64,000 nucleotides of DNA, taken from contig NZ_FNKQ01000003.1 in NCBI RefSeq assembly GCF_900100875.1, positions 310,001 to 374,000 on the forward strand, written 5' to 3'. Made by a program: the position numbers and the translations under genes. This document shows positions 1-64,000 of the stretch, one piece after another (the stretch's first letter is position 1; each line of letters opens with the position of its first letter). Source of the DNA: Halopelagius longus (GTDB lineage: Archaea > Halobacteriota > Halobacteria > Halobacteriales > Haloferacaceae). A model generated the notes under the pieces. The model made no database searches. It saw only the letters and a list, made by a program, of their open reading frames with translations, and was not told where the DNA came from.

Positions 1-178
1 CCTCTCTGTCGGTGATGTCCGCGGCGTACACCGCCTCGTCGCCGACCCTCTCTGGAATCTTGTCGTCAGACAGCGGTTCGCGGTCGAGCAATCGCCAGTC
101 GTAGTCGGTCCCGATGTGGCGGAGAATAGCCTGACCGACGCGCCCACCCGCCCCTGTCAAGAGAACCGGGTCGTCCAT
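1..178 (-). CDS. NAD-dependent epimerase/dehydratase family (extended SDR), N-terminal part only; possibly Azf-type glucose-6-phosphate dehydrogenase
   Basis: The gene runs off the left edge, so only the first 59 codons are visible. The ATG is at 176-178 on the minus strand. The protein opens with MDDPVLLTGAGGRVGQAIL, a Rossmann strand and the GxxGxxG nucleotide-binding loop typical of extended short-chain dehydrogenases, followed by LLDREPL, where an acidic residue ends strand two and suggests NAD preference. From memory this start resembles the haloarchaeal glucose-6-phosphate dehydrogenase Azf of the oxidative pentose phosphate pathway, but the catalytic YxxxK part is outside the window, so that is only a hypothesis. 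It diverges from the mptD gene that starts 100 nt away. Confidence 0.8.
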   Translation of the reverse strand, partial: MDDPVLLTGAGGRVGQAILRHIGTDYDWRLLDREPLSDDKIPERVGDEAVYAADITDRE

Positions 179-277
179 TCGGTCGTTACTGGGCGAAGGA
201 TGGCTAAGAAAGACCCGATTCGCGTCTGCGAGGAAGCGAGCCGACACGTCTATCTTCGGGCGGGCGCGAGAGACCCC

Positions 278-622
278 ATGCCGAGTACGGCAGAGACGGC
301 TTGCTTCGAGGCGGGTATCAAGTTCGGGTCGCTGTACCACCAGTTCGCCGGGACGCCGGTCAGCCCCTCCAGCGCGGACTCTCTCGCCACCGCGATGGAG
401 GACGCCATCGAGAACCAACCCCACTGCGAGTCGGTCGAAGTGGACGTCCTCGTGGACGACCTCGCCTCCGAACTCGCCGAATCGACGGCGGACTACGCGG
501 AGTTGACGGGGCGGTTCATAGAAGTCGAGATGCTCGTGGAGTACGAGGGGACGCGCGTCCGGACGCGAATGGAGATGGAGGACGACTACCCCATGATGCG
601 ACTCGTCTCCGTCGAGGACTGA
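278..622 (+). CDS. mptD: Archaeal dihydroneopterin aldolase MptD
   Basis: A 114-residue protein of the archaeal MptD/DUF372 family, which cleaves 7,8-dihydroneopterin to 6-hydroxymethyl-dihydropterin and glycolaldehyde in archaeal pterin (folate or tetrahydromethanopterin) synthesis. The signature is the N-terminal block EAGIKFGSLYHQFAGTPVS at residues 8-26, which contains the conserved Glu, the Lys and the YHQ segment. The rest is acidic, as expected for a cytoplasmic haloarchaeal enzyme. The frame stays open upstream to 116, but that extension is not acidic and overlaps the divergent gene, so the ATG at 278 is preferred. It stands alone, 85 nt before the next gene. Confidence 0.88.
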   Translation: MPSTAETACFEAGIKFGSLYHQFAGTPVSPSSADSLATAMEDAIENQPHCESVEVDVLVDDLASELAESTADYAELTGRFIEVEMLVEYEGTRVRTRMEMEDDYPMMRLVSVED

Positions 623-706
623 ACGGGCGTCAGAGCCGCTCCGAGACGAGATTTCACTTTCACTTTCGGGCGTGTATTTAAACTACCGGGAGCCGAAGGG
701 AGAGGC

Positions 707-1219
707 ATGAGTAGTCAAAGCACGCTCGGGGACGACGACCTGTTCGGAGAGGCCGCCGAAGAGATGCGCTCTGAGGTCGAGGAGCACCTCGACGCCGTGC
801 GGGGTTCCCTGCCCGACGCCGACGCCATCTGGGACACCGAGGCGCAGAACGTCCTCGGCGTACTCAACGGTCTCAAGTCGGCGCTGGACGTCGAGGAAGC
901 CGAGGAGAACCTCCGGCAGGCGAAGAAGACGTTCATCGTCGGCCAACGCGCCGACGCGTTCGAGGACCCCGACTCCCTCGAATCGGAGATAGCGTCCGTC
1001 CAAGAACTGTTGGAGACGGTGAGCGACGCGGAGGAACTCGTCGGCGAACTGACGAGCACCATGCCGCAACTGCGGAGTCAACTGCAGGAGGCCGCAGACG
1101 CCGCCGAGGAACGGGACGCCGCATCCGACGCGGACGCCGATGCGGACGCCGACGACGGCGAAGATACGGACGAAGCGGACGCCGACGCCGAAGAGGAAGC
1201 CGAAGAAGACGAAGAGTGA
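707..1219 (+). CDS. DUF5790-type haloarchaeal acidic protein
   Basis: A 170-residue, very acidic cytoplasmic protein. The first 135 residues form an alpha-helical, probably coiled-coil domain (an EAAEEMRSEVEEHL opening and LNGLKSALDVEEAEENLRQAKK near residue 60). The last 35 residues are an almost pure Asp/Glu/Ala tail built from DADADADA and EEEAEED runs. I associate it with DUF5790, a family restricted to haloarchaea with no known function. A TTTAAA element about 30 nt before the ATG, in the run gtatttaaac, looks like the TATA box of a leaderless transcript. Its stop is 2 nt from the stop of the convergent creatininase-like gene. Confidence 0.75.
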   Translation: MSSQSTLGDDDLFGEAAEEMRSEVEEHLDAVRGSLPDADAIWDTEAQNVLGVLNGLKSALDVEEAEENLRQAKKTFIVGQRADAFEDPDSLESEIASVQELLETVSDAEELVGELTSTMPQLRSQLQEAADAAEERDAASDADADADADDGEDTDEADADAEEEAEEDEE

Positions 1220-1221
1220 TT

Positions 1222-1968
1222 TCAGTCGCGCCGACGCGGCCGGTCGACGTCGCGTTCGGCGACGGCGTCGAGGAGTTCGGCCAACGACTCGGCCGACAGG
1301 TCGAGTAGTGCTTCCCCCAGCGACGCGTCGCCCTGTCTCGGGTCGCCCACCACGCCGTTCTCGGTGAACTCAGCGGAGTCGTGCGAGAGGTTCACCCCCG
1401 ATACCCACTCGCCCCAGCGGTCGCTCCCGCCTTCCGCGGCCGCTTCTACTCGCTCCTCGCGGACGAGTTCCGGCCGGAGGTGTCTGAGGAACGCGGTCTC
1501 TAAGGGTCCGCCGTGGCCCATCTTCGCGGCGTGGTCGCCGACGGCGTCGAACCACGTGAACGCCACCGCGTAGGCGTCGTCCTCGCGGGTTATCGTCCCC
1601 GCCACCTCGTTCAACGCGTCCACGTTGCCGCCGTGGCCGTTGACGATTACGACGCGGTCGAACCCGTGTTCCGCGAGGCTACCGACCGTCTCGCGGACGG
1701 CCGAGCGGAACGTCTCCGGAGAGAACCACAGCGTGCCGGGGAACTGCCGGTGTTCGGCGGCGACGCCGACGGGGAGGGTCGGAGCGACTGCCGCGTCGCC
1801 GTCGTACGCCTCCGCGCCGGCCTCGGCCACCGCCTCGGCGGTGAACGCGTCGGTTCCGAGGGGAGCGTGGGGACCGTGCTGTTCGGTGCTGCCGACGGGC
1901 AACAGCGCGAGGTTCGTCTCCGCGGCGAGATTCGACACGTCGGTCCACGTCGCCTCCGAGAGTCGCAT
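1222..1968 (-). CDS. Creatininase-family amidohydrolase
   Basis: A 248-residue metal-dependent amidohydrolase of the creatininase superfamily. Visible signatures are LLPVGSTEQHGPHAPLGTD at residues 22-40, which carries the metal-binding Glu, His and Asp, then the VIVNGHGGNVDAL block near residue 108 and MGHGGPLETAF near 150, which supply the second metal site. Family members include creatininase, the archaeal formylamide hydrolase ArfB of riboflavin/F420 synthesis, and MftE-like peptidases. The sequence alone does not decide which substrate is used. No neighbour belongs to riboflavin or mycofactocin synthesis, so I keep the family-level call. It lies 78 nt downstream of the ABC exporter gene on the same strand. 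Confidence 0.85.
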   Translation of the reverse strand: MRLSEATWTDVSNLAAETNLALLPVGSTEQHGPHAPLGTDAFTAEAVAEAGAEAYDGDAAVAPTLPVGVAAEHRQFPGTLWFSPETFRSAVRETVGSLAEHGFDRVVIVNGHGGNVDALNEVAGTITREDDAYAVAFTWFDAVGDHAAKMGHGGPLETAFLRHLRPELVREERVEAAAEGGSDRWGEWVSGVNLSHDSAEFTENGVVGDPRQGDASLGEALLDLSAESLAELLDAVAERDVDRPRRRD

Positions 1969-2046
1969 ACACGGCGGTGTGGGCTCGGGCGGCTTGTAAC
2001 CGCCGGATGGAAGCGCCGTCGGACCGGCGCGTTACAGCGCCCCGCC

Positions 2047-3975
2047 TCAGTCGTCGTCGTCCCCGACTTCGGTCCGGGAGGCGCGGCGACTCGCCCGTTC
2101 GACGAACTCGTCGGGGAGTTCGTCTATCTCGCCCGCTTGGACGCCCCAGAGGTGGGCGTACAGGCCGTCCTCGCCGATGAGTTCCTCGTGGGTGCCGCGC
2201 TCGACGATTTGCCCGTCTTCGAGGACGACTATCTGGTCTGCGTCCTTGATGGTCGAGAGGCGGTGAGCGATGCTGAACGTCGTCCGGTCCTCCGTCAGGC
2301 GGTCGAGGGAGCGTTGGATGAGCATCTCCGTCTCGGTGTCGACGTCGGAGGTGGCCTCGTCCAAGATGAGGATGTCGGGGTCCCTGAGGATGGCGCGGGC
2401 GATGGAGAGACGCTGACGCTGCCCGCCGGAGAGCTTCACGCCGCGTTCGCCGATTTCGGTGTCGTAGCCCTCCGGGAGGTTCCGGATGAAATCGTGGGCC
2501 TCGGCGGCTTTGGCGGCCTCGACCACGTCCTCGTGGTCGGCGTCGAACGACCCGTAGCGGATGTTCTCCTCGACCGTTCCGTAGAACATGAACGTGTCCT
2601 GCCCGACGTAGCCGATGGCCTGCCTGAGACTCGGAATCGTCACGTCGCGCACGTCGGTACCGTCCACTCGAACCGACCCCTCGTCCACGTCGTACATCCG
2701 AAGGAGGAGCTTCAGGACCGTCGATTTCCCTGCGCCGGTCGGGCCGACGAGCGCGAGGGTGTCGCCGCCCGGAACCTCGAACGAGACGTCCTCGACGATG
2801 GTCTCGCTCTCGTCGTAGCCGAACGTCACGTCGTCGTACTCGACGCGGCCGTCGCGGACGACCAACTCCTCCGCGCCGGGGTCCTCCTCGATGCGCGACG
2901 GTTCGTCCATCAGGCCGAACATCCGAGCGCTGGAGGCGTGCGCCCGCTGGTACATGTTGATAATCTGCCCGAACTGCGCCATCGGCCAGATGAACCGCTG
3001 GGTGAAGAGGATGAACGTGACGAACTCCCCGGGCGCGAGCGTCCCGGTGAAGAACCACGGTCCCGTCTCGTTCAGCACCCAGAGGCCGCCGACGGTGAAC
3101 GTCAGGACGAAGCCGATGCCCGCGAGGATGCGCAGGCCGGGGAAGAACTTGATGCGGGTGTCGATGGCGTCCCAGTTCGCGTCGAAGTAGTCCATCGACA
3201 CGTCCTCTACGCGTTCTGACTCGTACGTCTCCGTGTTCGACGTCTTGATGACGGAGATGCCGCCGAGGTTGTTCTCCAACCGGGAGTTGACCCGCCCGAC
3301 GGACGAGCGGACTTCGGCGTACTTCGGCTGGATGGTCTTGATGAAGTAGTAGGTGAAGAGGGCGATGAGGGGCACCGGAAGCAGGGCGACGAGGGCGAGT
3401 TGCCAGTTCAGCCAAAAGAGGATGCCCGCGATGCCGAGGACCATGACGCCGAGGCGGAACGCGGAGTTCATCCCGTCGTTGAGGAACCGTTCGAGGCGGT
3501 TCACGTCGTTCGAGAGGATGGACATCATCTCGCCGGTCTGCTTGTCGGCGAAGAACTCCATGTTCAGCCGCTGCATCTTGTCGTACGTGTCCGTCCGAAC
3601 GTCGTGTTGGATGTTCTGCGCGAAGGAGTTCCACCCCCAGTTGCGCGTCCAGTGGAACGCCGCCCCGCCGAAGAACGCGACGGCGATGAGGCCGATGGTG
3701 AACCACAGTTGCGCGTCTCGCGCCCCCGGGAGCCACGCCTGCGGGACGATGGGGAGGTCGAACGCGCGTTCGTCGAGGAAGATGGCGTCGACGGCGATGC
3801 CGAGGAGCAACGGCGGCAGGAGGTCGAGCAGTCGCGCGCCCACGCTCGCGAGGACGCCGACCGAGAACTGCGGCAGGTTCCGTCGCCCGTACTCGACGAA
3901 CAGACGCCGCATCGGATTCTCGGCTTGCTCCCGTTGTTCCTCGAAGGGGTCGTCGTCGCTCGGGGAGGTAGCCAT
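2047..3975 (-). CDS. ABC exporter half-transporter (membrane domain fused to ATPase)
   Basis: A 642-residue half-transporter of the MsbA/MDR exporter type. The N-terminal half holds six predicted membrane segments (residues about 45-340), and the C-terminal half is the ATP-binding cassette with Walker A GPTGAGKST, signature LSGGQRQRLSIARA, Walker B ILILDEATS and the H-loop SIAHRLSTI. It should act as a homodimer that exports lipids, drugs or other hydrophobic compounds, but the substrate cannot be read. The ATG at 3975 (MATSPSDDDPFEEQ) is preferred over an in-frame start nine codons upstream because it begins the acidic N-terminus. The gene is probably monocistronic. Confidence 0.92.
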   Translation of the reverse strand: MATSPSDDDPFEEQREQAENPMRRLFVEYGRRNLPQFSVGVLASVGARLLDLLPPLLLGIAVDAIFLDERAFDLPIVPQAWLPGARDAQLWFTIGLIAVAFFGGAAFHWTRNWGWNSFAQNIQHDVRTDTYDKMQRLNMEFFADKQTGEMMSILSNDVNRLERFLNDGMNSAFRLGVMVLGIAGILFWLNWQLALVALLPVPLIALFTYYFIKTIQPKYAEVRSSVGRVNSRLENNLGGISVIKTSNTETYESERVEDVSMDYFDANWDAIDTRIKFFPGLRILAGIGFVLTFTVGGLWVLNETGPWFFTGTLAPGEFVTFILFTQRFIWPMAQFGQIINMYQRAHASSARMFGLMDEPSRIEEDPGAEELVVRDGRVEYDDVTFGYDESETIVEDVSFEVPGGDTLALVGPTGAGKSTVLKLLLRMYDVDEGSVRVDGTDVRDVTIPSLRQAIGYVGQDTFMFYGTVEENIRYGSFDADHEDVVEAAKAAEAHDFIRNLPEGYDTEIGERGVKLSGGQRQRLSIARAILRDPDILILDEATSDVDTETEMLIQRSLDRLTEDRTTFSIAHRLSTIKDADQIVVLEDGQIVERGTHEELIGEDGLYAHLWGVQAGEIDELPDEFVERASRRASRTEVGDDDD

Positions 3976-4064
3976 TACACCGTCTTCGGGGGCCCAGCAC
4001 ACTAAACCGTTTGATACGAACCGAAACAGTCAGCGCGGCGAGAGCGACGCGGACCCGCGACGGC

Positions 4065-4334
4065 CTACAGCACTCTGTCCTCCACGTCCGGGTCGACGGA
4101 CGCCTCGGAGAGGTCCTCGCGGATGCGCGCCCGGAGGGGGTCGGGGACGGTGTTCCGTCCGACGGGAACCGCCGTCTCGCCGTCGTCTTTCACCTTCCAG
4201 TAGAGGACGCACTCGGAGGGTTCGTAGAACTCGACGCTGTAGTGGTCGTCGGCGCCCCGGTAGTGGACTCTCGCCGCGAACCCCTCGGCGCGCCACCCCT
4301 CCAACTCCGCGAGTGCCTCGACGTGTTCGCCCAT
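4065..4334 (-). CDS. Small conserved acidic protein, unknown function
   Basis: An 89-residue acidic protein beginning MGEHVEALAELEGWRAEGF. It has a compact mixed alpha/beta look, with HYRGADDHYSVEFYEPSECVLYWKVKDDGE in the middle, and no membrane segment, signal peptide or metal motif. I do not recognise a named domain. The high acidic content, ATG start and codon use match neighbouring real genes, which supports expression. It lies 21 nt downstream of the DUF192 gene on the same strand, so the two may be co-transcribed. Confidence 0.65.
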   Translation of the reverse strand: MGEHVEALAELEGWRAEGFAARVHYRGADDHYSVEFYEPSECVLYWKVKDDGETAVPVGRNTVPDPLRARIREDLSEASVDPDVEDRVL

Positions 4335-4355
4335 GCCTCCGGTTTCGGGGCTACC

Positions 4356-4883
4356 TTACGTCGTTGTTTCGCCTTCGGACCCGTAGTCGCCGATTCGGAT
4401 CCGGTCGCCCTCCTCGATGCACGACTCGTTCGTGTAGCCGTAGGGGACTTCGAGGACGTACTTCCCGGTGCCCCTGTACTTCGTCAGGTCCTCTCCGGAG
4501 GTGCCCTCCGGCGGGAGTTCGGCGTGGTGAATCTGCGTGATGGTGCCGTTCTCGTCCACGAAGACGATGTCGAGGGGGAAGGACATCTCGCGCATCACGT
4601 ACGCGTGTTCGCCCTCGTCGTCGTGGACGAACAGCATCCCCTCGTCCTCGCCGAGCGACTCGGTTTCGCTGAGTCCGGTGTAGCGCTTCTGGTGGGTGTC
4701 CGCGATGCGAACGTCGACGGTCGCCAGCGTCTCGTTGTCCGCCTCGTCGAGGACGGTGACCGTCGTCCGTTCGTACTCGCTCGTCGGGAACGCCGACGGG
4801 TTGAACGCGTAGACGGCACCGGTGACGGAGGCGAGGACCAACACCGCGAACGCGGCGATTGTGAGCGTCTGCCGCGAGACCAT
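4356..4883 (-). CDS. DUF192 protein with N-terminal membrane anchor
   Basis: A 175-residue protein with one N-terminal hydrophobic segment (LTIAAFAVLVLASVTGAVYA, residues 6-25), so it is anchored or secreted and faces outside. The rest is a DUF192 beta domain: KRYTGLSETESLGEDEGMLF, VMREMSFPLDIVFVDENG and KYVLEVPYGY are the usual family blocks. DUF192 proteins are small extracytoplasmic domains, often near cell-surface genes, and their function is unknown. Four Cys-free core strands and an acidic surface suit high salt. It may form a short operon with the 89-residue protein downstream. Confidence 0.88.
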   Translation of the reverse strand: MVSRQTLTIAAFAVLVLASVTGAVYAFNPSAFPTSEYERTTVTVLDEADNETLATVDVRIADTHQKRYTGLSETESLGEDEGMLFVHDDEGEHAYVMREMSFPLDIVFVDENGTITQIHHAELPPEGTSGEDLTKYRGTGKYVLEVPYGYTNESCIEEGDRIRIGDYGSEGETTT

Positions 4884-4969
4884 ACCCGAAGATAGGACGG
4901 AGTGCGCCTAAGGATTCCGGCGAGCGAATTGGAAACCGTTATCCCGACGTGGAAGTAGAATCGAGATGC

Positions 4970-5042
4970 GGGCTCGTAGTCTAGGGGTTATGACGCGTCC
5001 CTTACAAGGACGAGATCGGTGGTTCGAATCCGCCCGAGCCCA
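4970..5042 (+). tRNA. tRNA-Val (anticodon TAC)
   Basis: The sequence folds as a cloverleaf: acceptor GGGCTCG pairs with CGAGCCC, the anticodon stem CGTCC pairs with GGACG around loop CTTACAA, and the T arm contains GGTTCGAATCC. The anticodon is TAC, so it reads Val codons. The discriminator is A5042 and CCA is not encoded. Its last 22 nt are repeated three more times downstream. Confidence 0.95.
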
Positions 5043-5364
5043 TGTTTCTTCGGCGAACGAAGTGAGCCGAGAAACATCTATCGAGGGCGATTCGAAGCAG
5101 GGAGCGAACGGAGTGAGCGACCGAGGTTCGAATCCGCCCGAGCCCACTAAAATCCGTGAGCGACAGCGAACGGTATTTTCGTGACGAGAGGGCGGTTAGA
5201 ACCTGACGACGAGTGAGCGTAGCGAACGAAGTCGGCGTGGTTCGAATCCGCCCGAGCCCATGATTCTGCGGCGAACGAAGTGAGCTGAGAATCATCTACC
5301 GAGGGCAATTCGAAGCAGGGAGCGAACGGAGTGAGCGACCGAGGTTCGAATCCGCCCGAGTCTA
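5043..5364 (+). repeat. Three tandem tRNA-Val tail units, each with two hairpins
   Basis: Copies of the tRNA-Val 3' end (GGTTCGAATCC through the acceptor strand) lie at 5125-5146, 5239-5260 and 5343-5364. The original is at 5021-5042, giving spacings of 104, 114 and 104 nt. The first two copies are exact and the last ends GTCTA instead of GCCCA. Each unit opens with a perfect or near-perfect hairpin, for example ATGTTTCT...AGAAACAT at 5042-5077. It continues with an inverted partial copy of the tail (GGGCGATTCGAA) that pairs with the tail itself across a loop containing GAGCGAACGGAGTGAGCGA. No gene is visible in this stretch. Confidence 0.85.
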
Positions 5365-5576
5365 GCAGAACTGTCCTAGTCTGAGCGTCCTCAAATCCAC
5401 TCCCATCCGTCGCTCCCAGAGACATACAGCAGAGAGCGTATTGGAAGCATCTCGACCTATCCGAAGGAAGTTACCATTTGGCCCGCAATGGAGTCTATGT
5501 CGAACGACTCGTTCGCGAGCGGACGTCGGAGTTTCGAGGCGAGGGGCGACGGAACGAACCGAATTTCGAACGCAGC

Positions 5577-6578
5577 GTGAACCCGCTATATCTCCTCTTA
5601 GGTGCGGCGATGTTGCTCCTCGTAATCGTCGACCTCCTGTGGACGACGCTGTGGGTCGACGGCGGCGCGGGCCCCCTCTCGTCTCGCCTGTCGAAGTGGG
5701 TGTGGCGTCTCCTCCGGCGGGTCGGCGAGCGACACTCTCGACTGCTGAGTCTCGCCGGCCCCCTCATCCTGACGCTCACCCTCGCCACGTGGGTCGGACT
5801 CATCTGGTTCGGGTGGACGTTCGTCTTCGCGGGCGGCGAGAACGCGCTTATCGACACGCGAGACGGCGGCCCCGTCGATTGGACCAGTCGGCTCTACTAC
5901 GTGGCTTACACGATGTTCACCGACGGGAACGGCGACTTCACGCCCAACGGGAGCGTCTGGCAGATGGCCTCGTCCTTCACGACGGCCAGCGGGATGCTGT
6001 TCGTGACGATGGGCGTGTCCTACGTGCTCGCCGTCCTCGGGGCGGTCGCCGAGAAGCGCGCGTTCGCAAACAGCGTGACCGGAATAGGGCAGGAGAGCGA
6101 GGAGTTCATCCGGTCGTCGTGGAACGGCGAGGACTTCCACGACGTCGACCTCATGTTGGATACGGTCTCTTCGAACCTCAACCAACTCTCCGAGCAGCAC
6201 AAGTCGTATCCGATACTCCACTACTACCACAGCGAGGGTGAAGCCGAGGCGTCGGCGATGGCCGTCGCGGTGTTGGCCGAGTCGACGACGATTCTCGCCG
6301 AGGGGATCCCGGAGGAGTACGGGCCGAACGGCACCCTCATCAAGAGCACCCGGTCGAGTACCAAAGACTACCTCCAGACGCTCGACAACGCGTTCATCGA
6401 ACCCGCCGGAGAGACCCCGCCCCCGCCGGACCTCGATCGCCTCCGCCGGGCGGGTATCCCGACCGTCTCCGACGCGGAGTTCGCCGAGGCCCTCGAAGAG
6501 ATGAACGAGTCGCGGCGAAAACTGCTCGGGGCGGTCGAGGCCGACGCGTGGTACTGGCCGTCGCGGCGGAGCGAATAA
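5577..6578 (+). CDS. Putative two-TM pore (ion-channel-like) protein with cytoplasmic domain
   Basis: A 333-residue membrane protein starting at the GTG at 5577. The frame is open to a TTG at 5478, but that extension is Arg-rich and unlike the rest. Hydrophobic segments lie at about residues 3-20 and 58-82, followed by a re-entrant-like stretch LYYVAYTMFTDGNGDFTPNG and another membrane helix (SGMLFVTMGVSYVLAVLGAVAEKRA). This is the layout of an Ion_trans_2 pore domain: helix, filter in the place of TVGYGD, helix. The filter here reads TDGNGD, so potassium selectivity is doubtful. The C-terminal 190 residues are a soluble helical domain. It is the first gene after the tRNA-Val repeats. Confidence 0.72.
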   Translation: MNPLYLLLGAAMLLLVIVDLLWTTLWVDGGAGPLSSRLSKWVWRLLRRVGERHSRLLSLAGPLILTLTLATWVGLIWFGWTFVFAGGENALIDTRDGGPVDWTSRLYYVAYTMFTDGNGDFTPNGSVWQMASSFTTASGMLFVTMGVSYVLAVLGAVAEKRAFANSVTGIGQESEEFIRSSWNGEDFHDVDLMLDTVSSNLNQLSEQHKSYPILHYYHSEGEAEASAMAVAVLAESTTILAEGIPEEYGPNGTLIKSTRSSTKDYLQTLDNAFIEPAGETPPPPDLDRLRRAGIPTVSDAEFAEALEEMNESRRKLLGAVEADAWYWPSRRSE

Positions 6579-6659
6579 CGGCGCGGCTTACTCTCGTTTC
6601 CGGGCGGTAGTCGTCGTCTCGCGCCATCTCCCGTGGGCAGCGCGAAACCGGACCGACGG

Positions 6660-7151
6660 CTACTCGGGGATTCCGACGACGGCGATGTCGTAGGCCGCGA
6701 TGTCCGACGCCGAACTCAGGATAATCACTCCGAACTTCCACCGCGAGTTGGGTGCGATGTCCCGCGTGGTAGACAGGTACTGGCCGAGGTGCGCGCCGTC
6801 GGCGTTGTACACTCGGACGCGGACCTCCGCGTACTCTATCGGGGAGTCGTCCGTGTTGGAGACGACGCCCTGCACGGTCGGTCCTTTGTACCCGTCCTGA
6901 ACCACGTACTCGTGCGTCTCCAGCGTGAGCGATTGGAGGGGGTTCGCCCGCTGGTTCGTCTCCGTCGTCGCGAGGGCTTCCGCGACGAGCATCTGTTCGG
7001 CCGTGCGCTGACTGGCGTTCGTCTGGTTCGCCTGCCCCTCCTGGTACGTCGGTTCGTCGCTCGCCCCCGCACACCCGGACAGGGCCGCCACGGCACCGCC
7101 GCTACAGGCGGCCACGAAGCGGCGGCGCGTGATGTGGTCCGAACCGTTCAT
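6660..7151 (-). CDS. Tat-exported lipoprotein with FxLYD-like domain
   Basis: A 163-residue secreted lipoprotein. The N-terminus carries the twin-arginine motif TRRRFVAAC and a lipobox-like LSGC at residues 24-27, after which the mature protein would be lipid-anchored. Residues 75-160 look like an FxLYD/DUF3426-type beta sandwich: VVSNTDDSPIEYAEVRVRVYNADGAHLG and the segment ending RWKFGVIIL are typical. Such domains occur widely in haloarchaeal surface proteins without a known role. The ATG at 7151 is chosen because it places the Tat motif nine residues in. It diverges from the 4-TM gene that starts at 7335. Confidence 0.78.
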   Translation of the reverse strand: MNGSDHITRRRFVAACSGGAVAALSGCAGASDEPTYQEGQANQTNASQRTAEQMLVAEALATTETNQRANPLQSLTLETHEYVVQDGYKGPTVQGVVSNTDDSPIEYAEVRVRVYNADGAHLGQYLSTTRDIAPNSRWKFGVIILSSASDIAAYDIAVVGIPE

Positions 7152-7334
7152 CCTCTCTCCACCGTCCTCGGGTCCCGACTGGAAGCTGACACGGCCGAAC
7201 AGACGGTTGGGAGACATTTGAATATGATCGCAGAGCCGCTCCCTCCGGGACCGTCGAACGGCCCGACGCCGACCGGCCCGACGCCGACCGGGAGCGAACC
7301 GGTTGGCCCAACGTACTTTGGGCGGTGGTGTCGT

Positions 7335-8393
7335 ATGCGACGTATGGGTTCTGTCGGGTCTACCGATACGGGAGATACGTCCGGGACCAAGAGACGAGAG
7401 CAGACGGGGTCGCTGAGTCGGTTCGTGGAGTGGGTGAAGATAGACGGCGACCGACTGGTCGTCACGTTCGGCATCGCGGCGATAATCTTCGCGTTCGTCC
7501 TCGCCCTCTACTTCCTCGACGTGATAGCGTTCGAGAATCAGAACTCGATCACGCGGATGGCCAGCGGGATGATAGCGGGGTCGTTCTCGCTCGTCACGCT
7601 CGTCGTCTCCGTCAACCAGTTGATCCTCTCTCAGGAGTTCTCCCCCGCCGGGAAGCACCGGGATCAGTACGCCGGCGTGATGGACTTCCGACGGGACATC
7701 GAAGAACGGAGCAGCGTATCGACGGCCCCGATAGAGCCGGCACGGATCGTCGCTGTAATCGCCGACGCCATCGTCCGTCGGGGCGACGAGTTAGCCGACG
7801 CGGTCGAGGGCCACCGGGACGAGGAGTTCGAGCGGGAAGTCCTGCGGTACACCGACCGCCTCCGGTCGGACACCGAGTGGATAAACGAGCAGATAGACCG
7901 GTCGAGCGTGGAGGCGTTCGACGCGCTCTCGGTGGCGGTCGAGTACGACGACGGGTGGCAGATATCCGCCGCACGCTCCCTCCGAAACGACGCGCCGGCG
8001 CTGACGGACGAGACGTCGGCGGCGTTCGAGGACCTCATCGGCACCCTACGGCTGTTCAGCACAACACAGGAGCATTTCAAGACGGTCTACCTCCAGCGCG
8101 AACTGACGCGGTTCTCGCAGTTGACCATCTACTGCGGCATCCCCGCGGTACTCGCGGCGGCGCTGATTGCACTTCTGTACGGCGACGCCGGAGGCGCGGC
8201 GATAAACGTGCAGCTGCTCCCGTACGTCACGTCGTTCCTCGCGACGGTCGTGTTCGTCCCGTTAGCGTTACTCGCCAGCTACATCCTGCGGACCGCGACG
8301 GTGACTCGGCGAACCGCGACGACCGGTCCGATGCTCCTGGAGGAACCGACCAAAGAGCGGCCGGGGGACGTCCGAGAGAGCGAGGCCGACTAA
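7335..8393 (+). CDS. Four-TM haloarchaeal membrane protein, paralog 1
   Basis: A 352-residue protein with two membrane helices near the N-terminus (DRLVVTFGIAAIIFAFVLAL; then MIAGSFSLVTLVVSVNQLIL), a soluble helical middle domain of about 170 residues and two C-terminal membrane helices. I know no named family. It is clearly homologous to the protein at 57911-58894: both share VNQ-hydrophobic-LS-EF after helix two, DFRxxxExR after that, a TVxxxRxLxR block before helix three, and a YILRxAT motif after helix four. The topology puts the middle domain in the cytoplasm. ATGs at 7335 and 7344 are both possible. Confidence 0.78.
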   Translation: MRRMGSVGSTDTGDTSGTKRREQTGSLSRFVEWVKIDGDRLVVTFGIAAIIFAFVLALYFLDVIAFENQNSITRMASGMIAGSFSLVTLVVSVNQLILSQEFSPAGKHRDQYAGVMDFRRDIEERSSVSTAPIEPARIVAVIADAIVRRGDELADAVEGHRDEEFEREVLRYTDRLRSDTEWINEQIDRSSVEAFDALSVAVEYDDGWQISAARSLRNDAPALTDETSAAFEDLIGTLRLFSTTQEHFKTVYLQRELTRFSQLTIYCGIPAVLAAALIALLYGDAGGAAINVQLLPYVTSFLATVVFVPLALLASYILRTATVTRRTATTGPMLLEEPTKERPGDVRESEAD

Positions 8394-8421
8394 GAGAGCC
8401 CCGAAAGTCACCGTAACTCCG

Positions 8422-9054
8422 TTACGATCGGCCCAGTACTCCCCCGCCGCGGAACCGGTTTCTGACGGCCGCTCCGACGACGAGGAGCGCAAGTATCGCG
8501 CCCGCGACGAGGACCGGTCTCTCCGCTGTGACGGCGAGCGCCGCCGAAAACAGCGACCGCTGGCGGCCGTAGTAGACGACACCGCCGGTGGCGGCGTAGA
8601 AGCCGACGGACCCGACCGCAGTGAACGCGCCGAACTGCCGAGGGTCCATCCCCGCGAGACCGGCCGGGATGGAGACCACGGAGCGTAACGCCGGGAAGAA
8701 CCGCCCCCAGAGGACCGACGACCGCCCCCACCGTCGGAACCACTCTCTGCCGCGTTCGATACGCTCCTCGGAGACGTTCACGCGGTCCCGAATCCAGTCG
8801 CTCCCCCCGACTCGGTCGCCGCGAAACACGTAGAACGGCACGTACGCGCCGGCCGTCCCGCCGACGGTAGCGGCGAGGACGAACACGGCGAACGACGCGG
8901 GGTCGGTGATGATGAGTGCGGCCGCGACGGGGACGACGACTTCGCTCGGGAGGAACGGAAAGAGCATCGACGTCTCGAGGAAGGTAAAGAGGAGTAACGC
9001 GAGCGGTCCGTACAGACGTACGAATCGAAGCGCCACGTCCGTCAGGTCCACCAT
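8422..9054 (-). CDS. DedA/VTT-family membrane protein
   Basis: A 210-residue polytopic membrane protein of the DedA (SNARE-associated, VTT) family, thought to act as lipid flippases or proton-dependent transporters. The characteristic F-x-E pair is seen in LLLFTFLETSMLFPFLPSEVVVPVA (residues 19-43). The second re-entrant block is RFFPALRSVVSIPAGLAGM around residue 118, with the family's conserved Arg and the small-residue hairpin. The length matches typical DedA proteins. It converges with the 4-TM gene, with 28 nt between the two ends. The substrate is unknown. Confidence 0.9.
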   Translation of the reverse strand: MVDLTDVALRFVRLYGPLALLLFTFLETSMLFPFLPSEVVVPVAAALIITDPASFAVFVLAATVGGTAGAYVPFYVFRGDRVGGSDWIRDRVNVSEERIERGREWFRRWGRSSVLWGRFFPALRSVVSIPAGLAGMDPRQFGAFTAVGSVGFYAATGGVVYYGRQRSLFSAALAVTAERPVLVAGAILALLVVGAAVRNRFRGGGVLGRS

Positions 9055-9203
9055 ACACGGTGTACGCGGCGACGCCGTAACACACCTACGGCACCTCCTC
9101 GCGGCGGCGGGGGGACGGTCGAAAGGAGAGAGCGACGCCGCCGTCTCTCGGTCGAACGACTACGGTCGAATGAAGCCGTTCACCGTCGCGCGGCGCGGGA
9201 GAA

Positions 9204-9344
9204 TCAGCTATCGGACGTCTTCGGCGCGTTGACCGCCAGAACGGATAGCATGTACTGGCGTCCGCATCCGCACTCTAAGTATCTGTCTTCGGAATCCCCC
9301 TCGATCCAACTAGAGCAGTTCTCGCAGGACACCTTCACGTCCAT
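9204..9344 (-). CDS. Small zinc-ribbon-like protein (46 aa)
   Basis: A 46-residue acidic micro-protein starting at the ATG at 9342-9344 (MDVKVSCENCSSW). It contains four cysteines as C-x2-C at residues 7-10 and C-x-C near residue 29, enough to bind one zinc ion. Small CxxC zinc proteins are abundant in haloarchaea, and most have unknown partners. A longer upstream reading in the same frame is Arg/Cys-rich and not acidic, so I reject it. No operon partner is evident. Confidence 0.6.
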   Translation of the reverse strand: MDVKVSCENCSSWIEGDSEDRYLECGCGRQYMLSVLAVNAPKTSDS

Positions 9345-9491
9345 CGTTCGCTGTTCCCGTTGCCGTGCGCGACATTTATCGATTCTGTGACTACGGAGAT
9401 AACAACGAGTCAGCCGCGGGGTGCCCCTAACGGGACACCGCGCACACGAAGGCATCAGTCACAGGGGCGTCTCGCCCCGAGTTGAGAGAAC

Positions 9492-10010
9492 ATGAGTCGT
9501 GTACTCACCTTCGGAGCAGTCCTCGTCGTCCTCGTCTCGGGGGCGGGAGGAGTCGTCGCCGCAGACGCCGCCGGGTCGTCGTTCGCAAGCGGAACGGCCG
9601 ACACCTCGCAGGCGGCGCCCGCGGGACAGAACGACCGTTCCGCGGCGGCCCAAGTCAAAGGCGACAGTCGGAACGGTAACTTGCGGTTCGACTTCCGGAT
9701 TCAGAGCATAGAGCGGTGCGGCCTGACGTGTCGCGACGTGACCGTCGCGGCGACGAACACGAAGAGCACGACGGCGCGGAACGTCACCTTCGTGACGAAG
9801 ATGTACGCCGGCGACACCCTCGTTTGGCGCGGAAACGAGACGTTCCGGAAGGTCGAACCGGGCGAGACCAAGACGACGACGAAGCGCGTGAACCTGGGCC
9901 TCGTCGAGGCGGCGCAGGTCAGAGGGAACGGCGGCTACGTGACCGCAGAGACGAACGTGACGTGGAACTCGGGCAACGAGTCGTTCAGCGAGCGTCGAAA
10001 AGTGACGTAG
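9492..10010 (+). CDS. Secreted beta-rich protein with Sec signal peptide
   Basis: A 172-residue protein with a Sec-type signal peptide (VLTFGAVLVVLVSGAGGVVAA, residues 4-24) and no lipobox. After a low-complexity linker, residues 60-172 form a small beta-sandwich-like domain. It has two close cysteines (RCGLTCRDVTV), possibly a disulfide, and N-glycosylation sequons (NVT, NET, NVT, NES). The block TTARNVTFVTKMYAGDTLVW resembles domains of secreted haloarchaeal proteins with immunoglobulin-like folds. I do not recognise a named family. It is the last gene before tRNA-Phe. Confidence 0.65.
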   Translation: MSRVLTFGAVLVVLVSGAGGVVAADAAGSSFASGTADTSQAAPAGQNDRSAAAQVKGDSRNGNLRFDFRIQSIERCGLTCRDVTVAATNTKSTTARNVTFVTKMYAGDTLVWRGNETFRKVEPGETKTTTKRVNLGLVEAAQVRGNGGYVTAETNVTWNSGNESFSERRKVT

Positions 10011-10068
10011 GGCGGGTCGAATCACTTCGAAATCCTTTTTTGTATAACCAGCATCCCACAGAATGCGC

Positions 10069-10142
10069 GCCGCCTTAGCTCAGACTGGGAGAGCACTCGA
10101 CTGAAGATCGAGCTGTCCCCGGTTCAAATCCGGGAGGCGGCA
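10069..10142 (+). tRNA. tRNA-Phe (anticodon GAA)
   Basis: A cloverleaf with acceptor GCCGCCT pairing with AGGCGGC, D arm TAGCTCAGACTGGGAGAGC, anticodon stem CTCGA/TCGAG around loop CTGAAGA (anticodon GAA), and T arm CCCGGTTCAAATCCGGG. The discriminator is A10142 and CCA is not encoded. A run of seven T residues and GTATAA lie about 25-35 nt upstream and may include the promoter. The gene borders the island at 10245-16413. Confidence 0.95.
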
Positions 10143-10258
10143 CTTCTCTGAACCCGACCGCCGAGCGAAGCGAGCACGGCGGGTTCTGTAAGTGGTACCC
10201 GACCGGATTCTGAACCAGCGAGCGTCAGCGAGTGAGGTTCAAATCCGGGAGGCGGCAC
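10143..10258 (+). repeat. tRNA-Phe tail unit with two hairpins
   Basis: The last 22 nt of tRNA-Phe (10121-10142) recur exactly at 10236-10257, 115 nt downstream. The unit holds hairpin one, GAACCCG...CGGGTTC with loop GAGCGAAGCGAGC, and hairpin two, CCGGATTCTGAACC pairing with GGTTCAAATCCGG of the tail copy across a loop containing GCGAGCGTCAGCGAGTGA. The architecture matches the units after tRNA-Val and tRNA-Ser although the arm sequences differ. The tail copy overlaps the left end of the island's direct repeat. Confidence 0.82.
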
Positions 10259-10329
10259 ACCCTTCTCGATTCAGCTGCCGTAACGACCTTCGAGAGCGAC
10301 TACTCGTCCTCTCGCGTCGTTTTCCGTTC
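10245..10329. repeat. Left 85-bp direct repeat (candidate attL)
   Basis: It starts CCGGGAGGCGGCAC, the end of the tRNA-Phe tail copy, continues through ACCCTTCTCGATTCAG and ends with TCGCGTCGTTTTCCGTTC. It matches 16329-16413 at 81 of 85 positions. The identity begins abruptly inside the tRNA-derived acceptor strand. Confidence 0.85.
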
Positions 10330-10550
10330 CTTGATAAGTCGAGAGTTGTTACTGCGTCTCCTTCCGTCTCGTAATTGCACGGCCGATCGTCTCAGGAAGC
10401 GTTGCGTACTGCACGCGGCGAGGCGGTGTCTGTCGTGACCGTAGGGCTGAATACAGAGGATACATCTCTCGCAGAGATCTCGTTTATTCCGTCTGATCGG
10501 AGCTGAACTAACCCCGAGGTAGGACGTGCGAATGCGGCACGAGATTCGCC

Positions 10551-10961
10551 TCAATCTACTTCGCTGATGAAGGACAGCACCTCGTCGGTGTAACGGTCTG
10601 GGGCGACGAGATGCACCGCACGTCCGTATCCCTCCAAGGTAAGCGAGTCGACTGTTTGGCATCATTTCGTGGAGTCGTTCGGCCATGCTTTTGTGGGGGC
10701 TCTCACTCCCGACGAGCAGTAACGTCGGGGTGGAGAGCTCTCCGAACGGTGTGAGATCCCACCAGTCAAGCTTCCCAGCAGTTTTCAACTCAGGCAGGAG
10801 GGTTTGATGGGATATATCCACGTGGGTATCCCATACCGGTGACGAACGTGGTGACAACCAAAGAGTTACTAAATTCAACGGTCGATACGCACTGAGGCTC
10901 AGGCTCTCGGCGAACTCGACCTGAAACGCTAGAAGCGATAGTCGGTCGATACAGAACGTTT
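10551..10961 (-). pseudogene. Alpha/beta hydrolase relic (C-terminal half, frameshifted)
   Basis: Minus-strand coding sense is visible in two frames. The first, starting upstream of 10878, reads DRLSLLAFQVEFAESLS and then LDWWDLTPFGELSTPTLLLVGSESPHK, the strand and loop that carry the acid residue of alpha/beta hydrolases. After MMPNSRLAYLGG the frame shifts, and the end GRAVHLVAPDRYTDEVL followed by SFISEVD and a stop at 10551 is read in another frame; its H is the likely catalytic histidine. The nucleophile elbow is missing. It looks like the remains of a hydrolase broken at the island edge. The outer boundary is approximate. Confidence 0.6.
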
Positions 10962-11092
10962 TAGCAGAGCGATTAGGGCCTCTAACAGAACGCGATCTCT
11001 CACACCAACATGGACGTGCTACTTAGGGGACTGTCTGTCACTGATTGCGAAAGAGAGGCTTATGAACCGTTACTCTACATACTATCGATACG

Positions 11093-11713
11093 ATGAGTAA
11101 CTATCCTGAGACTGAACAACGAATCAGAGAAGCTGCCTTCCGTGCACTTACTAGACACGGATACGCGGATCTCTCGATCAAAGATATAGGCGACGAACTC
11201 GGTCAAAACCCATCCCTGATATACCATTACTTCGATAGCAAAGACGAATTACTGCTTTCGATGCTCGATGTCTTCGTCGAGATTTTTGCCGGCCAACGAG
11301 CTGAGCAGCCGATCACTGACCCGGAAGCGGAACTACGACAGTTCATTGATCAAGTTCTCTCTCCTCAACCAGAGCAAGTCGAGCAAGTCCTGTTCTCTCC
11401 ACCACCCGATATCCAACAAGGGGTTTCGCGAGTGTTTGTCGAACTGTGGGCGCATGCGACGTGGGATGACGAATTCCGAGCAGAAACTACACAAGTGGAA
11501 AACCGACTCAGAGACACGGTCATTGAGATCCTCCGTGCCGGTATCGAACTTGATCAGTTCCAACCGGTGGAACCGGAGCAGACGGCAGATCATCTTCTCT
11601 TTCTGCTGAAGCAAACGATCCACACTCGTACGACGACAAACCGAGATGACGCCACGGAGCGCGGTCAAACGATCATCGATGGCGTAATAGACGATATTTC
11701 CGTCGAGAGTTAG
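11093..11713 (+). CDS. TetR/AcrR-family transcriptional repressor
   Basis: A 206-residue regulator. Residues 6-52 are the TetR helix-turn-helix: RIREAAFRALTRHGYADLS, IKDIGDELGQNPSLIYHYF and the helix SKDELLLSMLD. The remainder is a helical ligand and dimer domain. The gene has more AT-rich codons than the chromosome around it. It lies 114 nt before the first P450 gene, and a near-identical palindrome stands before P450-1, P450-2 and the SDR, so it is the obvious candidate to bind that site. The inducer is unknown. Its own promoter region lacks a good copy of the palindrome. Confidence 0.93.
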   Translation: MSNYPETEQRIREAAFRALTRHGYADLSIKDIGDELGQNPSLIYHYFDSKDELLLSMLDVFVEIFAGQRAEQPITDPEAELRQFIDQVLSPQPEQVEQVLFSPPPDIQQGVSRVFVELWAHATWDDEFRAETTQVENRLRDTVIEILRAGIELDQFQPVEPEQTADHLLFLLKQTIHTRTTTNRDDATERGQTIIDGVIDDISVES

Positions 11714-11804
11714 TCAGAGGGCTGCTGTTCTCGTTTCGGCGACCGCTTCCTACGTTACTCTCGCCGCAGTGCTACTGGCCGACGACGGTATCACAAGACC
11801 TATG

Positions 11805-11824
11805 TTAATTAATCAATTAATTAA
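11805..11824. promoter_or_regulatory. Palindromic operator before P450-1
   Basis: The 20-bp sequence TTAATTAATCAATTAATTAA is a perfect dyad of 9-bp arms (TTAATTAAT and ATTAATTAA) around a 2-nt centre. It ends 3 nt before the P450-1 ATG. For a leaderless transcript it would overlap the -27 TATA region, so a bound repressor would block TBP. Confidence 0.75.
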
Positions 11825-11827
11825 TGT

Positions 11828-13057
11828 ATGCAGTCCTCTGGATCAGCCGTTGGAGTGGGTCAGGCACCGGAAGCCATTCGAAGCCGCGAGAGGCAGCTCT
11901 CGCCGTTCGAGTGGTACGCTGAGATGCGTCAGAAAACTCCCGTTTGTTACGACGAACAACGGGAAACGTGGGACGTGTTCCGATACGAAGACGTAAACCA
12001 CGTTCTCAAAAACCATGATGCGTTCACAGCTAATCGTACACTGGAGGACAACGAATCCTCGAACGGCGGCAGTGATGAGATGCCGATGTTGCAGACGATG
12101 ATCACAACAGACCCGCCGGAACACAACCGACTTCGGGGATTTATCGACGAACAGTTCCAACCGGGAGCGATACGGGAGTACCAGCCCCAAGTGGAGAAGG
12201 TAACGGCGGAGTTGCTAGACGACCTCGAAAACAAGCAGCAATTCGATTTTGTCGACGAGTTCGCAGTTCCGGTTCCGGTCATCGTCATCGCCGAGTTGCT
12301 AGGGATCCCCGCTGACCGCCGCGAGCAGTTCAAGGAGTGGTCGGATGCACTCGTTGCGCGGCCCGAAGACGACACAGAAGAGGAGATTCAACGGGTCCAG
12401 CGAGGACAGCAACAGGCCCAACAGGAGATGGGCAGGTACTTCGCAAAGTTACTGGAAGAGCGCCGGGGGGGTGACGGCGATGATCTCGTTACGCTCGCAG
12501 CGAACGCAGAAGATCTATCCAGAGGAGAGAAGGTCGGATTCTGTATCCTCCTCCTTCTCGCAGGCAACATCACGACGACGAACCTCCTCACGAATACGAT
12601 CTGGTCGTTCGAGGAAGAGGGAATCATAAACGACGTTCGAACGGGGGCGATCGATCACGAACAGGCTATCGAAGAGGTGCTTCGATATCGATCCCCGATC
12701 CAGTCATTAAAACGAATCGCTACAGAGAACGTCGAGCTGAACGGCCAACAGATCCAGACCGGGGACGTCCTGACACTCTGGTTGGGTGCTGTAAACCGTG
12801 ATCCGGAGATCTTCGACGACCCCGAGAAGTTCCGACCCGAGCGAGGGCCCAACCGGCACATCGCGTTCGGAACGGGAGTCCACTTCTGTCTGGGAGCTCA
12901 TCTCGCGCGGATGGAAGCAGACGTAGCCATAGAGCAGTTACTTGAGCGCTTTGATCGGCTGGACGCGGATCTATCGGATCTTCAGCCGTTGAGTAGCCTC
13001 TACGGTCTTGAATCACTCCCCTGTGAGGTGAGCGTGAACGCTCATTCCGAAAGATAG
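11828..13057 (+). CDS. Cytochrome P450 (P450-1)
   Basis: A 409-residue soluble class I-type P450. Visible signatures are the I-helix oxygen-activation block LAGNITTTNLL near residue 240, the K-helix ExxR in EEVLRYRSPIQ near 280, and the heme loop FGTGVHFCLGAHLARME with the axial Cys at residue 354. It should hydroxylate a hydrophobic substrate using electrons from ferredoxin; no redox partner gene is next to it. It resembles the convergent P450-2 throughout, including WDVFRY near residue 53. The palindromic operator abuts its start. It could act on terpenoid, steroid-like or xenobiotic compounds, but the sequence does not say which. Confidence 0.95.
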   Translation: MQSSGSAVGVGQAPEAIRSRERQLSPFEWYAEMRQKTPVCYDEQRETWDVFRYEDVNHVLKNHDAFTANRTLEDNESSNGGSDEMPMLQTMITTDPPEHNRLRGFIDEQFQPGAIREYQPQVEKVTAELLDDLENKQQFDFVDEFAVPVPVIVIAELLGIPADRREQFKEWSDALVARPEDDTEEEIQRVQRGQQQAQQEMGRYFAKLLEERRGGDGDDLVTLAANAEDLSRGEKVGFCILLLLAGNITTTNLLTNTIWSFEEEGIINDVRTGAIDHEQAIEEVLRYRSPIQSLKRIATENVELNGQQIQTGDVLTLWLGAVNRDPEIFDDPEKFRPERGPNRHIAFGTGVHFCLGAHLARMEADVAIEQLLERFDRLDADLSDLQPLSSLYGLESLPCEVSVNAHSER

Positions 13058-13330
13058 GCTGATATCGCCCATTGTTATGTTCGCGTATCTACGTAATGGA
13101 TCTGGGGTCACCGAGTGACAGGCAACCGGTTACTCGGGTGCTCGGTAGCCGTCAGTGAATAGTGTCCTCTCGCCTCTGTTTGGCACCTCCTATATCACAG
13201 TCCTGTACTGTCGATCGACGGTAGTCAAGTGGCCGATTGAAGGGCGACCGTATTCGACCTCCGTAATAGCCAACGCGACATCCGCCAGTTGTGTACAGGG
13301 AGGAACAAAACCAACGTAATCCGATCGGAG

Positions 13331-14524
13331 CTAGTTACGCGGATGAAACGTCATCGGGAGGCGATCGAATCCGTAGCTGGTTGCCAGCTCGACGGGCTCA
13401 GATGGACCCTCGTCGACCTCGAGTCGTTCGACGCGGTCCGTGACAGCATCAAGGATGACGTCGCCCTCTAGCTTCGCGAGCGGCGCGCCAAGACAGTAGT
13501 GAGGACCGAATCCGAACGCGATGTGGCGGTTCGGCCTCCGATCGGGACGGAACAGATCCGGATCGTCGAAAGCGTCGGGGTCCCGATTGGCCGACCCGAT
13601 CCAGGAGACGATCCGTTCACCTTCGGGAATCTCCGTTCCGCTGAGTTCGACCGCTTCAGTCGTTCGTCGCCCGGAGATCGACTGTACCGGTCCCCGATAC
13701 CGGAGAACCTCGTTGAACACTGTCCGCCGGTCGAGCTCGCCCTCGCGGAGTCGTTCGTACTCCCCGGTTTCCTCGAGCGTCCAAAGGGCGTTCCCGACGG
13801 CGTGGGTCGTCGTCGAGTGGCCGGCTAGAAAGAGGAAGACACAGAACGCTCGCTGTTCGGATGGCGAAAGCGTCGGTTCGTCGTCCGACTCCGAACCCGC
13901 GATGACCGAGATCAGGTCGCTTTCCGGGTTCTGGCGACGCTCACCTAGGAGGTTACCGAAGTATTCGTACATCTTTCCCACCCCTTCCATGATGGCATCG
14001 CGTCCAGCCTCGTCGCCAGTCATCGCTCCGGACCACTGTCTGACCAGATCCCAGTCGTCCTCGGGAACGCCCAAGAGACGGGAGATGGTTGAGACGGTCA
14101 CCGGGGCGGTTAGTTCGCCGATAGCGTCGATCTCCCTTCCATCTTCGAGCGCTCGATCGAGGCGGTCATCCACGATCGACCGAATCGACGGGCGAAGCTC
14201 ATCGAGGTTTCCTGGTTGGAAGTACTCCTCGACGACGCCCCGAAGCCGGTCGTGTTCCGGCGGGTCCTCATCGATGAGAAGCGTCCCCAGGTTTCCGTTC
14301 GGATCGAAGTCAGATGCGCCCTTCGAGGTGAATGTCTCGTGGTCGGAGAGCGCCCGCTTGACGTCATCGTAGCGAAAAACGTCCCAACAGTCGCGACTCC
14401 CGTCGTACCGTACGGGTTCGGTCTCGCGCATCGTCTCGTACCACGGAAATGGATCCATCAACCGCTCTTCCGTGGTGAGTTCGTCCGGTGGTCGCATATC
14501 AGGCCCAGGATTTTGCTGGCTCAC
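13331..14524 (-). CDS. Cytochrome P450 (P450-2)
   Basis: A 397-residue P450 with I-helix LAGHSTTTHAVGNALW, ExxR in FNEVLRYRGPVQS, and heme loop FGFGPHYCLGAPLAKLEG with Cys at about residue 344. The start is a GTG at 14524 next to the operator; an ATG 27 nt inside is possible. It is a paralog of P450-1 (shared WDVFRY, EDPPEHDRLRG versus TDPPEHNRLRG, and PEVLRYR-like blocks), but it has less AT-rich codons, so the two may have separate histories. It converges with P450-1 across a 270-nt gap in which I see no gene. The SDR lies upstream on the same strand. Confidence 0.95.
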   Translation of the reverse strand: MSQQNPGPDMRPPDELTTEERLMDPFPWYETMRETEPVRYDGSRDCWDVFRYDDVKRALSDHETFTSKGASDFDPNGNLGTLLIDEDPPEHDRLRGVVEEYFQPGNLDELRPSIRSIVDDRLDRALEDGREIDAIGELTAPVTVSTISRLLGVPEDDWDLVRQWSGAMTGDEAGRDAIMEGVGKMYEYFGNLLGERRQNPESDLISVIAGSESDDEPTLSPSEQRAFCVFLFLAGHSTTTHAVGNALWTLEETGEYERLREGELDRRTVFNEVLRYRGPVQSISGRRTTEAVELSGTEIPEGERIVSWIGSANRDPDAFDDPDLFRPDRRPNRHIAFGFGPHYCLGAPLAKLEGDVILDAVTDRVERLEVDEGPSEPVELATSYGFDRLPMTFHPRN

Positions 14525-14525
14525 G

Positions 14526-14545
14526 TTAATTAAGTGATTAATTAG
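14526..14545. promoter_or_regulatory. Palindromic operator before P450-2
   Basis: The sequence TTAATTAAGTGATTAATTAG is a near-perfect dyad (TAATTAA and TTAATTA arms). It matches the operator before P450-1 in length, arms and position, ending 1 nt before the GTG start on the minus strand. Confidence 0.72.
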
Positions 14546-14681
14546 GCGTGTAGGTCTTTCGGTTGGCTGTGTCCTCGATCGATCTCTGCGTGCAGAACGA
14601 TCGTCATCTACTACGGGGAAATCGACAGTACCTCGCAGAGATACTCACGAAAAGCGGATTCCAAGCCCAGCTAATTTGTCC

Positions 14682-15518
14682 TCAATCGGCCGCCTGACCG
14701 CCGTCGACGGGCAGCGTGTGACCCGTAATGTACGATGCATCGGACGAACAAAGGAATGCGACCGCACCGGCCATCTCTTCGGGTTCAGCGATGCGGTCCA
14801 TCGGTACGTCCCGCATGGCGGACGTATCGTAGTCGGCCCGGATCGTCCGGATCGCCATTCGGACTAGTTCGATTGCCGTCCCGATCCGGTTCAACAGCGG
14901 TATCGATGACCCGCCTGTTCCGCCCAAAAGACCTGATTGAATGTTCGTCTTTGTAGGGCCCGGAGCGATCGCGTTGATCCGGATGTCACGACTGGCGTAC
15001 TCGAGGGCTGCTGATTTCGTCAGGCCAACAACGCCGTGTTTGCTGGCTGAATAACTGGAGAGTCCGCCCATCCCCACTAAGCCGGCCTCGGAGGCCGTGT
15101 TGACGATCGCGCCACCGCCCTGACTCTCCATGACGGGGAGCTCTGCCTTCATGCAGGTCCAGATGCCTTTCAGGTTGATAGCGATGATCCGTTCCCACTG
15201 TTCGTCCGTGATGTCAGTGACCCCCGAAAAGCCGGTGAGGATTCCCGCGTTGTTGTGCGCGAAATCGAGGCTTCCGTAGGTATCGACCGCGATGTCGACC
15301 ATTCGCTCGACCGACTTGGAATCGGAAACATCGACCTCGACAAACGTCGCGTTACCGCCGGCATCCTCGATCAGATCGACTGTCTCACGACCAGCCGTCA
15401 CGTCGATGTCCGCGGCGACGACGTTCGCTCCTTCCTCAGCGAAGCGGCGTGCCGATGCGCGTCCAATTCCTGATGCGGCTCCCGTTACGACAGCTGTATT
15501 CCCATCTAGTCCATTCAT
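14682..15518 (-). CDS. Short-chain dehydrogenase/reductase (classical SDR)
   Basis: A 278-residue classical SDR. It has the cofactor loop VVTGAASGIGRASA at residues 10-23, an acidic residue after strand two (VVAADID, so NAD preference is likely), NNAG near residue 90 and the catalytic YSASK near 160. The end DASYITGHTLPVDGGQ is typical of the family. It should oxidise an alcohol or reduce a ketone, plausibly one made by the neighbouring P450s. It lies 157 nt upstream of P450-2 on the same strand, and each has its own copy of the palindrome, so they belong to one regulon rather than one strict operon. Confidence 0.93.
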   Translation of the reverse strand: MNGLDGNTAVVTGAASGIGRASARRFAEEGANVVAADIDVTAGRETVDLIEDAGGNATFVEVDVSDSKSVERMVDIAVDTYGSLDFAHNNAGILTGFSGVTDITDEQWERIIAINLKGIWTCMKAELPVMESQGGGAIVNTASEAGLVGMGGLSSYSASKHGVVGLTKSAALEYASRDIRINAIAPGPTKTNIQSGLLGGTGGSSIPLLNRIGTAIELVRMAIRTIRADYDTSAMRDVPMDRIAEPEEMAGAVAFLCSSDASYITGHTLPVDGGQAAD

Positions 15519-15534
15519 GAGTAAACCCTGCCGT

Positions 15535-15553
15535 CAATTAACTACTCAATCAA
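15535..15553. promoter_or_regulatory. Degenerate copy of the operator before the SDR
   Basis: Read on the minus strand the 19 bp are TTGATTGAGTAGTTAATTG, which match the P450-2 operator at 14 of 19 positions with the same half-site spacing. It lies 16 nt before the SDR start. It is weaker than the other two, so binding there is less certain. Confidence 0.5.
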
Positions 15554-15697
15554 TAAGAGTTTCTATACACCATCATGATAAATATTTGATGGGTAGGCAA
15601 CTATGAGTGGAAGCTCTACATCCAACAACGGTTATCTATAGCCATCCGCGCAGTATTCTGTAGTAACTGTCGACTTCACTACCCGATGGGTGTCACA

Positions 15698-15973
15698 CCT
15701 CCGTAAACCTCGTTAACGTATACGACCCCGAAGATGCTGGTCTGACCCGCGGTCCCGGAGGGGAGTCCTGGTACGACTTCGAACAGTGATCCCGACGATT
15801 TCGTTCGAGAGAATCGGGAGACCTTGGTCCGGATACTCGAGCATTCGGATGACCCGTTCGTGAGAGCGATCTGTCTGAAAGCGCTCGTCAGGTACGGAAG
15901 CGACCCTAGTCTTCAAGTCCTACAGCAGGAAGTCGAGCGAGCAGGAGGCGAGGAAGGAGGTGACAGCGCTTGA
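15698..15973 (+). pseudogene. Frameshifted relic of a HEAT-like haloarchaeal gene
   Basis: Two consecutive frames carry coding sense. The first reads VNVYDPEDAGLTRGPGGESWYDFEQ and stops. The reading then continues in another frame as SDPDDFVRENRETLVRILEH, then DDPFVRAICLKALVRYGSDP, and ends GGDSA with a TGA at 15971-15973. The second part is an amphipathic helical repeat pattern of HEAT type. The two parts join naturally at DFE/SDPDD, so a single frameshift is likely. I cannot name the parent gene. It converges with the integrase relic. Confidence 0.55.
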
Positions 15974-15975
15974 GT

Positions 15976-16345
15976 TCAGTCACCAGTGGCGTCAGCGAAC
16001 TTCTGCGCGTCACGGAACAGTTCGGGACTGGAGTCGACGAACCGAACCATCTGCTCGAAACGTTCGATGTCGTCGAGCAGCTCCGGATCCTCCCGAGCGA
16101 TTCGGAGCAGTTCGGTTCGCATCTCTCGCTGTTCCTCGTCGAGTTCTTCGACCGCACTGCGTTCGATCGCCTACCCACATCACACACAGAAGACTCGTCT
16201 CTGGGCGACTGCTGCTGGCATCGCGGACAGGTGAGGGAAGCGATCGGGTTGCTCTCCTCCGCATCAACGTCAGCACCGTGAGCGCGAGCGATTTCCCGGT
16301 CGTTTGCCTCTCCGAACACCGCAATGTACCGGGAGGCGACACACC
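15976..16345 (-). pseudogene. Tyrosine recombinase (XerC/D-like integrase) relic, C-terminal part
   Basis: Reading leftwards from the right repeat, one frame gives RYIAVFGEANDREIARAHG, then the first half of a zinc ribbon (CPRCQQQSPRDE). A one-base shift leads into FCV-stop-CG-stop-AIERSAVEEL, where the stops probably replaced Trp and Gln of an FCVWCGQ-type second knuckle. The frame then continues cleanly as DEEQREMRTELLRIAREDPE, with RFEQMVRFVDSSPELFRDAQ further on, to a TGA at 15976. This tail is typical of haloarchaeal phage-integrase-family proteins. The catalytic domain is missing, cut off at the direct repeat. The gene is dead. Confidence 0.72.
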
Positions 16346-16413
16346 CTTCTCGATTCAACTGCCGTAACGACTTTCGAGAGCGACTACTCGTCCTCTCGCG
16401 TCGTTTCCCGTTC
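16329..16413. repeat. Right 85-bp direct repeat (candidate attR)
   Basis: It begins CCGGGAGGCGACACACCCTT and matches 10245-10329 with four substitutions, the first within the tRNA-like acceptor end. It overlaps the 5' edge of the integrase relic. From 16414 to 16616 I see no gene. Confidence 0.83.
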
Positions 16414-16616
16414 TACGATGTGGCGAAAGCGGCGGCTACACCTCGGTACGTTCCGAAGTGGCACGACCGTCAGGTCGGAGGGGTCCTCGAGTCCGCCCTC
16501 CGCCGCCCAACGGTGAGCGCGTCAAATGCCCTACTGATGCACTCGAACGGATAACCCGAATGTGATTACATCTCTAGATGAGTTATTAATACATTTGTAC
16601 ATATATTTGAGTTGAG

Positions 16617-16727
16617 ATGAGGAGAAAAAAGTGCTTGAGGATGATCGCGGGCGGGATCGGGATAGCCGGAGAAGATGTCGAATATGTCGTGTACAAAGAC
16701 GACTGTCTGATCCACGCAAATCTTTGA
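16617..16727 (+). CDS. Possible 36-aa peptide in AT-rich spacer
   Basis: An ATG at 16617 opens 36 codons starting MRRKKCLRMIAGGIGIAG and ending YVVYKDDCLIHANL. It has a basic start, a short glycine-rich hydrophobic stretch and two cysteines. The 60 nt before it are very AT-rich (ttattaatacatttgtacatatatttg) and could hold a TATA box. It has no recognisable domain. The reading is short and may be chance, but nothing else is visible between the right repeat and 16877. Confidence 0.25.
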   Translation: MRRKKCLRMIAGGIGIAGEDVEYVVYKDDCLIHANL

Positions 16728-16877
16728 GCGAGGTCTCGGTCGGTCGATCTCTCGTAGGTGAACGTCCGCGGTGAGACCCGGCGGACGGCGGCGCAGGACA
16801 CTGACGGGCGTACGAGCGGGTCCGAATCGGAGTCGAATCGCGGCGAGAAACGAGTTCGCAGGGGCGTTCGTCCGGGA

Positions 16878-17243
16878 TTACCTGCAGGTCCGGTGGACGA
16901 TTTCGTTGTCCTCGTTCGGACCGCGCGCTTCCCCCGCGGCGATGGGTTCGCCGCAGACCGCACAGTCGAGTTTGGAATCGCCGTCGGCGGTGCCGAGACC
17001 GACAGTCTCCGTCAGACCCCCCAGTTCCTCGGACGCGTCGACGCCGACGGCCTCCGTCAACTCCTCTAACTCCTCGGGTTCGGCCGTCATGGTGTACCCG
17101 AGTGCGAGTGCGCCGCCGCCGGCCAACAGTCCGCTCAGCCGTCGGCCCCTTCTGAGGGAACTGATAGCCACGGCTGCGAGGCCAGCGGCGAGGAGTACTC
17201 GAACGAGTGGTTCTCGGTCCTCGATGGTTTCGCGGAGGTCCAT
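16878..17243 (-). CDS. Membrane protein with C-terminal zinc finger
   Basis: A 121-residue protein. The N-terminal 55 residues contain two hydrophobic segments, LVRVLLAAGLAAVAISSL and LSGLLAGGGALALGYTM, separated by RRGRR, reminiscent of DUF2892/YgaP-type membrane hairpins. The C-terminus carries CAVCGEPI and, 22 residues on, HRTC, a CxxC...HxxC metal site on the cytoplasmic or linker side. The two halves make a membrane-tethered zinc finger seen in haloarchaea without known function. Confidence 0.68.
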   Translation of the reverse strand: MDLRETIEDREPLVRVLLAAGLAAVAISSLRRGRRLSGLLAGGGALALGYTMTAEPEELEELTEAVGVDASEELGGLTETVGLGTADGDSKLDCAVCGEPIAAGEARGPNEDNEIVHRTCR

Positions 17244-17360
17244 AGTGGCGAATCGGGCCGCGAGCCCTTGTAAGTCACCGCCGACCGGACGCCTCCCCTT
17301 TCGAAGGAACGTCGGCCGAAAACCGGCGTTCTGCGGGTAGAAAACGCTCTTACTGCCGGT

Positions 17361-17636
17361 TCAGTGCTTCTCGAAATCCTCGAGGTCGCCCTGCGGTTTG
17401 CCTTCTTCGACTTCGACGTCGGTCACGTCGGCTTTGATAGGTCCCCGCTTGCACCACTCGATCATCGTCTCGACGTCCTCCTCGCTCCCCTCGAAGAGGG
17501 CTTCGACCCGTCCGTCGTCCAGGTTCCGCACCCACCCCTCGACGTCGTGCGCGCGAGCGGTTTCGTGGACGTTGTCGCGGAAGTGAACCTCCTGAACGTC
17601 GCCGGAGATGAAGACGTGTGCGCGTGCTTCGGTCAT
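17361..17636 (-). CDS. acyP: Acylphosphatase
   Basis: A 91-residue acylphosphatase, which hydrolyses carboxyl-phosphate bonds such as those in acetyl phosphate or 1,3-bisphosphoglycerate. The phosphate-binding loop reads VFISGDVQEVHFRDNV, with the catalytic Arg in HFR, and the second block GWVRNLDDGRVEALFEG contains the catalytic Asn. The usual VQGV is VQEV here, a Gly-to-Glu change in the loop that may affect activity. The length is normal for the family. The ATG at 17636 is preferred over one three codons upstream. It is a single gene on the minus strand, 108 nt downstream of the DUF502 gene. Confidence 0.9.
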   Translation of the reverse strand: MTEARAHVFISGDVQEVHFRDNVHETARAHDVEGWVRNLDDGRVEALFEGSEEDVETMIEWCKRGPIKADVTDVEVEEGKPQGDLEDFEKH

Positions 17637-17744
17637 CGCGTCCACCTCCGAGTTCGACGCGGAAAACGGCTGGGTGGGGGATTTCAGAAAGTCCGACGCC
17701 GCTCACAGTTAGGCGCGGGCGAGAGTAATCGAGAGGGAGAGAAC

Positions 17745-18590
17745 CTACCGCGGGGAGTCGTCGTCGGCGGACTCGTCCGGGGAGATGGCGTCCTGCAGTC
17801 GGTCGATGTCGGTTATCTTCTCTAAGTCGCCCATCGTGAGTTCGGTCGCCTCGTTGGCGCTCTCGCCGGCCGCGACGCCGCTCGTGAGGATGCTCCGGAC
17901 GCCCTCCTCGATGGTCATATCCACGTCGTGGACGTTCTCTCTGGGGACGTGAGTGAGAAAGCCGCCGGTCACGGGGTTCGGGGCGAGGGGGACGAACACC
18001 GTCACCATCTCGTCGTGGCCCGTCGCCGCCGACACCGTCTCCGGGGAGCGACTCGTCTCGAAGCCGATGACGTAGACGTCGTCGCCGAGTAGTTCGACGA
18101 GTTTGATCTCTTGGAAGTTCTCGGCCTCCTGGTCGAGCATCACGTCGCCCATCCGGCGGAAACTCTTGTAGACGGTGCCGACGCCGGGAATCGACGTTAT
18201 CGCCAGATCGACGAGGTCGATGATTCGCTCGCCGTGGCGGTTCTGCCCGACGGATCCGACGACGACGACGACGCCGAGCAACACGAGAATCGCGATCAGT
18301 TCCGAGAGGAAATCGATCACCGTCGAGTAGACGTTCAACTCGACGAGAAACAGGACGAAGCCTGCGCTCTCGACGAACTCGAAGACCCCCATCCACCGCA
18401 GGAGGTCGATGATCGGGCGGAGCGCCGACCTGACGAACTCCAAGGCGACGTCTAAGATGTACAGCGTGACGATGAACGGGATGATGATACCGACGCCCGT
18501 CATCAGCACGTCGAGCGTACTCTCGTAGAGAGATTCGCCGGCGTCCTTCGGCGTCGGCGGGGAGCGGTCGGACGAGTCGGAACCAGACAT
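17745..18590 (-). CDS. DUF502 membrane protein
   Basis: A 281-residue protein with two main hydrophobic regions, TGVGIIIPFIVTLYILDVAL (about residues 31-50) and LIAILVLLGVVVVVGSVGQN (about 95-114). A DUF502 core follows: SIPGVGTVYKSFRRM, FVPLAPNPVTGGFL and MTIEEGVRSILTSGV are the family blocks. The acidic C-terminal tail is cytoplasmic. DUF502 proteins occur in bacteria, archaea and plants (COV1-like) and their molecular function is unknown. The start at 18590 (MSGSDSSDRSP) is preferred over one six codons upstream. Confidence 0.88.
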   Translation of the reverse strand: MSGSDSSDRSPPTPKDAGESLYESTLDVLMTGVGIIIPFIVTLYILDVALEFVRSALRPIIDLLRWMGVFEFVESAGFVLFLVELNVYSTVIDFLSELIAILVLLGVVVVVGSVGQNRHGERIIDLVDLAITSIPGVGTVYKSFRRMGDVMLDQEAENFQEIKLVELLGDDVYVIGFETSRSPETVSAATGHDEMVTVFVPLAPNPVTGGFLTHVPRENVHDVDMTIEEGVRSILTSGVAAGESANEATELTMGDLEKITDIDRLQDAISPDESADDDSPR

Positions 18591-18700
18591 TCGGATATTC
18601 GTGAACACTCCCCGGATACATCAACTTGTTCGCCGGTGGAAGTCGGTGCGACGGCGGTCGGGTCCGGAGACGGCCGGTCCGGAGGCGGGCGGGAGCGTCT

Positions 18701-20713
18701 CTACGACTGCCCGCGCCGCTTTCCGGGTTTCCCGTCCTCGCCGGGGTTGTATATCCAGATCATGTTGTTCTCGTGACCGACGTTACTGCTGTCCTCGCCG
18801 ATGATGACGCGCCCGTCGTCCATCACGACGATGTTGTCGGGGTTGGCGATGGTCGTCGTCGGGTCGAACCCGTGCTTGTCGAAGACGGACTTGATCTTCT
18901 CCAGACCGACGCCCGCGAACCCTTCTTCGCTCTCGTTGGTCGGGTTGAACGAGCAGTCCTGACAGACGGTGCTCGCGGAGTCCGGTCGGGCGTCGTAGGG
19001 ACATCCGCCGCAGATGTTGGCGTTCGGACCGCCGGCGACGACCGGGACCATGTCGAGGACGTCGTAGTCGTGGGCCGCGGAGCGTCCCTCGACGGTTTCG
19101 CCCTCCTCGCGGAGTTGCAGGCGGTAGACGACGCCCCAGTCGTCGCCGTTTATCTGGAAGTGGTCCTCGGGGTCGGTGTTACCCTCGCCGGCCTCCTCGT
19201 TCGGGAGGAACGTCTTGGTCGTCTCGGACATGGCGACGTAGGCGAAGTCGCCGGGTTCGGCACCGCGGCGGATGTTGATGCCCTCCATCTTGCGGAACTC
19301 GTCGGTCGCGCCGACCGCGCCCGCGGCGCGGGTCGATTCGAGGAACGCGACCCGGTCGTCCTCGGCGTTGCCGGCGGCCCACTCCTTCACCTCGGCGTCC
19401 GAGATGTAACTCGTCTCGCCCTCCGTGTAGTCGGCCTGCGTGATGTCGTCGTACTCGGCGATCCACGACTCTATCTCCTCGTTCGTGGCGTGGCCGAGTT
19501 CTATCCACTCGATGCCGAAACTCACGTCGGCGGGATCGCCGCCGACGGGACCCTTCTGGGAGGCTTTCGCCGCGTAGAGCGTCCCCGAGGAGAGGTCCTC
19601 CGCCTCGTCGGCGACGAACTTGAAGAACCCCTCGCCGGTGCCGTCGGAGGTGGTGTACGCCGTCTTCCCGTCGGGCATGACGACGGCGTTCTCGTGGGTC
19701 GCCCGGCCGAGGGTGAAGTGTTTCACCGGCGTCGGCGTCTCGGCGGTCGGCTCTTGAATCTCGACGATGTAGCCGTAGCGGAACGGGTTCGGGTACTCCT
19801 CGTCGTAGATGCCGTCGTCGTTCGGTTCGTGGCCGAGGTGGCGCGCCACGTTGACGGCTTCGTCGGACACGTCGGAGTCGGGGTTGTTCCACTGATCCGT
19901 CGAGGGAACCTCGTAGTTCTCCTCGGAGGTGAGGGGCGTTCCCCACGGCGACACCGTACCGAAGCAGTTGTTGTACGTCCCGCCCACGTCGCGGAACTCC
20001 AGATTCTCCACGTCGTGAACCTGCCACGGGCCGTCGCCGCGCGAGGAGATGTGCATCCGACTGACCATGCCGGGGCGCGTCTCCCAGTTGGTGAACAGGT
20101 AGCCCTCGTTGCGTCTGTCCTTCGAGTTCCCGTCTTCGAGGGGAACGAAGCCGTTGTAGTCCGCTTTCGAGGTGATGTACTCCTCGGCGTCGGCGAGTTC
20201 GCCGTCTGGGGTCAACGGAACGCCGAGTTCCTCGCCGTTACCGATGTCGGCACCGCCCTCCATGAGCGGTTGATAGCCGCCGTACGCCGTCTGCACCATC
20301 GAATCGTAGGATTCGGCGACGCCGTCGCCGAGTTCGTCGTCGTAGTCGAAGTCGTCGCTCGCGGGAATCTGCACGGAGGGGAAGTCCTCGGGCAGGTCGT
20401 GGAAGTTGAACCCCGAGAGCGCTCCGACGATGGCCGCCTCCGACCCGTCTATCAGGTCCCGGTCGGGGTGCTGGATGTTGAAGAAGAAGCGACCCGACTC
20501 GGTGACGAAGATGCCGGTGACCTCAGACCCGATGATGGACGTCGCGAACCGGTTGAGCGTCGGCCCCCCTTCCTCGTGGTGGCCGTCCTCGTGACCCTTC
20601 TTCTCGCCCTTGCCGTTGCCGCGCCCGTTACCCTGAGCGTTGCTGTTGTACGTTACCCCCGACGTGATGAGCGCGAGAATCGCCTCTCGCCGCGTAAAGT
20701 CCAGTTGGGACAT
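18701..20713 (-). CDS. PhoX-family phosphatase (DUF839), Tat-type N-terminus
   Basis: A 670-residue protein of the PhoX/DUF839 beta-propeller family of secreted alkaline phosphatases that release phosphate from organic esters using calcium and iron. Family traits are NWETRPGMVSRMHI, YGYIVEIQEPTAETPTPVKH, GRATHENAVVMPDGKTAYTTSDG, and near the end NPDNIVVMDDGRVIIGEDS. The start, with TRRE followed by a short hydrophobic stretch, looks like a weak Tat signal. A Gly/Asn/Lys/His-rich linker (residues 25-50) follows. An unusual insertion CGGCPYDARPD...CQDC near residue 600 holds four cysteines. A strong TATA box precedes it. Confidence 0.85.
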   Translation of the reverse strand: MSQLDFTRREAILALITSGVTYNSNAQGNGRGNGKGEKKGHEDGHHEEGGPTLNRFATSIIGSEVTGIFVTESGRFFFNIQHPDRDLIDGSEAAIVGALSGFNFHDLPEDFPSVQIPASDDFDYDDELGDGVAESYDSMVQTAYGGYQPLMEGGADIGNGEELGVPLTPDGELADAEEYITSKADYNGFVPLEDGNSKDRRNEGYLFTNWETRPGMVSRMHISSRGDGPWQVHDVENLEFRDVGGTYNNCFGTVSPWGTPLTSEENYEVPSTDQWNNPDSDVSDEAVNVARHLGHEPNDDGIYDEEYPNPFRYGYIVEIQEPTAETPTPVKHFTLGRATHENAVVMPDGKTAYTTSDGTGEGFFKFVADEAEDLSSGTLYAAKASQKGPVGGDPADVSFGIEWIELGHATNEEIESWIAEYDDITQADYTEGETSYISDAEVKEWAAGNAEDDRVAFLESTRAAGAVGATDEFRKMEGINIRRGAEPGDFAYVAMSETTKTFLPNEEAGEGNTDPEDHFQINGDDWGVVYRLQLREEGETVEGRSAAHDYDVLDMVPVVAGGPNANICGGCPYDARPDSASTVCQDCSFNPTNESEEGFAGVGLEKIKSVFDKHGFDPTTTIANPDNIVVMDDGRVIIGEDSSNVGHENNMIWIYNPGEDGKPGKRRGQS

Positions 20714-20748
20714 CGACGGGACGACGTACCCCGAACGCGGTGTTAATC

Positions 20749-20758
20749 TTATATATTT
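20749..20758 (-). promoter_or_regulatory. TATA box of the PhoX-like gene
   Basis: On the minus strand the sequence AAATATATAA lies about 36-45 nt before the ATG at 20713, in a 40-nt AT-rich block within otherwise GC-rich DNA. I see no clear phosphate-box dyad around it. Confidence 0.6.
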
Positions 20759-20914
20759 GATAGATAGATATCGGCAGAGACGAACGTATCGAACCGAATC
20801 GTACCACGGGGACAATAGACGTACGTACTGCCTTTCGCCCGTGAACGTCACCGCCGCACGACCGTTCGCGTCGCCGTCAGTGCGGCAATCTCGAACCGAC
20901 GTCCGTGAGTTCAG

Positions 20915-21421
20915 TCATGTCTGCTCGTCGAGGCGGCCAGAGCGCCTTCGAGTCCAAAGCGCCGCGAGACAGCAGAGCCACAGCGCCGCAGTCGCGGGGC
21001 CGGAGTGCCCGCCCATCTGAACGCCGACGCGCGCCGTCGAGAGCGGATAGAAGAGCGGGACGCCCATCGGCGTCGTGCTGTCGATGAGGAGGTGCGAGGC
21101 GTACCCGACGCCGACGGACATCGTCCGTCGTGCGGACGAGACGCTCTGCGTCTCGTCAACGCCGACGCCGCCCGCCGCGGCGCGACTTCGGACCGCCGCG
21201 ACTGCGAGGGCCGCACCGACGGCGAGTCCCGTGTGCGTGAGGCCGCGGTGCGTCAGCGGAAACTCCCACGCGAGGGGGAAAAACAGGTCCACGTCGGCGA
21301 CGACGCCGCCGAGGACGCCGGCGCGCGGCGCGTCGAACGCGAGCGTCCCGAGGGTGTAGCCGACGAGTGCGTGCGTGGCGACGGCCGTCGCGAGATAGCC
21401 GAGGTGGGAGAGCGAAACCAC
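20915..21421 (-). CDS. Metal-dependent membrane hydrolase, YdjM/DUF457 type
   Basis: A 168-residue integral membrane protein with four or so hydrophobic segments and the metal-site pattern of the DUF457/YdjM family: ADVDLFFPL with two Asp, LTHRGLTHTGLAVGA with three His, and ASHLLIDSTTPMG with His and Asp. Some members of this superfamily act as phospholipid or undecaprenyl-related hydrolases, but most are unassigned. It diverges from the GH13 gene, with 144 nt between the starts. Confidence 0.85.
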   Translation of the reverse strand: MVSLSHLGYLATAVATHALVGYTLGTLAFDAPRAGVLGGVVADVDLFFPLAWEFPLTHRGLTHTGLAVGAALAVAAVRSRAAAGGVGVDETQSVSSARRTMSVGVGYASHLLIDSTTPMGVPLFYPLSTARVGVQMGGHSGPATAALWLCCLAALWTRRRSGRLDEQT

Positions 21422-21565
21422 GACGCCCGCGGGTTCGGCCGTGCGCGCCTAAAACGCCCCGATAGGGCGAGGCGGGAGAGAGCGGAGCGGGACGGAGACG
21501 CTCGGCGTCGCGACGGCCGGAGCCTTTTCGCGCGCTCCCCCCGCATCGGTCCGTACCCTCGCCCT

Positions 21566-23542
21566 ATGGTGGACGGATTCCCCGACGTTCGAGAAGGCGG
21601 AACGCTCCGCGTCCCCGCGACGGACGCCGACCGAGTCGAACTCCGGTTCGCGCCGGTGCTCTCGCGCGACCGGTTCGACCCGAACGACTGGCGGACGGAG
21701 ACGCTCGAACCCGTCCCGGACGCCACGGACTGGTACGAGGTCGATTTGGACGGCCTCGAACTGCAGGACGGTCGATACGAGTACGAGTTCGTCGTCCACC
21801 GCGGCGACGAGGACCCCGTCGTCGCCGCCGATCCGTTCGCCGAGGAGATTACCCGCTTTCGCGGTCACCGCGGCACGTTCCGAATCCGGGACGGAGAGCG
21901 GTTTCGGCCGTCGTTCTCGTGGGACGACGAACTCCCGGACGACGGCTTGCCGGCGAACCACGAGTTGGTCATCTACGAGTTACCGCTTCGGTGGGCCGCG
22001 CCCGCCTCGCCGACCAACGAGAAGCGGAACGTGCCCGACGGCGACTTCGAACACCTCCTGACGGAACACCTCGACGAACTCGCCGAACTCGGCGTCAACG
22101 CCATCGAACTCCTGCCGATTCAAGACGCCGCGGTCACCCTCGATTGGGGGTACGGGACGCGCTTTTTCTTCGCGCCGGACCTCGACTTCGGCGACCCGAT
22201 AGACGCGAAGTTCCTCGTCAAGGAGTGCCACAAGCGCGGGATTCGCGTCCTGATGGACGTGGTGATGAACCACGCCAGGGAGTGTCCGCTGGAGGAGTTG
22301 GCGGGCGAGACGTTCTTCCTCGACCCCGAGGAGAAACCGGACCGTCCCGACTGGGGCGGACGTCGCTTCGACTACGAGGCGTTCGTCGACGGCTACCACC
22401 CCGCCCGGGAGTTCCTCCACCGGATGGCCGAGTTCTGGATTCGGGAGTACCACGTCGACGGGTTCCGCATAGACGAGTTCAAAGGGATGGACGAGTGGGA
22501 GTTCGTCCAGGAGTTCCGCGACCGGACGCGGGCGGCGCACGAGGAGGCGTTCCCGGACCGTCCGTTCCTCGTCGTCGCCGAGGACTCGTGGGGGCGCACC
22601 CGAATCGTCCGCGACGTGGAGGGGAACCCGGAGGACCGCACGGTCGTAGACGGCATGTGGAACTTCGACTTCCGTGACGAGTCCCGGCGGTTGCTCCGCG
22701 ACGAACTCGACACCGAACCGGGGGAACCGTCCCGGAGCGACCGAATCCGGGCGCTGATTTCGGGCGACCGGACGTGGGACGACATGGACCGGCAGTTCGA
22801 GGAGGGGTTCACCGACCTCTCGCAGGCGGTCAACTACGTCACCTCCCACGACATGGGCGAGAAGGGCGAACAGCGGTTGATGAACTACCTGTTCGGCGAA
22901 CTCGTCCGCGAGAGGGGGTTGGGAGACGGGTCGGTGGAGAACGTGCGGTACCTGCTCGACGACCTCGTCTCCGCCGCGCCGGAGGTGCGGATAGACGCCC
23001 ACGAGGAGGCGGTAGACCGGGTTCGCGGCTCGTTCGCCCTGCTTTTGACGTCGGTGGGCATCCCGATGTTCCTCACGGGCGAGGAGTTCGGCGACGTGCA
23101 CGACTTAGACTACACGGACTGGCAACTGAAGATGGAGGACCCGGTGGACTGGAGTCGGCGCGAGTACCCCGGCCACGACGCCCTCAGAGAGAGCGTCGGC
23201 GACCTGATAGACCTGCGCACCTCGACCGAGGCGCTACAGCGAAACGAGGTGGAGTTCTTCTACGAACACCCGACGATAGACGACGATGACGGCGCGCGCG
23301 CGTTCGCGTACTGTCGGACCGGCGGCCGGGAGTTGGGGAGCGACGGTCAGGTCGTCGTCGTCGCCAACCTCGGCCCCGAGGGGTTCGAGGCGTTCGATAT
23401 CCCGTGGCCGTGGACGGACACCGACCGAATCACCGAACGCGGCGACCCCCTCCGAGGGGCGCCCGCCCCCGAGTTCGTCCCCGAGGAGGAGGGGGCGACG
23501 CTCTCTCTGTCTCCGTTCGGAGTCCGCGTCTTCGAGACCTGA
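21566..23542 (+). CDS. Alpha-amylase family glycosyl hydrolase (GH13)
   Basis: A 658-residue cytoplasmic GH13 enzyme. Residues 15-110 look like an N-terminal carbohydrate-binding (CBM48-like) beta domain (YEYEFVVHRGDEDPVVAADP). The (beta/alpha)8 barrel follows, with region I DVVMNHA, region II GFRIDEFKG (nucleophile Asp), region III VVAEDSWG (acid Glu) and region IV NYVTSHD (third acid). There is no signal peptide, so it works on intracellular glucan: a branching, debranching or trehalose-related enzyme is possible. The start is the ATG at 21566, and the open frame upstream is not acidic. Confidence 0.9.
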   Translation: MVDGFPDVREGGTLRVPATDADRVELRFAPVLSRDRFDPNDWRTETLEPVPDATDWYEVDLDGLELQDGRYEYEFVVHRGDEDPVVAADPFAEEITRFRGHRGTFRIRDGERFRPSFSWDDELPDDGLPANHELVIYELPLRWAAPASPTNEKRNVPDGDFEHLLTEHLDELAELGVNAIELLPIQDAAVTLDWGYGTRFFFAPDLDFGDPIDAKFLVKECHKRGIRVLMDVVMNHARECPLEELAGETFFLDPEEKPDRPDWGGRRFDYEAFVDGYHPAREFLHRMAEFWIREYHVDGFRIDEFKGMDEWEFVQEFRDRTRAAHEEAFPDRPFLVVAEDSWGRTRIVRDVEGNPEDRTVVDGMWNFDFRDESRRLLRDELDTEPGEPSRSDRIRALISGDRTWDDMDRQFEEGFTDLSQAVNYVTSHDMGEKGEQRLMNYLFGELVRERGLGDGSVENVRYLLDDLVSAAPEVRIDAHEEAVDRVRGSFALLLTSVGIPMFLTGEEFGDVHDLDYTDWQLKMEDPVDWSRREYPGHDALRESVGDLIDLRTSTEALQRNEVEFFYEHPTIDDDDGARAFAYCRTGGRELGSDGQVVVVANLGPEGFEAFDIPWPWTDTDRITERGDPLRGAPAPEFVPEEEGATLSLSPFGVRVFET

Positions 23543-23803
23543 CGCACTCACTCTCGCGGACGGGACCCGGACTCCGTAGTTGCTCGTACGGGATTCGGTG
23601 GAGGCGGGCGAGGTAGTCGAGACGAACAGATACGACGCGCGGAGGAATGAAAGATATTCGGCCGAGTTGGTCGCTTTGCGAACACTCATCGGTTCGTACC
23701 CGTTTCTCCCGACGAACTTCCACCGTAATCGGATAGAAACCGAACGTCGGCCTGCACACGACGGCAGAATACGGAAGTGAATATAAGCCAACATCCGAAT
23801 GCA

Positions 23804-24073
23804 ATGGCACTATTCCAGCAAGGATCCCAGCAGGAGTCGGGCATCGAAGAAAAAGGCGAGAAGATGATGGAGGAGACGCCGATGTCGGCCGGAGACCCGG
23901 TCGCGACGCTCGCCGCGGGGTCGGTGCTGCTCTCGTGGTACCAGTTCTACGTGAAAGGCGACAAAGAGAGCGGCATCTTCGTGGGCCTGTGGGCTCCGAC
24001 GCTACTCGCGGCGGCGAGTTACGTCCAGCAGAAGGACATCGCGCGGAAGTTCAAGCAGGGCCTCTCCTTCTAA
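23804..24073 (+). CDS. Small conserved haloarchaeal membrane protein
   Basis: An 89-residue protein starting MALFQQGSQQESGIEEKGEK. After a hydrophilic N-terminus it has two predicted membrane segments: VATLAAGSVLLSWYQFYV (about residues 34-51) and GIFVGLWAPTLLAAASYVQ (about 58-76), joined by a charged KGDKES loop, and ends in a basic tail RKFKQGLSF. I recognise no domain. The upstream AT-rich stretch with gtgaatataagcc about 25 nt before the ATG suggests a TATA box and leaderless expression. Confidence 0.68.
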   Translation: MALFQQGSQQESGIEEKGEKMMEETPMSAGDPVATLAAGSVLLSWYQFYVKGDKESGIFVGLWAPTLLAAASYVQQKDIARKFKQGLSF

Positions 24074-24374
24074 AGCGACCCGTCCGCCGTCTACGCGACC
24101 GGACGCCGGGGTGATTCGAGCCCCGCGCGCGACGGACGGCGGATTCGAGGCGGCGTCCGTTTTCGCTCGGTACTTGCGAGATACGTCGCGTTCTCCGCTG
24201 GAGCACCGGATGACTCCCCCATCACACCGTACCCGAAAGCGGCGTCTCCGGTCGCTATTCTCGGAAGTCGTCGAAACGGAATACTCCACCAAAACGAGGG
24301 TTTTCGGGAGTGTACCGTCGTTTTTGCCACGTCGTTGAAGTGAGTCGAATCCGAATCACGGGTGGTGAATTACC
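24074..24374. other. Intergenic stretch without a recognised gene
   Basis: About 300 nt between two small genes. Short open frames here are Arg/Ser-rich on both strands, do not show haloarchaeal acidic composition and match nothing I know. An AT-richer run with aaaacgagggttttcg near 24292-24307 forms a weak dyad and could be a terminator or 5' leader. Nothing else is visible. Confidence 0.4.
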
Positions 24375-24740
24375 ATGGCCGACGATGACCAAAACCGAAC
24401 GCGCGAGGCGGACGCAGAGCGCGAAGCCGAAATCGAATCCGAGATGAAGCGCGTGGACCAAGACCCGGACCAAGTGAAGGAGGGAAGCGAGAGTCTGGGG
24501 ACGCAGAACGCCGAAAGCGGCGCGCCCGAGGGCGAACGAGCACCGATGGACGAAGAAGCGATAGAGGAGGAGGAAGAAGAAGAGGAGGAAGAAGAGACGG
24601 CGGACGACGAAGAAGAGGAGGCTGACGACGAAGGGACGCAGGACGACAACCAGTACGGCGGCGAATCCGAGGGCGACATCGACGCCGTCGAGCAGACGGA
24701 GATGGTCGACGCCAACGACGACGACGAGAGCGAGGAGTGA
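24375..24740 (+). CDS. Highly acidic, probably disordered protein
   Basis: A 121-residue protein made largely of Glu and Asp. It begins MADDDQNRTREADAERE, has a run of about 20 almost uninterrupted acidic residues near residue 65-90, and ends DANDDDESEE. There is no hydrophobic core, membrane segment or known motif, so it is probably disordered. The composition could be a product of coding bias in GC-rich DNA, but the single long frame, ATG start and codon position bias suggest a real gene. No function can be inferred. Confidence 0.55.
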   Translation: MADDDQNRTREADAEREAEIESEMKRVDQDPDQVKEGSESLGTQNAESGAPEGERAPMDEEAIEEEEEEEEEEETADDEEEEADDEGTQDDNQYGGESEGDIDAVEQTEMVDANDDDESEE

Positions 24741-24878
24741 GGCGGCCGACGGAGTCGAGTCCGCGGCCGAATATTCTTCGGTTCACGCCTCCGACTCGCA
24801 GTACCTATCAGAAATAGCACCCATCGGATACGTCATTATCGACCCCGTCAGTAGCGCTGTACCTCCAGACTTTTAACG

Positions 24879-25358
24879 ATGAGATGGATAGAGGGGGTCA
24901 GAGTAAGCGACCATATGTTCGATATTCAACCTACGTTGATGGGGTCGCTCTTGACCGCGAGTGCCTCGCTGTTCGGCGCGTTAGTGGGGGCCATCGTGCC
25001 GCAGCAGATTCGTGTCCGAAACAGGCGAAAGAACCTCCGACTGGCCCTTAGGTCGGAGATAAACCAGATCTTCCTCCACGAACTGCACGTGGACGTCCTC
25101 GCGGAGTTCACCGAGGCGGGGAACCTGAGCCAACTGCTTCCGACGGCGGTGTATCACGCGAACGCGGGCCAAATCGGCCAACTGTCGAGCGACGAGATCG
25201 AGGCGATAGTCACGGTGTACAGCAAAATCGACAGCATCACCCTCTACTTCGAGCGAACGTCGCACGAGGAACTGTCGTGGGAGTACCTCGATAAGTTCTC
25301 CGCGGACTTCGAGGAGGCGCACTCGAAGGCGATAGCGGAGATAGACAAGCGACTGTAA
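24879..25358 (+). CDS. Membrane-anchored helical protein, unknown function
   Basis: A 159-residue protein (147 if the ATG at 24915 is used). An N-terminal membrane helix, LMGSLLTASASLFGALVGAIV, is followed by a basic stop-transfer stretch RVRNRRKNLRLALR and a soluble helical domain of about 100 residues. The architecture resembles small single-pass proteins with a cytoplasmic sensor-like domain, but I cannot assign a family. It is on its own, 138 nt after the acidic gene. Confidence 0.62.
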   Translation: MRWIEGVRVSDHMFDIQPTLMGSLLTASASLFGALVGAIVPQQIRVRNRRKNLRLALRSEINQIFLHELHVDVLAEFTEAGNLSQLLPTAVYHANAGQIGQLSSDEIEAIVTVYSKIDSITLYFERTSHEELSWEYLDKFSADFEEAHSKAIAEIDKRL

Positions 25359-25392
25359 CCGCGACGCGCGGGCGGAACCCGACTCGGCGCGG

Positions 25393-25530
25393 TTACCGAT
25401 ACGCGAGGAGGCGAACCGCCGCGTCGGAGCGAATCCACGCGTTCTCGTCGTCCGCGTCGTACAGTTCGACGCACCCATCGACCACTCGTTCCCGGCACTC
25501 GGGCCACCCGTACGTTCTATCTCGCGCCAT
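25393..25530 (-). CDS. Small haloarchaeal protein (45 aa)
   Basis: A 45-residue protein starting at the ATG at 25528-25530: MARDRTYGWPECRERVVDG, followed by CVELYDADDENAWIRSD. It has two cysteines and an acidic core with Trp residues. The pattern YDADDENAWIRSD followed by a short hydrophobic end is one I associate with small haloarchaeal proteins of unknown function. Reading further upstream gives non-acidic sequence. It converges with the membrane-anchored protein gene, with 34 nt between stops. Confidence 0.5.
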   Translation of the reverse strand: MARDRTYGWPECRERVVDGCVELYDADDENAWIRSDAAVRLLAYR

Positions 25531-25820
25531 GGACTGTCGGCGTCCGACGGTTCCGCGACGATATAAAGGTGCGCTCGAACCCGTCGCACCGCCTCCGCGG
25601 CCGGTGCAGTCGCGAACCCCCGCCGCGGGGAGAACTGCCGTCTCCACAGAAAGAACCGACATCGGCGTCGGATGCGTCGCCGATTCACCCTCGGACCGAC
25701 CGATCAGTCACCTTCATCTACTATTTCGCTCCCTTCGAGGACAAATGTCCATCCAATCCCGTCCGTGGTACCACGACACTCGCAACCCTTTTCCGTGTGG
25801 TGGTCATACGTTAATTTGCA

Positions 25821-26015
25821 ATGGCGAAAGGAAACGTTGACTTCTTCAACGACACAGGCGGCTACGGTTTCATCTCGACGGACGACTCGGACGACGACGT
25901 GTTCTTCCACATGGACGATGTCGGCGGCGACGACCTCGAAGAGGGGCAGGAGCTCGAATTCAGCATCGAGTCCTCCCCCAAGGGCCCCCGCGCGGCGAAC
26001 GTCACCCGACTCTAA
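25821..26015 (+). CDS. cspA: Cold-shock domain protein, copy 1
   Basis: A 64-residue single cold-shock domain, an RNA/ssDNA-binding OB fold acting as an RNA chaperone. RNP1 is GGYGFIST (residues 13-20) and RNP2 is VFFHM (27-31). The domain is acidified for high salt (DDSDDDV, EEGQELEF) and ends KGPRAANVTRL. It is the most divergent of three copies in 1.1 kb, differing from the other two at about 18 residues. It is transcribed separately, since 300 nt separate it from copy 2. Confidence 0.95.
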   Translation: MAKGNVDFFNDTGGYGFISTDDSDDDVFFHMDDVGGDDLEEGQELEFSIESSPKGPRAANVTRL

Positions 26016-26236
26016 CTACCGGTACTGACCGTCGGCGACGACGGTAACTAACCGATTCATCGCGTTTCCGACAGAGCGGACGCGGCCGCGCCCCGATTCA
26101 CACCGGGAGGCGGGACGTCTCTGGATTTTCTGGGATTCGACGGGCGAGCGACGGCTTCTACTCGATACCGACGACAACTACTCGGCAGCGACGGCGTCCG
26201 TTCGGGACGGAACAGTTCACCCGACGGAGAGCGTGC

Positions 26237-26322
26237 GTATTTAAAGAATGTACGCGTGCGAAACCAGACGCTCGCACGCCTCTCGGAAGGGTTAACCGTC
26301 CTCCTCGCCAGATACGGTCGTA
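26237..26322 (+). promoter_or_regulatory. Promoter and possible structured leader of cold-shock gene copy 2
   Basis: TATTTAAAG at 26238-26246 is a good TATA box but sits about 80 nt before the ATG, implying a 5' leader of about 50 nt. Just after it, GCGTGCGA (26254-26261) and TCGCACGC (26272-26279) form a perfect 8-bp inverted repeat. A GGTTAACC element at 26289-26296 is an alternative, closer TATA-like site, which would make the transcript leaderless. Confidence 0.4.
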
Positions 26323-26517
26323 ATGGCAACTGGTAAGGTTGACTTCTTCAACGACACGGGCGGCTACGGTTTCATCGAGACTGAGGATGCGGACGACGAC
26401 GTGTTCTTCCACATGGAGGATGTCGGCGGCCCGGACCTCGAAGAGGGGACGGAAGTCGAATTCGAGATCGAAGACGCGCCGAAAGGCCCCCGCGCGAAGA
26501 ACGTTACCCGACTCTAA
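26323..26517 (+). CDS. cspA: Cold-shock domain protein, copy 2
   Basis: A 64-residue cold-shock domain with the same RNP1 (GGYGFIET) and RNP2 (VFFHM). It differs from copy 3 by one residue (Val versus Ile in EGTEVEFEIED). Its first 95 nt are identical to those of copy 3, while the remaining half carries about 14 mostly synonymous differences. This is unusual for a simple old duplication. Its upstream region is unlike that of copy 3, so the two genes can be regulated separately. Confidence 0.95.
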   Translation: MATGKVDFFNDTGGYGFIETEDADDDVFFHMEDVGGPDLEEGTEVEFEIEDAPKGPRAKNVTRL

Positions 26518-26686
26518 GGTAACGCCGCGGATCGAGTACCGACGGACGAACACACTTTTGGACGGAAGTACCGCCGCGACCGGCGGGTCCCTCCGACGAC
26601 GACGGGCGACGCGAACGTACGAGGGAGTCGCAACTCCGCCGGAGGTCGTGGCGACGACTACCGTGGTAACCGTAGTCGCGCAAGCG

Positions 26687-26696
26687 TTATTTATAG
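26687..26696 (+). promoter_or_regulatory. TATA box of cold-shock gene copy 3
   Basis: TTATTTATAG is centred about 27 nt before the ATG at 26719, the spacing expected for a leaderless haloarchaeal transcript. The same AT-rich patch is not found before copy 1 or 2. Confidence 0.65.
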
Positions 26697-26718
26697 GGCA
26701 CTACTCCATACAGAGGCA

Positions 26719-26913
26719 ATGGCAACTGGTAAGGTTGACTTCTTCAACGACACGGGCGGCTACGGTTTCATCGAGACTGAGGATGCGGACGACGACGTGT
26801 TCTTCCACATGGAAGACGTCGGCGGTCCCGACCTCGAAGAGGGCACGGAGATCGAGTTCGAGATCGAAGACGCCCCCAAGGGCCCCCGCGCGAAGAACGT
26901 CACCCGTCTGTAA
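26719..26913 (+). CDS. cspA: Cold-shock domain protein, copy 3
   Basis: A 64-residue cold-shock domain (RNP1 GGYGFIET, RNP2 VFFHM, end AKNVTRL), almost the same protein as copy 2. It has its own TATA box immediately upstream. As with the other copies, it should bind single-stranded RNA and ease translation under stress; Met31 and the Phe pair of RNP2 are intact. From 26914 to 27150 I see no further gene. Confidence 0.95.
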   Translation: MATGKVDFFNDTGGYGFIETEDADDDVFFHMEDVGGPDLEEGTEIEFEIEDAPKGPRAKNVTRL

Positions 26914-27150
26914 AGCGGACTTCTGAGACGCGAAATACGGTAGCGAACGGAGGCTTGCGGCGTCGCGGCGATTGAGTTCGATCCGGATGCGGCAGTTCTC
27001 CAAACTACTCACTATTCATACAGCGATTGCGCCGCCACCGACGGTGGACCGATCGCACATTCTTCGGGCCGTCGAGACGACCAGCGGTCGCCCCGGGCGA
27101 ACCCGACCGCGAAGGCGAACGCTCAGGTTCGACGCGTGCGAGACGCAACT

Positions 27151-27570
27151 ATGAGTACGGACGGACTCGACCGAAGACGCCTCCGCCGCGCCGCAGTGGT
27201 CCTCCTCTCGGTTGCGGTGGTCGTGGCCGCCTCGGTCGTGACGCCGCCGTCGAACGTCCTCTCCGCGACGGGACCGTTCGGAGTCGGCGCGGACAAGTGG
27301 CTTCACCTCGGGGCGTACTGGGCAGTGACGCTCCTCGTCGCCGCCGCGTTCGGGTCGCGACGGCGACGAGCGCTCGTTCTCGCCGTCGCGTTCGGCGTCG
27401 CCCTCGGGGCGGGCGTCGAACTCGTGCAGGCGACGCTTCCCGCGCGTGCGTTCGACATCGCCGACGCGGCGGTCAACGGCGTCGGCGCGGTTCTCGGGGC
27501 GGCGACGTACGTCGTCGGGCGGCGCGTCCGAGGCGCGAGAGGCGGGCGTCGAGAGGGCAACGGCGGGTGA
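27151..27570 (+). CDS. VanZ-like membrane protein
   Basis: A 139-residue protein with four membrane segments and the VanZ-like pattern: DKWLHLGAYWAVTLLVAAAF (conserved Asp/Lys and His), LGAGVELVQATLPARAFDIAD and NGVGAVLGA. VanZ-like domains occur in teicoplanin resistance and in many archaeal membrane proteins with unknown roles. The C-terminus is basic and Gly-rich. The ATG at 27151 is preferred over one five codons earlier. Confidence 0.87.
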   Translation: MSTDGLDRRRLRRAAVVLLSVAVVVAASVVTPPSNVLSATGPFGVGADKWLHLGAYWAVTLLVAAAFGSRRRRALVLAVAFGVALGAGVELVQATLPARAFDIADAAVNGVGAVLGAATYVVGRRVRGARGGRREGNGG

Positions 27571-27676
27571 GTCACCCCCTCTCGCTCCGTCGTTCCGTCG
27601 CGGCGACGCCGGAGAGCGGCCGCCGACGCGCCATTTTTACCCGCAGACGCCCAAGCGTCGGGTAGTTCGGAGTCCC

Positions 27677-28420
27677 ATGACGGCCACCACCCTCCACCGC
27701 CCGACGCACCGCGACGCGTTGTCCCTCCTCGAAGCGGCGTTCGGCGACGGACGCCTCGTCACGGTGTTCGGCCGGTGCACGGTGGAGTACGACGGGCGCG
27801 CGTCGTCCACCCTCGGGGCCGGCGACAGACTCGTCGTCTGCAAACCCGACGGGACGATTCTCGTCCACACGGATCAAAATCGGAAGCCGGTGAACTGGCA
27901 ACCGCCGGGGTGCACCCACCGCGCGAGCGTCCGCGACGGACGCCTCCGCATCCGGAGTTCGCGCACGACGCCCGACGAGACGCTCGACGTGCGGTTCGAG
28001 CGTCTCGACCAAGTGACGGCCTACGAGGTGAACGACCGGAGCGACCTGAGCCTACAGGGGAGCGAGGAGGACCTCAGACAGCGCATCCTCGAAGACCCCG
28101 CACTCGTCGAGGAGGGGTTCGAACCGTCGGCGACGGAGCGCGAAACCGCGGCCGGACCGGTGGACATCTTCGGCGAGGACGCCGAGGGACGCCCCCTCGT
28201 CGTGGAGTTGAAGCGCCGGCGCGTGGGCCCGTCGGCCGCGAGCCAACTCCAACGGTACGTCGAGGCCCTCGAAACGGAGTTCGCGGCGGACGACGTGCGG
28301 GGTATCTTGGTCGCCCCCTCGGTCACCGACCGGACGAGCGAGTTGCTCGAAGAGAACGGACTCGGGTTCGTCGCCCTCGAACCACTCGCGCGGGAGGCGG
28401 CGGACGGCGCGGGCGACTGA
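27677..28420 (+). CDS. nucS: Endonuclease NucS/EndoMS
   Basis: A 247-residue NucS/EndoMS nuclease, which cuts both strands at mismatches and acts with PCNA in archaeal mismatch repair. The N-terminal DNA-binding half contains CTVEYDGRASSTLGAGDRL and WQPPGCTHRA. The C-terminal nuclease half has VDIFGEDAEGRPLVVELKRRR, whose D, E and K form the PD-(D/E)xK catalytic site, and SQLQRYVEALE. The start is the ATG at 27677; the frame upstream lacks acidic bias. The length is normal. It lies about 100 nt after the VanZ-like gene, probably with its own promoter. Confidence 0.94.
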   Translation: MTATTLHRPTHRDALSLLEAAFGDGRLVTVFGRCTVEYDGRASSTLGAGDRLVVCKPDGTILVHTDQNRKPVNWQPPGCTHRASVRDGRLRIRSSRTTPDETLDVRFERLDQVTAYEVNDRSDLSLQGSEEDLRQRILEDPALVEEGFEPSATERETAAGPVDIFGEDAEGRPLVVELKRRRVGPSAASQLQRYVEALETEFAADDVRGILVAPSVTDRTSELLEENGLGFVALEPLAREAADGAGD

Positions 28421-28472
28421 ACCGCGGCGACGGCCGGACGCGCCAATCGGCCGAAAAAGAGAGGGTGGCGTC

Positions 28473-29702
28473 TCAGTTGCTGCCGCCGGAGTCGGCGGTT
28501 GTGGTCGTGGTGGTGGTTGTATTTCCGGTAGTGTCGTCGCCGTTACCGTTTCCGTTGCCACCGTTTCCGTTGCCACCGTTTCCGTTGTTTTCGTGTCCGT
28601 TGCCGTTACCGTTGCCGTCGTCGCCGTTACCGTTGCAGGCGTCGTGTCCGTTGCCGTCGTCGCCGTTGTCCTTGTCGTCTTCGTCCTTGTGCTCGTCTTC
28701 GTCGTCCACCACGAGGACGAACCCGAGGTCCACGACGGGCTGTCCGTTCTCCGTGAACGGGCCGTCCTCCTCGCCGCCCGAGGAGACGAAGTCGTACGTC
28801 TCGTTGCCGTTAGTGTCGTAGTGCGGCATCGGGATGAGCGGTTGGTCCGAGTGCAGTCTGTCGTCGTCGAAGTCCGCACCCTCGACGTCGAACAGTTTCA
28901 CCTCGACCTCCTCGTGTTCGCCCGCTTCGAGGTACTCGGAGACGCCGATGACGCTCTCGGTGACCTTCCCTTCGAGGAGTCGGGCGTCGTGGATGGCGAC
29001 GAATCCGCCTTCGGAGAGCGTGACTTCGTCGATGTCTATCTCCTCGCCCTCGGAGTACTGGTTCTCGAAGTCGAGGAGGGCGAAGGAGTCCTCGTCGTCT
29101 TCCATCCCCACGAGGCCGAGGTCGACGACGGCCCGTTTGTCGTCGACGTAGGGGCCGTCCTCCTCGCCGCCCGAGGAGACGAAGTCGTACGTCTCGTTGC
29201 CGTTGGTGTCGTAGTGCGGCATCGCGACGAGGGGTTGTCCCTCGCTCAGGCTCTGCTCTTCGTCGCCGAAGTCCGCCCCCGGCACGTCGAACAGGTTGAC
29301 TTCGACCGCGTAGTGCGCGCCGGGTTCGAGGTACTCCGAGACGCCGACGACGCTCTCTACGGCGCTTCCCTCGAACAGTCGTTCGTCGTGGATGGCGACG
29401 AATCCGCCCTCCGAGAGGACCGTCGAGTCGACGACGACGGTGTTTTCGTCCGCCATCTGGTTGCTGAACTCGACGGCGGCGAACGGTTCGTCCTCCTCGT
29501 CGTGACCGTTGCCGTCGCAACTCGTGTCGTCGCCGTTCGAATCGTCGCCCTCTGCGGCGACGCCCGCACTCGACGCGGCGATACCCGCCGTCGTCAGTCC
29601 GACCGCCGACGCGGACAAGAACGTCCGGCGAGACGTCTCCGGTCCGATTCCGTCGCTCGATTCCTCGCTCGCTCGCTCATCTCTGTCGTTAGTGTCGTCC
29701 AT
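28473..29702 (-). CDS. Tat-secreted protein with two DUF7282-type repeats and Asn/Gly-rich tail
   Basis: A 409-residue exported protein. The Tat signal SRRTFLSASAVGLTTAGIAA is at about residues 24-43. Two copies of a roughly 120-residue domain follow (about 75-200 and 205-330); both carry LSEGGFVAIHD, GVSEYLE, and YDTNGNETYDFVSSGGEE. This fits the haloarchaeal DUF7282 family, which is secreted and of unknown function. The tail is a long low-complexity stretch of Asn, Gly and Asp, ending in Thr residues, probably disordered and possibly glycosylated or cell-wall associated. A 73-nt segment is nearly identical in both repeats. Confidence 0.8.
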   Translation of the reverse strand: MDDTNDRDERASEESSDGIGPETSRRTFLSASAVGLTTAGIAASSAGVAAEGDDSNGDDTSCDGNGHDEEDEPFAAVEFSNQMADENTVVVDSTVLSEGGFVAIHDERLFEGSAVESVVGVSEYLEPGAHYAVEVNLFDVPGADFGDEEQSLSEGQPLVAMPHYDTNGNETYDFVSSGGEEDGPYVDDKRAVVDLGLVGMEDDEDSFALLDFENQYSEGEEIDIDEVTLSEGGFVAIHDARLLEGKVTESVIGVSEYLEAGEHEEVEVKLFDVEGADFDDDRLHSDQPLIPMPHYDTNGNETYDFVSSGGEEDGPFTENGQPVVDLGFVLVVDDEDEHKDEDDKDNGDDGNGHDACNGNGDDGNGNGNGHENNGNGGNGNGGNGNGNGDDTTGNTTTTTTTTADSGGSN

Positions 29703-30069
29703 GGTGATAGCCGAGTTACAACTCGGCGAGTGGTACGTCGGACGAATACCACATATATGTTAGCAGTCTGCCAAAAACGTGGAAGTCGAGCGATGGAGAA
29801 CGTATCTCAACGGATAAATTGTCGATATGGGCCACGAAACGGCACATTTCGTCAGTTTCCGTGTCGTTCAACGAACCCGGAAGGAGTGACATAATGGCTC
29901 CGGTGGTGGGATATCTATCACTTTACAGAGAGTTTCTGCCGTCCCGTCGACCGTCGGGCGCCGTCCGCGTCTCGAGGACCGGAATTCTCGTGCGAGGGGT
30001 TCTCACGGCGTCGGGCGGAGGCTTCGAAGCGCTTTTACCCCGGATGGGCGTTATTCACCACAAGTAACT
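29703..30069. other. Divergent spacer upstream of the L10e gene
   Basis: A 367-nt stretch between the divergent DUF7282 gene and rpl10e. Nearest the left gene, an AT-rich patch with ccacatatatgtta (29750-29763) includes a TATA-like element for the minus strand. Nearest rpl10e, gcgcttttaccccgg lies about 35-40 nt before the ATG and may be its promoter. Short open frames in between have no acidic bias, and I take none as genes. Confidence 0.45.
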
Positions 30070-30600
30070 ATGGCAGACAAACCGGCCTCCATGTACCGGG
30101 AGATCTCCAAGGCGGCGTACACCCGACGGGAGTACATCACGGGGATCCCCGGCTCGAAGATTGCACAGCACAATATGGGCAACCTCCAGACCGGCCCGCA
30201 GGACTACGAGGTCCAGATTAGCCTCCGCGTCGAGGAAGAGTGCCAGATTCGCCACGGTGCGCTCGAATCCGCACGTCTCTCCGCGAACCGCGTGATGCTG
30301 AAGCAGGTCGGACAGGAGAACTACAAGATGGTGCTCCGGAAGTTCCCCCACCACGTCATCCGCGAGAACAAGCAGGCGACCGGTGCGGGTGCGGACCGTG
30401 TCTCCGACGGAATGCGGCAGGCGTTCGGGAAGCCCGTCGGAACCGCCGCGCGCATCAAGCGCAACGACCGCGTGTTCACCATCTACTGCAGTCCTGAGGA
30501 CGCGGACATCGCGAAGGACGCGCTCCGCCGCTCCTACAACAAGATTTCGCCGCCGTGCCGCATCGACGTCGAGAAGGGCGAAGAACTGCTCGTCGCGTAA
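30070..30600 (+). CDS. rpl10e: 50S ribosomal protein L10e (uL16)
   Basis: A 176-residue ribosomal protein of the L16/L10e family, which sits near the peptidyl transferase centre and the tRNA-binding corridor of the large subunit. Family blocks are [53 protein letters not shown] and [18 protein letters not shown]. The length is standard for archaea. It is a single gene here, away from the large ribosomal operons, as is usual for archaeal L10e. The ATP-grasp gene follows after 135 nt. Confidence 0.97.
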
Positions 30601-30735
30601 TCGAGCGAACCTTCTCTCGTCGCTTTTCCGCCGACCGACGCTCCCGAGCGACGGCCACGCCGCCGTCTCCCGCGGGCCGGCCTCTCTCCTCGCGAGTCGG
30701 GCGATTTTTCGTCCGTCGGTCCCTCTCCTCGCCCG

Positions 30736-31614
30736 ATGCTTCGACTCGCGGTCGCCACGGAGCGCCGGACGTTCGAGCGAATGCGCGACCCCCTCGGGGC
30801 CCGCGGCATCGACGTGGCCCACCTTCCGGCGAAGGAACGGGCGATTCGGCTCACCGACGCGCCGACGCGGGAGTTCGACGTCGGGTTCGTCTACCCGCCG
30901 CGACTGATGGAGGGCGGAGCGCTCTCGGCCCTGTACGACGTTCCGTGGGTCAACGGCCGCGAGGCGGTGCTCACCTCCCGGAACAAAGCCGGCGTCGTCG
31001 CGCGACTCTCGCGGGCGGGGCTTCCGGTGCCCGAGACGCGCATGGTGTCGAACCCCGCAGACGAGAGCGACGTGCGCGACGCCGTCTCCGGACTCGACTT
31101 CCCCGTCGTCGTCAAGCCGAACTCGACGACGCGCGGCGTCGGCGTCGCGAAGGCGGCGGACCTCGATTCGCTCCTCGGCGTCGTCGATTACCTCGACCTC
31201 GTCCACGACTACCGCGCGACGGGCGATAAGTCGTACCTGATTCAGGAGTTCCTCCCGGAGGCGCGCGATTACCGCGTCATGGTCGTCGAGGGCGAGGTGG
31301 TCGGCGGCGTCGAACGCCGACTGTCGGCAGCGGCCTTGGCGGAGGGGCGGTGGAAGCACAACGTCCACCGCGGCGCGGAAGCCGTCGGCGTGGACGTGCG
31401 ACCCGAGCACCGCGAACTCGCCGTCTCGGTGGCCGAGACGCTCGATATCCCCTACCTCGGCGTGGACCTCTTGGAGTCCGAGGGGCGGACCGTCGTCTCG
31501 GAGACGAACGCCCGGCCGACGATAGACGACGCGACGAAGTACGAAGCGGACTTCTGGGACCGACTGGCGGCACTGATACGAAAGACGGCCGACGAACGAG
31601 ACGGTAGAAACTGA
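30736..31614 (+). CDS. RimK-like ATP-grasp ligase
   Basis: A 292-residue ATP-grasp enzyme. After an N-terminal Rossmann-like domain with NGREAVLTSRNKAGVVARL, the ATP-grasp core shows FPVVVKPNSTTRGVGVAKA (the phosphate-binding Lys and loop), IQEFLPEARDYRVMVVEGEVV, and the metal ligands in VDLLESEG and ETNARPTIDDA. This is close to the RimK/LysX group, which adds amino acids to carboxyl groups, for example Glu to ribosomal protein S6 or LysW. The substrate is not evident. The position after an L10e gene makes a ribosomal or cofactor substrate an idea only. Confidence 0.85.
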   Translation: MLRLAVATERRTFERMRDPLGARGIDVAHLPAKERAIRLTDAPTREFDVGFVYPPRLMEGGALSALYDVPWVNGREAVLTSRNKAGVVARLSRAGLPVPETRMVSNPADESDVRDAVSGLDFPVVVKPNSTTRGVGVAKAADLDSLLGVVDYLDLVHDYRATGDKSYLIQEFLPEARDYRVMVVEGEVVGGVERRLSAAALAEGRWKHNVHRGAEAVGVDVRPEHRELAVSVAETLDIPYLGVDLLESEGRTVVSETNARPTIDDATKYEADFWDRLAALIRKTADERDGRN

Positions 31615-31658
31615 CGGAGAAGAGCGAATCGAACGAGATGCGCCTCGGACGACGCCGG

Positions 31659-32021
31659 TTACTCGACGTCGATGGGTGCGGAGTCTTCCGCCTTCGCGAA
31701 CGTGACTTGGAGGACGCCGTTGTTGAAGGAGGCGTCCGCGGAGTGTTCGTCCACCCTGACGGGGAGGCGGATGCGTTCGTCGAACTCCCGGCGGTCGCTG
31801 GCCGCGCTAATCGTGAGCATCTCGCCGTCGCACTTCAGGTCGATACCGTCCTTCTCCACGCCCGGTAGGTCCGCGACGAGTCGAATGGTCTCGCCCTCAT
31901 CGTAGACGTCGACGTGCGTCTCCGAGGCGAATCCGGTAGAGTCGCTACCGGTCATCTCGTTCATCATCCGTTCGATTTCGTCGAAGATGTTGTCGAACGG
32001 ATCGTCGCGTTCATCTCTCAT
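31659..32021 (-). CDS. Hsp20/alpha-crystallin small heat-shock protein
   Basis: A 120-residue small heat-shock protein. The alpha-crystallin domain spans about residues 34-115: HVDVYDEGETIRLVADLPGV, then RIRLPVRVDEHSADASFNNG and VLQVTFAKAED. The A/N-x-G-V-L motif is present as FNNGVLQV, while the C-terminal IxI motif appears reduced to APIDVE. It should form oligomers that hold unfolded proteins. The start at 32021 (MRDERDDPFD) is preferred; another start lies four codons upstream. The 350 nt between it and gapA hold both divergent promoters and no visible gene. Confidence 0.9.
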   Translation of the reverse strand: MRDERDDPFDNIFDEIERMMNEMTGSDSTGFASETHVDVYDEGETIRLVADLPGVEKDGIDLKCDGEMLTISAASDRREFDERIRLPVRVDEHSADASFNNGVLQVTFAKAEDSAPIDVE

Positions 32022-32364
32022 ACGTACCTCCATTGGACGTTTCCGCTCAAAAGCCTTCTCCCCCCGGAACCGTCGGGACGGGCGCCCGTTCCGCGACGGA
32101 GTGGTAGAACCGCCGACACGTCCGGGCGGCGTCGAGGCGCGGGACGACGCGAGTCGCTCCGGTCGTCACCCCTACCGATAGCTCTGTTCGTTCGTGCACG
32201 GTTCCGAACGAATCTGTTCGAAGTCGGAGCGCGTCCGCGGTGGCGACTTTCCACATTCTCCATTATCTTTAGGAGAATTTTTCGGCGAACGTCAACGAGA
32301 ATCGATAATTCGGGCGTTCGAGGGCGAAATCGTTACACAGGGATTCAAGTGTCCGCGCCACCAC

Positions 32365-32380
32365 TACTCGAACATGAGTG
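32365..32380 (+). promoter_or_regulatory. TrmB-like site overlapping the gapA start codon
   Basis: TACT-CGAACAT-GAGTG matches the known haloarchaeal TrmB consensus TACT-N7/8-GAGTA except for the last base, and it spans the ATG at 32374-32376. TrmB is a sugar-responsive regulator of glycolytic and gluconeogenic genes in Halobacterium. The match is short and partly coding, so it is only a candidate. Confidence 0.4.
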
Positions 32381-33426
32381 AAAAGTCGTATCTCGACGCG
32401 GGTACCGACGTGGACGACTCCGAAGTCGTACGTGTGGGGCTGAACGGCTTCGGCCGCATCGGTCGCAACGTGTTCCGCGCGGTGATTGACCATCCGAACG
32501 TCGAACTCGTCGGCATCAACGACGTGATGGACTTCGAGGACATGGAGTACCTCGCGAAGTACGACACCGTGCAGGGCACCCTCGACGAGGTGTCCCTCGA
32601 CGGCGAGAAACTCGTCGTCGGCGACTCCTCCGTGGACGTGTTCAACGTCCAGAGTCCCGCCGAACTCCCGTGGGACGAACTCGACGTGGACGTCGCCCTC
32701 GAGTGTACGGGCATCTTCCGGACGAAGGAGGACGCCTCCGCACATCTCGAAGCGGGCGCGGAGAAGGTCGTCATCTCCGCGCCGCCGAAGGGCGAGGAAC
32801 CGGTCAAGCAGATCGTCTACGGCGTCAACCACGACGAGTACGACGGCGAAGACGTCGTCTCGAACGCCTCCTGTACGACGAACTCCATCTCGCCCGTCGC
32901 GAAGGTTCTCGACGACGAGTTCGGCATCGAGAACGGTCTCCTGACGACGGTGCACGCCTACACCGGCAGCCAGAACCTCATCGACGGCCCGAAGGCGAAG
33001 CAACGCCGCGGGCGCGCCGCCGCCGAGAACATCGTCCCCACCTCGACGGGCGCGGCGCAGGCCACCACCGAGATTCTGCCGCAACTCGACGGGAAACTCG
33101 ACGGCATGGCGATGCGCGTCCCCGTCCCGAACGGCTCTATCACCGACTTCACCGTCTCTCTGGAGGAGTCGCCGTCCGTCGAGGAGGTCAATCAGGCCTT
33201 CCGTGACGCCGCGGACGACGGCCCCCTCGCGGGCGTCCTCGCGTACACGGACGACGAAGTCGTCTCCTCGGACATCGTCGGTCTGCCGTTCTCCTCGACC
33301 GTCGACCTGAACTCGACGGACTCGGTCAACGACGGCGGCATGTACAAGGTCCTGACGTGGTACGACAACGAGTACGGCTTCTCGAACCGCCTGCTCGACG
33401 TCGCCGACTACATCATCCACGGCTAA
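32374..33426 (+). CDS. gap: Glyceraldehyde-3-phosphate dehydrogenase, type I
   Basis: A 350-residue bacterial-type GAPDH, oxidising glyceraldehyde 3-phosphate to 1,3-bisphosphoglycerate. It has the Rossmann start VGLNGFGRIGRNVFRA, the active-site SNASCTTNSISPV with the catalytic Cys, TTVHAYTGSQNLIDGPK, and near the end WYDNEYGFSNRLLDV. In Haloferax volcanii the type I enzyme (GapI) is the catabolic one, and the same is likely here. PGK follows after 144 nt on the same strand, making a glycolytic pair. The ATG at 32374 begins an acidic haloarchaeal extension before the Rossmann fold; the upstream open frame is not coding-like. Confidence 0.97.
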   Translation: MSEKSYLDAGTDVDDSEVVRVGLNGFGRIGRNVFRAVIDHPNVELVGINDVMDFEDMEYLAKYDTVQGTLDEVSLDGEKLVVGDSSVDVFNVQSPAELPWDELDVDVALECTGIFRTKEDASAHLEAGAEKVVISAPPKGEEPVKQIVYGVNHDEYDGEDVVSNASCTTNSISPVAKVLDDEFGIENGLLTTVHAYTGSQNLIDGPKAKQRRGRAAAENIVPTSTGAAQATTEILPQLDGKLDGMAMRVPVPNGSITDFTVSLEESPSVEEVNQAFRDAADDGPLAGVLAYTDDEVVSSDIVGLPFSSTVDLNSTDSVNDGGMYKVLTWYDNEYGFSNRLLDVADYIIHG

Positions 33427-33570
33427 GCTACACCCACACCGGAACACGGCGTACGCTCGTCTGCGCCGAGTTCACTCATCCGGTCGCACGACGGCGTACG
33501 ACCGGGCGACGTTCGGCGGACAGACGGGAGTATGAAGTAACCTCTCTTCGATATCCCACTCACCAGACAT

Positions 33571-34782
33571 ATGTCCACGTTCAACACGCTCGACGACCTC
33601 GAATCCGGACAGCGCGTCCTCGTCCGCCTCGACCTGAACTCGCCGGTCGAAGACGGCGAGGTGCGAGACAACCGCCGCTTCGACCGTCACGCGACGACGG
33701 TTCGGGAACTGATGGAGGCGGGCCACCGCGTCGTCTGCATGGCCCATCAGGGCCGCCCCGGCGACGACGACTTCGTCTCCCTTCGGCAGCACGCCGACAT
33801 CCTCGCGGAGCACGTCGGCCGCGACGTCGGCTTCGTCGACTCCACGTACGGCGAGTCCGCCGTCGAGGCCATCGAATCGCTCTCCGACGGCGAGGCGCTC
33901 CTGTTGGAGAACACGCGGATGACAGACGACGAACTGCCCGAGGAGTCGCCCGAGGAGAAGGCCGAGACGGAGTTCGTCAAGACCCTCTCGCCGCTTTTCG
34001 ACGCGTACGTCAACGACGCCTACTCGGCGGCCCACCGGTCGCACGCCTCCTTGGTCGGGTTCCCCCTCGAACTGCCCGCCTACGCGGGGCGCGTCATGGA
34101 GTCGGAGTACGAGGCAAACACCGCCATCGCCTCCCGCGAGTTCGACGGGCAGGTGACGATGGTCGTCGGCGGGACGAAGGCGACGGACGTCATCGACGTG
34201 ATGAACAACCTCGGCGGGAAGGTAGACCAGTTCTTGCTGGGTGGCATCGCGGGCGAACTGTTCCTCCGCGCCGCGGGCCACGACGTGGGCTACGACGTCG
34301 GCGGCATGGACCTCTTCGACGACCAGTGGGAGGCGAACCACGAGACCATCGAGTCGCTTCTGGAGGAACGCGGCGACCAGATAACGCTGGCCTCCGACTT
34401 GGCCTACGAGGACGAGAACGACGAACGGGCCGAGATAGCAGTGGACGAAATCGACGAGAAGGACCGCGGCTACCTCGACATCGGTTCGGAGACCGTCTCC
34501 GAGTACGACCCGGTCATCCGAGACTCGGAGGCCGTCTTCGTGAAGGGCGCACTCGGTCTCTTCGAGGACGAACGCTTCTCCGAGGGCACTGTCGGCGTCC
34601 TCGAAGCCATCGCCGAGACGGACTGCTTCTCCGTCGTCGGCGGCGGCGACACCTCCCGCGCCATCGAGATGTACGGCCTCAGCGAGGACGACTTCGGGCA
34701 CGTCTCCATCGCCGGCGGCGCGTACATCCGCGCGCTGACGGGCGAACCCCTCGTCGGCGTCGAAGTGCTGTCGCGGGACTAA
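33571..34782 (+). CDS. pgk: Phosphoglycerate kinase
   Basis: A 403-residue phosphoglycerate kinase, making ATP from 1,3-bisphosphoglycerate or the reverse in gluconeogenesis. Signatures are VLVRLDLNSPVEDGEVRDNR, HQGRPGDDDFVSLRQH, LLENTRM, VNDAYSAAHRSHASLVGFP, and at the C-terminus VVGGGDTSRAIEMYG. All belong to the two Rossmann-like domains that close over substrate. The length is standard. It follows the type I GAPDH gene, with which it may be co-regulated. A small membrane-protein gene converges on its 3' end with 10 nt between stops. Confidence 0.97.
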   Translation: MSTFNTLDDLESGQRVLVRLDLNSPVEDGEVRDNRRFDRHATTVRELMEAGHRVVCMAHQGRPGDDDFVSLRQHADILAEHVGRDVGFVDSTYGESAVEAIESLSDGEALLLENTRMTDDELPEESPEEKAETEFVKTLSPLFDAYVNDAYSAAHRSHASLVGFPLELPAYAGRVMESEYEANTAIASREFDGQVTMVVGGTKATDVIDVMNNLGGKVDQFLLGGIAGELFLRAAGHDVGYDVGGMDLFDDQWEANHETIESLLEERGDQITLASDLAYEDENDERAEIAVDEIDEKDRGYLDIGSETVSEYDPVIRDSEAVFVKGALGLFEDERFSEGTVGVLEAIAETDCFSVVGGGDTSRAIEMYGLSEDDFGHVSIAGGAYIRALTGEPLVGVEVLSRD

Positions 34783-34792
34783 GCGGTCCGGA

Positions 34793-35017
34793 TCACCCGA
34801 CGCGGACCCGTTCGGCGACGAGTGTCGCCGCGCCGTCGGTGAACAACAGAACGCCGGTGACGACGGCGAGGAACCAGAGTACCGAATCGGCCGTCGACGG
34901 TACTGTGGCGCTTCCCGAGGCCAGTAGCGCGAGCGACTCTAACGCAAAGAACACCGCAGTCGCCGAGAGAGCGGTTCCGACGGCGATTTCTGTGGAGGCT
35001 CGACGAGCGGTAGACAT
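34793..35017 (-). CDS. Small membrane protein (74 aa)
   Basis: A 74-residue protein with two predicted membrane helices: EIAVGTALSATAVFFALESLALLA (about residues 10-33) and SVLWFLAVVTGVLLFTDGAATLV (about 45-67). The C-terminus is short and basic. I do not recognise a domain. The start is ATG at 35015-35017. It is transcribed against pgk and diverges from the phosphoesterase gene. Confidence 0.6.
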   Translation of the reverse strand: MSTARRASTEIAVGTALSATAVFFALESLALLASGSATVPSTADSVLWFLAVVTGVLLFTDGAATLVAERVRVG

Positions 35018-35103
35018 TCTATCACGTCTTACTCACGAACAGAATAAGGACTCCGATTCGGCGAGTGAGTACTTTCTTGCGAGCCTCCGTCGAACGTACA
35101 GCC

Positions 35104-35592
35104 ATGAAACTCGGCATCTGTTCGGACACGCACGACAATCTCGACCTCGCAGAGGGCGCGGTCGAACTGTTCGAAGACGAGGGCGTAGAGGCCGTCGTTC
35201 ACTGCGGCGATATCGTCGCGCCGTTCACGGCGAACGTCTTCGACGCCGACTTCGAGTTCCACGCGGTTCGGGGGAACAACGACGGCGAGTGGAACCTCCA
35301 GAACGCCGTCTCGACGTTCGGCACGTACCACGGCGAAGCGGCCGACCTCTCGTTCGAGGGGACGGAGGTGGCAGTCTACCACGGGACGAACGAGACGTTG
35401 GTCGAGGGGTTGCTCGAAAGCGGCGCGTACGACTACGTGTTCCGGGGCCACACCCACGAACGACACCGAGAGGAGTGGGGCGACACCGTCCACGTCAACC
35501 CCGGCGGCCTGCCGATTCCGGGGGCCGACGACGCCTACTACGTCGCGACGCTGGACACCGACACGGACGAACTGGCGTTCCACGAGGTGTGA
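35104..35592 (+). CDS. YfcE/MJ0936-type metallophosphoesterase
   Basis: A 162-residue calcineurin-like phosphoesterase. Metal-binding blocks are GICSDTHDNLD (D and H), VVHCGDIV (G-D), VRGNNDGE (G-N-N/H-D), VYHGTNE and FRGHTHER (G-H-T-H), the full set for a two-metal site. MJ0936 and YfcE relatives hydrolyse phosphodiesters, and the physiological substrate is unknown. The ATG at 35104 (MKLGICSDTH) fits the family's usual start. It converges with the DUF2391 gene at 2 nt. Confidence 0.93.
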   Translation: MKLGICSDTHDNLDLAEGAVELFEDEGVEAVVHCGDIVAPFTANVFDADFEFHAVRGNNDGEWNLQNAVSTFGTYHGEAADLSFEGTEVAVYHGTNETLVEGLLESGAYDYVFRGHTHERHREEWGDTVHVNPGGLPIPGADDAYYVATLDTDTDELAFHEV

Positions 35593-35593
35593 G

Positions 35594-36178
35594 TCAGGTT
35601 CCGGGGAGGATGTCGCCGAGTGCCGCGCCGATGCTCATCGGGACGAACGCGACGACGACGTCCGCTATCGCCAACCCCGGCGTCGACCAATCGACGCGGC
35701 CCCACCCGGTCATCAGGAGGAGTGCGGTGAGAAACGAGACGCCGACGACGCCGACGAGTCGTCGGGGGACGACGCCGAGGATGGGGTTGCTGACGCGGAC
35801 GTCCTGAATGTCGGCGACGTAGAGGATGCCGACGACCATCCCGACGGCGAAACAGAGCGTCCCGACGAACGAGAGCGGATGGCCGGCCAGATACTCGCCG
35901 ACCTCTTGGGTGCCGCCCTCGACGAACATCGGGATGCCGAAGAGGACGCTCCCGAGGAGGGCCTCCGCGAGGTCCTCCCGACCGAACCCCTTGACGACGT
36001 TGCCGAACGCGCCGGGCGGGCGGGAGACGTGCATCGCGGCGCGCATCACCTCGCGCACCTGCTGTCTGGCCTCCGGCGTCTCGACGGCGTCTTCGAGTTC
36101 CTCTAACTCGTCGAACAGTCGGTCCAGTCGTTCCGGCGGGTCCTCCAACGGGTCCTCCGGCGGCGTCTCGTCGGGCAT
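35594..36178 (-). CDS. DUF2391 membrane protein
   Basis: A 194-residue protein. The first 55 residues are acidic and helical (ERLDRLFDELEELEDAVETP), followed by a DUF2391 membrane domain with four hydrophobic segments. The family block is VKGFGREDLAEALLGSVLFG, then IPMFVEGGTQEVGEYL. The function is unknown. The gene lies between the phosphoesterase and the type II GAPDH, an arrangement that looks conserved in Haloferax-like genomes from memory. The start at 36178 (MPDETPPEDP) is preferred over one four codons upstream. Confidence 0.82.
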   Translation of the reverse strand: MPDETPPEDPLEDPPERLDRLFDELEELEDAVETPEARQQVREVMRAAMHVSRPPGAFGNVVKGFGREDLAEALLGSVLFGIPMFVEGGTQEVGEYLAGHPLSFVGTLCFAVGMVVGILYVADIQDVRVSNPILGVVPRRLVGVVGVSFLTALLLMTGWGRVDWSTPGLAIADVVVAFVPMSIGAALGDILPGT

Positions 36179-36261
36179 CTGTCCGACCACGCGAACTCCG
36201 CGGATAAAGCCCCTGCGAACGCCGCAGCGGTCGAAAACGGAGGTCTGTTCGGGGGGACGCG

Positions 36262-37338
36262 TCAGTCGTCGGCGAGTTCGGCTTCGACGTGGTCGTCCTC
36301 GCGGCTAAATCCCGCGGGGTCGCCCTCGATGCCGATGCCGACGTGTTCGTCCGTCCGGGCCATGCTCTCCGCCTTGTCGGTCACGTCGAGCATCGCGCGG
36401 ATGGCGTCGACGTTCTCGGGGATGACGTCCGACTCCTGGTGGATGGCTTGGAAGAGGTACAGGTCGCGTCCCTCGACGGCGATGGACTCGCCCCAGACGC
36501 AGTTCTCCCACAGGTCGCCGCGCGGGCGGCCGGCGTCGAGTGCGAAGTCCTTCAGTTTCCCCGCGCCGTCGATGCCGAGGCCCTCGGGGATGACGTAGAC
36601 GCGGTCCTCGCCTTCCAGCAGTTGCCGGACGTGCGCGGCGGTCACGTCGGATTCGAGCGTGACGTTGAGGCTGTGGACGTGCATCAGCGTCGCCGGGACC
36701 TTCAGTCCCAGCGTGTCGATGTCGAGGTCGGGGAAGATGGTCTCCACGTCGGGGCCGTGGTGACTCGGAATCTCTATCGGGTTCGGCAGGATGTCGTTTA
36801 TCGGACCGCGGGAGTTCTGCGCGGGGTCGCCGCCGCGGCGGACGAGCGTCGCGCGCACCTTCTCGACGCCGTACGCCTCCTGTAGCGGTGCGATGATGCG
36901 CGAGAGCCCCGTCGTGTTACAGGAGACGACGCGGGTGTAGTCGGCGCCGACGCACTCGTCGAAGTTCGCGCGGGCGTTGAAACTCACGTCGGCGACGTCG
37001 GCGTCTTCGCCGCCTTGGAAGATGGCGGGCGTGTCGTGGGACTCGTAGAGGGACTTGTTCTCCGCGCCGATACCGGAGGGGGTGCAGTCGACGATGAGGT
37101 CCGCGTCCGCGACGAGTTCGTCGACGACGCCGGCGATTTCGACGCCGGCTTCGGCGAACAGGGGGGCGCGGTCGGGGATGGCGGCGTACATGTCGTATCC
37201 GCGTTCGACGGCGGTGTGGGCCTCGAAGTTCGGCTGGGTCTTCGCGACGCCGGCGAGTTCCATGTCGGGTTGGGAATCGACCGCATCGGCGACGCGCTTA
37301 CCAATCGTGCCGTAGCCGTTGACACCGACTCGTATCAT
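36262..37338 (-). CDS. gapB: Glyceraldehyde-3-phosphate dehydrogenase, archaeal type II
   Basis: A 358-residue archaeal-type phosphorylating GAPDH, unrelated in detail to the type I enzyme 3 kb away. It shows [37 protein letters not shown], the active-site [12 protein letters not shown] with Cys, [20 protein letters not shown] and [10 protein letters not shown]. In Haloferax volcanii the type II enzyme (GapII) serves gluconeogenesis, and the same role is likely here. It is transcribed alone on the minus strand, divergent from the aminopeptidase gene. I see no TrmB-like palindrome at its start. Confidence 0.96.
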
Positions 37339-37528
37339 TACGCGTCAGTCGAAGGGGGAGCGCCATAGTTATTTCGGCGTTCACAGTTAAGAAATTAACT
37401 CCATCCCGAGTAACGAGGCGGATTTCCACGCGGGCGAGTAACTTCCGCCTCCGTACGAGGGAGTCGGCGGAACCGACCGACCGGACGCCGATGGGAACGC
37501 CTAACCCCGCGGCGACGCACGTGGACGT

Positions 37529-38476
37529 ATGAGCGACAGTGACGTAGCGGCCGCCGCGGAGACGGCGGTGCGCCAGTGCGTGGCACTCGACGACGCGGAG
37601 TCGTGCGTCGTCGTCACCGACGACAAGCGACTGCCCATCGGGGAGGCACTCTACGAGGCGGCGCGGGCGGTGACGGAGGACGCGACGTTGCTCCGGTACC
37701 CGCCGGGGAACCAACACGGCGAGGAACCGCCCGCGCCCGTCGCCGCGGCGATGGCCGAGGCGGACGTGTTCCTCGCACCGACGACCAAGAGCCTCAGTCA
37801 CACCCGCGCCCGCGGCGACGCCTGCGAGGCGGGCGCGCGCGGCGCGACGCTTCCGGGCATCACCGAGGAGGTGTTCACCACCGGGTTAGACGCCGACTAC
37901 GACGCCATCGCGTCGCACTCGCTGTCGGTGTTAGAGCAGGTCAACGACGCCGAGGAGGTTCGCGTCACGACGGACCGCGGCACGGACATCACCTTCGAAC
38001 CCGGCGACAGGGACTGGCTCTCGGACACCGGCATCGTCCACGACGCGGGCGCGTTCTCGAACCTCCCCGCGGGCGAGGTGTTCGTCAGCCCCGAGAACGC
38101 GAACGGCACGTACGTCGTCGACGGGACGATGATGCCGCACGGACTCTTAGACGGCGAGGAACTCCGATTCGAGGTGGAGGACGGCTACGTGACCGACATC
38201 TCGGACGACGACGTGCGCGAACAGGTCGAGGCGGGAGCGGAGGACGTCGGGCGGGACGCGTACAACCTCGCGGAACTCGGCATCGGGACGAACGTCGGGG
38301 TGACGGACCTCGTGGGATCCGTCTTGTTGGACGAGAAGGCCGCCGGTACGGTCCACATCGCCATCGGCGACGACGCGGGCATCGGCGGCGACACGGACGC
38401 GCCTCTCCATCTGGACGGCATCATTCAGGACCCGACCGTGTACGCGGACGGGGAGGAAGTGGAACTCCCTCGATAG
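37529..38476 (+). CDS. M29-like (thermophilic-type) aminopeptidase
   Basis: A 315-residue protein of the M29/aminopeptidase T-like group, cytoplasmic metallopeptidases that remove N-terminal residues. Motifs include PTTKSLSHTRARGDACEAGARG, GAFSNLPAGEVFVSPENANGT with the metal-binding Glu, DGTMMPHGLL, NLAELGIGTN (conserved Glu) and VHIAIGDDAGIGGD (His, Asp). The haloarchaeal members lie next to HVO_0476-family genes, as here. The peptide preference is not known. It is divergent from type II GAPDH with 190 nt between the starts. Confidence 0.85.
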   Translation: MSDSDVAAAAETAVRQCVALDDAESCVVVTDDKRLPIGEALYEAARAVTEDATLLRYPPGNQHGEEPPAPVAAAMAEADVFLAPTTKSLSHTRARGDACEAGARGATLPGITEEVFTTGLDADYDAIASHSLSVLEQVNDAEEVRVTTDRGTDITFEPGDRDWLSDTGIVHDAGAFSNLPAGEVFVSPENANGTYVVDGTMMPHGLLDGEELRFEVEDGYVTDISDDDVREQVEAGAEDVGRDAYNLAELGIGTNVGVTDLVGSVLLDEKAAGTVHIAIGDDAGIGGDTDAPLHLDGIIQDPTVYADGEEVELPR

Positions 38477-38588
38477 ACGGGGTTATCCGGTTTGTAACGG
38501 CCGAAGTCCGCGGTTCGTCACCGCGCGCTTCCGTTCACCCGCCCTCTCCGGTACGTCCGATAGGCCCGACGGAGGAGGCGAACCGCGC

Positions 38589-39965
38589 TCAGCCGATGAG
38601 GCACCGCCCCGCCGCACTCACCTCGCACTCGCCGATGGCGTACAAATCGCCCGTGTTCCGGTGCGAAAACACCAACTCCTCGGTGACGGCGGGTGCACTC
38701 GTGGCGCTCTGGTTCTCCCCCAGTTTCGCCGTTCCCAGCCTCTCGCCCGTCTCGGCGTCGAGGGCGAACAGTCGGCCCCGTGCGCCGCCTTCGTCGCCGG
38801 AGGGTTCCCGACGGCCGTTGACGTAGACGACGCCGCCCGAAACGACCGGCGTCGTCCGCAGACCGACTTGCTCGCGTGCGTTCCGGCCGAACGCTCGCCA
38901 GAGGCGTTCGCCTGTGTCCGCCTCGCGGGCAACGAGACTCCGGTCGGCGACGTAGTAGAGCCTCCCGTCCGAAACGGCGAGGCAACTGTCGGTCCACCGC
39001 GGCCCTACTTCCACGCGCCAGCGTTCCTCGCCCGTCTCCGCGTCGAACGCGCCGACGAACTGCCGTCCGATTCTGGTGCCGTCGTCGATTCGGAGCGGGA
39101 GAAACAGGGTACCGTCCGCGACGGCGGGCGTCCCGTCGGCCGATATCGGACGACGCCACCGTTCCTCGCCGGTCGCGCTATCGACGGCGACGAGTGCGCC
39201 GTCGCCGTCCAACATCGGGACGTAGACGGTGCCGTCGGACGCGCCGAGTTGCCACATCCCCGTCGCGTCCGCGAATTCGCGCCGCCACAGTTCGCTCCCG
39301 TCCGTCGGGTCGACGCCGTACAGTACCTCGGGTTCGGTCCTCTCGTCGCCGTGGTTCTCGTGCGTCTCGTAAGACCCCGTGACCACGACGTCGTCGCGAA
39401 CTATCGGCGGCACCGCGTCGGGGATGGGTTGGGTGGGACCGAAGTTGTCGAACGTCCACGCGACGGTGCCGGCGTCGGCGTCGCCGCCCGTCGAGACGGC
39501 CTTCAGTCCCTCGTGCGTCTGGACGTAGAGTCGGTCCGTCGCCGAATCGAGAACCACCGAGTCCGAGTGATAGAAGTAGTAGAACTCGTCGGTGCGCCAC
39601 AGTTCGGTCGTCCAGACGGACTCGCCCGTCGCCGCGTCGAACGCCTCGACCCACGACCCGCCGGGGCCGTCGCGCGTCCCCGCCTCCTCGGAGTAGACGA
39701 GGTAGAGTCGGCCGTCGCCGACGACGGGCGAACACGTCGTCCCGCCGCCTCGCGGCCTCTGTGCGTGCCAGACGGCGTGGAGGTCGGTCGTCGGCCCCGC
39801 TATCTCGGCGTGGCCGGTGTTCGCCGCGTCGTAGGACCGTCGCGGCCACGTTCCGGCGGCGGAGGGGGTCGAAAGCGAGAGGCAACCGGCCGTCGCCGCG
39901 ACGCCGGCGCTACCGAGGGCGGCGAGGAACGCGCGGCGGGAAGGGGTCGCACGAGGGGAGGGCAT
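38589..39965 (-). CDS. Exported PQQ-like beta-propeller lipoprotein
   Basis: A 458-residue Tat lipoprotein. The signal SRRAFLAALGSAGVAATAGC (about residues 9-28) has the twin Arg and a lipobox Cys. The mature part is an eight-bladed PQQ-like propeller: repeated blocks of the form G-x-x-Y-x-(15)-A-x-D-A-x-T-G-E-x-x-W occur about seven times (FDAATGESVW, VDSATGEERW, FDAETGEERW, READTGERLW, LDAETGERLG). It is probably a scaffold or substrate binder on the outer face; there is no evidence it uses PQQ. The ATG at 39965 is preferred over the GTG six nt upstream. Confidence 0.88.
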   Translation of the reverse strand: MPSPRATPSRRAFLAALGSAGVAATAGCLSLSTPSAAGTWPRRSYDAANTGHAEIAGPTTDLHAVWHAQRPRGGGTTCSPVVGDGRLYLVYSEEAGTRDGPGGSWVEAFDAATGESVWTTELWRTDEFYYFYHSDSVVLDSATDRLYVQTHEGLKAVSTGGDADAGTVAWTFDNFGPTQPIPDAVPPIVRDDVVVTGSYETHENHGDERTEPEVLYGVDPTDGSELWRREFADATGMWQLGASDGTVYVPMLDGDGALVAVDSATGEERWRRPISADGTPAVADGTLFLPLRIDDGTRIGRQFVGAFDAETGEERWRVEVGPRWTDSCLAVSDGRLYYVADRSLVAREADTGERLWRAFGRNAREQVGLRTTPVVSGGVVYVNGRREPSGDEGGARGRLFALDAETGERLGTAKLGENQSATSAPAVTEELVFSHRNTGDLYAIGECEVSAAGRCLIG

Positions 39966-40095
39966 CGTCACGGAGTGCGCCCGCTTCGTATAAGAACCCT
40001 AACGTACCGGTCGAGGCACGGGCTCCCACGGGGCGGTATCACGCGCCCGAGGGCGGAAGGGCGACTTTTTACGGCGTCGTCGGATAGATGGAGGT

Positions 40096-40746
40096 ATGAG
40101 TACGCCACAGGACCGCGTCGCCGTCGCGTGTCCCTCCTGTTCGCCCGAGGAACCGACCGTCCACGAGGTGTTGAAACCGGGCGGGCAGGCCACCGTTCGC
40201 TGTACGGAGTGCAGTCACGTCCACAAGGTTCGAATCGAGGAGGAGCGAGAAGTCCAACGGGACGTCATCGTCTCGCAGGACCAAGAGTCGTTCAAGACCA
40301 CCGTCGACGCCCCCGCCGAGGAGACGATAGCCGTCGGCGAGGAGTTCATCGTCGATACGGAGGAGGCCATCATGCTCGTCCGCATCACCGGCATCGAAGT
40401 CGGCCCCGAGCAACGAACCGAGTCCGCGGAGGTGGAGGACGCGACGACCATCTGGACCCGCGCCGTGGACAACGTCTCCGTCAACGTCACCGTCAACCCG
40501 AAGGACGGTAAACACGACAAGACGCGGAGTTTCAAGGTCCACGTCCCCGGCGACTACGAGTTCGTCGTCGGCGAGACGGAGGAGTTCGGCGACGAGAAGT
40601 TCACCGTCAAGGCCCTCCACGTCCGCGAGGACGCCCCGGAGTACCGCCACGGGAAACTCGACCACGACGGCGACATGGTGTACGCGAAGGACCTCAACCG
40701 CCTGTACGGCCGCGACGAGACGTCCACCGCGTGGTCGGCCTGGTAA
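40096..40746 (+). CDS. HVO_0476-family zinc finger protein
   Basis: A 216-residue protein with an N-terminal zinc ribbon (CPSCSPEEPTVHEVL then CTECSHVHKV, C-x2-C twice) and a beta-rich acidic body of about 170 residues. It belongs to the HVO_0476 family of haloarchaeal zinc proteins. The ribbon resembles transcription or translation factor ribbons, but no function is established. It is a single cistron after the beta-propeller gene, with its start 131 nt from that gene's start in the opposite direction. Confidence 0.88.
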   Translation: MSTPQDRVAVACPSCSPEEPTVHEVLKPGGQATVRCTECSHVHKVRIEEEREVQRDVIVSQDQESFKTTVDAPAEETIAVGEEFIVDTEEAIMLVRITGIEVGPEQRTESAEVEDATTIWTRAVDNVSVNVTVNPKDGKHDKTRSFKVHVPGDYEFVVGETEEFGDEKFTVKALHVREDAPEYRHGKLDHDGDMVYAKDLNRLYGRDETSTAWSAW

Positions 40747-40905
40747 TCCACCTTTTTCGTCGTCGGGTTTCCTCGCTCACTGCGTTCGCTGCGGGTACCC
40801 TCCTCGAAAAACCTGGAGGGAAAAAGCCGCCGACGTCGCGGCCTTCGGCCACTCGTCGCCGGTGAACTGCTCGCTTCGTCTTCGGGAGGGCTCTAAGCCA
40901 CCTGA
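40747..40905. other. Stem-loops after the zinc protein gene, with the GCGAACGCAGTGAGCGA motif
   Basis: Downstream of the stop, a CTTTTTCG run is followed by CTCGCTCACTGCGTTCGC (40772-40789), whose reverse complement GCGAACGCAGTGAGCG matches the loop motif of the tRNA tail units. Then CCCTCC (40798-40803) and GGAGGG (40815-40820) form a hairpin followed by five A. This is probably a transcription terminator or 3' RNA structure. No gene is seen. Confidence 0.5.
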
Positions 40906-40950
40906 ATGGCCGGCGAGATGGCGAAGCCGTCTCGCTTTGCTCGCGGATAC

Positions 40951-41391
40951 TCAATCGGACTTGCGAAAATTCTCAACTATATCCACGAATCGTTCGATGT
41001 ACGAAGGAATATCATCACGCTCTTTGACCTCTTTGTAGGAAAACCAGTGAATCGCAGCGACTTCGTCCGACGCGCGCGGATAGGCTTCGCCATTCACATG
41101 CTCGCACAACGTGACGATATTGATGCATTGAGTCCCATCGTCGGCCTCAAACGTCGTGCTGAGGACATACTCGACATCTCCGATCTCGATGCCGACCTCT
41201 TCGTCAAGCTCGCGGATGGCTGTCTTCTCGATCGGATCATTACCTCCGGGCGGCTGCTCAATTTTGCCACCCGGAAACGCTAACGACCCGCTGGCGTGGT
41301 CTTCCTCCGGTCCGCGTTCGATGAACAGATACTCGTCGTTTTGAACGACGACACCATCGACGTTCACAACGTATCCATATTCCTCTATCAT
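40951..41391 (-). CDS. NUDIX hydrolase, AT-rich and probably acquired
   Basis: A 146-residue NUDIX-fold protein beginning MIEEYGYVVNVDGVVVQND. The catalytic helix ends TAIRELDEEVGIEIGDVEY, giving the REx2EExG core, but the first half of the box is altered. Instead of G-x5-E before the helix there is GGKIEQPPGGNDPIEK, with a three-residue insertion and Asp where Glu is usual. It should hydrolyse a nucleoside diphosphate derivative. Its codons use A and T far more than any neighbour, which suggests recent gain. It lies alone between the zinc protein and the methyltransferase cluster. Confidence 0.87.
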   Translation of the reverse strand: MIEEYGYVVNVDGVVVQNDEYLFIERGPEEDHASGSLAFPGGKIEQPPGGNDPIEKTAIRELDEEVGIEIGDVEYVLSTTFEADDGTQCINIVTLCEHVNGEAYPRASDEVAAIHWFSYKEVKERDDIPSYIERFVDIVENFRKSD

Positions 41392-41581
41392 ACTGACAAT
41401 AATTGGAACATCTATCGATAATATTTCTGCTTAGAACGGAGCCCGACCCACCGGTCGTTTCGTCAGCCGGAAGCAAGAACGAAGAGCGCCCGTTTGCTGG
41501 ATAGACACCTAACCGAGAACTACCGGGTCGAATCCGCCACCCGCCGCAACGTTCGACTGTTCTCGCCGCGAATTGCGACGC

Positions 41582-42220
41582 ATGACCGACGATAGAACCG
41601 ACGAGCGACGGCAACTCGTCGAACGACTCGAACGTCGGGGACACGTCGAGAATCCGAGGACGCTCGACGCCCTGCGGTCGGTCCCCCGCCACGAGTTCGT
41701 CCCCGACGGGTCCCGACGCTCCGCGTACGCGGACAGACCGCTCTCCATCGGGCAGGGACAGACCATCAGCGCGCCCCACATGGTCGGCGTGATGGCTGAC
41801 CTGCTGGACCCGGACCCGACGGACCGCGTCCTCGAAATCGGGACGGGGTGCGGCTACCACGCCGCGGTGACCGCCGAACTCGTGCCCGAGGGCCGCGTCT
41901 ACAGCGTCGAGTACGAGCCCGAACTGGCCGAACGCGCCCGAGAGACGCTCGAATCGCTGGGCTACGACAACGTCTCGGTCCGCACCGGCGACGGCCACGA
42001 TGGGTGGCCCGAACACGCCCCGTACGACGGCGCGTACCTGACCTGCGCGCCGCCGGAGGTTCCGCCGGCCGTCCGCGAACAGGTCGAACCCGGCGGCGTC
42101 GTCGTCGCGCCCGTCGGGCGGGGCCGCCAGCGACTCGTCACCGTCGAGAAGCGGGAGGACGGAACGGTCGAGCGGTCCGAACACGGCGGCGTCAGGTTCG
42201 TCACGATGAGCGGCGGATAG
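41582..42220 (+). CDS. pcm: Protein-L-isoaspartate O-methyltransferase
   Basis: A 212-residue PCMT that methylates abnormal isoaspartyl residues in aged proteins using SAM. It has VPRHEFVP, LSIGQGQTISAPHMV (substrate loop), VLEIGTGCGYHAAVTAEL (SAM motif I), VYSVEYEPELAERAR, GDGHDGWPEHAPYDGAYLTCA and PVGRGRQRLV. All blocks are those of the classic enzyme. It starts at ATG 41582, three codons inside the longest frame. It is followed 54 nt later by another methyltransferase gene, and the three run in one direction like an operon. Confidence 0.95.
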   Translation: MTDDRTDERRQLVERLERRGHVENPRTLDALRSVPRHEFVPDGSRRSAYADRPLSIGQGQTISAPHMVGVMADLLDPDPTDRVLEIGTGCGYHAAVTAELVPEGRVYSVEYEPELAERARETLESLGYDNVSVRTGDGHDGWPEHAPYDGAYLTCAPPEVPPAVREQVEPGGVVVAPVGRGRQRLVTVEKREDGTVERSEHGGVRFVTMSGG

Positions 42221-42274
42221 CGGCTGGTAGGGGAAACCGGGCCGACTTTGCCGGTCGGCGGCGTCGAGAGAGAC

Positions 42275-43225
42275 ATGCCGACCCGAGACAGTTCGTCGCG
42301 CGACGTGGAGGAACTCGTCTTGCTTTGGGCCGCCCGCCGGAGCGGCGTCCTCGACGCCGTTCTCGACACCGCCGGGACGCCCGCGGAGGCGGCCGAGGCG
42401 GCGGACGTGACGGAGGAGGCGGCCGCAGTCGTCGTCGAATCGCTCGCGGACCTCGGGTTCGTCCGCGACGTGGGCGGCGAGTACGAGATTACGAACCGCG
42501 CGCTCGGATTTTTAGCGAAGCGAGACGTGCGCTCCATCGGTCGTCTGCCGCACGCGTTGGACCTGCTGGACCTCTGGAGCGACCTGCCGGAGACGATGGC
42601 GACGGGCGAGACGCCCGAGTTACCCGAAGACTGGACGCGAAACCGCCTCGGGGCGCACGCCGCGACGGACGACGCGGCGGTGCGCGCCCGCGTCACCGCG
42701 GCGGTGCGCGAACGACCCAACGCAGAGCGAGTCGCGGACCTCCTCGGCGCGTCGGGGACGTACGCGACGGAGTTCGCCGCCCGCGGGTTCGAGACGACGC
42801 TGGTCGACGACGGAGCGTGCGTCGAGGCGGTCGAACCGATGGTCCGCCACCGCGGCGTCCGAACCGTCGCCGCCGACGTTCCGGGCGAGTTGGGCCTCGA
42901 CTCGGGGTCGTTCGGCCTCGCGTTCGCCGCCGACGCGACGAGTCGGCTCGACCCCGCGGAGAACCGCGCGCTGTTCGACGCGGCGTTCGACGCCCTCGAA
43001 CCGGGCGGGACGCTCGTCATCGTGGACGTCCTCCGCGACGGGTCGCCCGAATCGGTCGGCGCGCGGGTGCGCGCCCTCGGCGTCGGACGGGGCGACGCCT
43101 ACCCGGAGGCGACCTACCGCGAGTGGTTGGAGGACGCCGGGTTCGCGGGCGTTGCTTGTAAATCCGTGCCGGGAGACGCCCGGACGGCGGTTATCGCCCA
43201 CCGGCCGGAGCGTGCGGTTGATTAG
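42275..43225 (+). CDS. SAM methyltransferase with winged-helix dimerisation domain
   Basis: A 316-residue protein of O-methyltransferase-like architecture. The N-terminal 90 residues are a winged helix (LLWAARRSGVLDAVLDTAG, EEAAAVVVESLADLGFVRD), and the C-terminal SAM domain contains VADLLGASGTYATEFAARGFE, TVAADVP, FGLAFAADATSRL and ALEPGGTLVIVDVL. Motif I is degenerate (LLGASGTYA instead of VDVGGGTG), so SAM binding should be checked. The start at 42275 begins MPTRDSSSRD. The gene is sandwiched between the two PCMT-like genes, with a 21-nt gap to the second. Confidence 0.8.
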   Translation: MPTRDSSSRDVEELVLLWAARRSGVLDAVLDTAGTPAEAAEAADVTEEAAAVVVESLADLGFVRDVGGEYEITNRALGFLAKRDVRSIGRLPHALDLLDLWSDLPETMATGETPELPEDWTRNRLGAHAATDDAAVRARVTAAVRERPNAERVADLLGASGTYATEFAARGFETTLVDDGACVEAVEPMVRHRGVRTVAADVPGELGLDSGSFGLAFAADATSRLDPAENRALFDAAFDALEPGGTLVIVDVLRDGSPESVGARVRALGVGRGDAYPEATYREWLEDAGFAGVACKSVPGDARTAVIAHRPERAVD

Positions 43226-43246
43226 GGCGCACGCCCGAGGGCGAGT

Positions 43247-44005
43247 ATGGATACCGCCGCATTGCGCGAGGACATGGTCGACGGCATCGAACACTCGATG
43301 GACGTCGACGAGTCCGTGAGCCTCGCGATGCGAACTGTCCCTCGACACCCGTTCGTCGAGGAGACGCCGTACGACAACCGGGCCTCCGACTACGAGGGGA
43401 CGACGGTGCTGGCCCCCGCCCTCGCCGCGCGAATGCTCTCCGCACTGAACGCAACCGACGGCGACGAGGTGTTGGTCGTCGGCGCGGGCGTCGGCTACAC
43501 CGCCGCCGTCTTGGCCGAACTCGTCGGCGAGAGGTACGTCCACGCCGTCGATATCGACCGCCAACTCGTCTACGCCGCCCGCTCGAACCTCGAATCGGCG
43601 GGCTACGGCGGCGTCCTCGTGGACCGCCGCGACGGCGCCGACGGCCTCCCCGAGTACGCCCCGTTCGACCGCATCCTCGTCGAAGCCGCGGCCATCAACC
43701 CCCCGCGGAAACTCGTCGCGCAGTTGGCCGACGGCGGCCGCCTCGTCATGCCGATGGGCGGCCCGGAGCAGACGCTCGTCTCCGTCACCCACGAGGGCGA
43801 AATCGAGGAGAAACACGGACCCGTCGCCTTCCGACCCCTCCTGGTCGAGGGCGAACAGCGGAGCGGTCCCACGCGCAACCGCACCGAACGCGAGGACGCC
43901 GAACGGGCGCAACCCGACTCGGGCTACTTCGCGCCGAGCGGGTGGGAACAGGAGTGGATAGACTGGGACGAACGGCTGAGCGGACGACAGCGGCGGCGGC
44001 GGTAG
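43247..44005 (+). CDS. PCMT-like methyltransferase, divergent paralog
   Basis: A 252-residue PCMT homolog. It has RTVPRHPFVEETPYDNRASD, a changed substrate loop (EGTTVLAPALAARMLSALN where classic PCMT has GQGQTIS-PHM), VLVVGAGVGYTAAVLAELVG, VHAVDIDRQLVYAARSNLES and EYAPFDRILVEAAA. The C-terminal tail of about 65 residues, ending in YFAPSGWEQEWIDWDERL and a basic stretch, is extra. The loop change suggests that the substrate is not the usual isoaspartyl peptide. Haloarchaea often carry this second pcm-like gene next to pcm. Confidence 0.88.
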   Translation: MDTAALREDMVDGIEHSMDVDESVSLAMRTVPRHPFVEETPYDNRASDYEGTTVLAPALAARMLSALNATDGDEVLVVGAGVGYTAAVLAELVGERYVHAVDIDRQLVYAARSNLESAGYGGVLVDRRDGADGLPEYAPFDRILVEAAAINPPRKLVAQLADGGRLVMPMGGPEQTLVSVTHEGEIEEKHGPVAFRPLLVEGEQRSGPTRNRTEREDAERAQPDSGYFAPSGWEQEWIDWDERLSGRQRRRR

Positions 44006-44011
44006 TCCTCC

Positions 44012-44188
44012 TCAGAACGACGTGTCGTCCAGCGCCGTCTCGAAGAGGGCCACGAGGACGAACGCGCCCGCGAGGATGGCGCTCTCGACGAGGCCGTACT
44101 GAAACGGATACACCGTTAGTCCGAAGAGACCGACGGCGCCGAGAAGGAACGCGCCGCAGACGAGGAACGCTTTCGTCGGCGAGACCAT
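44012..44188 (-). CDS. Small membrane protein (58 aa)
   Basis: A 58-residue protein beginning MVSPTKAFLVCGAFLLGAVG, with two membrane helices (residues 7-28 and 34-50) and an acidic end. It has no known domain. It starts at ATG 44186-44188 on the minus strand and its stop is 7 nt from the stop of the PCMT-like gene. The upstream sequence contains ggagtaaattcttaagcggg, a possible TATA region. Confidence 0.6.
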   Translation of the reverse strand: MVSPTKAFLVCGAFLLGAVGLFGLTVYPFQYGLVESAILAGAFVLVALFETALDDTSF

Positions 44189-44274
44189 ACTCGAAATACG
44201 CTTTCTCCCGCTTAAGAATTTACTCCCCCGAAACGGTGTACGAAGCCCGTCCCGGCGAGTACCGTCGCCAGACG

Positions 44275-45372
44275 CTACGTCTTCATCCCGCTTCCCGTCA
44301 GCGGAATCACCACGTCGTCGGTGGCGTCGATGACGCCCCGTTCGCGGTACTCCCGGAGGGCCGCGGGCGCGACGGCGGAGGTGGATTCGACGTAGAACCC
44401 GCGGCCGTGGAGGGCGTCGAGTTCGCGTTCCACCGCACCCTCCGAGAGGGCGATGGCGTCGCCACCCGTCTCCTCGATGGCGTCGAGAATCTGGTCTTTG
44501 CGGACGGGCTCTCGTATCTGGATGCCGTCGGCCGCGTCGTTCTCGCCCGCCGCCGCGTCCCGTCCGTGCAACGCCTCCGCGATAGGGGCGTATCCGGCGG
44601 CCTGCGCGCCCAAGAAGCGCGGCATCTCGTCTATCCAGCCAGCGTCGGAGAGGGCACGGAAGCCGCGGTAGGCGCCGAGAAACAGCGTCCCGTGGCCGAG
44701 GGGCGAGACGACGGCGTCCGGGGCCGACCAGTCTCGCTGGAGGACGACTTCGTAGGCGAACGTCGCCGTCCCGGCGAAGAAGGCGGGGTTCCACGCGTGG
44801 GAGGCGTACCAGCCGTCGCCCGCGCGGACGGCGTCGAGGCAGGCGTCGGTCACGTCCTCGCGGGACCCCTCGACGCGGACCGGCGTCGCCCCCGCGCGTT
44901 CGACGGCGCGGAGTTTCGTCGCCTTGACCGCCGCGGGTACGTACACGTCGGCGTCGATGCCGGCGCGGGCGGCGTAGGTGGCGATGGCCGCCCCCGCGTT
45001 GCCCGAGGAGTCCTCGACGACTCGTTCGACGCCGAGTTCGTCGGCGACGGAGAGCGTCACCGTCGCCCCGCGGTCCTTGAACGACCCCGTGGGGAAGACG
45101 TACTCCAGTTTGAACGACGCGCCCCACTCGGGCGCGTCCACGAGGGGCGTCAGTCCCTCGCCGAGGGTGACGTTCGGACCGACCGGGAGAAAGTCGTCGA
45201 ACGACCACAGTCCCCGGCGGGCGTCGAACGCGTCGGGGGCGGGCGCGGGGCCGTCGGGTCGGAAGTCGGCGGCGAAATCCAACGGCGCGCCGCAGTCACA
45301 GCGCCACGTCCACTCGGCGGGTTCGTTACCGCAGTCGGAACAGCGGAGTCGGAGTTCGGGAGGCAGCGCCAT
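44275..45372 (-). CDS. thrC: Threonine synthase
   Basis: A 365-residue PLP-dependent enzyme that makes threonine from O-phosphohomoserine. It has an N-terminal zinc ribbon of four Cys (CSDCGN and CDCGAP), then GLWSFDDFLPVG, LGEGLTPLVDAPEWG, TGSFKDRGATVTLSVA with the PLP Lys, DSSGNAGAAIATYAARAG, and the glycine-rich HGTLFLGAYRGF. The zinc ribbon is usual in archaeal ThrC. The gene starts 2 nt after the stop of the upstream deacylase gene, so they form a tight operon. It links functionally to ilvA at 54.5 kb, which consumes threonine. Confidence 0.92.
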   Translation of the reverse strand: MALPPELRLRCSDCGNEPAEWTWRCDCGAPLDFAADFRPDGPAPAPDAFDARRGLWSFDDFLPVGPNVTLGEGLTPLVDAPEWGASFKLEYVFPTGSFKDRGATVTLSVADELGVERVVEDSSGNAGAAIATYAARAGIDADVYVPAAVKATKLRAVERAGATPVRVEGSREDVTDACLDAVRAGDGWYASHAWNPAFFAGTATFAYEVVLQRDWSAPDAVVSPLGHGTLFLGAYRGFRALSDAGWIDEMPRFLGAQAAGYAPIAEALHGRDAAAGENDAADGIQIREPVRKDQILDAIEETGGDAIALSEGAVERELDALHGRGFYVESTSAVAPAALREYRERGVIDATDDVVIPLTGSGMKT

Positions 45373-45374
45373 CG

Positions 45375-46331
45375 TCAGACGGTGTCGATGTCCGTGCCGA
45401 CCGAGCAGACGTACTCGCCGGTGGCGACCTGCGGGAGGCGGCGGCACCGCCAGAAGATGCCGGGACCGTCGGCGGTGACGCGCGCCTTCAGGCCGCCGAA
45501 GACGTCCGTCACCTCGAACAGCACGTCGCCGACGGAGACGGAGTCGCCGAGGTCCTTCTTGAACCGCACCAGACCGCCCGAGGGCGACCCGTACTGGTCG
45601 AACCCCTTCGCGCGGGTCTGGGACGTGGATTCGACCGACCCGTCGAGGAAGCCGTACCCGCGGAGGACGTTGTAGACGCCGTCGACGCCCTTCCGGATGC
45701 TCTCTTCGTCCCACCCGACGGCCCCGCCGAGTTCGGGGTCGATGGTCGGGATGCCGTCGTCCGGGCCGGCGCGGGCGAGTTGTCCGTCCGGGCCCTTCTG
45801 GTCGAGGATGTAGCCGCACCCGAACGTCTTCGCCAGTCGGAGACACTCGCTGTGGAGGCGGTGGTGGCGGCCGCAGCGGACGCGAACCTCGTCTATCATC
45901 CGACTCGTCGACCCCTGATGGAGGTCCACGATGATGTCCGCGCGGGAGGCCACGTCGTACGTCGCCGCGGCGATACGCTCGGAGGACGTGCCGTTCTCGT
46001 CGCCGGGGTACGCGCGGTTCATCTTCGTGTCGTCGATGGGGTTTCTGTGCTCTGCGACCTGAAACGCGTGGTAGTTGACGATGCCGACGACGAGTATCTC
46101 GCCGACGACGTCGTTCGGATCCAGTTGGGGGACGACGCGCTGAATCACGCCGACACCGTTCAGTTCGTCGCCGTCGGACGCCGCCTGCAGGTAGAGCGTC
46201 TTGCCGTCTCGCGCGCCGTTTATCACGGCGACCGGGAGCGCGACCGGGCTTCCGTCTCGCGCCTCTCCCACTTCGAGCCGACCCGTCGCAATCTCTCCCG
46301 GGGCCGCGCTCGCACTTCCGAGCGTGGTCAT
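45375..46331 (-). CDS. Succinylglutamate desuccinylase/aspartoacylase-family deacylase
   Basis: A 318-residue zinc hydrolase of the AstE/AspA (M14-related) group. The metal-binding residues appear in AASDGDELNGVGVIQRV (D-x-x-E) and IIVDLHQGSTSRM (D-L-H). The typical region VVGIVNYHAFQVAEHRNPIDDTKMNRAYPGDENG carries the Asn-Arg substrate residues. The C-terminal 90 residues form a beta-barrel (KKDLGDSVSVGDVLFEVTDVF). The substrate may be an N-acyl amino acid, but no pathway partner besides ThrC is present. The two genes overlap closely enough to be translationally coupled. The start is ATG 46331. Confidence 0.88.
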   Translation of the reverse strand: MTTLGSASAAPGEIATGRLEVGEARDGSPVALPVAVINGARDGKTLYLQAASDGDELNGVGVIQRVVPQLDPNDVVGEILVVGIVNYHAFQVAEHRNPIDDTKMNRAYPGDENGTSSERIAAATYDVASRADIIVDLHQGSTSRMIDEVRVRCGRHHRLHSECLRLAKTFGCGYILDQKGPDGQLARAGPDDGIPTIDPELGGAVGWDEESIRKGVDGVYNVLRGYGFLDGSVESTSQTRAKGFDQYGSPSGGLVRFKKDLGDSVSVGDVLFEVTDVFGGLKARVTADGPGIFWRCRRLPQVATGEYVCSVGTDIDTV

Positions 46332-46485
46332 TACTCGTCTGTCGGCACCCCCACCCTTTAGGGGTTCGGTCTGTGACACCGCAGACGGCGACGTACGCCG
46401 CCGCGAGTGGGTCACCCGCCGCGGAGGGGCCTCGGCGGTTCCGCCGACCGGGACTGATTTGACGGACGCAGGAGAGGGGACGCAC

Positions 46486-47814
46486 ATGGCGCGCGAGGAG
46501 ACGGCCGAACCGGACGCGTTCTCGTCGTTCCGACGCTTCTTCGCCCTCGACGGCGACGTACTGGTTCTCTCGGCGGCGATGTTCGCGTTCAGCCTCGGGT
46601 TCCAGATGACCGGACGCTACATGCCGCGGTACATGAGCGTCCTCGGCGCGGGGAGCCTCGCAATCGGGCTGTACGGGAGTTTCGGCAACCTCATCAGCGC
46701 CGTCTACCCGTACCCCGGCGGCGCGCTCTCGGACCGCATCGGGTCCCGGACGGCGCTGACGGCGTTCGGCGTCGCCTCGACGCTCGGGTTCGTCGTCTGG
46801 TTGTTCGCCGACGCGTTCGGCGTCCTCACGATACCGGCCTTCGAGGTGGGGCGGTACGCGGCGGAGCCGGTCGTCCTCCCCGTCGGCATCTTCCTCGGCC
46901 TCCTGCTCGCGCAGGCGTGGAAATCGTTCGGGCTGGGCGCGACGTTCGCGATAGTGAAACAGAGCGTCCCGGCGGACCGTCTGGCGACGGGCTTTGCGAG
47001 TACGGAGACGTTCCGCCGGACGGCCTTTCTGCTCGGGCCCCTCCTGGCCGCGGGCGTGTTGACGCTCTATCAGTTCGAGTTCGGCTTCCGCGTCGTCTTG
47101 GCCGTCGCCGCCCTGTTCGGCCTCGTCGCCACGGCGGCGCAGTACGCCCTCTACGACGCGTCCAGGGACTCGTTCGGGAAGTCCTTCGAGGGCCTCGACT
47201 CGGTGCTCGACGACCTGCAGTCGATGCCGCCGGAGCTTCGACCCCTGCTGGTCGGCGACACCCTCGTCCGCTTCGCCAACGGGATGGTGTACGTCTTCTT
47301 CGTCATCGTCGTCACCGAGTTCCTCGAAGTCGGCGTCACCCTCCCCGCCGTGGGGTCGCTCTCGCCGGACGCGTACTTCGGCGTCCTGTTGGCCGTCGAG
47401 ATGGCTATCGCCCTCCTCACGATGGTGCCCGTCGCCAAACTCGCGCGGCGCGTCGGCCTCAAACCCGTCGTCGCCGTCGGGTTCGCCGTCTACGCGATAT
47501 TCCCGGTGCTGCTCGTCAACGCGCCCGCGAACGCCGCCGTCGTCGCTCTCCTCTTTGCGTTCTCCGGCCTCCGGTTCGCCGGCCTCCCGGCGCACAAGGC
47601 GCTCATCGTCGGACCGGCCGAAGAGAACGCCGGCGGGCGCGTCGTCGGCTCGTACTACCTCGTCCGCAACGTCGTCGTCATCCCCTCCGCCGCCGTCGGC
47701 GGATGGTTGTACGCGGCGTCGCCGGAGTTGGCGTTCGGCGCGGCGACGGCGGTGGGCCTCCTCGGGACGGGCTACTTCCTCGCCTTCGGCCGGGAGTTCC
47801 CGGCGTACGCGTGA
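46486..47814 (+). CDS. MFS transporter
   Basis: A 442-residue major facilitator with 12 predicted membrane helices and the loop motif DRIGSRTALTAFG (usual G-x-x-x-D-R-x-G-R-R/K) between helices 2 and 3, and RVGLKPVVAVGF between helices 8 and 9. It probably exports or imports a small compound by proton or sodium antiport; the substrate is unknown. The start at 46486 (MAREETAEPD) is preferred because the frame upstream is Ser/Pro/Arg-rich. It diverges from the deacylase gene and is followed by a small membrane protein. Confidence 0.92.
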   Translation: MAREETAEPDAFSSFRRFFALDGDVLVLSAAMFAFSLGFQMTGRYMPRYMSVLGAGSLAIGLYGSFGNLISAVYPYPGGALSDRIGSRTALTAFGVASTLGFVVWLFADAFGVLTIPAFEVGRYAAEPVVLPVGIFLGLLLAQAWKSFGLGATFAIVKQSVPADRLATGFASTETFRRTAFLLGPLLAAGVLTLYQFEFGFRVVLAVAALFGLVATAAQYALYDASRDSFGKSFEGLDSVLDDLQSMPPELRPLLVGDTLVRFANGMVYVFFVIVVTEFLEVGVTLPAVGSLSPDAYFGVLLAVEMAIALLTMVPVAKLARRVGLKPVVAVGFAVYAIFPVLLVNAPANAAVVALLFAFSGLRFAGLPAHKALIVGPAEENAGGRVVGSYYLVRNVVVIPSAAVGGWLYAASPELAFGAATAVGLLGTGYFLAFGREFPAYA

Positions 47815-47870
47815 ACGGCGTCGGCGGCGACGGCGATGGAGATTTGACGGACCGAGAACAACCCACACTC

Positions 47871-48161
47871 GTGAGTGACGAGGTTCCGGAGCGTCCGCCG
47901 TCGGGCGGACTCGTCGAGGCGTTAGACGTGCCGCGGAACGCCGCAGTCGGCGTCGCCGCCGGCGTTACCCTCGCGGCGGGCGCGTACCTGTTCCGCGTGT
48001 TAGAACTGTTCGGCCCCTTCGCGGGGACGAGAGCGTACCCGGTTCTCGGGCCGGAAGGCTGGTTCGGCATCCTCGCGTTCGTCCTCGCCACCTCGACGGC
48101 GCTTCTGGTGACGACGCTTCTGACCGTCGTCTCCGTCTACCGCCTCGCAAAAGACGTGTGA
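47871..48161 (+). CDS. Small membrane protein (96 aa) after the MFS gene
   Basis: A 96-residue protein starting at GTG 47871 (MSDEVPERPPSGGLVEALDV). It has two membrane helices, AAVGVAAGVTLAAGAYLFRVL and WFGILAFVLATSTALLVTTLLTVV, joined by a short loop. An alternative GTG at 47811 overlaps the MFS stop codon (GTGA) and would couple the two genes. I do not recognise the family. The close position suggests that it accompanies the transporter. Confidence 0.65.
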   Translation: MSDEVPERPPSGGLVEALDVPRNAAVGVAAGVTLAAGAYLFRVLELFGPFAGTRAYPVLGPEGWFGILAFVLATSTALLVTTLLTVVSVYRLAKDV

Positions 48162-48162
48162 G

Positions 48163-48534
48163 TTACCGCATCGACCGGTCGTCGAGCCGTTCGACGCCGA
48201 CAGACCCGTCGCGGTGGACGGTGACGCGGAGACCCTCGTACTCGAACGAGACGTTCACGGACTGCGTCGTCGTGAGCGACGAGAGCGCGTCGATATCGAC
48301 GAGTCCCGCGAGCGGTTCCAACTCCATCGGACTTCGGTCGAGTTCGGCGGCGACTTCGCGGACGATTCTCACGCCGATGTCGTCCGCCCCGCTCGTACCC
48401 GAAGACGTGCCGCCGGGTTCGGTCACTCGCCTCGACACCTCATCTCGCGTCCGCGTCGTCCTGCGCGGTACGCCCGTCCCTGTCTCCGACCGCGAGTAAC
48501 GAAAGAATCCACCCTGTCCATTGGTACTGAGCAA
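48163..48534 (-). CDS. HalOD1 output-domain protein
   Basis: A 123-residue protein. The first 45 residues are an unstructured basic-and-polar stretch, and the rest is a HalOD1 domain: DIGVRIVREVAAELDRSPME, LEPLAGLVDIDALSSL, and a beta hairpin ending VTVHRDGSVGVERL. HalOD1 is a haloarchaeal domain found alone or fused to receiver domains, proposed to be an output module in signalling, with an unknown biochemical role. Here it is stand-alone. Its stop is 1 nt past the stop of the converging 96-residue membrane protein gene. Confidence 0.88.
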   Translation of the reverse strand: MLSTNGQGGFFRYSRSETGTGVPRRTTRTRDEVSRRVTEPGGTSSGTSGADDIGVRIVREVAAELDRSPMELEPLAGLVDIDALSSLTTTQSVNVSFEYEGLRVTVHRDGSVGVERLDDRSMR

Positions 48535-48635
48535 GCAGACGAGCTACAATAAGTTGGGCGTTTCTATGTCCAGGTGTTTAAGATACGGTCGGAAGTGGCG
48601 ACGAAAGGGCCGTCGAAAACGGTTCGAGGCGACGA

Positions 48636-49886
48636 TTACTCGTCGAACAGTTGCGGGTCGCCGGTGGCCTCGCCGAGTCGTTCGGCGCCGGCGCGGGTGC
48701 CCTTCGCGATGACCACGTCGCCGGGGAGCAGTTCGGTCTCCGGGCCGGGCTGAATCACCCACTCGTCGGCGTCGTTCGGCGCGTCGGCGGCCGGGGGGCG
48801 TTCCCGCCGGACGGCGATGACGCGCATCCCCGTCTCCGTCTTCACCCGCTTCTCTCCCAGCGTCGCGTTCGCGAGGGTGCTCCCCTCGGCGACGGTGAGG
48901 CGGACGATGACCTCGTCGGACTCCTCGACGGCGACGGCGACGACGGGGTGGGCGTTGAGTCCGCGGAGGACGCCCTCGCTGATTTCGAGTGCGGCGTCGG
49001 AGATGACCTCCGTCGCGGAGGCGAGGTGGACGAGTCCGCGGAGCTGAACCGGGTCTTCGACGCGGCTCGCCGCCCGGAGCACCCACGCCTCGAAGCGCGA
49101 CTTCAGCGCGTCCACCTCCGCCTCCAACTCGTCTACCTCCTCGGCGACGCCCTCGCTGTCGAACAGAATCGCGCCGTACGCGAGGTCCACGGCGAGTTCG
49201 CTCATGTCCTTCATCAGGATTATCGAGTCGACGGCGCGTTCGAGGTCCTCGATGGGCGGGTCGGCGACCGCCGGCGGTTCGTACGGGACGCCGGCCACCG
49301 TCTCGTAGACGGCGGCGACGCCCTCCTGCGCGCCGCGGAGGAGGAGCACGTCGTTCTCTCGCAGTTGGGTCTCCCGGTCGGGATTCGTTATCCACCGGCG
49401 CTTGCCCGTCGCGGAACGGCGGCGGATGGCGATGACGCGGACGCCCGTCTCCGTCTCCATGTTGATGTCGCCGAGGGTGCGGCCGTCGTACGGCGAGTCG
49501 GCGGCGACGGTGGCGCGCACCAGCATCTCGGCGGCCTCCGGCAGGGCCGCCCGGATGGCGTCGGGGAGGCCGATGTCCTCCAAGACGACCTTGGCGATGT
49601 CGCCCGCCGCGTTGGATATCTTCTCGGCCGCGCCGATGACGCCGAGGACGGGCGCGAGTTGCTCGGCGTCCTCGGGGTTGCGCGCGGCCATCAGGAGGCT
49701 CATCCGCCCCTGCAACTGGAGGATGTCCATCCGCTCTTCGAGCGCGAGAACCTCCCGCGCGATGTCGTCGCTCCCGTTGAGGACGGCGGAGTACGAGAGG
49801 TCGATGAGGAGCTCTGCGGTGTCTTTCATCTCCGAGAGCACCTCCTTCACGCTGACCGGTTCGTACTCCACGTCCGCTGGGTCCAT
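48636..49886 (-). CDS. Tandem PhoU/TrkA-C domain protein (potassium channel regulator type)
   Basis: A 416-residue cytoplasmic protein made of two similar halves. Each has a PhoU-like helical domain (DTAELLIDLSYSAVLNGSDD; SELAVDLAYGAILFDSEG) followed by a TrkA-C/RCK-C domain (GDINMETETGVRVIAIRR and REL; EKRVKTETGMRVIAVRRE and VVIAKGT). RCK-C domains bind small ligands such as c-di-AMP or ions and regulate potassium uptake. There is no channel pore, so it is probably a regulator of a Trk-type transporter encoded elsewhere. The ATG is at 49886. Confidence 0.88.
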   Translation of the reverse strand: MDPADVEYEPVSVKEVLSEMKDTAELLIDLSYSAVLNGSDDIAREVLALEERMDILQLQGRMSLLMAARNPEDAEQLAPVLGVIGAAEKISNAAGDIAKVVLEDIGLPDAIRAALPEAAEMLVRATVAADSPYDGRTLGDINMETETGVRVIAIRRRSATGKRRWITNPDRETQLRENDVLLLRGAQEGVAAVYETVAGVPYEPPAVADPPIEDLERAVDSIILMKDMSELAVDLAYGAILFDSEGVAEEVDELEAEVDALKSRFEAWVLRAASRVEDPVQLRGLVHLASATEVISDAALEISEGVLRGLNAHPVVAVAVEESDEVIVRLTVAEGSTLANATLGEKRVKTETGMRVIAVRRERPPAADAPNDADEWVIQPGPETELLPGDVVIAKGTRAGAERLGEATGDPQLFDE

Positions 49887-50089
49887 GTGTCGGGATGGGC
49901 GGCGGACCGTGATAAGGCTTGGTAGCGACGCGTTACCCGCACCCCGCGCGGTGGACGGACGTTGGGATGTCGCCGTCGTCTCCTTTGTGTGCTATAAGTT
50001 AACGTTGGTCTATGACCCAAAAGAGACAAAAGGAAATAGTTTGGGGTGAACGATAACGCTTTTTTGAGAGGGACGGGAACCGTTTGGGT

Positions 50090-51229
50090 ATGTCAGACGA
50101 CCTGAAGCGGGGGCTGGAAGGCGTTCTCGTCGCCGAGTCGGAACTCAGTCACATCGACGGTGATGCCGGGAAGCTCGTCTACCGGGGCTATACCATCGAG
50201 GACTTGGCCCGCAACGCGTCGTACGAGGAGGTCGTCTACCTCCTGTGGCACGGGGAACTCCCGACACGGTCGGAGCTCGAGACGTTCGAAGAGCAGATGA
50301 GCGCCGAACGGACGCTCGACGACGACGTGTTGGGCGAGATTCGGAAGCTCGCCGACGCCGACGAGGTGCCGATGGCGGCGCTTCGGACCGTCGTCTCGTC
50401 GCTGTCGGCGCACGACGACGACGCCACCTTCGAGGGCGTGACGGACGAGGAGGCCAACATCCGGAAGGCCCGCCGCATCACCTCGAAGATTCCGACGGCG
50501 CTTGCCGCGTTCAATCGGCTCCGCAACGGCGAAGAGCCCGTCGAACCGCGCGAGGACCTCGGCCACGCCGCGAACTTCCTCTACATGCTCAACGACGAGG
50601 AGCCGGACGAGGTGCTCGCGGAGACGTTCGACATGGCGCTTGTCCTCCACGCCGACCACGGCCTGAACGCCTCGACGTTCTCGGCGATGGTCACCGCCTC
50701 CACGCTGTCGGACATGCACAGCGCCGTCACGAGCGCAGTCGGCACGCTCGCGGGGTCGCTCCACGGCGGGGCGAACGCGAACGTGATGAAGATGCTCAAG
50801 GAGATAGACGAAAGCGACAAAGACCCCAAGAAGTGGGTCAAAGACGCCCTCGACGAGGGTCGTCGCGTCCCCGGGTTCGGCCACCGCGTCTACAACGTGA
50901 AGGACCCGCGCGCGAAGATTCTCGGCGAGAAGTCCGAGGAACTCGCCGAGGCGTCCGGCGACACGAAGTGGTACGACTACTCGGTCGCAATCGAGGAGTA
51001 CATCACCGAGGAGAAGGGTCTCGCGCCGAACGTCGACTTCTACTCCGCGTCGACGTACTACCAGATGGGCATTCCGGTCGACATCTACACGCCCATCTTC
51101 GCGATGTCCCGCGTCTCGGGGTGGACGGCGCACGTCCTCGAACAGTACGAGGACAACCGACTCATCCGCCCGCGTGCGCGCTACGTCGGCCCGACGGACC
51201 AGACGTTCTCCGACGTGGACGAGCGGTAA
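50090..51229 (+). CDS. citZ: Citrate synthase
   Basis: A 379-residue citrate synthase for the first step of the TCA cycle. It has the N-terminal block LVYRGYTIEDLARNASYEEV, the first catalytic His in LHADHGLNASTF, the second His in GFGHRVYNVKDPRA, and the Asp in NVDFYSASTYYQMG. The length fits the short, archaeal/Gram-positive-type enzyme, which is usually a dimer without NADH regulation. The start is ATG 50090; a preceding ATG two codons earlier is possible. It is followed, in the other direction, by the FNT channel gene. Confidence 0.96.
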   Translation: MSDDLKRGLEGVLVAESELSHIDGDAGKLVYRGYTIEDLARNASYEEVVYLLWHGELPTRSELETFEEQMSAERTLDDDVLGEIRKLADADEVPMAALRTVVSSLSAHDDDATFEGVTDEEANIRKARRITSKIPTALAAFNRLRNGEEPVEPREDLGHAANFLYMLNDEEPDEVLAETFDMALVLHADHGLNASTFSAMVTASTLSDMHSAVTSAVGTLAGSLHGGANANVMKMLKEIDESDKDPKKWVKDALDEGRRVPGFGHRVYNVKDPRAKILGEKSEELAEASGDTKWYDYSVAIEEYITEEKGLAPNVDFYSASTYYQMGIPVDIYTPIFAMSRVSGWTAHVLEQYEDNRLIRPRARYVGPTDQTFSDVDER

Positions 51230-51256
51230 GAGACGCTCTGTCCGGTCGGTCCGACG

Positions 51257-52204
51257 CTACTCGTCTTCTTCCCGCACCGGAACGTACGACCGCCCGGCAC
51301 CTCTGCCGAGAACCCACTCTCGCGTCGTCAGTTTTCGCTCGGCCCCGTCCTTGCGCGCGATGTCGAGGCGTTCCTCCGTCGTCTGGAAGTAGTTGACCAC
51401 CGTCACCAGCAAGACGCCGCCGACGGTGTTCCCGAGGAGGACGGGCAGCACGAACCCGCCCAGACCGGCGACGAGCGACCCCCGTCCGGTGAAGACGAGG
51501 TACATCAGTTCGGTGAACGAGACGACCGAGTGATAGAGGTTGCCGAACGGGATAGCCAAGAACGCGATGTAGACGACGACCAGGCGCGTGGTGTTGTCGC
51601 TGACGGCGTACACCAACCAGACGACGCCCGCGACGATGAGTCCGGCGAACGCCGCCTTGAAGAACAGGCTCCAGAACGCCGTCTCGATACCCTTCGTCGC
51701 GAGGTACGCGGCGGCCTCCGCGCCGTCCGCAGAGAGGACGCCGCCCCGCGCGAGGACGAGCGCCCCCAGTCCGCCGCCGGCGAAGTTGCCGAGGACGACG
51801 ACGGTCCAGATCGTGAGCAGTCGGGGGACGCTGGCGAGTCGTTCCAAGACGAGAACGACCGGCGGGAGCGTGTTCTCGGTGTACAGTTGGTAGCCGCCGA
51901 GGATGATGAAGACGAACCCCAGCGGGTACAGCAGGGCGCTGAGAACCGGGTCGCGGCCGGTGGCCGCCGTCATCGACGCGTACAGCAGGTAGGTGACGGT
52001 GATGGCGAACCCGGCGGCGAGTGCGCTGAAGAACAGTTCTCGAAGCCCGGTCGTGGCCTCCTCGTCGGCGGCGGCGACGATGCGCTGGAACACCTCGTGG
52101 GTCTCGAACTGGTCCCGGACGACACTCCCCACCGCGGGCGCGCCGCGCCTCGACTGTTCTATCGCCTCGCGTACCGTCTCGTTCTCCGGCGTGTCGTCGG
52201 CCAT
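51257..52204 (-). CDS. Formate/nitrite transporter (FNT) family protein
   Basis: A 315-residue FNT-family channel with about six membrane segments. Residues 50-280 contain ELFFSALAAGFAITVTYLLY, LGGYQLYTENTLPPVV, TIWTVVVLGNFAGGGLGALV and SVVSFTELMYLVF; the GNFAGGGLGA re-entrant block is the usual NxxG pore motif. The first 45 residues and the last 35 are cytoplasmic. It probably passes formate, nitrite, hydrosulfide or acetate. The direction and substrate are undetermined. The start at 52204 (MADDTPENET) is preferred over one three codons upstream. Confidence 0.9.
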   Translation of the reverse strand: MADDTPENETVREAIEQSRRGAPAVGSVVRDQFETHEVFQRIVAAADEEATTGLRELFFSALAAGFAITVTYLLYASMTAATGRDPVLSALLYPLGFVFIILGGYQLYTENTLPPVVLVLERLASVPRLLTIWTVVVLGNFAGGGLGALVLARGGVLSADGAEAAAYLATKGIETAFWSLFFKAAFAGLIVAGVVWLVYAVSDNTTRLVVVYIAFLAIPFGNLYHSVVSFTELMYLVFTGRGSLVAGLGGFVLPVLLGNTVGGVLLVTVVNYFQTTEERLDIARKDGAERKLTTREWVLGRGAGRSYVPVREEDE

Positions 52205-52288
52205 CAACTCCACCGTGCGGACGCGTGCGGAAAATGCCTCTCGGCCCCCGTTATCATCACAGCCACGGCGACGGCCGGCGGACGGCCG

Positions 52289-53692
52289 TCAGTCGTCGGT
52301 GTCGACGCTCCCCCGTTCGCGCAGGAGTCCCGCGGCCGTCCCGGCCCAGTCCGCGCGGGCGAACGCCGCGACGGCGAACAGGCCCATCCAGCAGTACGCG
52401 AGGAAGACGCCGGCGTAGACGCCGAACAGGCCGAGTCCCAACCACTCGACGGCGAGGTAGGAGAAGCCGACGAAGAACCCGAACATGCCGGTGACGCGGG
52501 CGAGGAACGGGAGCCGAGTCGCCCCCGCGCCCTGTAGCGCGCCCGAGAGCGCGACGAACACCGAGAGCATCGGCGCGGAGAGGCCGTAGACGACGGCGAA
52601 CTCCGCCGCGTACGTGAGCGCTCCGGGCGACCCGCCGAACCCGAGGACGGAGACGACGGGGTCCGCGAACGCCGCGAGGACGAGTCCGATGCCGCCGACG
52701 GAACACAGAGAGAGGGCGGCGGTGGCCCACCCCTCGTACCGGGCGACGGACTCCTCGCCGCGTCCCAACGCCTGCCCGACGAGGATGCTCCCCGCGACGT
52801 TGTACCCGCGGGAGAGCGGACTCGTCACCTGCTGGTACACCCGGCGACCGACCTGAAAGCCGGCGTTGACGACATCGCCCGAGACTGCGGCGCTCGCACT
52901 TCCTAACGAGAGCAACAGCGCGTTGAACGGGAACTCCGCGAGTTCGGTGGCGAACCCCTCCGCCGCCCGCGGGACGGCGACGCGGACGAGTTGCACCGCC
53001 ACCGTTCGGTCGGTGGGGCGCGCGAAGGCGACGGGCGAGTCCGGGCGGTAGATGGCCGCGACGAGCAGTGCCGCAGAGAGGACGTTCGCCGCCGAGGTGG
53101 CGAGGCCGACGCCGAAGACGCCCCACGCCGGGAGGACGGCGACGCCGAAGCCGAGTCCGAGCGACAGAGCGACGTTGACGCCGTTGGCGAGGACGTTGAC
53201 GTACATCGGCGTCCGGGTGTCGCCCAGCCCCTGCAACGCGCGAGCGCCGACGAGAGCGACGTGGCGCGCGGGCGCGGTGGCGAAGACGACGGCGAGGTAC
53301 GTCCCGCCTAGGCGCACCGCCTCGTCGCTGGCGGGGAACAGCCCCACCGCCCACTCCGAAAAGAGGACGCCGAAGGCGACGAACGGGACGCCGGTGAGGA
53401 AGGCGATGAGGAGGCCCTGCGTCACCGCCTCGTCGCGGTTCGCCTCGGCACCGCTTCCGGTGTCCTGACTGGAGAGGGCGATGGCGGCCCCGCCGAGTCC
53501 GAGGCCGATTCTGAGCGGGAACCGCGCGAACAGGTCGGCCAGACCGATGGCGACGACGGCGGCGGGCGACAGCGCGGCGGTGACGAGGATGTCCACCGTC
53601 CGCATCAGCGTCCGCGTGGTCTGTTCGGCCATCACCGGCCACGCGAGCGAGAACACGCGACGCCAGACGCCGCGGAGTCGCTCGAAGTCCAT
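52289..53692 (-). CDS. MATE-family efflux transporter
   Basis: A 467-residue MATE multidrug antiporter with 12 predicted membrane helices in two homologous halves. Typical traits are VMAEQTTRTLMRTVDILVTAAL at the start, QGLLIAFLTGVPFVAFG, GDTRTPMYVNVLANGVNVALSLG in the first half, and QQVTSPLSRGYNVAGSILVGQALG in the second. It should export cationic compounds using a sodium or proton gradient. It diverges from the gamma-glutamylcyclotransferase gene and overlaps nothing. Confidence 0.92.
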   Translation of the reverse strand: MDFERLRGVWRRVFSLAWPVMAEQTTRTLMRTVDILVTAALSPAAVVAIGLADLFARFPLRIGLGLGGAAIALSSQDTGSGAEANRDEAVTQGLLIAFLTGVPFVAFGVLFSEWAVGLFPASDEAVRLGGTYLAVVFATAPARHVALVGARALQGLGDTRTPMYVNVLANGVNVALSLGLGFGVAVLPAWGVFGVGLATSAANVLSAALLVAAIYRPDSPVAFARPTDRTVAVQLVRVAVPRAAEGFATELAEFPFNALLLSLGSASAAVSGDVVNAGFQVGRRVYQQVTSPLSRGYNVAGSILVGQALGRGEESVARYEGWATAALSLCSVGGIGLVLAAFADPVVSVLGFGGSPGALTYAAEFAVVYGLSAPMLSVFVALSGALQGAGATRLPFLARVTGMFGFFVGFSYLAVEWLGLGLFGVYAGVFLAYCWMGLFAVAAFARADWAGTAAGLLRERGSVDTDD

Positions 53693-53777
53693 GGAGAAAC
53701 GTGTGCTGTCGGACGCTTGACCCTACCGAAAGGGGAAGGCCGAGCGAACTTTGTCCGTCGACGACGACGCCCCCGCC

Positions 53778-54236
53778 GTGACCGACGTGTTCGTCTACGG
53801 GACGCTGACCGACTCCGACAGAGTCGCATCGCTCCTCGAAGAGTGGTCGTTCGGACCGGGCGCCCGCCTCCGCGGACTCCACCGCGTCGAGGGGGAGTAC
53901 CCGACGCTCCTCCCCGGCGGGTCCGTCGAGGGGCGCATCCTCCGGACGGACGAACTCTCGACGCTCGACCGGTACGAGGGCGTCGCCTCCGGCCTCTACG
54001 TCCGCGTGAGCGTCCCCTACGCGGACGGGTGGGACGCGTGCGGCGACGGCGACTCGGCGGGCGCGCGCCGCGGCGCGGACGACTCCGCAATCGTGTACGT
54101 CGGCGACCCCGCACGCCTCGGCGTCGAGGCGGACGCCGAATGGCCGAATTCGGGGGACTTCGCCTCCCGAGTCCGCCGATTCGTCGCCGAGGAGCGAGTC
54201 GTCGTCCACCCTGAAGAGAAAGTATCCGACGCGTGA
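53778..54236 (+). CDS. Gamma-glutamylcyclotransferase-like (AIG2/GGCT) protein
   Basis: A 152-residue protein with the GGCT/AIG2 fold. The start VFVYGTLTDSDRVASLLEEW carries the YGTL motif, and the conserved Glu lies in LDRYEGVASGLYVRVSVPY. Members act on gamma-glutamyl amines, peptides or glutathione-like thiols; haloarchaea have gamma-glutamylcysteine, so a role in its turnover is possible. I start it at GTG 53778; a TTG at 53751 would add nine acidic residues. It is read away from the MATE gene, 85 nt apart. Confidence 0.82.
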   Translation: MTDVFVYGTLTDSDRVASLLEEWSFGPGARLRGLHRVEGEYPTLLPGGSVEGRILRTDELSTLDRYEGVASGLYVRVSVPYADGWDACGDGDSAGARRGADDSAIVYVGDPARLGVEADAEWPNSGDFASRVRRFVAEERVVVHPEEKVSDA

Positions 54237-54308
54237 ACGACAGCCGTCAGACGCCCCGTTCGCCCCGACGCCGTCCTTCGATTTCACTTTCGCTCCGGGT
54301 ACATGACG

Positions 54309-54317
54309 TTTATATAG
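54309..54317 (+). promoter_or_regulatory. TATA box upstream of ilvA leader ORF
   Basis: TTTATATAG is one of the best TATA boxes in the window. It lies 20-28 nt before the ATG at 54337 and 176 nt before ilvA, so transcription should begin at or near 54337, well ahead of ilvA. Confidence 0.6.
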
Positions 54318-54336
54318 TGCGCGGAACGAAAAACAG

Positions 54337-54468
54337 ATGCACGTCACACGCGTGCATTCCCCCCCTTTCCCCCCTTCTACACTCCTTAGCGGCGGCCTCG
54401 TCTCGGCCAGGCGGCCGACGGCGCGGAGGCGGGTTCCCGTCCCCGACCCGACGCCCCAAAACGATTAA
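54337..54468 (+). CDS. Candidate leader peptide (43 aa) upstream of ilvA
   Basis: An open frame of 43 codons starts MHVTRVHSPPFPPSTLLSGG and ends 25 nt before ilvA. Its ATG sits where the strong TATA box predicts transcription to start, so the message would be leaderless. The ATG is inside a 7-bp inverted repeat, ATGCACG (54337-54343) and CGTGCAT (54351-54357). The PPFPP run is a typical ribosome-slowing sequence, and the rest is basic and proline-rich. It could be an attenuation-type leader, or simply an untranslated leader that happens to be open. I favour the first weakly. Confidence 0.35.
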   Translation: MHVTRVHSPPFPPSTLLSGGLVSARRPTARRRVPVPDPTPQND

Positions 54469-54492
54469 CCGAGACCACTGGGAACCGCAAGC

Positions 54493-55704
54493 ATGCTCTC
54501 GCTCTCGGATGTTACTGCGGCGCGCGACCGAATCGAAGACGTGGCGAGGCGGACACCGTTGGACTACTCGCACACGTTCTCGGAGATGACGGGCGCGGAG
54601 GTGTACCTGAAACTGGAGAACTTCCAGCGGACGGGGGCGTTCAAGATTCGCGGCGCGATGAACTGCATCGCCACCCTCTCGGAGGAACAGAAGGCCGCGG
54701 GGGTGGTGACGGCGAGTGCCGGGAACCACGCGCAGGGCGTCGCACTCGCGGCGACGCGGGCGGGCGTGAACTCGAAGATAGTGATGCCGGAGCACGCCCC
54801 CATCTCGAAGGTGAAGGCGACGGAACGCTACGGCGGCGAGACAGTCCTCCACGGCGCGGACTACGACGAGGCGCAGGCGAAGGCCCACGAGATAGAACGC
54901 GCGGAGGACCGGACGTACGTCCACGCGTTCGACGACCCCTCGGTGATGGCCGGACAGGGGACCATCGGCCTCGAAATCGTCGAGGACTGCCCCGAACTCG
55001 ACACCGTGGTCGTCCCCATCGGCGGCGGCGGCCTCATCGCCGGCATCGCAACCGCGGTGAAGGCCCGCAACCCCGACGTGCGCGTCGTCGGCGTGCAGTC
55101 GGACGGTGCCTCCTCGGCGGCGGATTCGCTTCAGAAGGGCGCAATTTACGAACTCGACAGCGTCGACACCATCGCGGACGGCATCGCCACCCGACGGGTC
55201 GGCGAGACGCCGTTCGAGGTCATTCGAGAGCACGTAGACGAGGTGGTGACCGTCTCCGACAAGGAGATAGCCGTCACGCTGACGTACCTGCTCGAACGGT
55301 CGAAGACGCTCGTCGAGGGCGCGGGGGCCGTCGCCCTCGCGGCCCTCCTGTTCGAGGCGTTCGACTACGAGGAGGGCGAAACCGTCGTCCCCCTCCTCTC
55401 GGGCGGGAACATCGACCTCAACCAACTGACGACGGTGGTCATGCGCGGCCTCGTGGAGACGGGGCGGTACCTGAAGATTCGGACCGTGCTGAAGGACCGC
55501 CCGGGGGCGCTACAGGAACTCGTCTCCGTCCTCGCGGACACCCGAGCGAACATCTACGCCATCCAGCACGACCGTACCTCGCGCAACATCTCGATGAACG
55601 AGGCGGACGTGGAACTGGACTTAGAGACGCGGGGCCACGACCACGTCGAGGAACTCCTCGCGGCCCTCCGCGAACGGGGGTACGAGGTGGACGTCCTCGC
55701 CTGA
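54493..55704 (+). CDS. ilvA: Threonine ammonia-lyase (threonine dehydratase)
   Basis: A 403-residue PLP enzyme that deaminates threonine to 2-oxobutyrate and starts isoleucine synthesis. It has VYLKLENFQRTGAFKIRGAM with the PLP Lys, VTASAGNHAQGVALAA (phosphate-binding Ser/Gly), VPIGGGGLIAGIA, and VEGAGAVALAALL. The C-terminal 80 residues are an ACT domain (YLKIRTVLKDRPGALQELVS), so it is likely feedback-regulated by isoleucine or valine. RidA, which hydrolyses its reactive enamine and imine intermediates, is 1 kb downstream. A TATA box and leader ORF precede it. Confidence 0.95.
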   Translation: MLSLSDVTAARDRIEDVARRTPLDYSHTFSEMTGAEVYLKLENFQRTGAFKIRGAMNCIATLSEEQKAAGVVTASAGNHAQGVALAATRAGVNSKIVMPEHAPISKVKATERYGGETVLHGADYDEAQAKAHEIERAEDRTYVHAFDDPSVMAGQGTIGLEIVEDCPELDTVVVPIGGGGLIAGIATAVKARNPDVRVVGVQSDGASSAADSLQKGAIYELDSVDTIADGIATRRVGETPFEVIREHVDEVVTVSDKEIAVTLTYLLERSKTLVEGAGAVALAALLFEAFDYEEGETVVPLLSGGNIDLNQLTTVVMRGLVETGRYLKIRTVLKDRPGALQELVSVLADTRANIYAIQHDRTSRNISMNEADVELDLETRGHDHVEELLAALRERGYEVDVLA

Positions 55705-55734
55705 ACGCCGGTCGTACGCTCCGCGTCCTCGCCT

Positions 55735-56589
55735 CTACTCGTACGTGCCGAGGTGGCCGCCGTCCCACGTCATGTCCGCGCCGTCGAGATGTTGGCCGTG
55801 CTTCGAGAACCCGAAGGCGAACAGGTTCGCCACCTGAATCGGACGCATCATGTCTTTCACGCGCGACCCGCCGAGCATCACGTCCTCGACGACTTCCTCC
55901 TCGGAGATGCCGCGTTCCTCCGCGGTGTCGGGAATCTGGCCTTCGACCAACGGCGTCGAGACGTAACTGGTCGAGACGGTGAACGCGCGGAGGGCCCCCT
56001 CGCCTTCGGCGGCGATGGACTTCGTGAGGCCGCGCAGGGCGAACTTCGAGGTGATGTACGCCGCTTTGTCCTGCGTGGCGACGTGACCGTGGATGGAACA
56101 CATGTTGCCTATCGCGCCGACGCCGTCGTCCGTCTCTCGAACGTGCGGCATCACGAGTTTCGAGAGGAGGAACGGCGCGCGGACCATCACCTCGTGCATC
56201 GTGTCGTAGACGTCCATCGGGAACTCCTCGAGGGGCGAGATGTGCTGCATCCCGGCGATGTTCGCGAGGTAGCGCACGTCGCCGTGCGTCGCCGCCTCCT
56301 CCACCAACGCCCGCATCTCGTCGTCGTCGGTCAGGTCCGCCTCGACGGTGACCACCTCGCCCGGCGCGTCCATCTCGTCTTCGACCAACGCCTTCATCGA
56401 GGCGAGTCCGTCGCCGTCCACGTCGGTTCCGACGACGGTGAGGCCGTTCGTCGCCATCGCGGCGGCCGTCGCCCGGCCGATACCGGACGCCGCGCCCGTC
56501 ACGAGACAGACGCTCTCGGGGCCGAAGCGGTCGTCCTCTAAAACCAGTACGTCGTCCGCGCCGAACTCTACCGTAGCGGGGTCCGCCAT
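55735..56589 (-). CDS. SDR-family dehydrogenase, 3-hydroxybutyrate dehydrogenase-like
   Basis: A 284-residue SDR with an N-terminal extension of about 25 residues, then VCLVTGAASGIGRATAAAMA (cofactor loop), GTDVDGDGLA (acidic, so NAD-type), NIAGMQHISP, and the catalytic SIHGHVATQDKAAYITSKFAL (Ser, Tyr, Lys). The motif MQHISPLEEFPMDVYDTM resembles 3-hydroxybutyrate dehydrogenases, which would link it to PHB metabolism, but the N-terminal and C-terminal parts are distinct. The start at 56589 (MADPATVEFG) is preferred over one three codons earlier. It diverges from ridA. Confidence 0.85.
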   Translation of the reverse strand: MADPATVEFGADDVLVLEDDRFGPESVCLVTGAASGIGRATAAAMATNGLTVVGTDVDGDGLASMKALVEDEMDAPGEVVTVEADLTDDDEMRALVEEAATHGDVRYLANIAGMQHISPLEEFPMDVYDTMHEVMVRAPFLLSKLVMPHVRETDDGVGAIGNMCSIHGHVATQDKAAYITSKFALRGLTKSIAAEGEGALRAFTVSTSYVSTPLVEGQIPDTAEERGISEEEVVEDVMLGGSRVKDMMRPIQVANLFAFGFSKHGQHLDGADMTWDGGHLGTYE

Positions 56590-56728
56590 GTGGGACACTG
56601 ACGGGCGAGAGCGGTATCAATCTGAGCGTGTCGCCGCGTCAGGAGCCGAGACGTTCGGTTTCGAGGGAGAGTAGCGCACCCCTGAGGGTTCTCCCGGATT
56701 TAAGTCGCCCGACGCCGACGCCCCGGAC

Positions 56729-57109
56729 ATGAAGCGCATCATCAGCACGGACGAGGCACCCGCCGCGGTGGGCGCGTACAGTCAGGCGACGACGAACGGG
56801 TCGCTCCTCTTCACGGCGGGACAGATTCCGCTGACGCCCGACGGGGAACTGCTGGACGACGAGGACATCGCCACGCAGACGGAACAGGCCCTCGACAACG
56901 TGATGGCGATTCTCGACGCCGAGGGCGCGACGGCGGCGGACGTGTTGAAGGTGAGCGTCTTCCTCGACGACATCGAGGACTTCGAGGAGATGAACGAGAC
57001 GTACGCGGGCTACTTCGAGGAGGAGCCCCCGGCCCGAAGCGCAGTCGAGGTGGCGAACCTGCCGAAGGGCGTCGGCGTCGAGATAGAGGCCATCGCCGAC
57101 GCCGAGTGA
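56729..57109 (+). CDS. ridA: RidA family enamine/imine deaminase
   Basis: A 126-residue Rid protein (YjgF/YER057c/UK114), which hydrolyses the 2-aminoacrylate and 2-aminocrotonate released by PLP enzymes such as IlvA. It has AVGAYSQATTNGSLLFTAGQIPL, TEQALDNVMAILDAEGA, VLKVSVFLDDIEDFEEMNETY and PARSAVEVANLPKGVGVEIE, with the catalytic Arg in ARSA. It is a trimer in relatives. A TTTAAG element about 30 nt before the ATG implies a leaderless message. The 70-aa membrane gene overlaps its stop by 4 nt (GTGA), so both are coupled. Confidence 0.94.
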   Translation: MKRIISTDEAPAAVGAYSQATTNGSLLFTAGQIPLTPDGELLDDEDIATQTEQALDNVMAILDAEGATAADVLKVSVFLDDIEDFEEMNETYAGYFEEEPPARSAVEVANLPKGVGVEIEAIADAE

Positions 57110-57318
57110 ACGTGCGGCCGCGAACGAAGTCCGCACTCCTGTGGGGCGCTATCGGCTGTTTCAGCTTTCTCGCCGCCCTGCAGGGGTATCGGCTCCTCGT
57201 CGGTCCGTTGTCGTTCGGCGTCCTCGGCTCTCTCGTCGTCGCCGTCGTCGTCGGCGGCGTCGTCTCCGGCGTGACGTACGCCACCGAGCGCCGTATCGCC
57301 ACGAAAGGAAGGACTTAA
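57106..57318 (+). CDS. Small membrane protein coupled to ridA
   Basis: A 70-residue protein starting at GTG 57106, inside the ridA stop codon. It has two membrane helices: LLWGAIGCFSFLAALQGYRLL and LSFGVLGSLVVAVVVGGVVSGVTY. The start is basic (MNVRPRTKS) and the tail is basic (ERRIATKGRT). The GTGA overlap strongly supports translation with ridA. I do not recognise a family. Confidence 0.7.
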   Translation: MNVRPRTKSALLWGAIGCFSFLAALQGYRLLVGPLSFGVLGSLVVAVVVGGVVSGVTYATERRIATKGRT

Positions 57319-57347
57319 ACTACTCAACGGGATACGTTGAACTGTAA

Positions 57348-57428
57348 GCCGGGATGGCCGAGTGGTAAGGCGCACGCCTGGAAAGCGTGTTCCCTTTGGG
57401 ATCCAGGGTTCAAATCCCTGTCCCGGCG
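57348..57428 (+). tRNA. tRNA-Ser (anticodon GGA)
   Basis: The acceptor GCCGGGA pairs with TCCCGGC, the anticodon stem CACGC pairs with GCGTG around CTGGAAA (anticodon GGA), and there is a long variable arm (TTCCCTTTGGGATC) as expected for Ser. The discriminator is G57428 and CCA is not encoded. Its last 22 nt are repeated downstream three times. Confidence 0.95.
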
Positions 57429-57862
57429 CTTCTCTAACTTCTAACCCCCGAGCGAGGCGTTTATCGCCGAGCGTACGCGGTAGAAGTTTGCAAGCGATTA
57501 CGACGGGATTTGAACCCTACCAGTCGCGCGCAGCGAACGTAGTGAGCGAGCACGTCTGGTTTCGGTTCAAATCCCTGTCCCGGCGCTTCTTCGGAAACTG
57601 ACCGCCGAGCGAGGCGTCTCGTCGCCGAGCGACGCCGGTCGAGTTCGGTGAACGTCTACGGACGGATTCGAACTAGGGAGCGACTGAAAGGAGCGACCGT
57701 AGTTCAAATTCCTGTCCCGGCGCTTCTCTCACTTCTAACTCCCCAGCGAGGCGTTTCATCGCCGCGAGTACGCGAGTAGAAGTTTGCGAGCGGTTACGAC
57801 GGGATTTGAGCCAACGAGCAGATCTTCGATTTGCGAGTGAGGTTCAAATCCCTGTCCCGGCG
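57429..57862 (+). repeat. Three tandem tRNA-Ser tail units, each with two hairpins
   Basis: Tail copies (GGTTCAAATCCCTGTCCCGG plus CG) are at 57564-57585, 57701-57722 (two changes) and 57841-57862, spaced 157, 137 and 140 nt. Each unit begins CTTCT. Unit one has a hairpin (CTTCTA...TAGAAG with GGCG/CGCC inside), then CGGGATTTGAACC, the inverse of the tail. This pairs with the tail copy over a loop carrying ACCAG...CTGGT and CAGCGAACGTAGTGAGCGAG. The other units follow the same plan with drifted sequence. The last 50 nt before the next gene start another CTTCT unit that is cut short. Confidence 0.85.
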
Positions 57863-57910
57863 CTTCTCTAACCCCTGATCGAGGCGTCTCGCCGAAAACG
57901 AAGCGACGAG

Positions 57911-58894
57911 TCAGTCGTCGGATTCCGGGATGAACGGTCCGTACACCGCCGTTTGGTGGGCGATCGTCGCCACGCGGAGGATGTACGCGCTCAGTATCGC
58001 GAGGGGGACGAGCGTCGCGACGATTATCGCCCCCGCGACACCGACGAGTGCGGCGTGCGGCAGCGTCAGACCGGCGATGTCTCGATACGAGAAGATACCT
58101 ATCGTGGCGACGGTCACCGCGGGGACGCCGGTGTAGACGAGGAGTCGTGAGAGACGCGCCAACTGCCGTTCGACGACCACCGTTTTGAGGAACTGCCGCG
58201 CGGCGTCGACTTCGACGAACAGTTCGGTGATCCGTTGTAGCTCTTCGGCCGTCTCCGCGTCGGAATCGGAGAGTTCCGCCTGAATTCGTCGAACGTCGTG
58301 GAACTGCCCCGAATTACGGTAATCGAGCATCGTGAGGAACGTCCGGAGCATGCTCGTGTCGTCGGCCGCCAACTCGTCGTTCGTCCGTTCCGCTTCTTCG
58401 ATGACCGACTGGGTTATCTCCGCGACGTCGTTCGCCACTCGCTCGTCCGCCCGCGAGCGGTCGAATCGGTCCTGAGCCGTTCCGGCGGCGTCCGAGACGG
58501 CGGAGAGGAGCGTTCCGAAGAAGGGTGACGCGTGCGGCGAACTCACCGAGGTCCCGGTTCGGTCTTCGACGCGCTCTCGAAAGTCCGTGATGTCGGTCCG
58601 GCGTTCGTAGAGGTCCTGTACGGAGCCGAACTCGTGAGAGAGGACGATCTGGTTCACGCCGACCGTAATCGGGACGAGCGTCAGGAGGCCGTTGACGGTG
58701 CCGTTGAGGTACCACATCACCCGGTTCGGCGTCGTCACCGTGGCGAGGTCGAGAATCCCGACCGCGAAAAACGCCGCGCCGACCCCGAAGAGTAAGACGA
58801 GCGAAACGAGGAGTCGATCACCCGAGAGCAGGAACCACCGTGTGAGTCCCGTAATCGGACGGTGGTCGGCCGAGCCTTCGGTCGTGTCCGCCAT
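57911..58894 (-). CDS. Four-TM haloarchaeal membrane protein, paralog 2
   Basis: A 327-residue protein homologous over its full length to the product of 7335-8393: two N-terminal membrane helices (LLSGDRLLVSLVLLFGVGAA; then NGLLTLVPITVGVNQIVLSHEF), a helical soluble domain of about 170 residues, and two C-terminal helices (LLVYTGVPAVTVATIGIFSY; LVGVAGAIIVATLVPLAILSAY) ending with YILRVATIAHQTAVYGPF. The shared motifs VNQxxLSxEF, DFRxxxExR and YILRxAT define the family, which I cannot name. The stop is 48 nt after the tRNA-Ser tail array. The start at 58894 is preferred over one five codons upstream. Confidence 0.78.
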   Translation of the reverse strand: MADTTEGSADHRPITGLTRWFLLSGDRLLVSLVLLFGVGAAFFAVGILDLATVTTPNRVMWYLNGTVNGLLTLVPITVGVNQIVLSHEFGSVQDLYERRTDITDFRERVEDRTGTSVSSPHASPFFGTLLSAVSDAAGTAQDRFDRSRADERVANDVAEITQSVIEEAERTNDELAADDTSMLRTFLTMLDYRNSGQFHDVRRIQAELSDSDAETAEELQRITELFVEVDAARQFLKTVVVERQLARLSRLLVYTGVPAVTVATIGIFSYRDIAGLTLPHAALVGVAGAIIVATLVPLAILSAYILRVATIAHQTAVYGPFIPESDD

Positions 58895-59055
58895 ACGGAC
58901 ACGCAACACGCGAGCGGGGAATAAATGTCAACCACGAGTATGCAACCCGGCGACCGGAGACGGAGCGACGCGTCGGACCGACCGCGCCGAAAGAAAACGG
59001 GGTGGTTCGCGAAGCACCGGACGGACGACTCGCGACGGTGGGGTGCGAGTCGCGT

Positions 59056-61416
59056 CTACTCCTGCATCTCCTCTATCACTCCGACCTTCCAGTCGGTGTA
59101 GCCGCCGGACCCGACGGTGAACGTCTCCGTCATCTCGCCGACGGTGACGGCGTACTGGCCGTCCTCGATGGTCAGTTCGTCCGCGTTGCCCGGCACGTCG
59201 CCCGGGAGGACCAAGAGCGTCTCCAACGGCGCGTCGATGGTGACGGTCTTGCTCTCGCCGGAGTCGAGGGAGACGCGCGTGTACCCCATCAGTCGCTCGT
59301 CGGGGTGGATGACCGACCCGAACGACTGGGTGTTGTACGCCTCCACCACGTCGGTGCCCGCCCTGTCGCCAGTGTTCGTCACCTTCACCGACACCTCGAT
59401 GGTGCCGAGACTGCCGTCGCCCGCGGACTCGCCGGGACTGATCTGGAGGTTCTCGTACTCGAAGGAGGTGTAACTCAGGCCGTGGCCGAACGGGAACTGC
59501 GACTCCTCGTCGCCGCGATTCGCCGGCGGCAGGTGGTTGTAGACGTTGATGAGGTCGCCCGTCGTGTGCGGCCACGTGAACGGGAGTCGCCCGCTGGGGT
59601 CAACGTCGCCGAAGAGCGTGCGACCGACCGCCGTACCGCCCTCCGTCCCCGGTTGGTACGCCATCAGGGCCGCGTCGAACTTCTCCATCGTCTCCGGGTG
59701 CCCGCGCGGGCGACCGGCGACGACGACGCCGACGGTGGGGGTGTTCGTCTCGGCCACCGCGTCGACGATTTCGGGCTGTTCGCCGGGGAGTTCGAGCGTG
59801 TCGGTGTCGCCGAAGCCCTCGGAGTAAGGCCCTTCGCCGACGACGACGACGGCGACGTCGGCGTTCTCGGCGGCGTCCACGACTTCGGACTCGTTGTCGA
59901 AGGGGAACTCGTCGGGCGCGAACGGGTTGAACGTGTGTCCGGTCGGCACGGAGACGATTTCGGTGCCGTCGGACGCCGCCTCCTTCATCCCCTCGACGAT
60001 GGTCACCGCGGCGGGTTGAGCCTCCGAATCTTCGGGAAGCCCCTGCCACCCGAGCGTCCACCCGCCCATCTGGTTTCGGACGTTGTCGGCGTTGGGACCC
60101 GTCACGAGGACCGTGTCGGCGTCCGAGATGGGGAGCGTCTCCTCGGCGTTCTTCAGGAGCGTCATCGACTCCGTCGCCGCCTTCCGAGCCGTGTCTCGAC
60201 CCGCGCCGACCTGCTCGCTCACCGAGAAGTCCGGCCCGCTATCGTCAAGCAAGCCGAGGTGTTTCTTGAACCGGAGGACGCGTTTTACCGCCTCGTCGAT
60301 TCGGGACGTCTCGACTTCGCCGGACTCCACGAGGTCCACGAGGGTCGTGACGAACCGCTCTGGCTCTTCCGGTTCCATGTAGACGTCCACGCCGGCGTTG
60401 ATGCCCTCGCGGACGGCGTCGCGGAACGTCGGGACGTACTCGTGGATCGTCATCATGCGGTCGAAGTCGTCCCAATCGGAGATGAGGACGCCCTCGAACC
60501 CCCACCACTCGCGGAGCACCTCGGTGAGGAGGAACTTAGAGGCGTGCGCGGGGACGCCGTTGACCGATCCGCTGTTGACCATGATGCTCTCCGTTTGCGA
60601 CTGGACGCCGGCGCGGAACGGCGGGAAGAACTTCTGTCTGAGCATCCGCATCGGGATGTGCGCCGGACTGCGGTCGTTGCCGTTCTCCGGTTCGGAGTAG
60701 CCCGCGAAGTGCTTCACCGTCGCGCCGACGGTGACGCAACCGTTCTCGCGCGTCTGCATTCCCTCCGTCGCCGCCGAGACCATCTCCGAGGCGAGGTGCG
60801 GGTCCTCGCTGAATCCCTCGTAGAACCGACCCCACCGGGGGTCGCGTTGCAGGTCAGCGTCCGGCGCGAAGTTCCAGTGCGCCCCGACCGCTCTGACCGA
60901 CTTCCCCGTCTGCTTTGCGGCCTTCCTCGTCAGTTCGGGGTTTCGTGTCGCACCTAATCCGAGGTTGTGGGGGTACGCCGTCGCGCCGTCCACCGTGACG
61001 TTCCCGTGGACGGCGTCCAGACCGTAGGCGAACGGAATCCCGTGGTCGGTGTTGTCGGCGGCGAACTGCTGGAGTTCGTCGAGTTGCTTCCGGAGTTCTT
61101 CGGGGTCGTTCGTCGGCGGGTTCGCCCCGCCGGAGAGGAGCGACCCCGCGTGGTACTTCGTCAGATAGTCGCCCACCTCCGCGGGGTCGAGACTCCCGAC
61201 GTTCACTTGGAGCATCTGCCCGACCTTCTGTTCGAGCGACAGCGATTCGAGGAGGCTCTCGACGTCCGCCCCATCCCCGTCGGAGTCGTCCGCGGCGGCG
61301 ACGCCGCCGGCACCCCCCGCGGCCAAGAGACCGGCCCCGGCGACGCCGAGGAACTGTCGCCGCGTCTGTTCGACAAATCGTGATACGTCTACATTCTCTC
61401 TGGATTGCCCATCCAT
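59056..61416 (-). CDS. Secreted glycoside hydrolase family 3 protein (beta-glucosidase-like)
   Basis: A 786-residue secreted GH3 enzyme. The Tat signal TRRQFLGVAGAGLLAAGGAG lies at residues 18-37. The N-terminal barrel has LSLEQKVGQMLQVNVGSLDP, PFAYGLDAVHGNV, HWNFAPDADLQRDPRWGRFYE, the KHF motif (VGATVKHFAGYSEPENG), and the nucleophile Asp in GVLISDWDDFDRM. The second domain and a C-terminal fibronectin III-like domain (YTSFEYENLQISPGES onward) follow. It should release glucose from oligosaccharides outside the cell. The start at 61416 follows an AT-rich promoter region. Confidence 0.92.
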   Translation of the reverse strand: MDGQSRENVDVSRFVEQTRRQFLGVAGAGLLAAGGAGGVAAADDSDGDGADVESLLESLSLEQKVGQMLQVNVGSLDPAEVGDYLTKYHAGSLLSGGANPPTNDPEELRKQLDELQQFAADNTDHGIPFAYGLDAVHGNVTVDGATAYPHNLGLGATRNPELTRKAAKQTGKSVRAVGAHWNFAPDADLQRDPRWGRFYEGFSEDPHLASEMVSAATEGMQTRENGCVTVGATVKHFAGYSEPENGNDRSPAHIPMRMLRQKFFPPFRAGVQSQTESIMVNSGSVNGVPAHASKFLLTEVLREWWGFEGVLISDWDDFDRMMTIHEYVPTFRDAVREGINAGVDVYMEPEEPERFVTTLVDLVESGEVETSRIDEAVKRVLRFKKHLGLLDDSGPDFSVSEQVGAGRDTARKAATESMTLLKNAEETLPISDADTVLVTGPNADNVRNQMGGWTLGWQGLPEDSEAQPAAVTIVEGMKEAASDGTEIVSVPTGHTFNPFAPDEFPFDNESEVVDAAENADVAVVVVGEGPYSEGFGDTDTLELPGEQPEIVDAVAETNTPTVGVVVAGRPRGHPETMEKFDAALMAYQPGTEGGTAVGRTLFGDVDPSGRLPFTWPHTTGDLINVYNHLPPANRGDEESQFPFGHGLSYTSFEYENLQISPGESAGDGSLGTIEVSVKVTNTGDRAGTDVVEAYNTQSFGSVIHPDERLMGYTRVSLDSGESKTVTIDAPLETLLVLPGDVPGNADELTIEDGQYAVTVGEMTETFTVGSGGYTDWKVGVIEEMQE

Positions 61417-61590
61417 GGGTGAAAATGGCAACCACATACCATAATAGTTTATTAAGTACATTAGAAAGTAATACTACTCGGATGTTCTCTCGGCAGTTAC
61501 TATCTGAGATGGCGGCGGGGCAGCGCCCGGAGACGGGACGCATCCGTCATATCGAAAAATACGAGACGCAGAGCGAGCTGTAGGGTCGGT

Positions 61591-63384
61591 TCAGGCCGTC
61601 AGGCGACGCGTCGCCACGGATTCGCCCGCGGCGTTCGACGCGACTAATCGGACGGTGTACTCCGCCGGCGACCCGAACTTCTCCGTGAAGGAGCGACTTC
61701 CCGTCGCGCCGGACCACCGCGCGAGGGGCGACTCGCCCGTGCTGATGCTCCCGCGGTACAGTTCGACGGTCACGGAGTCGGGGCCGCCCGAGACGCCCCA
61801 CTCGACTTCGACTTCGGCGTGGGGGTTGTTCGGACTGGCCGACGCGACGGCGAACGTATCGACGACCGGTGCCGTCCCGCCCGCGGCGTCCGTCGTGACC
61901 GTAATCGTTTCGCTGGGGTCGGACTCGTTGCCCGCCGCGTCCGTCGCCGTGACGAAGAACTCGTACGTCGTCCCGGCGTCGAGTCCCGTGACCGTACAGG
62001 CGGTATCGGCCACCTCGCCGAGGCGCGTCCCGTCCGCGTAGACGTCGTAGTGGTCCACGCCGGTGTCGTCCGACGCCGCGTCCCACGCCAACTCGACCGC
62101 CGCGTCGGTGTGGGCCGGCGACGAGAGGTTCGCCGGCGCCGACGGCGGCGACGTGTCCGCGGACCCGTCGTCGCCGCTTCCGTCGTCCGTCGTGCCGTCG
62201 TCCGTCGTCGTGCCGACCGCCGCCTCCACGTCGAGGATGCCGTACCCGTAGCGCACGTCGTGTCCGGTCCGACCGGCGTCCTCCGCCGTGTCGCGCAGGC
62301 GCGTCCGGGCGTCCGCGTTCGAGTGGCCGGCGGCCATCAGGAGGCCCGCCGCGCCCGCGACGTGCGGGCAAGCCATCGACGTGCCGGAGAGCACCGCGTA
62401 CCTGCCGTCGCTGTACGTCGAGGTGATTTCGACGCCGGGGGCCGCCAGTTCGATTTCGTCGCCGTAGTTCGACCACTCGGGAACGGAGTCGTCGTCGGCG
62501 GTGGCGCTGACCGCGACGACCGAGTCGTACGCGGCGGGGGCCGTTTGGGCGACGTCCGCGCCCTCGTTTCCGGCCGCGGCGACCAGTAGCACGCCATTGT
62601 TGGCGGCGTAGTTGCACGCGTCCTCGATGGTCGAGGAGAGCGTCCCGCCGAGACTCAGACTGCCCACGTCCCAGCCGTTGTCGGCGACGTACTCGATGCC
62701 GGCCGCCACGTCGGAGTACGTTCCGCTACCGTCGTCTTCGAGGACTTTGACCGCGTGGAGCGTCGCCCCGGACGCGACGCCGACGACGCCCTCGCCGTTC
62801 GAGACGGCGGCGGCGATGCCCGCGGCGTGGGTCCCGTGCCCGTTGCCGTCGTTCCAGTCGCTCGGGTCCGTACTGGAGTCGTTGCGCCAGTCCTTCCCGA
62901 CGGTGAACGCGACGCCCTCGCCGAGGTTCTCCGCGAGGTCGGGGTGGTCGTTGTCGATGCCGGTGTCGATGACGGCGACGTGGGACCCGGACCCCGTCGT
63001 CGCGTCGGCGACCTTCTCGGCGTCCACCCGGTCTACGCCCCACGGCACTTCGCTCGAACTCGCATCTATGTCCGCGGGCCCGGAGATGGCGCGGACGACG
63101 CCGTCGGGTTCGACGTAGCGCACGTCGGGGCGTCGAGACAGTCCGCGGAGGGCCTCTTCGGGGAAGGTGCCCGCGACGGCGTGACCGATGTCGCCGAAGT
63201 CGAAGACGCGCTTCACCGACGACGCGCGCCTGCGCGCCTCTCGGGCCGCCCCCTTCGAGGCGGTGCCGACGACGAAACGGCCCCGAGACGCGCTTGCGAC
63301 GCCCGACCCCGCAGTTCCGATACCGATTCCCGCGCCGGCGAGTGTGAGGAGCCGGCGACGACTGAGTTGATTAGAGTTTGTCAT
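61591..63384 (-). CDS. Halolysin-type subtilisin-like serine protease with fibronectin domain
   Basis: A 597-residue secreted S8 protease. The Tat signal NQLSRRRLLTLAGAGIGIG spans residues 5-23, and the inhibitor I9-like propeptide about 36-100. The catalytic domain has Asp140 (VAVIDTGIDNDHPDL), His183 (GNGHGTHAAGIAAA), oxyanion Asn273 (AAGNEG) and Ser336 (SGTSMACPHVAGA). A Thr/Asp/Gly linker follows, then a fibronectin III domain (VELAWDAASDDTGVDHYDVY) and a final beta-sandwich of about 95 residues. It is self-processed and active in high salt in relatives. It is the last large gene of the window, divergent from the small gene at 63662. Confidence 0.94.
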   Translation of the reverse strand: MTNSNQLSRRRLLTLAGAGIGIGTAGSGVASASRGRFVVGTASKGAAREARRRASSVKRVFDFGDIGHAVAGTFPEEALRGLSRRPDVRYVEPDGVVRAISGPADIDASSSEVPWGVDRVDAEKVADATTGSGSHVAVIDTGIDNDHPDLAENLGEGVAFTVGKDWRNDSSTDPSDWNDGNGHGTHAAGIAAAVSNGEGVVGVASGATLHAVKVLEDDGSGTYSDVAAGIEYVADNGWDVGSLSLGGTLSSTIEDACNYAANNGVLLVAAAGNEGADVAQTAPAAYDSVVAVSATADDDSVPEWSNYGDEIELAAPGVEITSTYSDGRYAVLSGTSMACPHVAGAAGLLMAAGHSNADARTRLRDTAEDAGRTGHDVRYGYGILDVEAAVGTTTDDGTTDDGSGDDGSADTSPPSAPANLSSPAHTDAAVELAWDAASDDTGVDHYDVYADGTRLGEVADTACTVTGLDAGTTYEFFVTATDAAGNESDPSETITVTTDAAGGTAPVVDTFAVASASPNNPHAEVEVEWGVSGGPDSVTVELYRGSISTGESPLARWSGATGSRSFTEKFGSPAEYTVRLVASNAAGESVATRRLTA

Positions 63385-63661
63385 TTGGTTTGTTGTTCGA
63401 AATCCTACGTTTGAAGCACATTCCGGTGGAATGTACAAACATAGGATACAGAACTATACGAAATCAGATACGTAATAAATCTACTTACTCACGAAAACCG
63501 TTCGAACGTCGAGTCCTGTCGTTCCGGAGACAGAGAACGTGCGGGTGAACGGCAGAAAGGGAGGACGAGGTGGGACGAACGCGCGAACTGCCGCCTCTCG
63601 CGGAGGTGTGCGTCGGTCACCCAAACATTCATCAACACGGGTGTCCTTGCCACGGTTGACA

Positions 63662-63835
63662 ATGCCAGACACAAAGAATGGCCGGGAGCGGAAGGGCCGC
63701 AACAAGAGGAATCAGCTCCAAGAGCGTCTCTACTCGCGCGAGATAGAGGCCGTGGAGTCCGACGAGGAACTCCCGCCGTTCGAGGCGACTCCCGAGACGC
63801 CGTTTCTGACGGACGATCTTCCGGACGAGGAGTGA
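63662..63835 (+). CDS. Small charged protein (57 aa)
   Basis: A 57-residue protein beginning MPDTKNGRERKGRNKRNQLQ, with a basic N-terminal half and an acidic C-terminal half (EAVESDEELPPFEATPE and DDLPDEE), and no hydrophobic core. An AT-rich patch (acattcatcaacacgg) lies about 25-35 nt before the ATG. I recognise a similar pattern in short haloarchaeal proteins but cannot name the family. A basic tail with an acidic tail suggests RNA or ribosome association, which is only an idea. Confidence 0.6.
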   Translation: MPDTKNGRERKGRNKRNQLQERLYSREIEAVESDEELPPFEATPETPFLTDDLPDEE

Positions 63836-64000
63836 GGCCGCCCGGCCGCAGGCCGCGTCCCCGACACACGACCTTTTTGCCGCCGCCCCGTCCCGCCGCC
63901 GACTCGAACTCTCGTACATAAATCTACCCCCGCATTCGCGAGAACCGAACGGTCGCCGAGTACGACGGAGGCGGTCGAATCGGGAGGTAACCACGACGAC
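63836..64000. other. Right edge of window without a visible gene
   Basis: The last 165 nt are GC-rich, with a short AT-rich patch (cgtacataaatctacc) near 63913-63928 that could be a TATA box for a gene starting beyond the window. No complete gene or RNA is seen here. Confidence 0.4.

Follow-up and report, generated by a model that had tools for sequence, protein, structure and literature searches.

What are the structured repeats that follow some tRNA genes of Halopelagius longus, and why does each of them end in a copy of the 3' end of the tRNA in front of it? The question is raised by the tRNA-Val(TAC) gene in a 64-kb stretch of this genome (the window; positions 310001 to 374000 of contig 3 of the 3.87-Mb genome, here G000). 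An earlier note, made from the sequence alone, had described three copies of the tRNA-Val tail (positions 52 to 73) behind this gene, and these were found where it had placed them (Table 1), the start-to-start spacing counted from the tRNA tail at 5021 being 104, 114, and 104 nt. The third copy has two mismatches, both at its end (GAGTCTA). Upstream of each copy lies an inverted partial tail, a first hairpin is present in every unit, and a loop motif lies at 5102 to 5120 in unit 1 and at 5320 to 5338 in unit 3, all as the note had stated; near-matches to this motif number four in the 64 kb, against 0.07 expected. The same plan recurs, again as claimed, behind both other tRNA genes of the window, tRNA-Phe with one unit and tRNA-Ser with three, the last of which is followed on its 3' side by the beginning of another, truncated unit. 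A unit is ~100 to 160 nt long, lies directly behind the tRNA gene on the same strand, and comprises two hairpins, the first immediately 3' of the tRNA end and the second formed by the inverted partial tail (the arm), a loop rich in purines, and the copy of the tail. Rfam identified only tRNAs in the window, and the covariance model R1 gave one further match at 31040 to 31104 on the minus strand, which is coding-like and was taken as chance.

Table 1. tRNA genes and the units behind them in the window (window positions; R1, covariance model), with two tandem duplications elsewhere in the genome (contig positions)
Feature	Position	Strand	First hairpin	Arm	Loop	Tail or tail copy	Support
tRNA-Val(TAC) gene	4970-5042	+				5021-5042 (tail, positions 52-73)	ARAGORN, RF00005
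Val unit 1	5043-5146	+	5043-5076	5085-5096	5097-5124	5125-5146 (0 mismatches)	R1, 61 bits
Val unit 2	5147-5260	+	~5149-5179	5190-5203 (imperfect)		5239-5260 (0 mismatches)	R1, 20.8 bits
Val unit 3	5261-5364	+	5260-5295	5303-5314		5343-5364 (2 mismatches)	R1, 56 bits
tRNA-Phe(GAA) gene	10069-10142	+					ARAGORN, RF00005
Phe unit (single)	10143-10257	+	10150-10186	10203-10216 (one extra base)		10236-10257	R1, 25.2 bits
tRNA-Ser(GGA) gene	57348-57428	+					ARAGORN, RF00005
Ser unit 1	57429-57585	+		57505-57516		57564-57585	R1, 52 bits
Ser unit 2	57586-57722	+		57664-57673		57701-57722 (1 mismatch)	R1, 49.6 bits
Ser unit 3	57723-57862	+		57801-57812		57841-57862	R1, 30.9 bits
Tandem tRNA-plus-unit duplications (L037, L049)	G000 C3:459985-460566 and C3:307207-307765						

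All 45 RF00005 matches of the H. longus genome were then considered, the genome being covered through searches and through the sequence around its tRNA genes, and a copy being defined as the last 20 nt of the tRNA's own sequence found with at most 4 mismatches within 1,400 nt downstream. Such a copy is present on the same strand behind 23 to 24 of the 45 genes, typically ~120 nt away. In total there were 33 downstream same-strand copies, none inverted, and four upstream, all four belonging to just two tandemly duplicated tRNA genes, and the array is therefore not a product of chance. In five genomes from four families, G122, G083, G007, and G143 being sampled at ~30 tRNAs each, 73 of 154 tRNAs were followed by a copy no more than 600 nt away (≤5 mismatches), compared with four upstream and nine inverted copies, counts from which older units may be missing because detection required similarity to the own tRNA. 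Over all loci examined, the median distance to the copy end was 122 nt. An exact core, GATTTGAACC-N(12-42)-GGTTCAAATC, was found in 56 of 145 Halobacteria genomes and its reversed control pattern in none, a count that understates the genomes with units, since H. longus itself has no exact match. In a set of 295 genomes of the phylum, the core occurred in 22, all of them Halobacteria, and in none of ~240 genomes from the remainder of the phylum. Searches with R1 gave 26 to 61 matches (E of ≤0.01, both strands) in each of the five genomes, and of the listed matches on the sense strand, 22 of the 28 in H. longus and 39 of the 42 in G007 shared the strand of a listed tRNA and lay no more than 800 nt behind it (<1% by chance). 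Three of the leftover matches that were examined (L281, L283, and L291) adjoin intron-containing tRNAs of 173 to 179 nt, absent from the tRNA list and, judging by sequence, presumably tRNA-Trp. The units are a widespread, fast-changing repeat class behind roughly half of the tRNA genes in haloarchaea.

The limits of the copy are sharp. Across 172 units, identity between tRNA and copy was 0.28 at position 51 (near background), 0.77 at position 52, 0.88 at position 53, and 0.87 to 0.99 across positions 54 to 73 (0.91 at position 73), after which it fell to 0.59, 0.49, and 0.37. These limits delineate the repeat as the T-loop, the 3' strand of the T-stem, the 3' strand of the acceptor stem, and the discriminator base. 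The 3' limit coincides with the site at which tRNase Z acts in tRNA maturation, before CCA; an encoded CCA follows none of 229 tRNAs and none of 189 copies. The units do not have the make-up of tRNA pseudogenes, as the D-arm and anticodon-arm body is absent and identity is at background before position 48. The observation in the earlier note that the 5' part of the tRNA is missing holds for the units of the window and fails at two loci behind tRNA-Phe, in Halogeometricum limi (L113) and H. pallidum (L111), where a degraded tRNA-Phe body precedes an insert and then the tail, a layout that looks as if the T-stem of a tRNA copy had received a hairpin insertion.

The copy also follows the allele of its own genome. 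Where the same tRNA has different alleles in two genomes, the copy agreed with the tRNA of its own genome in 1,526 comparisons and with the other in 55. When each unit and position was counted a single time, it agreed with its own in 567 of 608 cases and with the other in 26. The tRNA-Val tail, for instance, exists in the variants TTCGAATCC, TTCGACTCC, TTCAACTCC, TTCGATTCC, and TTCAAATCC, which are matched by the copies and often by the arms as well.

The pairing of arm and tail was assessed in several ways. When the arm was placed by the invariant T-loop bases alone and the variable (masked) positions were then scored, 59% of the masked positions paired with the own tail and 45% with permuted tails (standard deviation, 1.5; maximum, 50%). 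When 73 units drawn from many tRNAs and species were aligned, the arm-tail helix comprised 14 pairs, with 84.6% standard pairs and 84 two-sided changes, compared with 36 in shuffles (reached in 0 of 500). The covariation score, a check that the earlier note had proposed, was 0.265, compared with 0.154 in shuffled alignments (0 of 500) and at most 0.135 in slid controls, showing that each arm belongs with its tail. Cassettes that are alike but stand on different tails point in the same direction: in 20 of 23 pairs, the own arm-tail combination was better than the swapped one, by a mean of 5.2 kcal/mol per pair. Compensatory change as such, which the note had claimed, is thus evident, both in the covariation and in one clean double change between the first stems of Val units 1 and 3 (TGTTTCT/AGAAACA versus TGATTCT/AGAATCA). 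The selection that the note deduced from it does not follow from this alone, since independent births of units with an inverted tail copy would by themselves give covariation, which therefore does not separate selection from re-copying of the arm. A full acceptor/T-arm minihelix in each unit received only partial support, as the acceptor half is partly paired: 4 of 5 positions matched in 40% of the units, compared with 29% with foreign tails. A conserved bulged base in the hairpin was present in a minority of the units only. Tolerance of G-U wobbles, a weak test of RNA versus DNA, gave a P value of 0.0017 over all positions and values of 0.08 and 0.39 in the core.

The loops carry an apex motif, RCGNAGY, that is strongly biased to one strand, with 104 occurrences in the tRNA sense and three in antisense; with GA flanks on both sides, there were 53 sense and no antisense occurrences. 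With these flanks, the motif could give a C(GNA)G triloop on top of tandem G-A pairs. The strand bias favors the strand of the transcript and suggests that a single-stranded sense molecule matters, either a transcript or sense-strand DNA. T-rich sequence follows both tRNAs (T fractions, 0.60, 0.65, and 0.51) and copies (0.48, 0.58, and 0.46), in line with the finding that hairpins and T stretches terminate transcription in Haloferax volcanii (PMC7237163). In that species, two RNA 3' ends have been mapped downstream of tRNA-Pro (PMC7237163); in the H. longus genome, tRNA-Pro is followed by a unit. Apices of the GAGCGAACGGAGTGAGCG type were also seen in plain hairpins away from tRNAs (L003, L010, L001, and L002), twice followed by a T run and GGTCCAG, and these look like a haloarchaeal terminator.

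The earlier note knew of no description of such a repeat class. A search of mainly open-access literature gave no account of the haloarchaeal units; the same layout of arm, loop, and tail has, however, been described in Escherichia coli as the tyrT/tyrV repeats or RtT RNA (RF00391; rttR). The repeats behind tyrV are 178 nt long and terminate in AATCCTTCCCCCACCACCA, which corresponds to the final 19 nt of the tRNA and with which an upstream GGGGAAGGAT pairs, and the annotated rttR ends at 1287066, exactly at the end of the first tail copy. The Rfam consensus has the arm-tail stem and a loop with gucgAGCGaAGcgAGA. Like the haloarchaeal units, the RtT repeats are arranged in tandem directly 3' of a tRNA gene, end in a copy of its 3' end, and have an upstream arm that pairs with the tail; the GAGCG..AGCGAG stretch of their structured loop can be counted among the likenesses. 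They differ in their length of 178 nt, in a long near-identical sequence, in a copy that includes an encoded CCA, and in having been seen here at one tRNA locus, whereas the haloarchaeal units lack CCA, lie behind many tRNAs, have tailored arms, and are exchanged between loci. The RtT model gave no match on the Val array at an E value of ≤10, and its cutoff of 45 bits was reached in none of 59 Halobacteria genomes, in which the five best of the weak matches, on inspection, all lay away from tRNA genes; between RtT and the haloarchaeal unit models there was no significant sequence match in either direction. Judged from these comparisons, the architecture is the same, and by model score the units are not members of the family; the likeness may reflect either common descent or convergence.

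Other known repeats are less similar. Attachment sites of integrative elements likewise involve a direct repeat of the tRNA 3' end downstream, from the T-arm to position 73, but the units have no intervening element and are instead 100-nt, structured, noncoding tandem repeats with a covarying inverted arm; the 64 to 260 nt between tail copies leave no room for an integrase gene and cargo. Integron attC arrays consist of short cassettes, each ending in a hairpin in which structure outweighs sequence; the haloarchaeal cassettes differ in that they contain no gene and obtain their tail from the tRNA. REP/BIME-type palindromic repeats and the palindrome-associated transposable elements (PATEs) of haloarchaea (PMC3119063) are also short, noncoding, intergenic hairpin repeats, but the units are tied to tRNA 3' ends and carry host-tRNA sequence.

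The number of units changes between relatives. Behind tRNA-Val orthologues with conserved upstream genes, there are zero, one, two, or three units. In Halobaculum, H. saliterrae (L122) has no unit, and the flank that comes after position 73 of its tRNA comes after position 73 of the copy both in a one-unit relative (L086, with an array identical to that of H. gomorrense, L104) and in a three-unit relative. Empty and filled sites at the exact tRNA end were also seen between H. longus and a congener for tRNA-Tyr and tRNA-Gly(CCC). Within single genomes, near-identical cassettes that begin exactly at the tail end occur behind different tRNAs, as in G007 behind Lys(TTT), Arg(CCG), and Arg(TCT), where the main difference is the arm. 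Some arrays are displaced from their tRNA. With tails matching at 20 of 20 positions, the Arg(CCG) and Leu(TAG) arrays of H. longus lie 28 kb and 10.6 kb downstream (C1:40614-68616, L278, and C2:68863-79646, L279), the former preceded by a 13-nt partial tail, CCCGTCGGGTCCG, and the Arg(TCG) array of G007 lies 55 kb downstream (L292). Integrative elements have probably inserted between these tRNAs and their arrays. A similar displaced array was noticed in G143 (L288).

The explanation that we favor, tentatively and with somewhat less than even confidence, is that the units are RtT-like tRNA-trailer cassettes that are cotranscribed with the tRNA, processed at a tRNA-like 3' end, and spread by recombination. 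Read-through transcripts of the tRNA gene would include the unit, in which arm and tail would pair to imitate the acceptor/T-arm end. tRNase Z would then cleave twice, once behind position 73 of the tRNA and once behind position 73 of the copy, and so release a short RNA whose 3' end resembles that of a tRNA, as the rttR annotation in E. coli has it. Arrays would spread and shrink through recombination between the repeated tails, and either selection or re-copying could keep arm and tail matched. Because about half of the tRNAs lack units and relatives differ in the units that they have, the function cannot be essential. If this holds, about half of the tRNA genes across an archaeal class would bear an undescribed structured trailer element, and the isolated RtT oddity of E. 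coli would become a recurrent design, with hundreds of natural variants in which to test the role of the tRNA 3'-end copy. The repeat is tractable, its sequence keeps step with a host gene, and it bears on tRNA 3' processing, on the landing sites of integrative elements, and on tRNA annotation.

The main rival of these trailer cassettes is a mobile DNA hairpin element, which we regard as possible and clearly less probable. It would produce exact empty and filled sites with the same flank in relatives, near-identical cassettes behind different tRNAs of one genome from the exact tail end onward, a duplication of the own tail whatever the cassette, and a fixed orientation. However, identical empty sites would also result from loss by recombination between direct repeats, the units have no enzyme linked to them, and plain insertion does not explain how the arm comes to match each new tail. 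Moreover, the 10 viral contigs with the exact motif were bacterial-looking and none resembled a haloarchaeal unit, although a search by exact motif would miss diverged carriers; a plasmid search with the Ser array gave two short matches. A mobile repeat family with target-matched ends, in which the moving cassette duplicates the tail of the new tRNA and gains an inverted inner arm, seems to us unlikely; if true, each insertion would re-create a hairpin specific for the new host tRNA. Trailer RNA and mobile DNA element may also both be true, the units spreading as DNA and being tolerated or used as RNA.

Units could also be maintained without any function, if template switching at hairpins gave rise to them, gene conversion in the polyploid cells kept their tails identical to the tRNA, and quasi-palindrome templating corrected the arm to the tail. 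Tail and arm do follow the tRNA of their own genome, the units are dispensable, and double template switching would be expected to leave tail, hairpin, inverted tail, loop, and tail in just this order; yet a strand-specific loop motif (104 to 3) that is conserved between families is unexpected of neutral hairpins, and a sharp limit at position 73 is unexpected of conversion. We consider such upkeep improbable. We give even less credence to back-up terminators, whose hairpin and T-rich stretch would stop read-through of tRNA genes. Each copy is followed by T-rich sequence, similar hairpins with TTTTT runs occur elsewhere in the genome (L003 and L010), and such signals terminate in H. volcanii (PMC7237163), but a terminator would need neither an exact tail copy to position 73 nor a fitted arm, and a T-rich stretch is already present after the tRNA itself. 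It is very improbable that the units are decayed scars of viruses or plasmids attaching at the tRNA 3' end, the outcome that would have reduced the repeat class proposed in the earlier note. Integrative elements do seem to use these sites, as the exact tails of the displaced Arg(CCG) and Leu(TAG) arrays indicate, but the displaced arrays suggest that the units predate integration, and the units are ~100 nt long, noncoding, and covarying, with one structured plan that half of the tRNAs share across distant families. The class is real and its structure maintained, at many tRNA loci and in related genomes.

Some further arrangements were noted. In H. longus, tRNA-Asp and tRNA-Arg(GCG) are each tandemly duplicated together with their unit, with periods of 377 and 368 nt (Table 1), as expected of recombination between repeated tails. 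A lone unit with a tRNA-Met-like tail (G000 C3:298757-298811; L282) lies near Met and Asn tRNAs in the opposite orientation. Within the window, between 25821 and 26914, three stretches of ~180 to 195 nt match one place in L117 and L122 with 80% to 89% identity and are probably a small gene family.

Follow-up and report, generated by a model that had tools for sequence, protein, structure and literature searches.

Structured copies of tRNA tails behind haloarchaeal tRNA genes, and a low-GC island joined at one of them in Halopelagius longus

The DNA analyzed here, called the window throughout, is a stretch of 64,000 nucleotides of the Halopelagius longus contig NZ_FNKQ01000003.1 (positions 310,001 to 374,000, forward strand; coordinates count from its first letter). 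It includes a tRNA-Phe gene followed by a structured unit that ends in a copy of the tRNA 3′ end (the tail copy) and by a low-GC island. The features are listed below, together with two more arrays of the same kind.

4970..5364, + strand: tRNA-Val (TAC) with three tail copies (about 5125-5146, 5239-5260 and 5343-5364)
10069..10142 (end 10142/3), + strand: tRNA-Phe (GAA) gene, the last 22 nt of which (10121-10142) are the copied sequence
10143..10235, + strand: spacer of the unit, 93 nt, with a T-rich start, hairpin A (10150-10186), the 5′ arm of hairpin B (10203-10216, an inverted T-arm) and its loop (10217-10235)
10236..10257, + strand: tail copy, matching nt 52-73 of tRNA-Phe at 22/22 positions, the first 13 nt of which are the 3′ arm of hairpin B
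10245..10329, + strand: left copy of an 85-bp direct repeat, starting inside the tail copy
10258..16328, no strand assigned: low-GC island, 6.1 kb, with genes for TetR (11093-11713, +), P450 (11828-13057, +), P450 (13331-14524, -) and SDR (14682-15518, -)
16329..16413, + strand: right copy of the 85-bp direct repeat, which retains 12 of the last 13 tail nucleotides and lacks the T-arm
57348..57862, + strand: tRNA-Ser (GGA) with three tail copies (about 57564-57585, 57701-57722 and 57841-57862)

An earlier note on this DNA had described the tRNA-Phe gene as carrying a single tail unit with two hairpins. The sequence agreed with this description: the perfect copy follows the 93-nt spacer and both of the loops quoted in the note are present. 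The T-arm of the tail copy (10236-10248) pairs with the inverted T-arm at 10203-10216, and the spacer and tail copy together are predicted to fold into two hairpins (-47.6 kcal/mol). Positions within tRNAs follow the conventional numbering. Elsewhere in the window, between 25810 and 29417, there are direct repeats 158-206 nt long spaced at about 400-500 nt, which we presume to be a repeated protein domain.

The island stands out by its GC content, which is 53-58% in 10001-16000 as opposed to 63-67% in the surroundings. The two copies of its direct repeat are identical at 81 of the 85 positions. The part of the tail common to both is 13 nt (CCGGGAGGCG[G/A]CA), and the remaining 72 nt lie beyond the tRNA end. 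The note had placed the start of the repeat in the acceptor part of the tail copy and outside the real tRNA. The start does lie within the tail copy and the real tRNA is untouched, but it falls in the T-stem, whose 3′ strand (CCGGG, 10245-10249) comes first, with the acceptor strand next. A repeat of 13-14 nt of the tRNA end, as in SNJ2-type integration, was found at both ends of the island (12/13 match at 16329-16341). No integrase, of the SNJ2 type or another, was found among the seven listed ORFs of the island that were tested; an SNJ2-type integrase may have been lost.

The relative age of the tail copy and the island was assessed by comparing the tRNA-Phe loci of 20 relatives, each with about 10 kb of downstream DNA. 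Neither the TetR nor the P450 genes of the island were found at any of the 20 loci, and a weak SDR match (36%) was present at one (G029). A tail copy (≤5 mismatches, within 170 nt) was present at 14 of them; it was missing in G006, G011, G015 and G036, and degraded copies were recognized by eye in G028 and G034. When all the tRNA-Phe loci are counted, our own included, 17 of 30 have the copy (G004 and G038 end at a contig edge). The most informative relative was G001, from the same genus, which has the empty site: the upstream gene, tRNA-Phe and a tail copy (21/22, at 120 nt) are followed directly by genes for an acylphosphatase (89%) and a DUF502 protein (87%), the two that come after the island in the window. 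Where the tRNA tail has a variant nucleotide, the copy has the same variant (G005, G013). The possibility that the island brought the copy was ruled out by these counts. Since island-free relatives carry the copy, it is not island-borne, and the alternative, that the copy pre-dates the island, as the note had asked, or is independent of it, is the one that the G001 locus bears out. As far as the comparison can tell, the tail copy appears to be older than the island.

The tRNA-Phe unit is one case of a clade-wide feature of Halobacteria. A search of the H. longus genome with RF00005 identified 45 tRNA genes, 20 of which are followed within 300 nt by a copy of their own tail with ≤3 mismatches, and three more by one with 4-5 mismatches. 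The total came to about 26 of 45 when three arrays displaced 10-28 kb by islands were included. When the tails of other tRNAs were used as controls, a copy with ≤3 mismatches within 700 nt downstream was found in 13 of 1972 tRNA/flank pairs, and 98 of 1972 had one at the second threshold. All copies in the genome are on the tRNA strand, and upstream copies occur only where two tRNA copies stand in tandem. A pattern of two T-arms (TTCRAATC-N-GTTCRAATC) matched in 192 of 194 Halobacteria genomes, the exceptions being G006 and G032, and the reversed pattern in none. Chance as the source of the tail copies was ruled out by the control tails and by the absence of reversed matches. In a sample of the phylum, the pattern was found in 21 of 22 Halobacteria and in 50 of 97 other genomes, mostly once or twice in the latter. 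The mean number of matches per genome was about 11 in the 22 Halobacteria versus about 0.8 in the others (G299, a CRISPR array, left out). This difference rules out tandem tRNA genes as the explanation for the class-wide matches as a whole, although some of the listed matches in Halobacteria are tandem tRNAs or chance.

A structural pattern run against a species collection gave at least 120 matches. Among the 80 matches listed nearly all were haloarchaeal, with four from Woesearchaeota and one from Holophagaceae. The Holophagaceae match (L198) was rejected as a unit carrier. Units were seen by eye in three of the four Woesearchaeota genomes (G336, G338 and G339), and a wider scan found few, in a patchy distribution. 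Tail units with inverted arms are present in some Woesearchaeota (L137, L199; G336, G338, G339, G365, G413), far outside Halobacteria. Scans of IMG/VR viral contigs with the unit pattern produced no unit, and a scan with the core of hairpin B had zero matches. The one viral contig that matched, L124, was rejected as well, being a phage tRNA cluster. Both L124 and L198 were excluded from the unit counts in the comparison of modules across tRNAs.

The layout of the units is as follows: a T-rich start, hairpin A, and hairpin B, in which the 5′ arm is an inverted T-arm and the 3′ arm is the copy of nt 52/53-73 of the local tRNA. In 169 first units, identity between copy and tRNA was 0.93-1.00 at nt 53-73, 0.83 at nt 52 and 0.30 at nt 51; past the tRNA end it was 0.57 and fell to about 0.35. 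These units were admitted at ≤4 mismatches, so that the inner values are biased and the edges are not. The first tail copies start 42-235 nt after the tRNA, a distance too short for an integrase gene between the tRNA and the first copy. The fraction of T in the first 8 nt was 0.43 after tRNAs (n=205) and 0.45 after tail copies (n=81), compared with 0.15 in mid-spacer (n=285). A T-rich start thus follows tRNAs and tail copies alike, so that the unit reproduces the surroundings of the tRNA 3′ end. In one sub-type that recurs, the copied T-loop is longer by a C (GTTCACAATC) and the loop sequence is common to different tRNAs; examples are the units of our own Arg-TCG and Ser-CGA genes and of the Phe genes of G002 and G018.

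An inverted T-arm (≤3 of 11 mismatches) was found in 157 of the 169 units versus 14 of 169 shuffled ones, many of the loci having been chosen by such an arm. Among 103 units that were not selected on the arm, it was present in 67 versus 10 shuffled, and 36 had no arm within 3 mismatches; in our own genome the figure was 25 of 29. Position 57 and its partner agree at 0.93 within a unit versus 0.51 between units, and nt 63-65 also show higher agreement within units than between them. An alignment of hairpin B was made from 23 sequences of eight amino-acid isotypes, picked because they have the motif AGTCG in common and loops of similar length. Paired cells amounted to 93.9%, two-sided changes numbered 60 versus 24.2 in shuffled alignments, and the covariation score was 0.309 versus 0.133 (reached in 0/500 shuffles; slid versions gave at most 0.093). 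Compensatory changes maintain the hairpin.

Mismatches in hairpin B are asymmetric between strands. On the tRNA strand, G-T/T-G outnumbered A-C/C-A 55:16 in the 67 units with an arm that were not selected on it, with a weaker ratio of 19:10 in our own genome alone. The tRNA strand also folds better, in 119 of 157 hairpins B with RNA parameters and in 109 of 157 with DNA parameters (strand bias with the latter, 109:44 and 103:46). These results suggest a single strand in the sense of the tRNA as the form in which the unit acts. RNA is the better match, with single-stranded DNA a possible alternative in view of the strand bias seen with DNA parameters too.

A covariance model of hairpin B, built without the acceptor strand, was searched in eight genomes. 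It had no match in two of them, both incomplete. The top genome match of model R1 was hairpin B of tRNA-Ser (GGA), which was among the source sequences of the model. Thirty of the best loci were fetched, and 26 lie ≤320 nt downstream of a tRNA on the same strand. The other four were two arrays of our own genome displaced by islands, one antisense match in a Phe unit, and L389, with no tRNA within its 1.5-kb flank.

The units differ between species as whole pieces. In the genus g13 (52 genomes), 30 loci were fetched (L265-L294), which are related and not independent; that of G048 is a tRNA-Tyr locus and not a Phe allele. The tRNA-Phe arrays of this genus have 0-3 units made up of a few modules in differing orders. 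The flank that follows one to three units in some species directly abuts the tRNA in others, with the joint exactly at the 22-nt tail, so that species differ by whole units at the precise tRNA/tail boundary. Modules containing hairpin B recur behind different tRNAs (Cys/Gly, 84% over 100; Asp/Ala, 81% over 106), and the tail and arms fit the local tRNA. At L213, a 1.5-kb stretch (2750-4300) lies between tail copies of tRNA-Gly. It has no integrase and includes two genes, one coding for a DUF7437/TrmB-like HTH protein and the other for a 175-aa protein that had no significant Pfam match and no PIN match.

Such a pattern of turnover would be expected if the units were small non-autonomous MITE-like elements that insert behind tRNA genes, duplicating the tail on insertion, with the hairpins as element ends and the identity of the tails as a mere side effect of inserting. 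The exact zero-unit alleles (G311; also G093, G328, G319, G127, G162, G130 and G314), the modules common to different isotypes and the gene cargo in L213 all speak for it. In these eight genomes, the match to query positions 42-175 or thereabouts overlaps the one to 437-484. However, recombination loss between 22-nt repeats yields identical empty alleles, neither a transposase nor an enclosing autonomous element was identified, the IMG/VR pattern scans contained no unit, and the covariation between arm and tail needs an extra step. We consider it unlikely that the units are elements of this kind.

One module of genus g13, P, could be taken as a sign that the units are scars, in other words pairs of attachment sites remaining from integrated elements whose interior was lost. 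Besides the tail, the P module retains tRNA nt ~27-51, a part that a hairpin interrupts immediately ahead of the tail copy, and so it resembles the far end of an island; moreover, tail copies in general stop precisely at the tRNA end, as archaeal attachment sites do. Nonetheless, most units have no nt 27-51, and unit modules are homologous across isotypes and genera, with a conserved, covarying hairpin. The copies are also far better conserved than the spacers. In pairwise comparisons of 15 P units over ten-column windows, the difference was 0.00-0.05 in the part from nt ~27-51 and the tail end (0.00 in the last tail windows) and 0.33-0.48 in the left spacer. An origin of the units as scars is therefore quite improbable.

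The earlier note had proposed that the array offers spare target sites, that elements integrate there without touching the tRNA gene, and that this could be one reason why the copies are kept. It had also raised the question of whether islands of other haloarchaea join at tail copies rather than at true tRNA ends. Integrase matches were found in 39 genomes, and 30 fetched loci, 20 further regions and our own Leu locus were inspected. In 13 of the inspected loci there is a same-strand tRNA just upstream of the integrase; 12 of these islands are fused to the true tRNA and one is joined at a tail copy. The exception, tRNA-Gly of G060, shows that an integrative element can join there. At this locus the tRNA is followed by a unit and a tail copy, then by the integrase/HTH element, and after it by 20 nt of the tRNA with the tail, a near-identical unit and a tail. 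The element (L349, 123-3300) is 2.9 kb long and encodes an integrase, a DUF7342 HTH protein and one further protein with no assigned identity. In G057, its relative (90.7% identity over 1266 bp) is joined directly to the true tRNA-Gly. Either the G060 element inserted at the first tail copy of a tandem array, or a unit was regained.

The far end of the island was located in 9 of the 13 cases within about 20 kb, where it repeats 42-65 nt of the tRNA, and a tail array lies just beyond it in five of the nine. Two of our own tRNA genes have the same arrangement, with the tail array directly beyond the island: tRNA-Glu-TTC (L325, C1:999611), with an 11.5-kb integrase island whose far end repeats 57 nt of the tRNA, and tRNA-Leu-TAG (L326, C2:68863), with one of 10.4 kb and a repeat of 65 nt. 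Repeats of 42-65 nt reach 20-43 nt deeper into the tRNA than the 22-nt copies, and hence most such integrases see a partial site in a copy. A tail copy would be fully equivalent only for short-site integrases that use 13-14 nt at the tRNA end. At our own tRNA-Arg-CCG (L402, C1:68544), the array is about 28 kb away, behind a 13-nt tail repeat and an intervening putative island.

Thus, islands can use a tail copy and usually do not. Joining at tail copies as a rule, in place of true ends, is contradicted by the 12 islands fused to the real tRNA. The part of the proposal that stands is that a copy can serve as a target, as the window island, which begins in the tail copy, and the G060 element illustrate; the tail repeat before the displaced Arg-CCG array and the 13-nt att sites reported for SNJ2 in the excerpted text of PMC8371274 point the same way. 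As the reason for retention of the copies, the spare target is unlikely, indeed very improbable. Besides the preference for true tRNAs and the repeats longer than the copies, little would be gained because integration at a tRNA normally restores it, and the hairpin covariation, left unexplained by spare sites, and the transcript-sense bias point elsewhere.

The inverted T-arm could also be a guide that base-pairs to select tRNA genes with a matching T-arm (A/G at position 57, nt 63-65), the unit being copied as a single strand (RNA or ssDNA) behind the tRNA and duplicating the tail; this is a long shot, and if true, tRNA genes of Halobacteria and some Woesearchaeota would harbor a mobile system that is targeted by a guide, has no relative known so far and at times includes gene cargo.

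The explanation that we favor, with modest confidence, is that the tRNA-tail array is a lineage-wide structured non-coding cassette located directly behind tRNA genes of Halobacteria and acting as tRNA-trailer RNA. In this inferred mechanism, the unit functions as RNA within the trailer. A tail copy would provide the tRNA 3′ end once more, together with its T-rich stop. The inverted arm would hold the copied T-arm in a hairpin and thereby keep it from competing with the real tail for tRNA folding, and a read-through transcript would gain a second, harmless 3′ end. Units would spread as cassettes, by duplication or insertion at the tail, and would be lost by recombination between the 22-nt repeats. 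The window island would have come later and separately, joining at the tail copy and perhaps using a short attachment site at the tRNA end. Counting against the trailer reading, transcription may end in the T-rich stretch that immediately follows the tRNA, which would leave the unit silent. The arrays are not essential, since about half of the tRNA genes lack one and G006 and G032 had no pattern match.

These observations bear on how tRNA loci are read. Almost all of the haloarchaeal genomes sampled by pattern have a structured element, attached to as many as half of the tRNA genes. If it is active in the trailer, it adds a new layer to archaeal tRNA gene expression; should it be mobile, it would represent a new class of tRNA-bound cassettes. 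Because tail copies exist without an integrated element, the customary reading of a partial tRNA copy as proof of one is unsafe. A literature search by title and abstract opening, mostly among papers outside subscription journals, listed no description of tRNA-tail arrays.

Several known systems resemble the units in part. Archaeal islands of tyrosine recombinases, bounded by attL and attR, share with them a copy of the 3′ part of the tRNA ending at the tRNA end, and such islands occupy the same places, as at our own Glu-TTC and Leu-TAG genes. Unlike those islands, which have integrase genes, kilobases of cargo and repeats of 42-65 nt, the units are about 100-160 nt long, gene-free and tandem, with repeats of 22 nt (P units are an exception on repeat length). 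SNJ2-type integration uses an att site of 13-14 nt at the tRNA end, according to the excerpted text of PMC8371274. The window island is similar in that the tail part common to its ends is 13 nt, and differs in that no integrase was found in its seven tested ORFs and its repeat continues 72 nt past the tRNA end. The transposase-free repeats of Haloquadratum (MITE, PATE and SMR), described in the excerpted text of PMC3119063 as being lost by recombination between short repeats, are, like the units, short, palindrome-bearing and gene-free. Unlike the units, they are not described in that text as tRNA-bound, and the tRNA copies mentioned there are tied to prophage or plasmid integration only. In the excerpted text of PMC9897764, the tRNA gene fragments treated are those of Thermococcaceae; its main text contains neither the word haloarchaea nor the word Halobacteria.

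The closest resemblance is to the tyrT/tyrV locus of E. coli. In strain K-12, tyrV is followed by three copies of the last 19 nt of the tRNA (including CCA) at +156, +334 and +512, with a period of 178, and a small RNA, RttR, is annotated in the first interval, between the tRNA and the repeats. Processing of the tRNA transcript sets the rtT RNA free. The haloarchaeal units are likewise tandem, same-strand copies of the tRNA 3′ end located downstream and ending exactly at the tRNA end. They differ in that the copies are 22 nt long without CCA, the period is about 100-160, and the tail is held in a hairpin with a matching inverted arm. A search of the window for the Rfam family RtT gave no match at the gathering score, which only three tRNAs reach. 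By this analogy the units would work like rtT, but they are not filed as such. E. coli has the arrangement at one locus, unlike the haloarchaea, where units are found at up to half of all tRNA genes. The reading that seems to us somewhat more probable than otherwise is that they are structured cassettes of the tRNA trailer, comparable to tyrT/rttR of E. coli but distributed across the genome. If they are active in the trailer, what has been a curiosity of E. coli tyrT would become a general principle.

Follow-up and report, generated by a model that had tools for sequence, protein, structure and literature searches.

A probably mobile family of short hairpin units behind haloarchaeal tRNA genes

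Results

An array of three units behind tRNA-Ser(GGA)

The stretch of Halopelagius longus DNA analysed here (the window, 64 kb) contains a tRNA-Ser(GGA) gene that is followed on the same strand by three tandem units of 157, 137 and 140 nt. In many named haloarchaea this tRNA gene lies 3' of a RidA-like gene. Each unit closes with a copy of the tRNA tail, a 21-nt sequence (GTTC...GGCG) spanning the T-loop (base 53) to base 73, the 3' end of the mature tRNA. The layout is shared by the units and runs from a pyrimidine-rich start through a first hairpin, an inverted arm and an inner hairpin to the tail copy. The features of the array are:

57348-57428, + strand: tRNA-Ser(GGA) gene, own tail at 57408-57428 (ARAGORN call, 57348-57429)
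57436-57488, + strand: unit 1, first hairpin, defined by its fold
57504-57516, + strand: unit 1, inverted arm, the reverse complement of the T-loop and the 3' strand of the T-stem
57565-57585, + strand: unit 1, tail copy, same sequence as the tRNA tail
57603-57650, + strand: unit 2, first hairpin, defined by its fold
57664-57674, + strand: unit 2, inverted arm, imperfect
57702-57722, + strand: unit 2, tail copy, 1 substitution
57731-57783, + strand: unit 3, first hairpin, defined by its fold
57800-57812, + strand: unit 3, inverted arm
57842-57862, + strand: unit 3, tail copy, same sequence as the tRNA tail

A first-pass annotation of this region had described four regularly spaced tails (157, 137 and 140 nt apart), a CTTCT opening to each unit, a two-hairpin plan and an inverted arm able to pair with the tail copy, and our analysis bears out each of these features. 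The tails start at 57408, 57565, 57702 and 57842 (spacings of 157, 137 and 140 nt), CTTCT stands at the start of all three units, the arms lie at the positions listed above, and the two-hairpin plan is real and is seen again behind many other tRNA genes. Arm and copy pair over 12 positions in units 1 and 3 (including one G.T in unit 3), and unit 3 is similar to unit 1. The same annotation read unit 2 as a case of paired drift between tail and arm, which is true of one compensated pair, a change from G-C to A-T beside the T-loop; against this, the first eleven positions also include one mismatched pair (A.C) and one wobble pair (G.T). Moreover, the unit 2 arm fits the tRNA's own tail about as well as it fits the copy. 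An Rfam scan of the array returned no family except tRNA above the gathering score, and the rtT model was unmatched in 57300-57950 among Rfam matches up to E 1.

The window holds further units behind two other tRNA genes, three at tRNA-Val(TAC) and one at tRNA-Phe(GAA):

5043-5146, + strand: tRNA-Val(TAC) unit 1, with hairpin 5043-5076, arm 5085-5096 and tail copy 5126-5146
5147-5260, + strand: tRNA-Val(TAC) unit 2, with arm 5190-5203 and tail copy 5240-5260
5261-5364, + strand: tRNA-Val(TAC) unit 3, with hairpin 5261-5294, arm 5303-5314 and tail copy 5344-5364
10143-10257, + strand: tRNA-Phe(GAA) unit, with hairpin 10150-10186, arm 10203-10216 (one extra base) and tail copy 10237-10257

Distribution among tRNA genes and genomes

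We scored a tRNA locus as carrying a copy where a 17-nt part of its tail recurred with at most 3 edits at a distance of at most 600 nt. By this one rule, downstream copies are present at 25 of 44 tRNA loci in this genome (G000) and at 19 of 44 in a congener (G001), 44 tRNAs having been used in each, from 45 and 46 Rfam matches. In three further genomes (G082, G126 and G071), the corresponding values are 17/31, 11/29 and 18/29; these genomes were picked for their many cores (see below), so that their rates are no fair sample, and 30 loci were fetched from each, of 50, 48 and 44 tRNA matches. Pooled over the five genomes, 90 of 177 tRNA loci have downstream copies, compared with 11 in the upstream control, 7 in antisense and 3 when the tail of another tRNA was used. 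A set of tRNA-Ser relatives, nearly all of them tRNA-Ser genes, has copies at 25 of 69 tRNAs and was, like G000 and G001, selected independently of the core. Across the five genomes, units occur at 28 of 41 isoacceptors, a count that was made, as were the best-tail fraction and the loop, G.T/A.C, fold-energy and neighbour counts below, with a finder that missed some array copies (the main tests agree with a corrected finder).

A search that was blind to tRNAs tells of a similar association. The 19-base core of the units, GGATTTGAANCAGGGAGCG, has matches in 76 of 391 haloarchaeal genomes, and its reversed control pattern in none of the same 391. In a phylum-wide draw, the core was present in 12 of 81 haloarchaeal genomes and in none of 311 genomes from outside the haloarchaea. 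We checked the tRNA neighbourhood of 30 mixed loci chosen by their core (L170-L199), together with the sole core of this genome that is distant from a tRNA (G000:C1:40647). All 30 fetched loci follow a tRNA gene at a distance of 21-282 nt, on the same strand and at many isoacceptors, and the distant core belongs to a tRNA-Arg(CCG) unit that was displaced 27.8 kb by an integrated element. In 41 of 205 units no generic core could be recognised. The unit family appears to be haloarchaea-wide. No unit was recovered from phage and virus collections, and a plasmid search gave one partial match and nothing more. Pattern matches on 14 viral contigs were set aside as chance, since they are mostly low-GC and coding-like and the remainder of the unit is missing.

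The integrated element at tRNA-Arg(CCG) (G000:C1:40722-68544; L307/L308) is 27.8 kb long, with a shared end of 13 bp and two tyrosine-recombinase domains just within that end. Its integration parted a hairpin unit from its tRNA-Arg(CCG).

Hairpin anatomy and strand

Both hairpins of a unit are built on one motif, in which 2 bp, a tandem G.A and 2 bp are closed by a tight loop. Among 169 units, which are mutually related so that motif and loop counts are not independent, the tandem-GA hairpin motif was found 138 times on the sense strand and 36 times on the opposite strand. This bias points to the folding of one strand. Fold energies are likewise better on the sense strand, in 126 of 169 units with RNA parameters and in 112 of 169 with DNA parameters; the mean z for RNA fold energy was -3.64 over 60 sampled units, and the energies do not discriminate between RNA and DNA.

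The loops are of a restricted kind. Triloops take the form C-GNA-G in 66 of 100 cases, and the tetraloops (n=29) include 21 GNYA and 2 GNRA. C-GNA-G and C-GNNA-G loops are very stable in DNA, whereas RNA prefers GNRA. In the duplex of arm and copy, G.T pairs number 103 and A.C mispairs 86 in an ungapped and therefore noisy alignment. The GNA and GNYA loop types, together with this modest ratio, argue against RNA helices. We tentatively suggest that the active form of a unit may be one folded strand of tRNA-sense polarity. That very stable short hairpins of DNA or RNA exist as a general idea is set out in the portion of PMC10527192 drawn on here.

Arm specificity and the fate of tail copies

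Most units, though not all, have an arm that can pair with the T-loop and T-stem of their tRNA. To score the arms, we placed them via a generic core and compared their fit to their own and to other tRNAs' tails over 2000 permutations. The scoring left out 9 of 214 copies whose units fell outside 60-230 nt, 41 of 205 units that had no generic core and 21 of 164 that were duplicates. With the rows treated as unrelated, and any kinship among them ignored, arms scored 19.89 against their own tail and 16.81 when permuted (sd 0.37; 0/2000; 143 rows, 61 tails). The difference persists within isoacceptors whose tails vary (19.72 vs 18.92, sd 0.14; 0/2000; 96 rows, 14 identities) and within tRNA-Ser(GGA) alone (20.50 vs 19.63, sd 0.22; 0/2000; 32 rows). 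Specificity is carried by positions 57, 59 and 62-65, with no signal at acceptor positions 66-68. A single case illustrates it: tRNA-Ser(TGA) has A57 in G000 and G57 in G001, and the difference is repeated in both copy and arm. The own tail is nonetheless the best or tied tail for a minority of units (0.23).

Where a copy has become unlike the tRNA tail, the arm mostly does not follow. Of 43 distinct units of this kind, the arm is closer to the tRNA tail in 33 and to the copy in 6, with 4 ties; counting substitutions only, the split is 16 to 5 with 3 ties, and testing arm fit against the preceding instead of the following tail gives 26 to 6 with 4 ties. Copies decay without compensation. Such drift seems to mean that pairing matters at arrival, or is set at that time, and has no later upkeep, and it is the pattern expected where pairing has its role during insertion, or where the arm goes with a tail that the unit itself carried in. 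The first-pass annotation had taken the paired drift of unit 2 as a sign that the stem matters, and had named arms changing independently in related genomes as evidence to the contrary. Its inference survives in that arms track tRNA tails across genomes, and fails in that drifted copies go uncompensated; independent change is thus found in part, the arm keeping to the tRNA tail in the proportions just given.

One extra T-loop base is present in fifteen copies at seven isoacceptors, nearly all of them reading GTTCA-C-AATC, and is perhaps a junction mark.

Turnover and relatedness

The units come and go between close relatives. For the 37 single-copy tRNAs common to this genome and its congener, units are present in both at 10, in neither at 12 and in one only at 15. 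Both tRNA-Tyr genes are filled in G000 and empty in G001, and the sequence that follows the copy at the filled site matches the one that follows the tRNA at the empty site. Similarity also extends across tRNA identities, as units at tRNA-Arg(CCT) and tRNA-Val(TAC) are 84% alike over ~82 nt (E 3e-18). At a Haloferax locus (L054), one unit type adjoins the tRNA and is followed by the type that other species have in first place, an order that fits accretion beside the tRNA and fits loss elsewhere as well.

For the first hairpin, the nearest neighbour lies at the same tRNA in another genome for 10 of 54 assigned units (2.2% expected), and most often the neighbour is found at a different tRNA (33 + 8 of 54); 33 more units have no neighbour. 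We reject these neighbours as proof of hopping between tRNAs, many of them resting on short shared GA motifs.

Tandem duplication also occurs inside arrays. Behind a tRNA-Leu(CAA) gene (L182, genome G317) there are four near-identical 87-nt units in tandem, in which arm complementarity extends into the acceptor strand and only the tail of the last copy is altered.

Several further observations concern the surroundings of the units. The tRNA-Tyr genes (L148 and L150 vs L020 and L021) have the T-loop AAATC in G000 and AATTC in G001, with units only where it is AAATC. In this genome, tRNA-Asp(GTC) (L024, G000:C3:459800-461100) and tRNA-Arg(GCG) (L035, 307000-308300) are duplicated, with units behind the copies. 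A second class of tail copy (L003, L006, L002 and other loci) starts at the T-stem (...ACTCCC...) and is missing the T-loop; it stands directly behind a GA-motif hairpin in opposite orientation and shares bases 61-73, as does the 13-bp element end. The base right after the mature tRNA is nearly always C or T (A and G at 0 to 1%), with units or with none and in all sets.

Discussion

A probably mobile family and how it might move

We conclude that the units form a fast-turnover, probably mobile family that has its limits at the T-loop and the 3' end of the tRNA and is equipped with a tRNA-matched arm. That this is a mobile family inserted at the stretch from T-loop to 3' end is likely. As would be looked for in a tyrosine-recombinase element at a tRNA gene, an identity block runs from the tRNA loop to the 3' end (21 nt, bases 53-73) and the tRNA is rebuilt, as in the comparison of filled and empty tRNA-Tyr genes.

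We hypothesize that the mobile form would be a self-folded single strand with tRNA-sense polarity, whose arm would pair with the unit's own tail, or with that of the target, to make a double-stranded T-arm core. A tyrosine recombinase supplied in trans could then join the unit at the T-loop of a tRNA gene, whereby insertion would rebuild the tRNA and displace the old tail downstream. Such a scheme would amount to the entry of integron cassettes at attI, with the tRNA gene standing in for attI. That the family is mobile and uses at least part of this folded-strand and recombinase mechanism is, in our estimation, nearly an even call. Taken singly, a single-stranded DNA intermediate is a tentative proposal, and a tyrosine recombinase as the enzyme is to be held just as tentatively. 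A search with PF00589 found tyrosine-recombinase domains in 7/7 unit-bearing genomes and also in 14/14 control genomes, which makes the former weak evidence; a reverse transcriptase was found in 1 of the 7 unit-bearing genomes and Cas1 in none. At 60-230 nt, the units are too short for an integrase gene and, unlike tyrosine-recombinase elements, encode no integrase, so that they would need to be non-autonomous. We saw no excised form of a unit and no mobilising enzyme linked to the units. In its fullest version, the proposal would describe an archaeal counterpart of the integron, with tRNA genes as docking sites at which gene-less hairpins are captured serially as folded single-stranded DNA and the arm reads the target, and in this full version we think it unlikely.

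Alternative explanations

Transcription of the units behind the tRNA as an RNA trailer, with hairpins that steer 3' processing of the pre-tRNA, termination or stability, would suit a folded strand of tRNA-sense polarity (138 vs 36 motifs; RNA energy in 126/169 units; mean z of -3.64 over 60 units), as well as fetched core loci that invariably lie right behind a tRNA. However, around half of the tRNAs have no units and 15 of 37 are discordant between congeners, no non-tRNA Rfam family reaches the gathering score, and the loops are GNA or GNYA and not GNRA, with a small G.T excess. Pairing kept by compensation is to be expected of a structured regulatory RNA, and what we find instead is uncompensated copy drift (33/6/4). 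An RNA role for the units is improbable.

We consider it quite improbable that the units are ordinary scars, either attachment-site repeats of larger integrative elements or products of tandem duplication, with hairpins that are incidental. One larger element, of 27.8 kb, has integrated here at tRNA-Arg(CCG), some arrays are near-identical in tandem (L182), and partial tRNA copies of such origin are reported from haloarchaea (PMC3119063). That element, however, shares 13 bp with its target and the units 21, and scars would have no arm, whereas a common inner core and a tRNA-matched arm recur at many tRNAs; the arm statistics already leave this explanation strained.

Duplication of the target site by a Cas1-like or other transposase, with the 21-nt tail produced by staggered joining in the manner of casposons, would account for a copy that fits any tRNA hit. 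According to the portion of PMC6977970 used here, casposases do integrate at tRNA 3' ends, with duplications of 14-15 bp, but this length is unequal to that of the tail and Cas1 is present in 0/7 unit-bearing genomes, leaving such an origin very doubtful. Lasting selection on the stem within each unit, as argued from paired drift, can point to one compensated pair in unit 2 and to arms that track tRNA tails across species, but is rendered highly improbable by the A.C mismatch and G.T wobble of the same unit and by arms that do not follow drifted copies (33 vs 6).

Significance of a probably mobile family

Genes for tRNA are classic landing sites of mobile DNA, for reasons that are still argued. 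A mobile family that has a T-arm-complementary arm, turns over fast and occupies 28 of 41 isoacceptors in five genomes would preserve past insertions as a natural record, and would offer a simple test system for single-strand recombination in archaea. If the integron-like reading were true, each unit would represent a minimal kind of mobile element that guides itself, with a guide matched to every tRNA it occupies. More generally, repeats behind haloarchaeal tRNAs are not necessarily tRNA pseudogenes or CRISPR-like arrays, and annotation should allow for this.

Comparison with known systems

A literature search found no earlier report of such units, which is not proof of absence. The closest arrangement is that of the rtT repeats at Escherichia coli tyrT, which are tandem units behind a tRNA gene, each of them repeating the 3' end of that tRNA. 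They resemble our units in being of similar length and in tandem behind a tRNA, but to our knowledge occupy one locus in E. coli, whereas the units stand at 28 of 41 isoacceptors in five genomes and have a tRNA-matched inverted arm. REP palindromic repeats are also short, extragenic and palindromic, but are not known to be associated with the 3' ends of tRNA genes or to correspond in sequence to the adjacent gene.

Archaeal integrative elements extend over kilobases and carry an integrase gene, in contrast to the units, which are gene-less and carry an inverted arm. The preference of archaeal integrases for the 3' parts of tRNA genes is described in the section of PMC8371274 drawn on here, and on that account elements and units are alike in using the tRNA 3' part, rebuilding the tRNA and displacing a tail copy. 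Casposons, as the portion of PMC6977970 cited above presents them, also insert at tRNA 3' ends and duplicate their target, but differ in their 14-15 bp duplication, terminal inverted repeats and Cas1, which was found in 0/7 genomes here.

Integron cassettes and the units are both short, stack behind a fixed site and set GTT on one arm opposite AAC. They differ in that the units are gene-less and their fixed site is a tRNA gene, and the integrase domain searched here was the general PF00589. The core sites of attC follow the consensus GTTRRRY / RYYYAAC, from which the unit tail departs in beginning GTTCAAA or GTTCGAA, with C as the fourth base. Cassettes enter as a single folded strand with a double-stranded core, in which sequence varies and structure is kept, as stated in the part of PMC2727003 consulted. 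We offer our model as an analogy to this process, and make no claim that the units are themselves members of the integrons.
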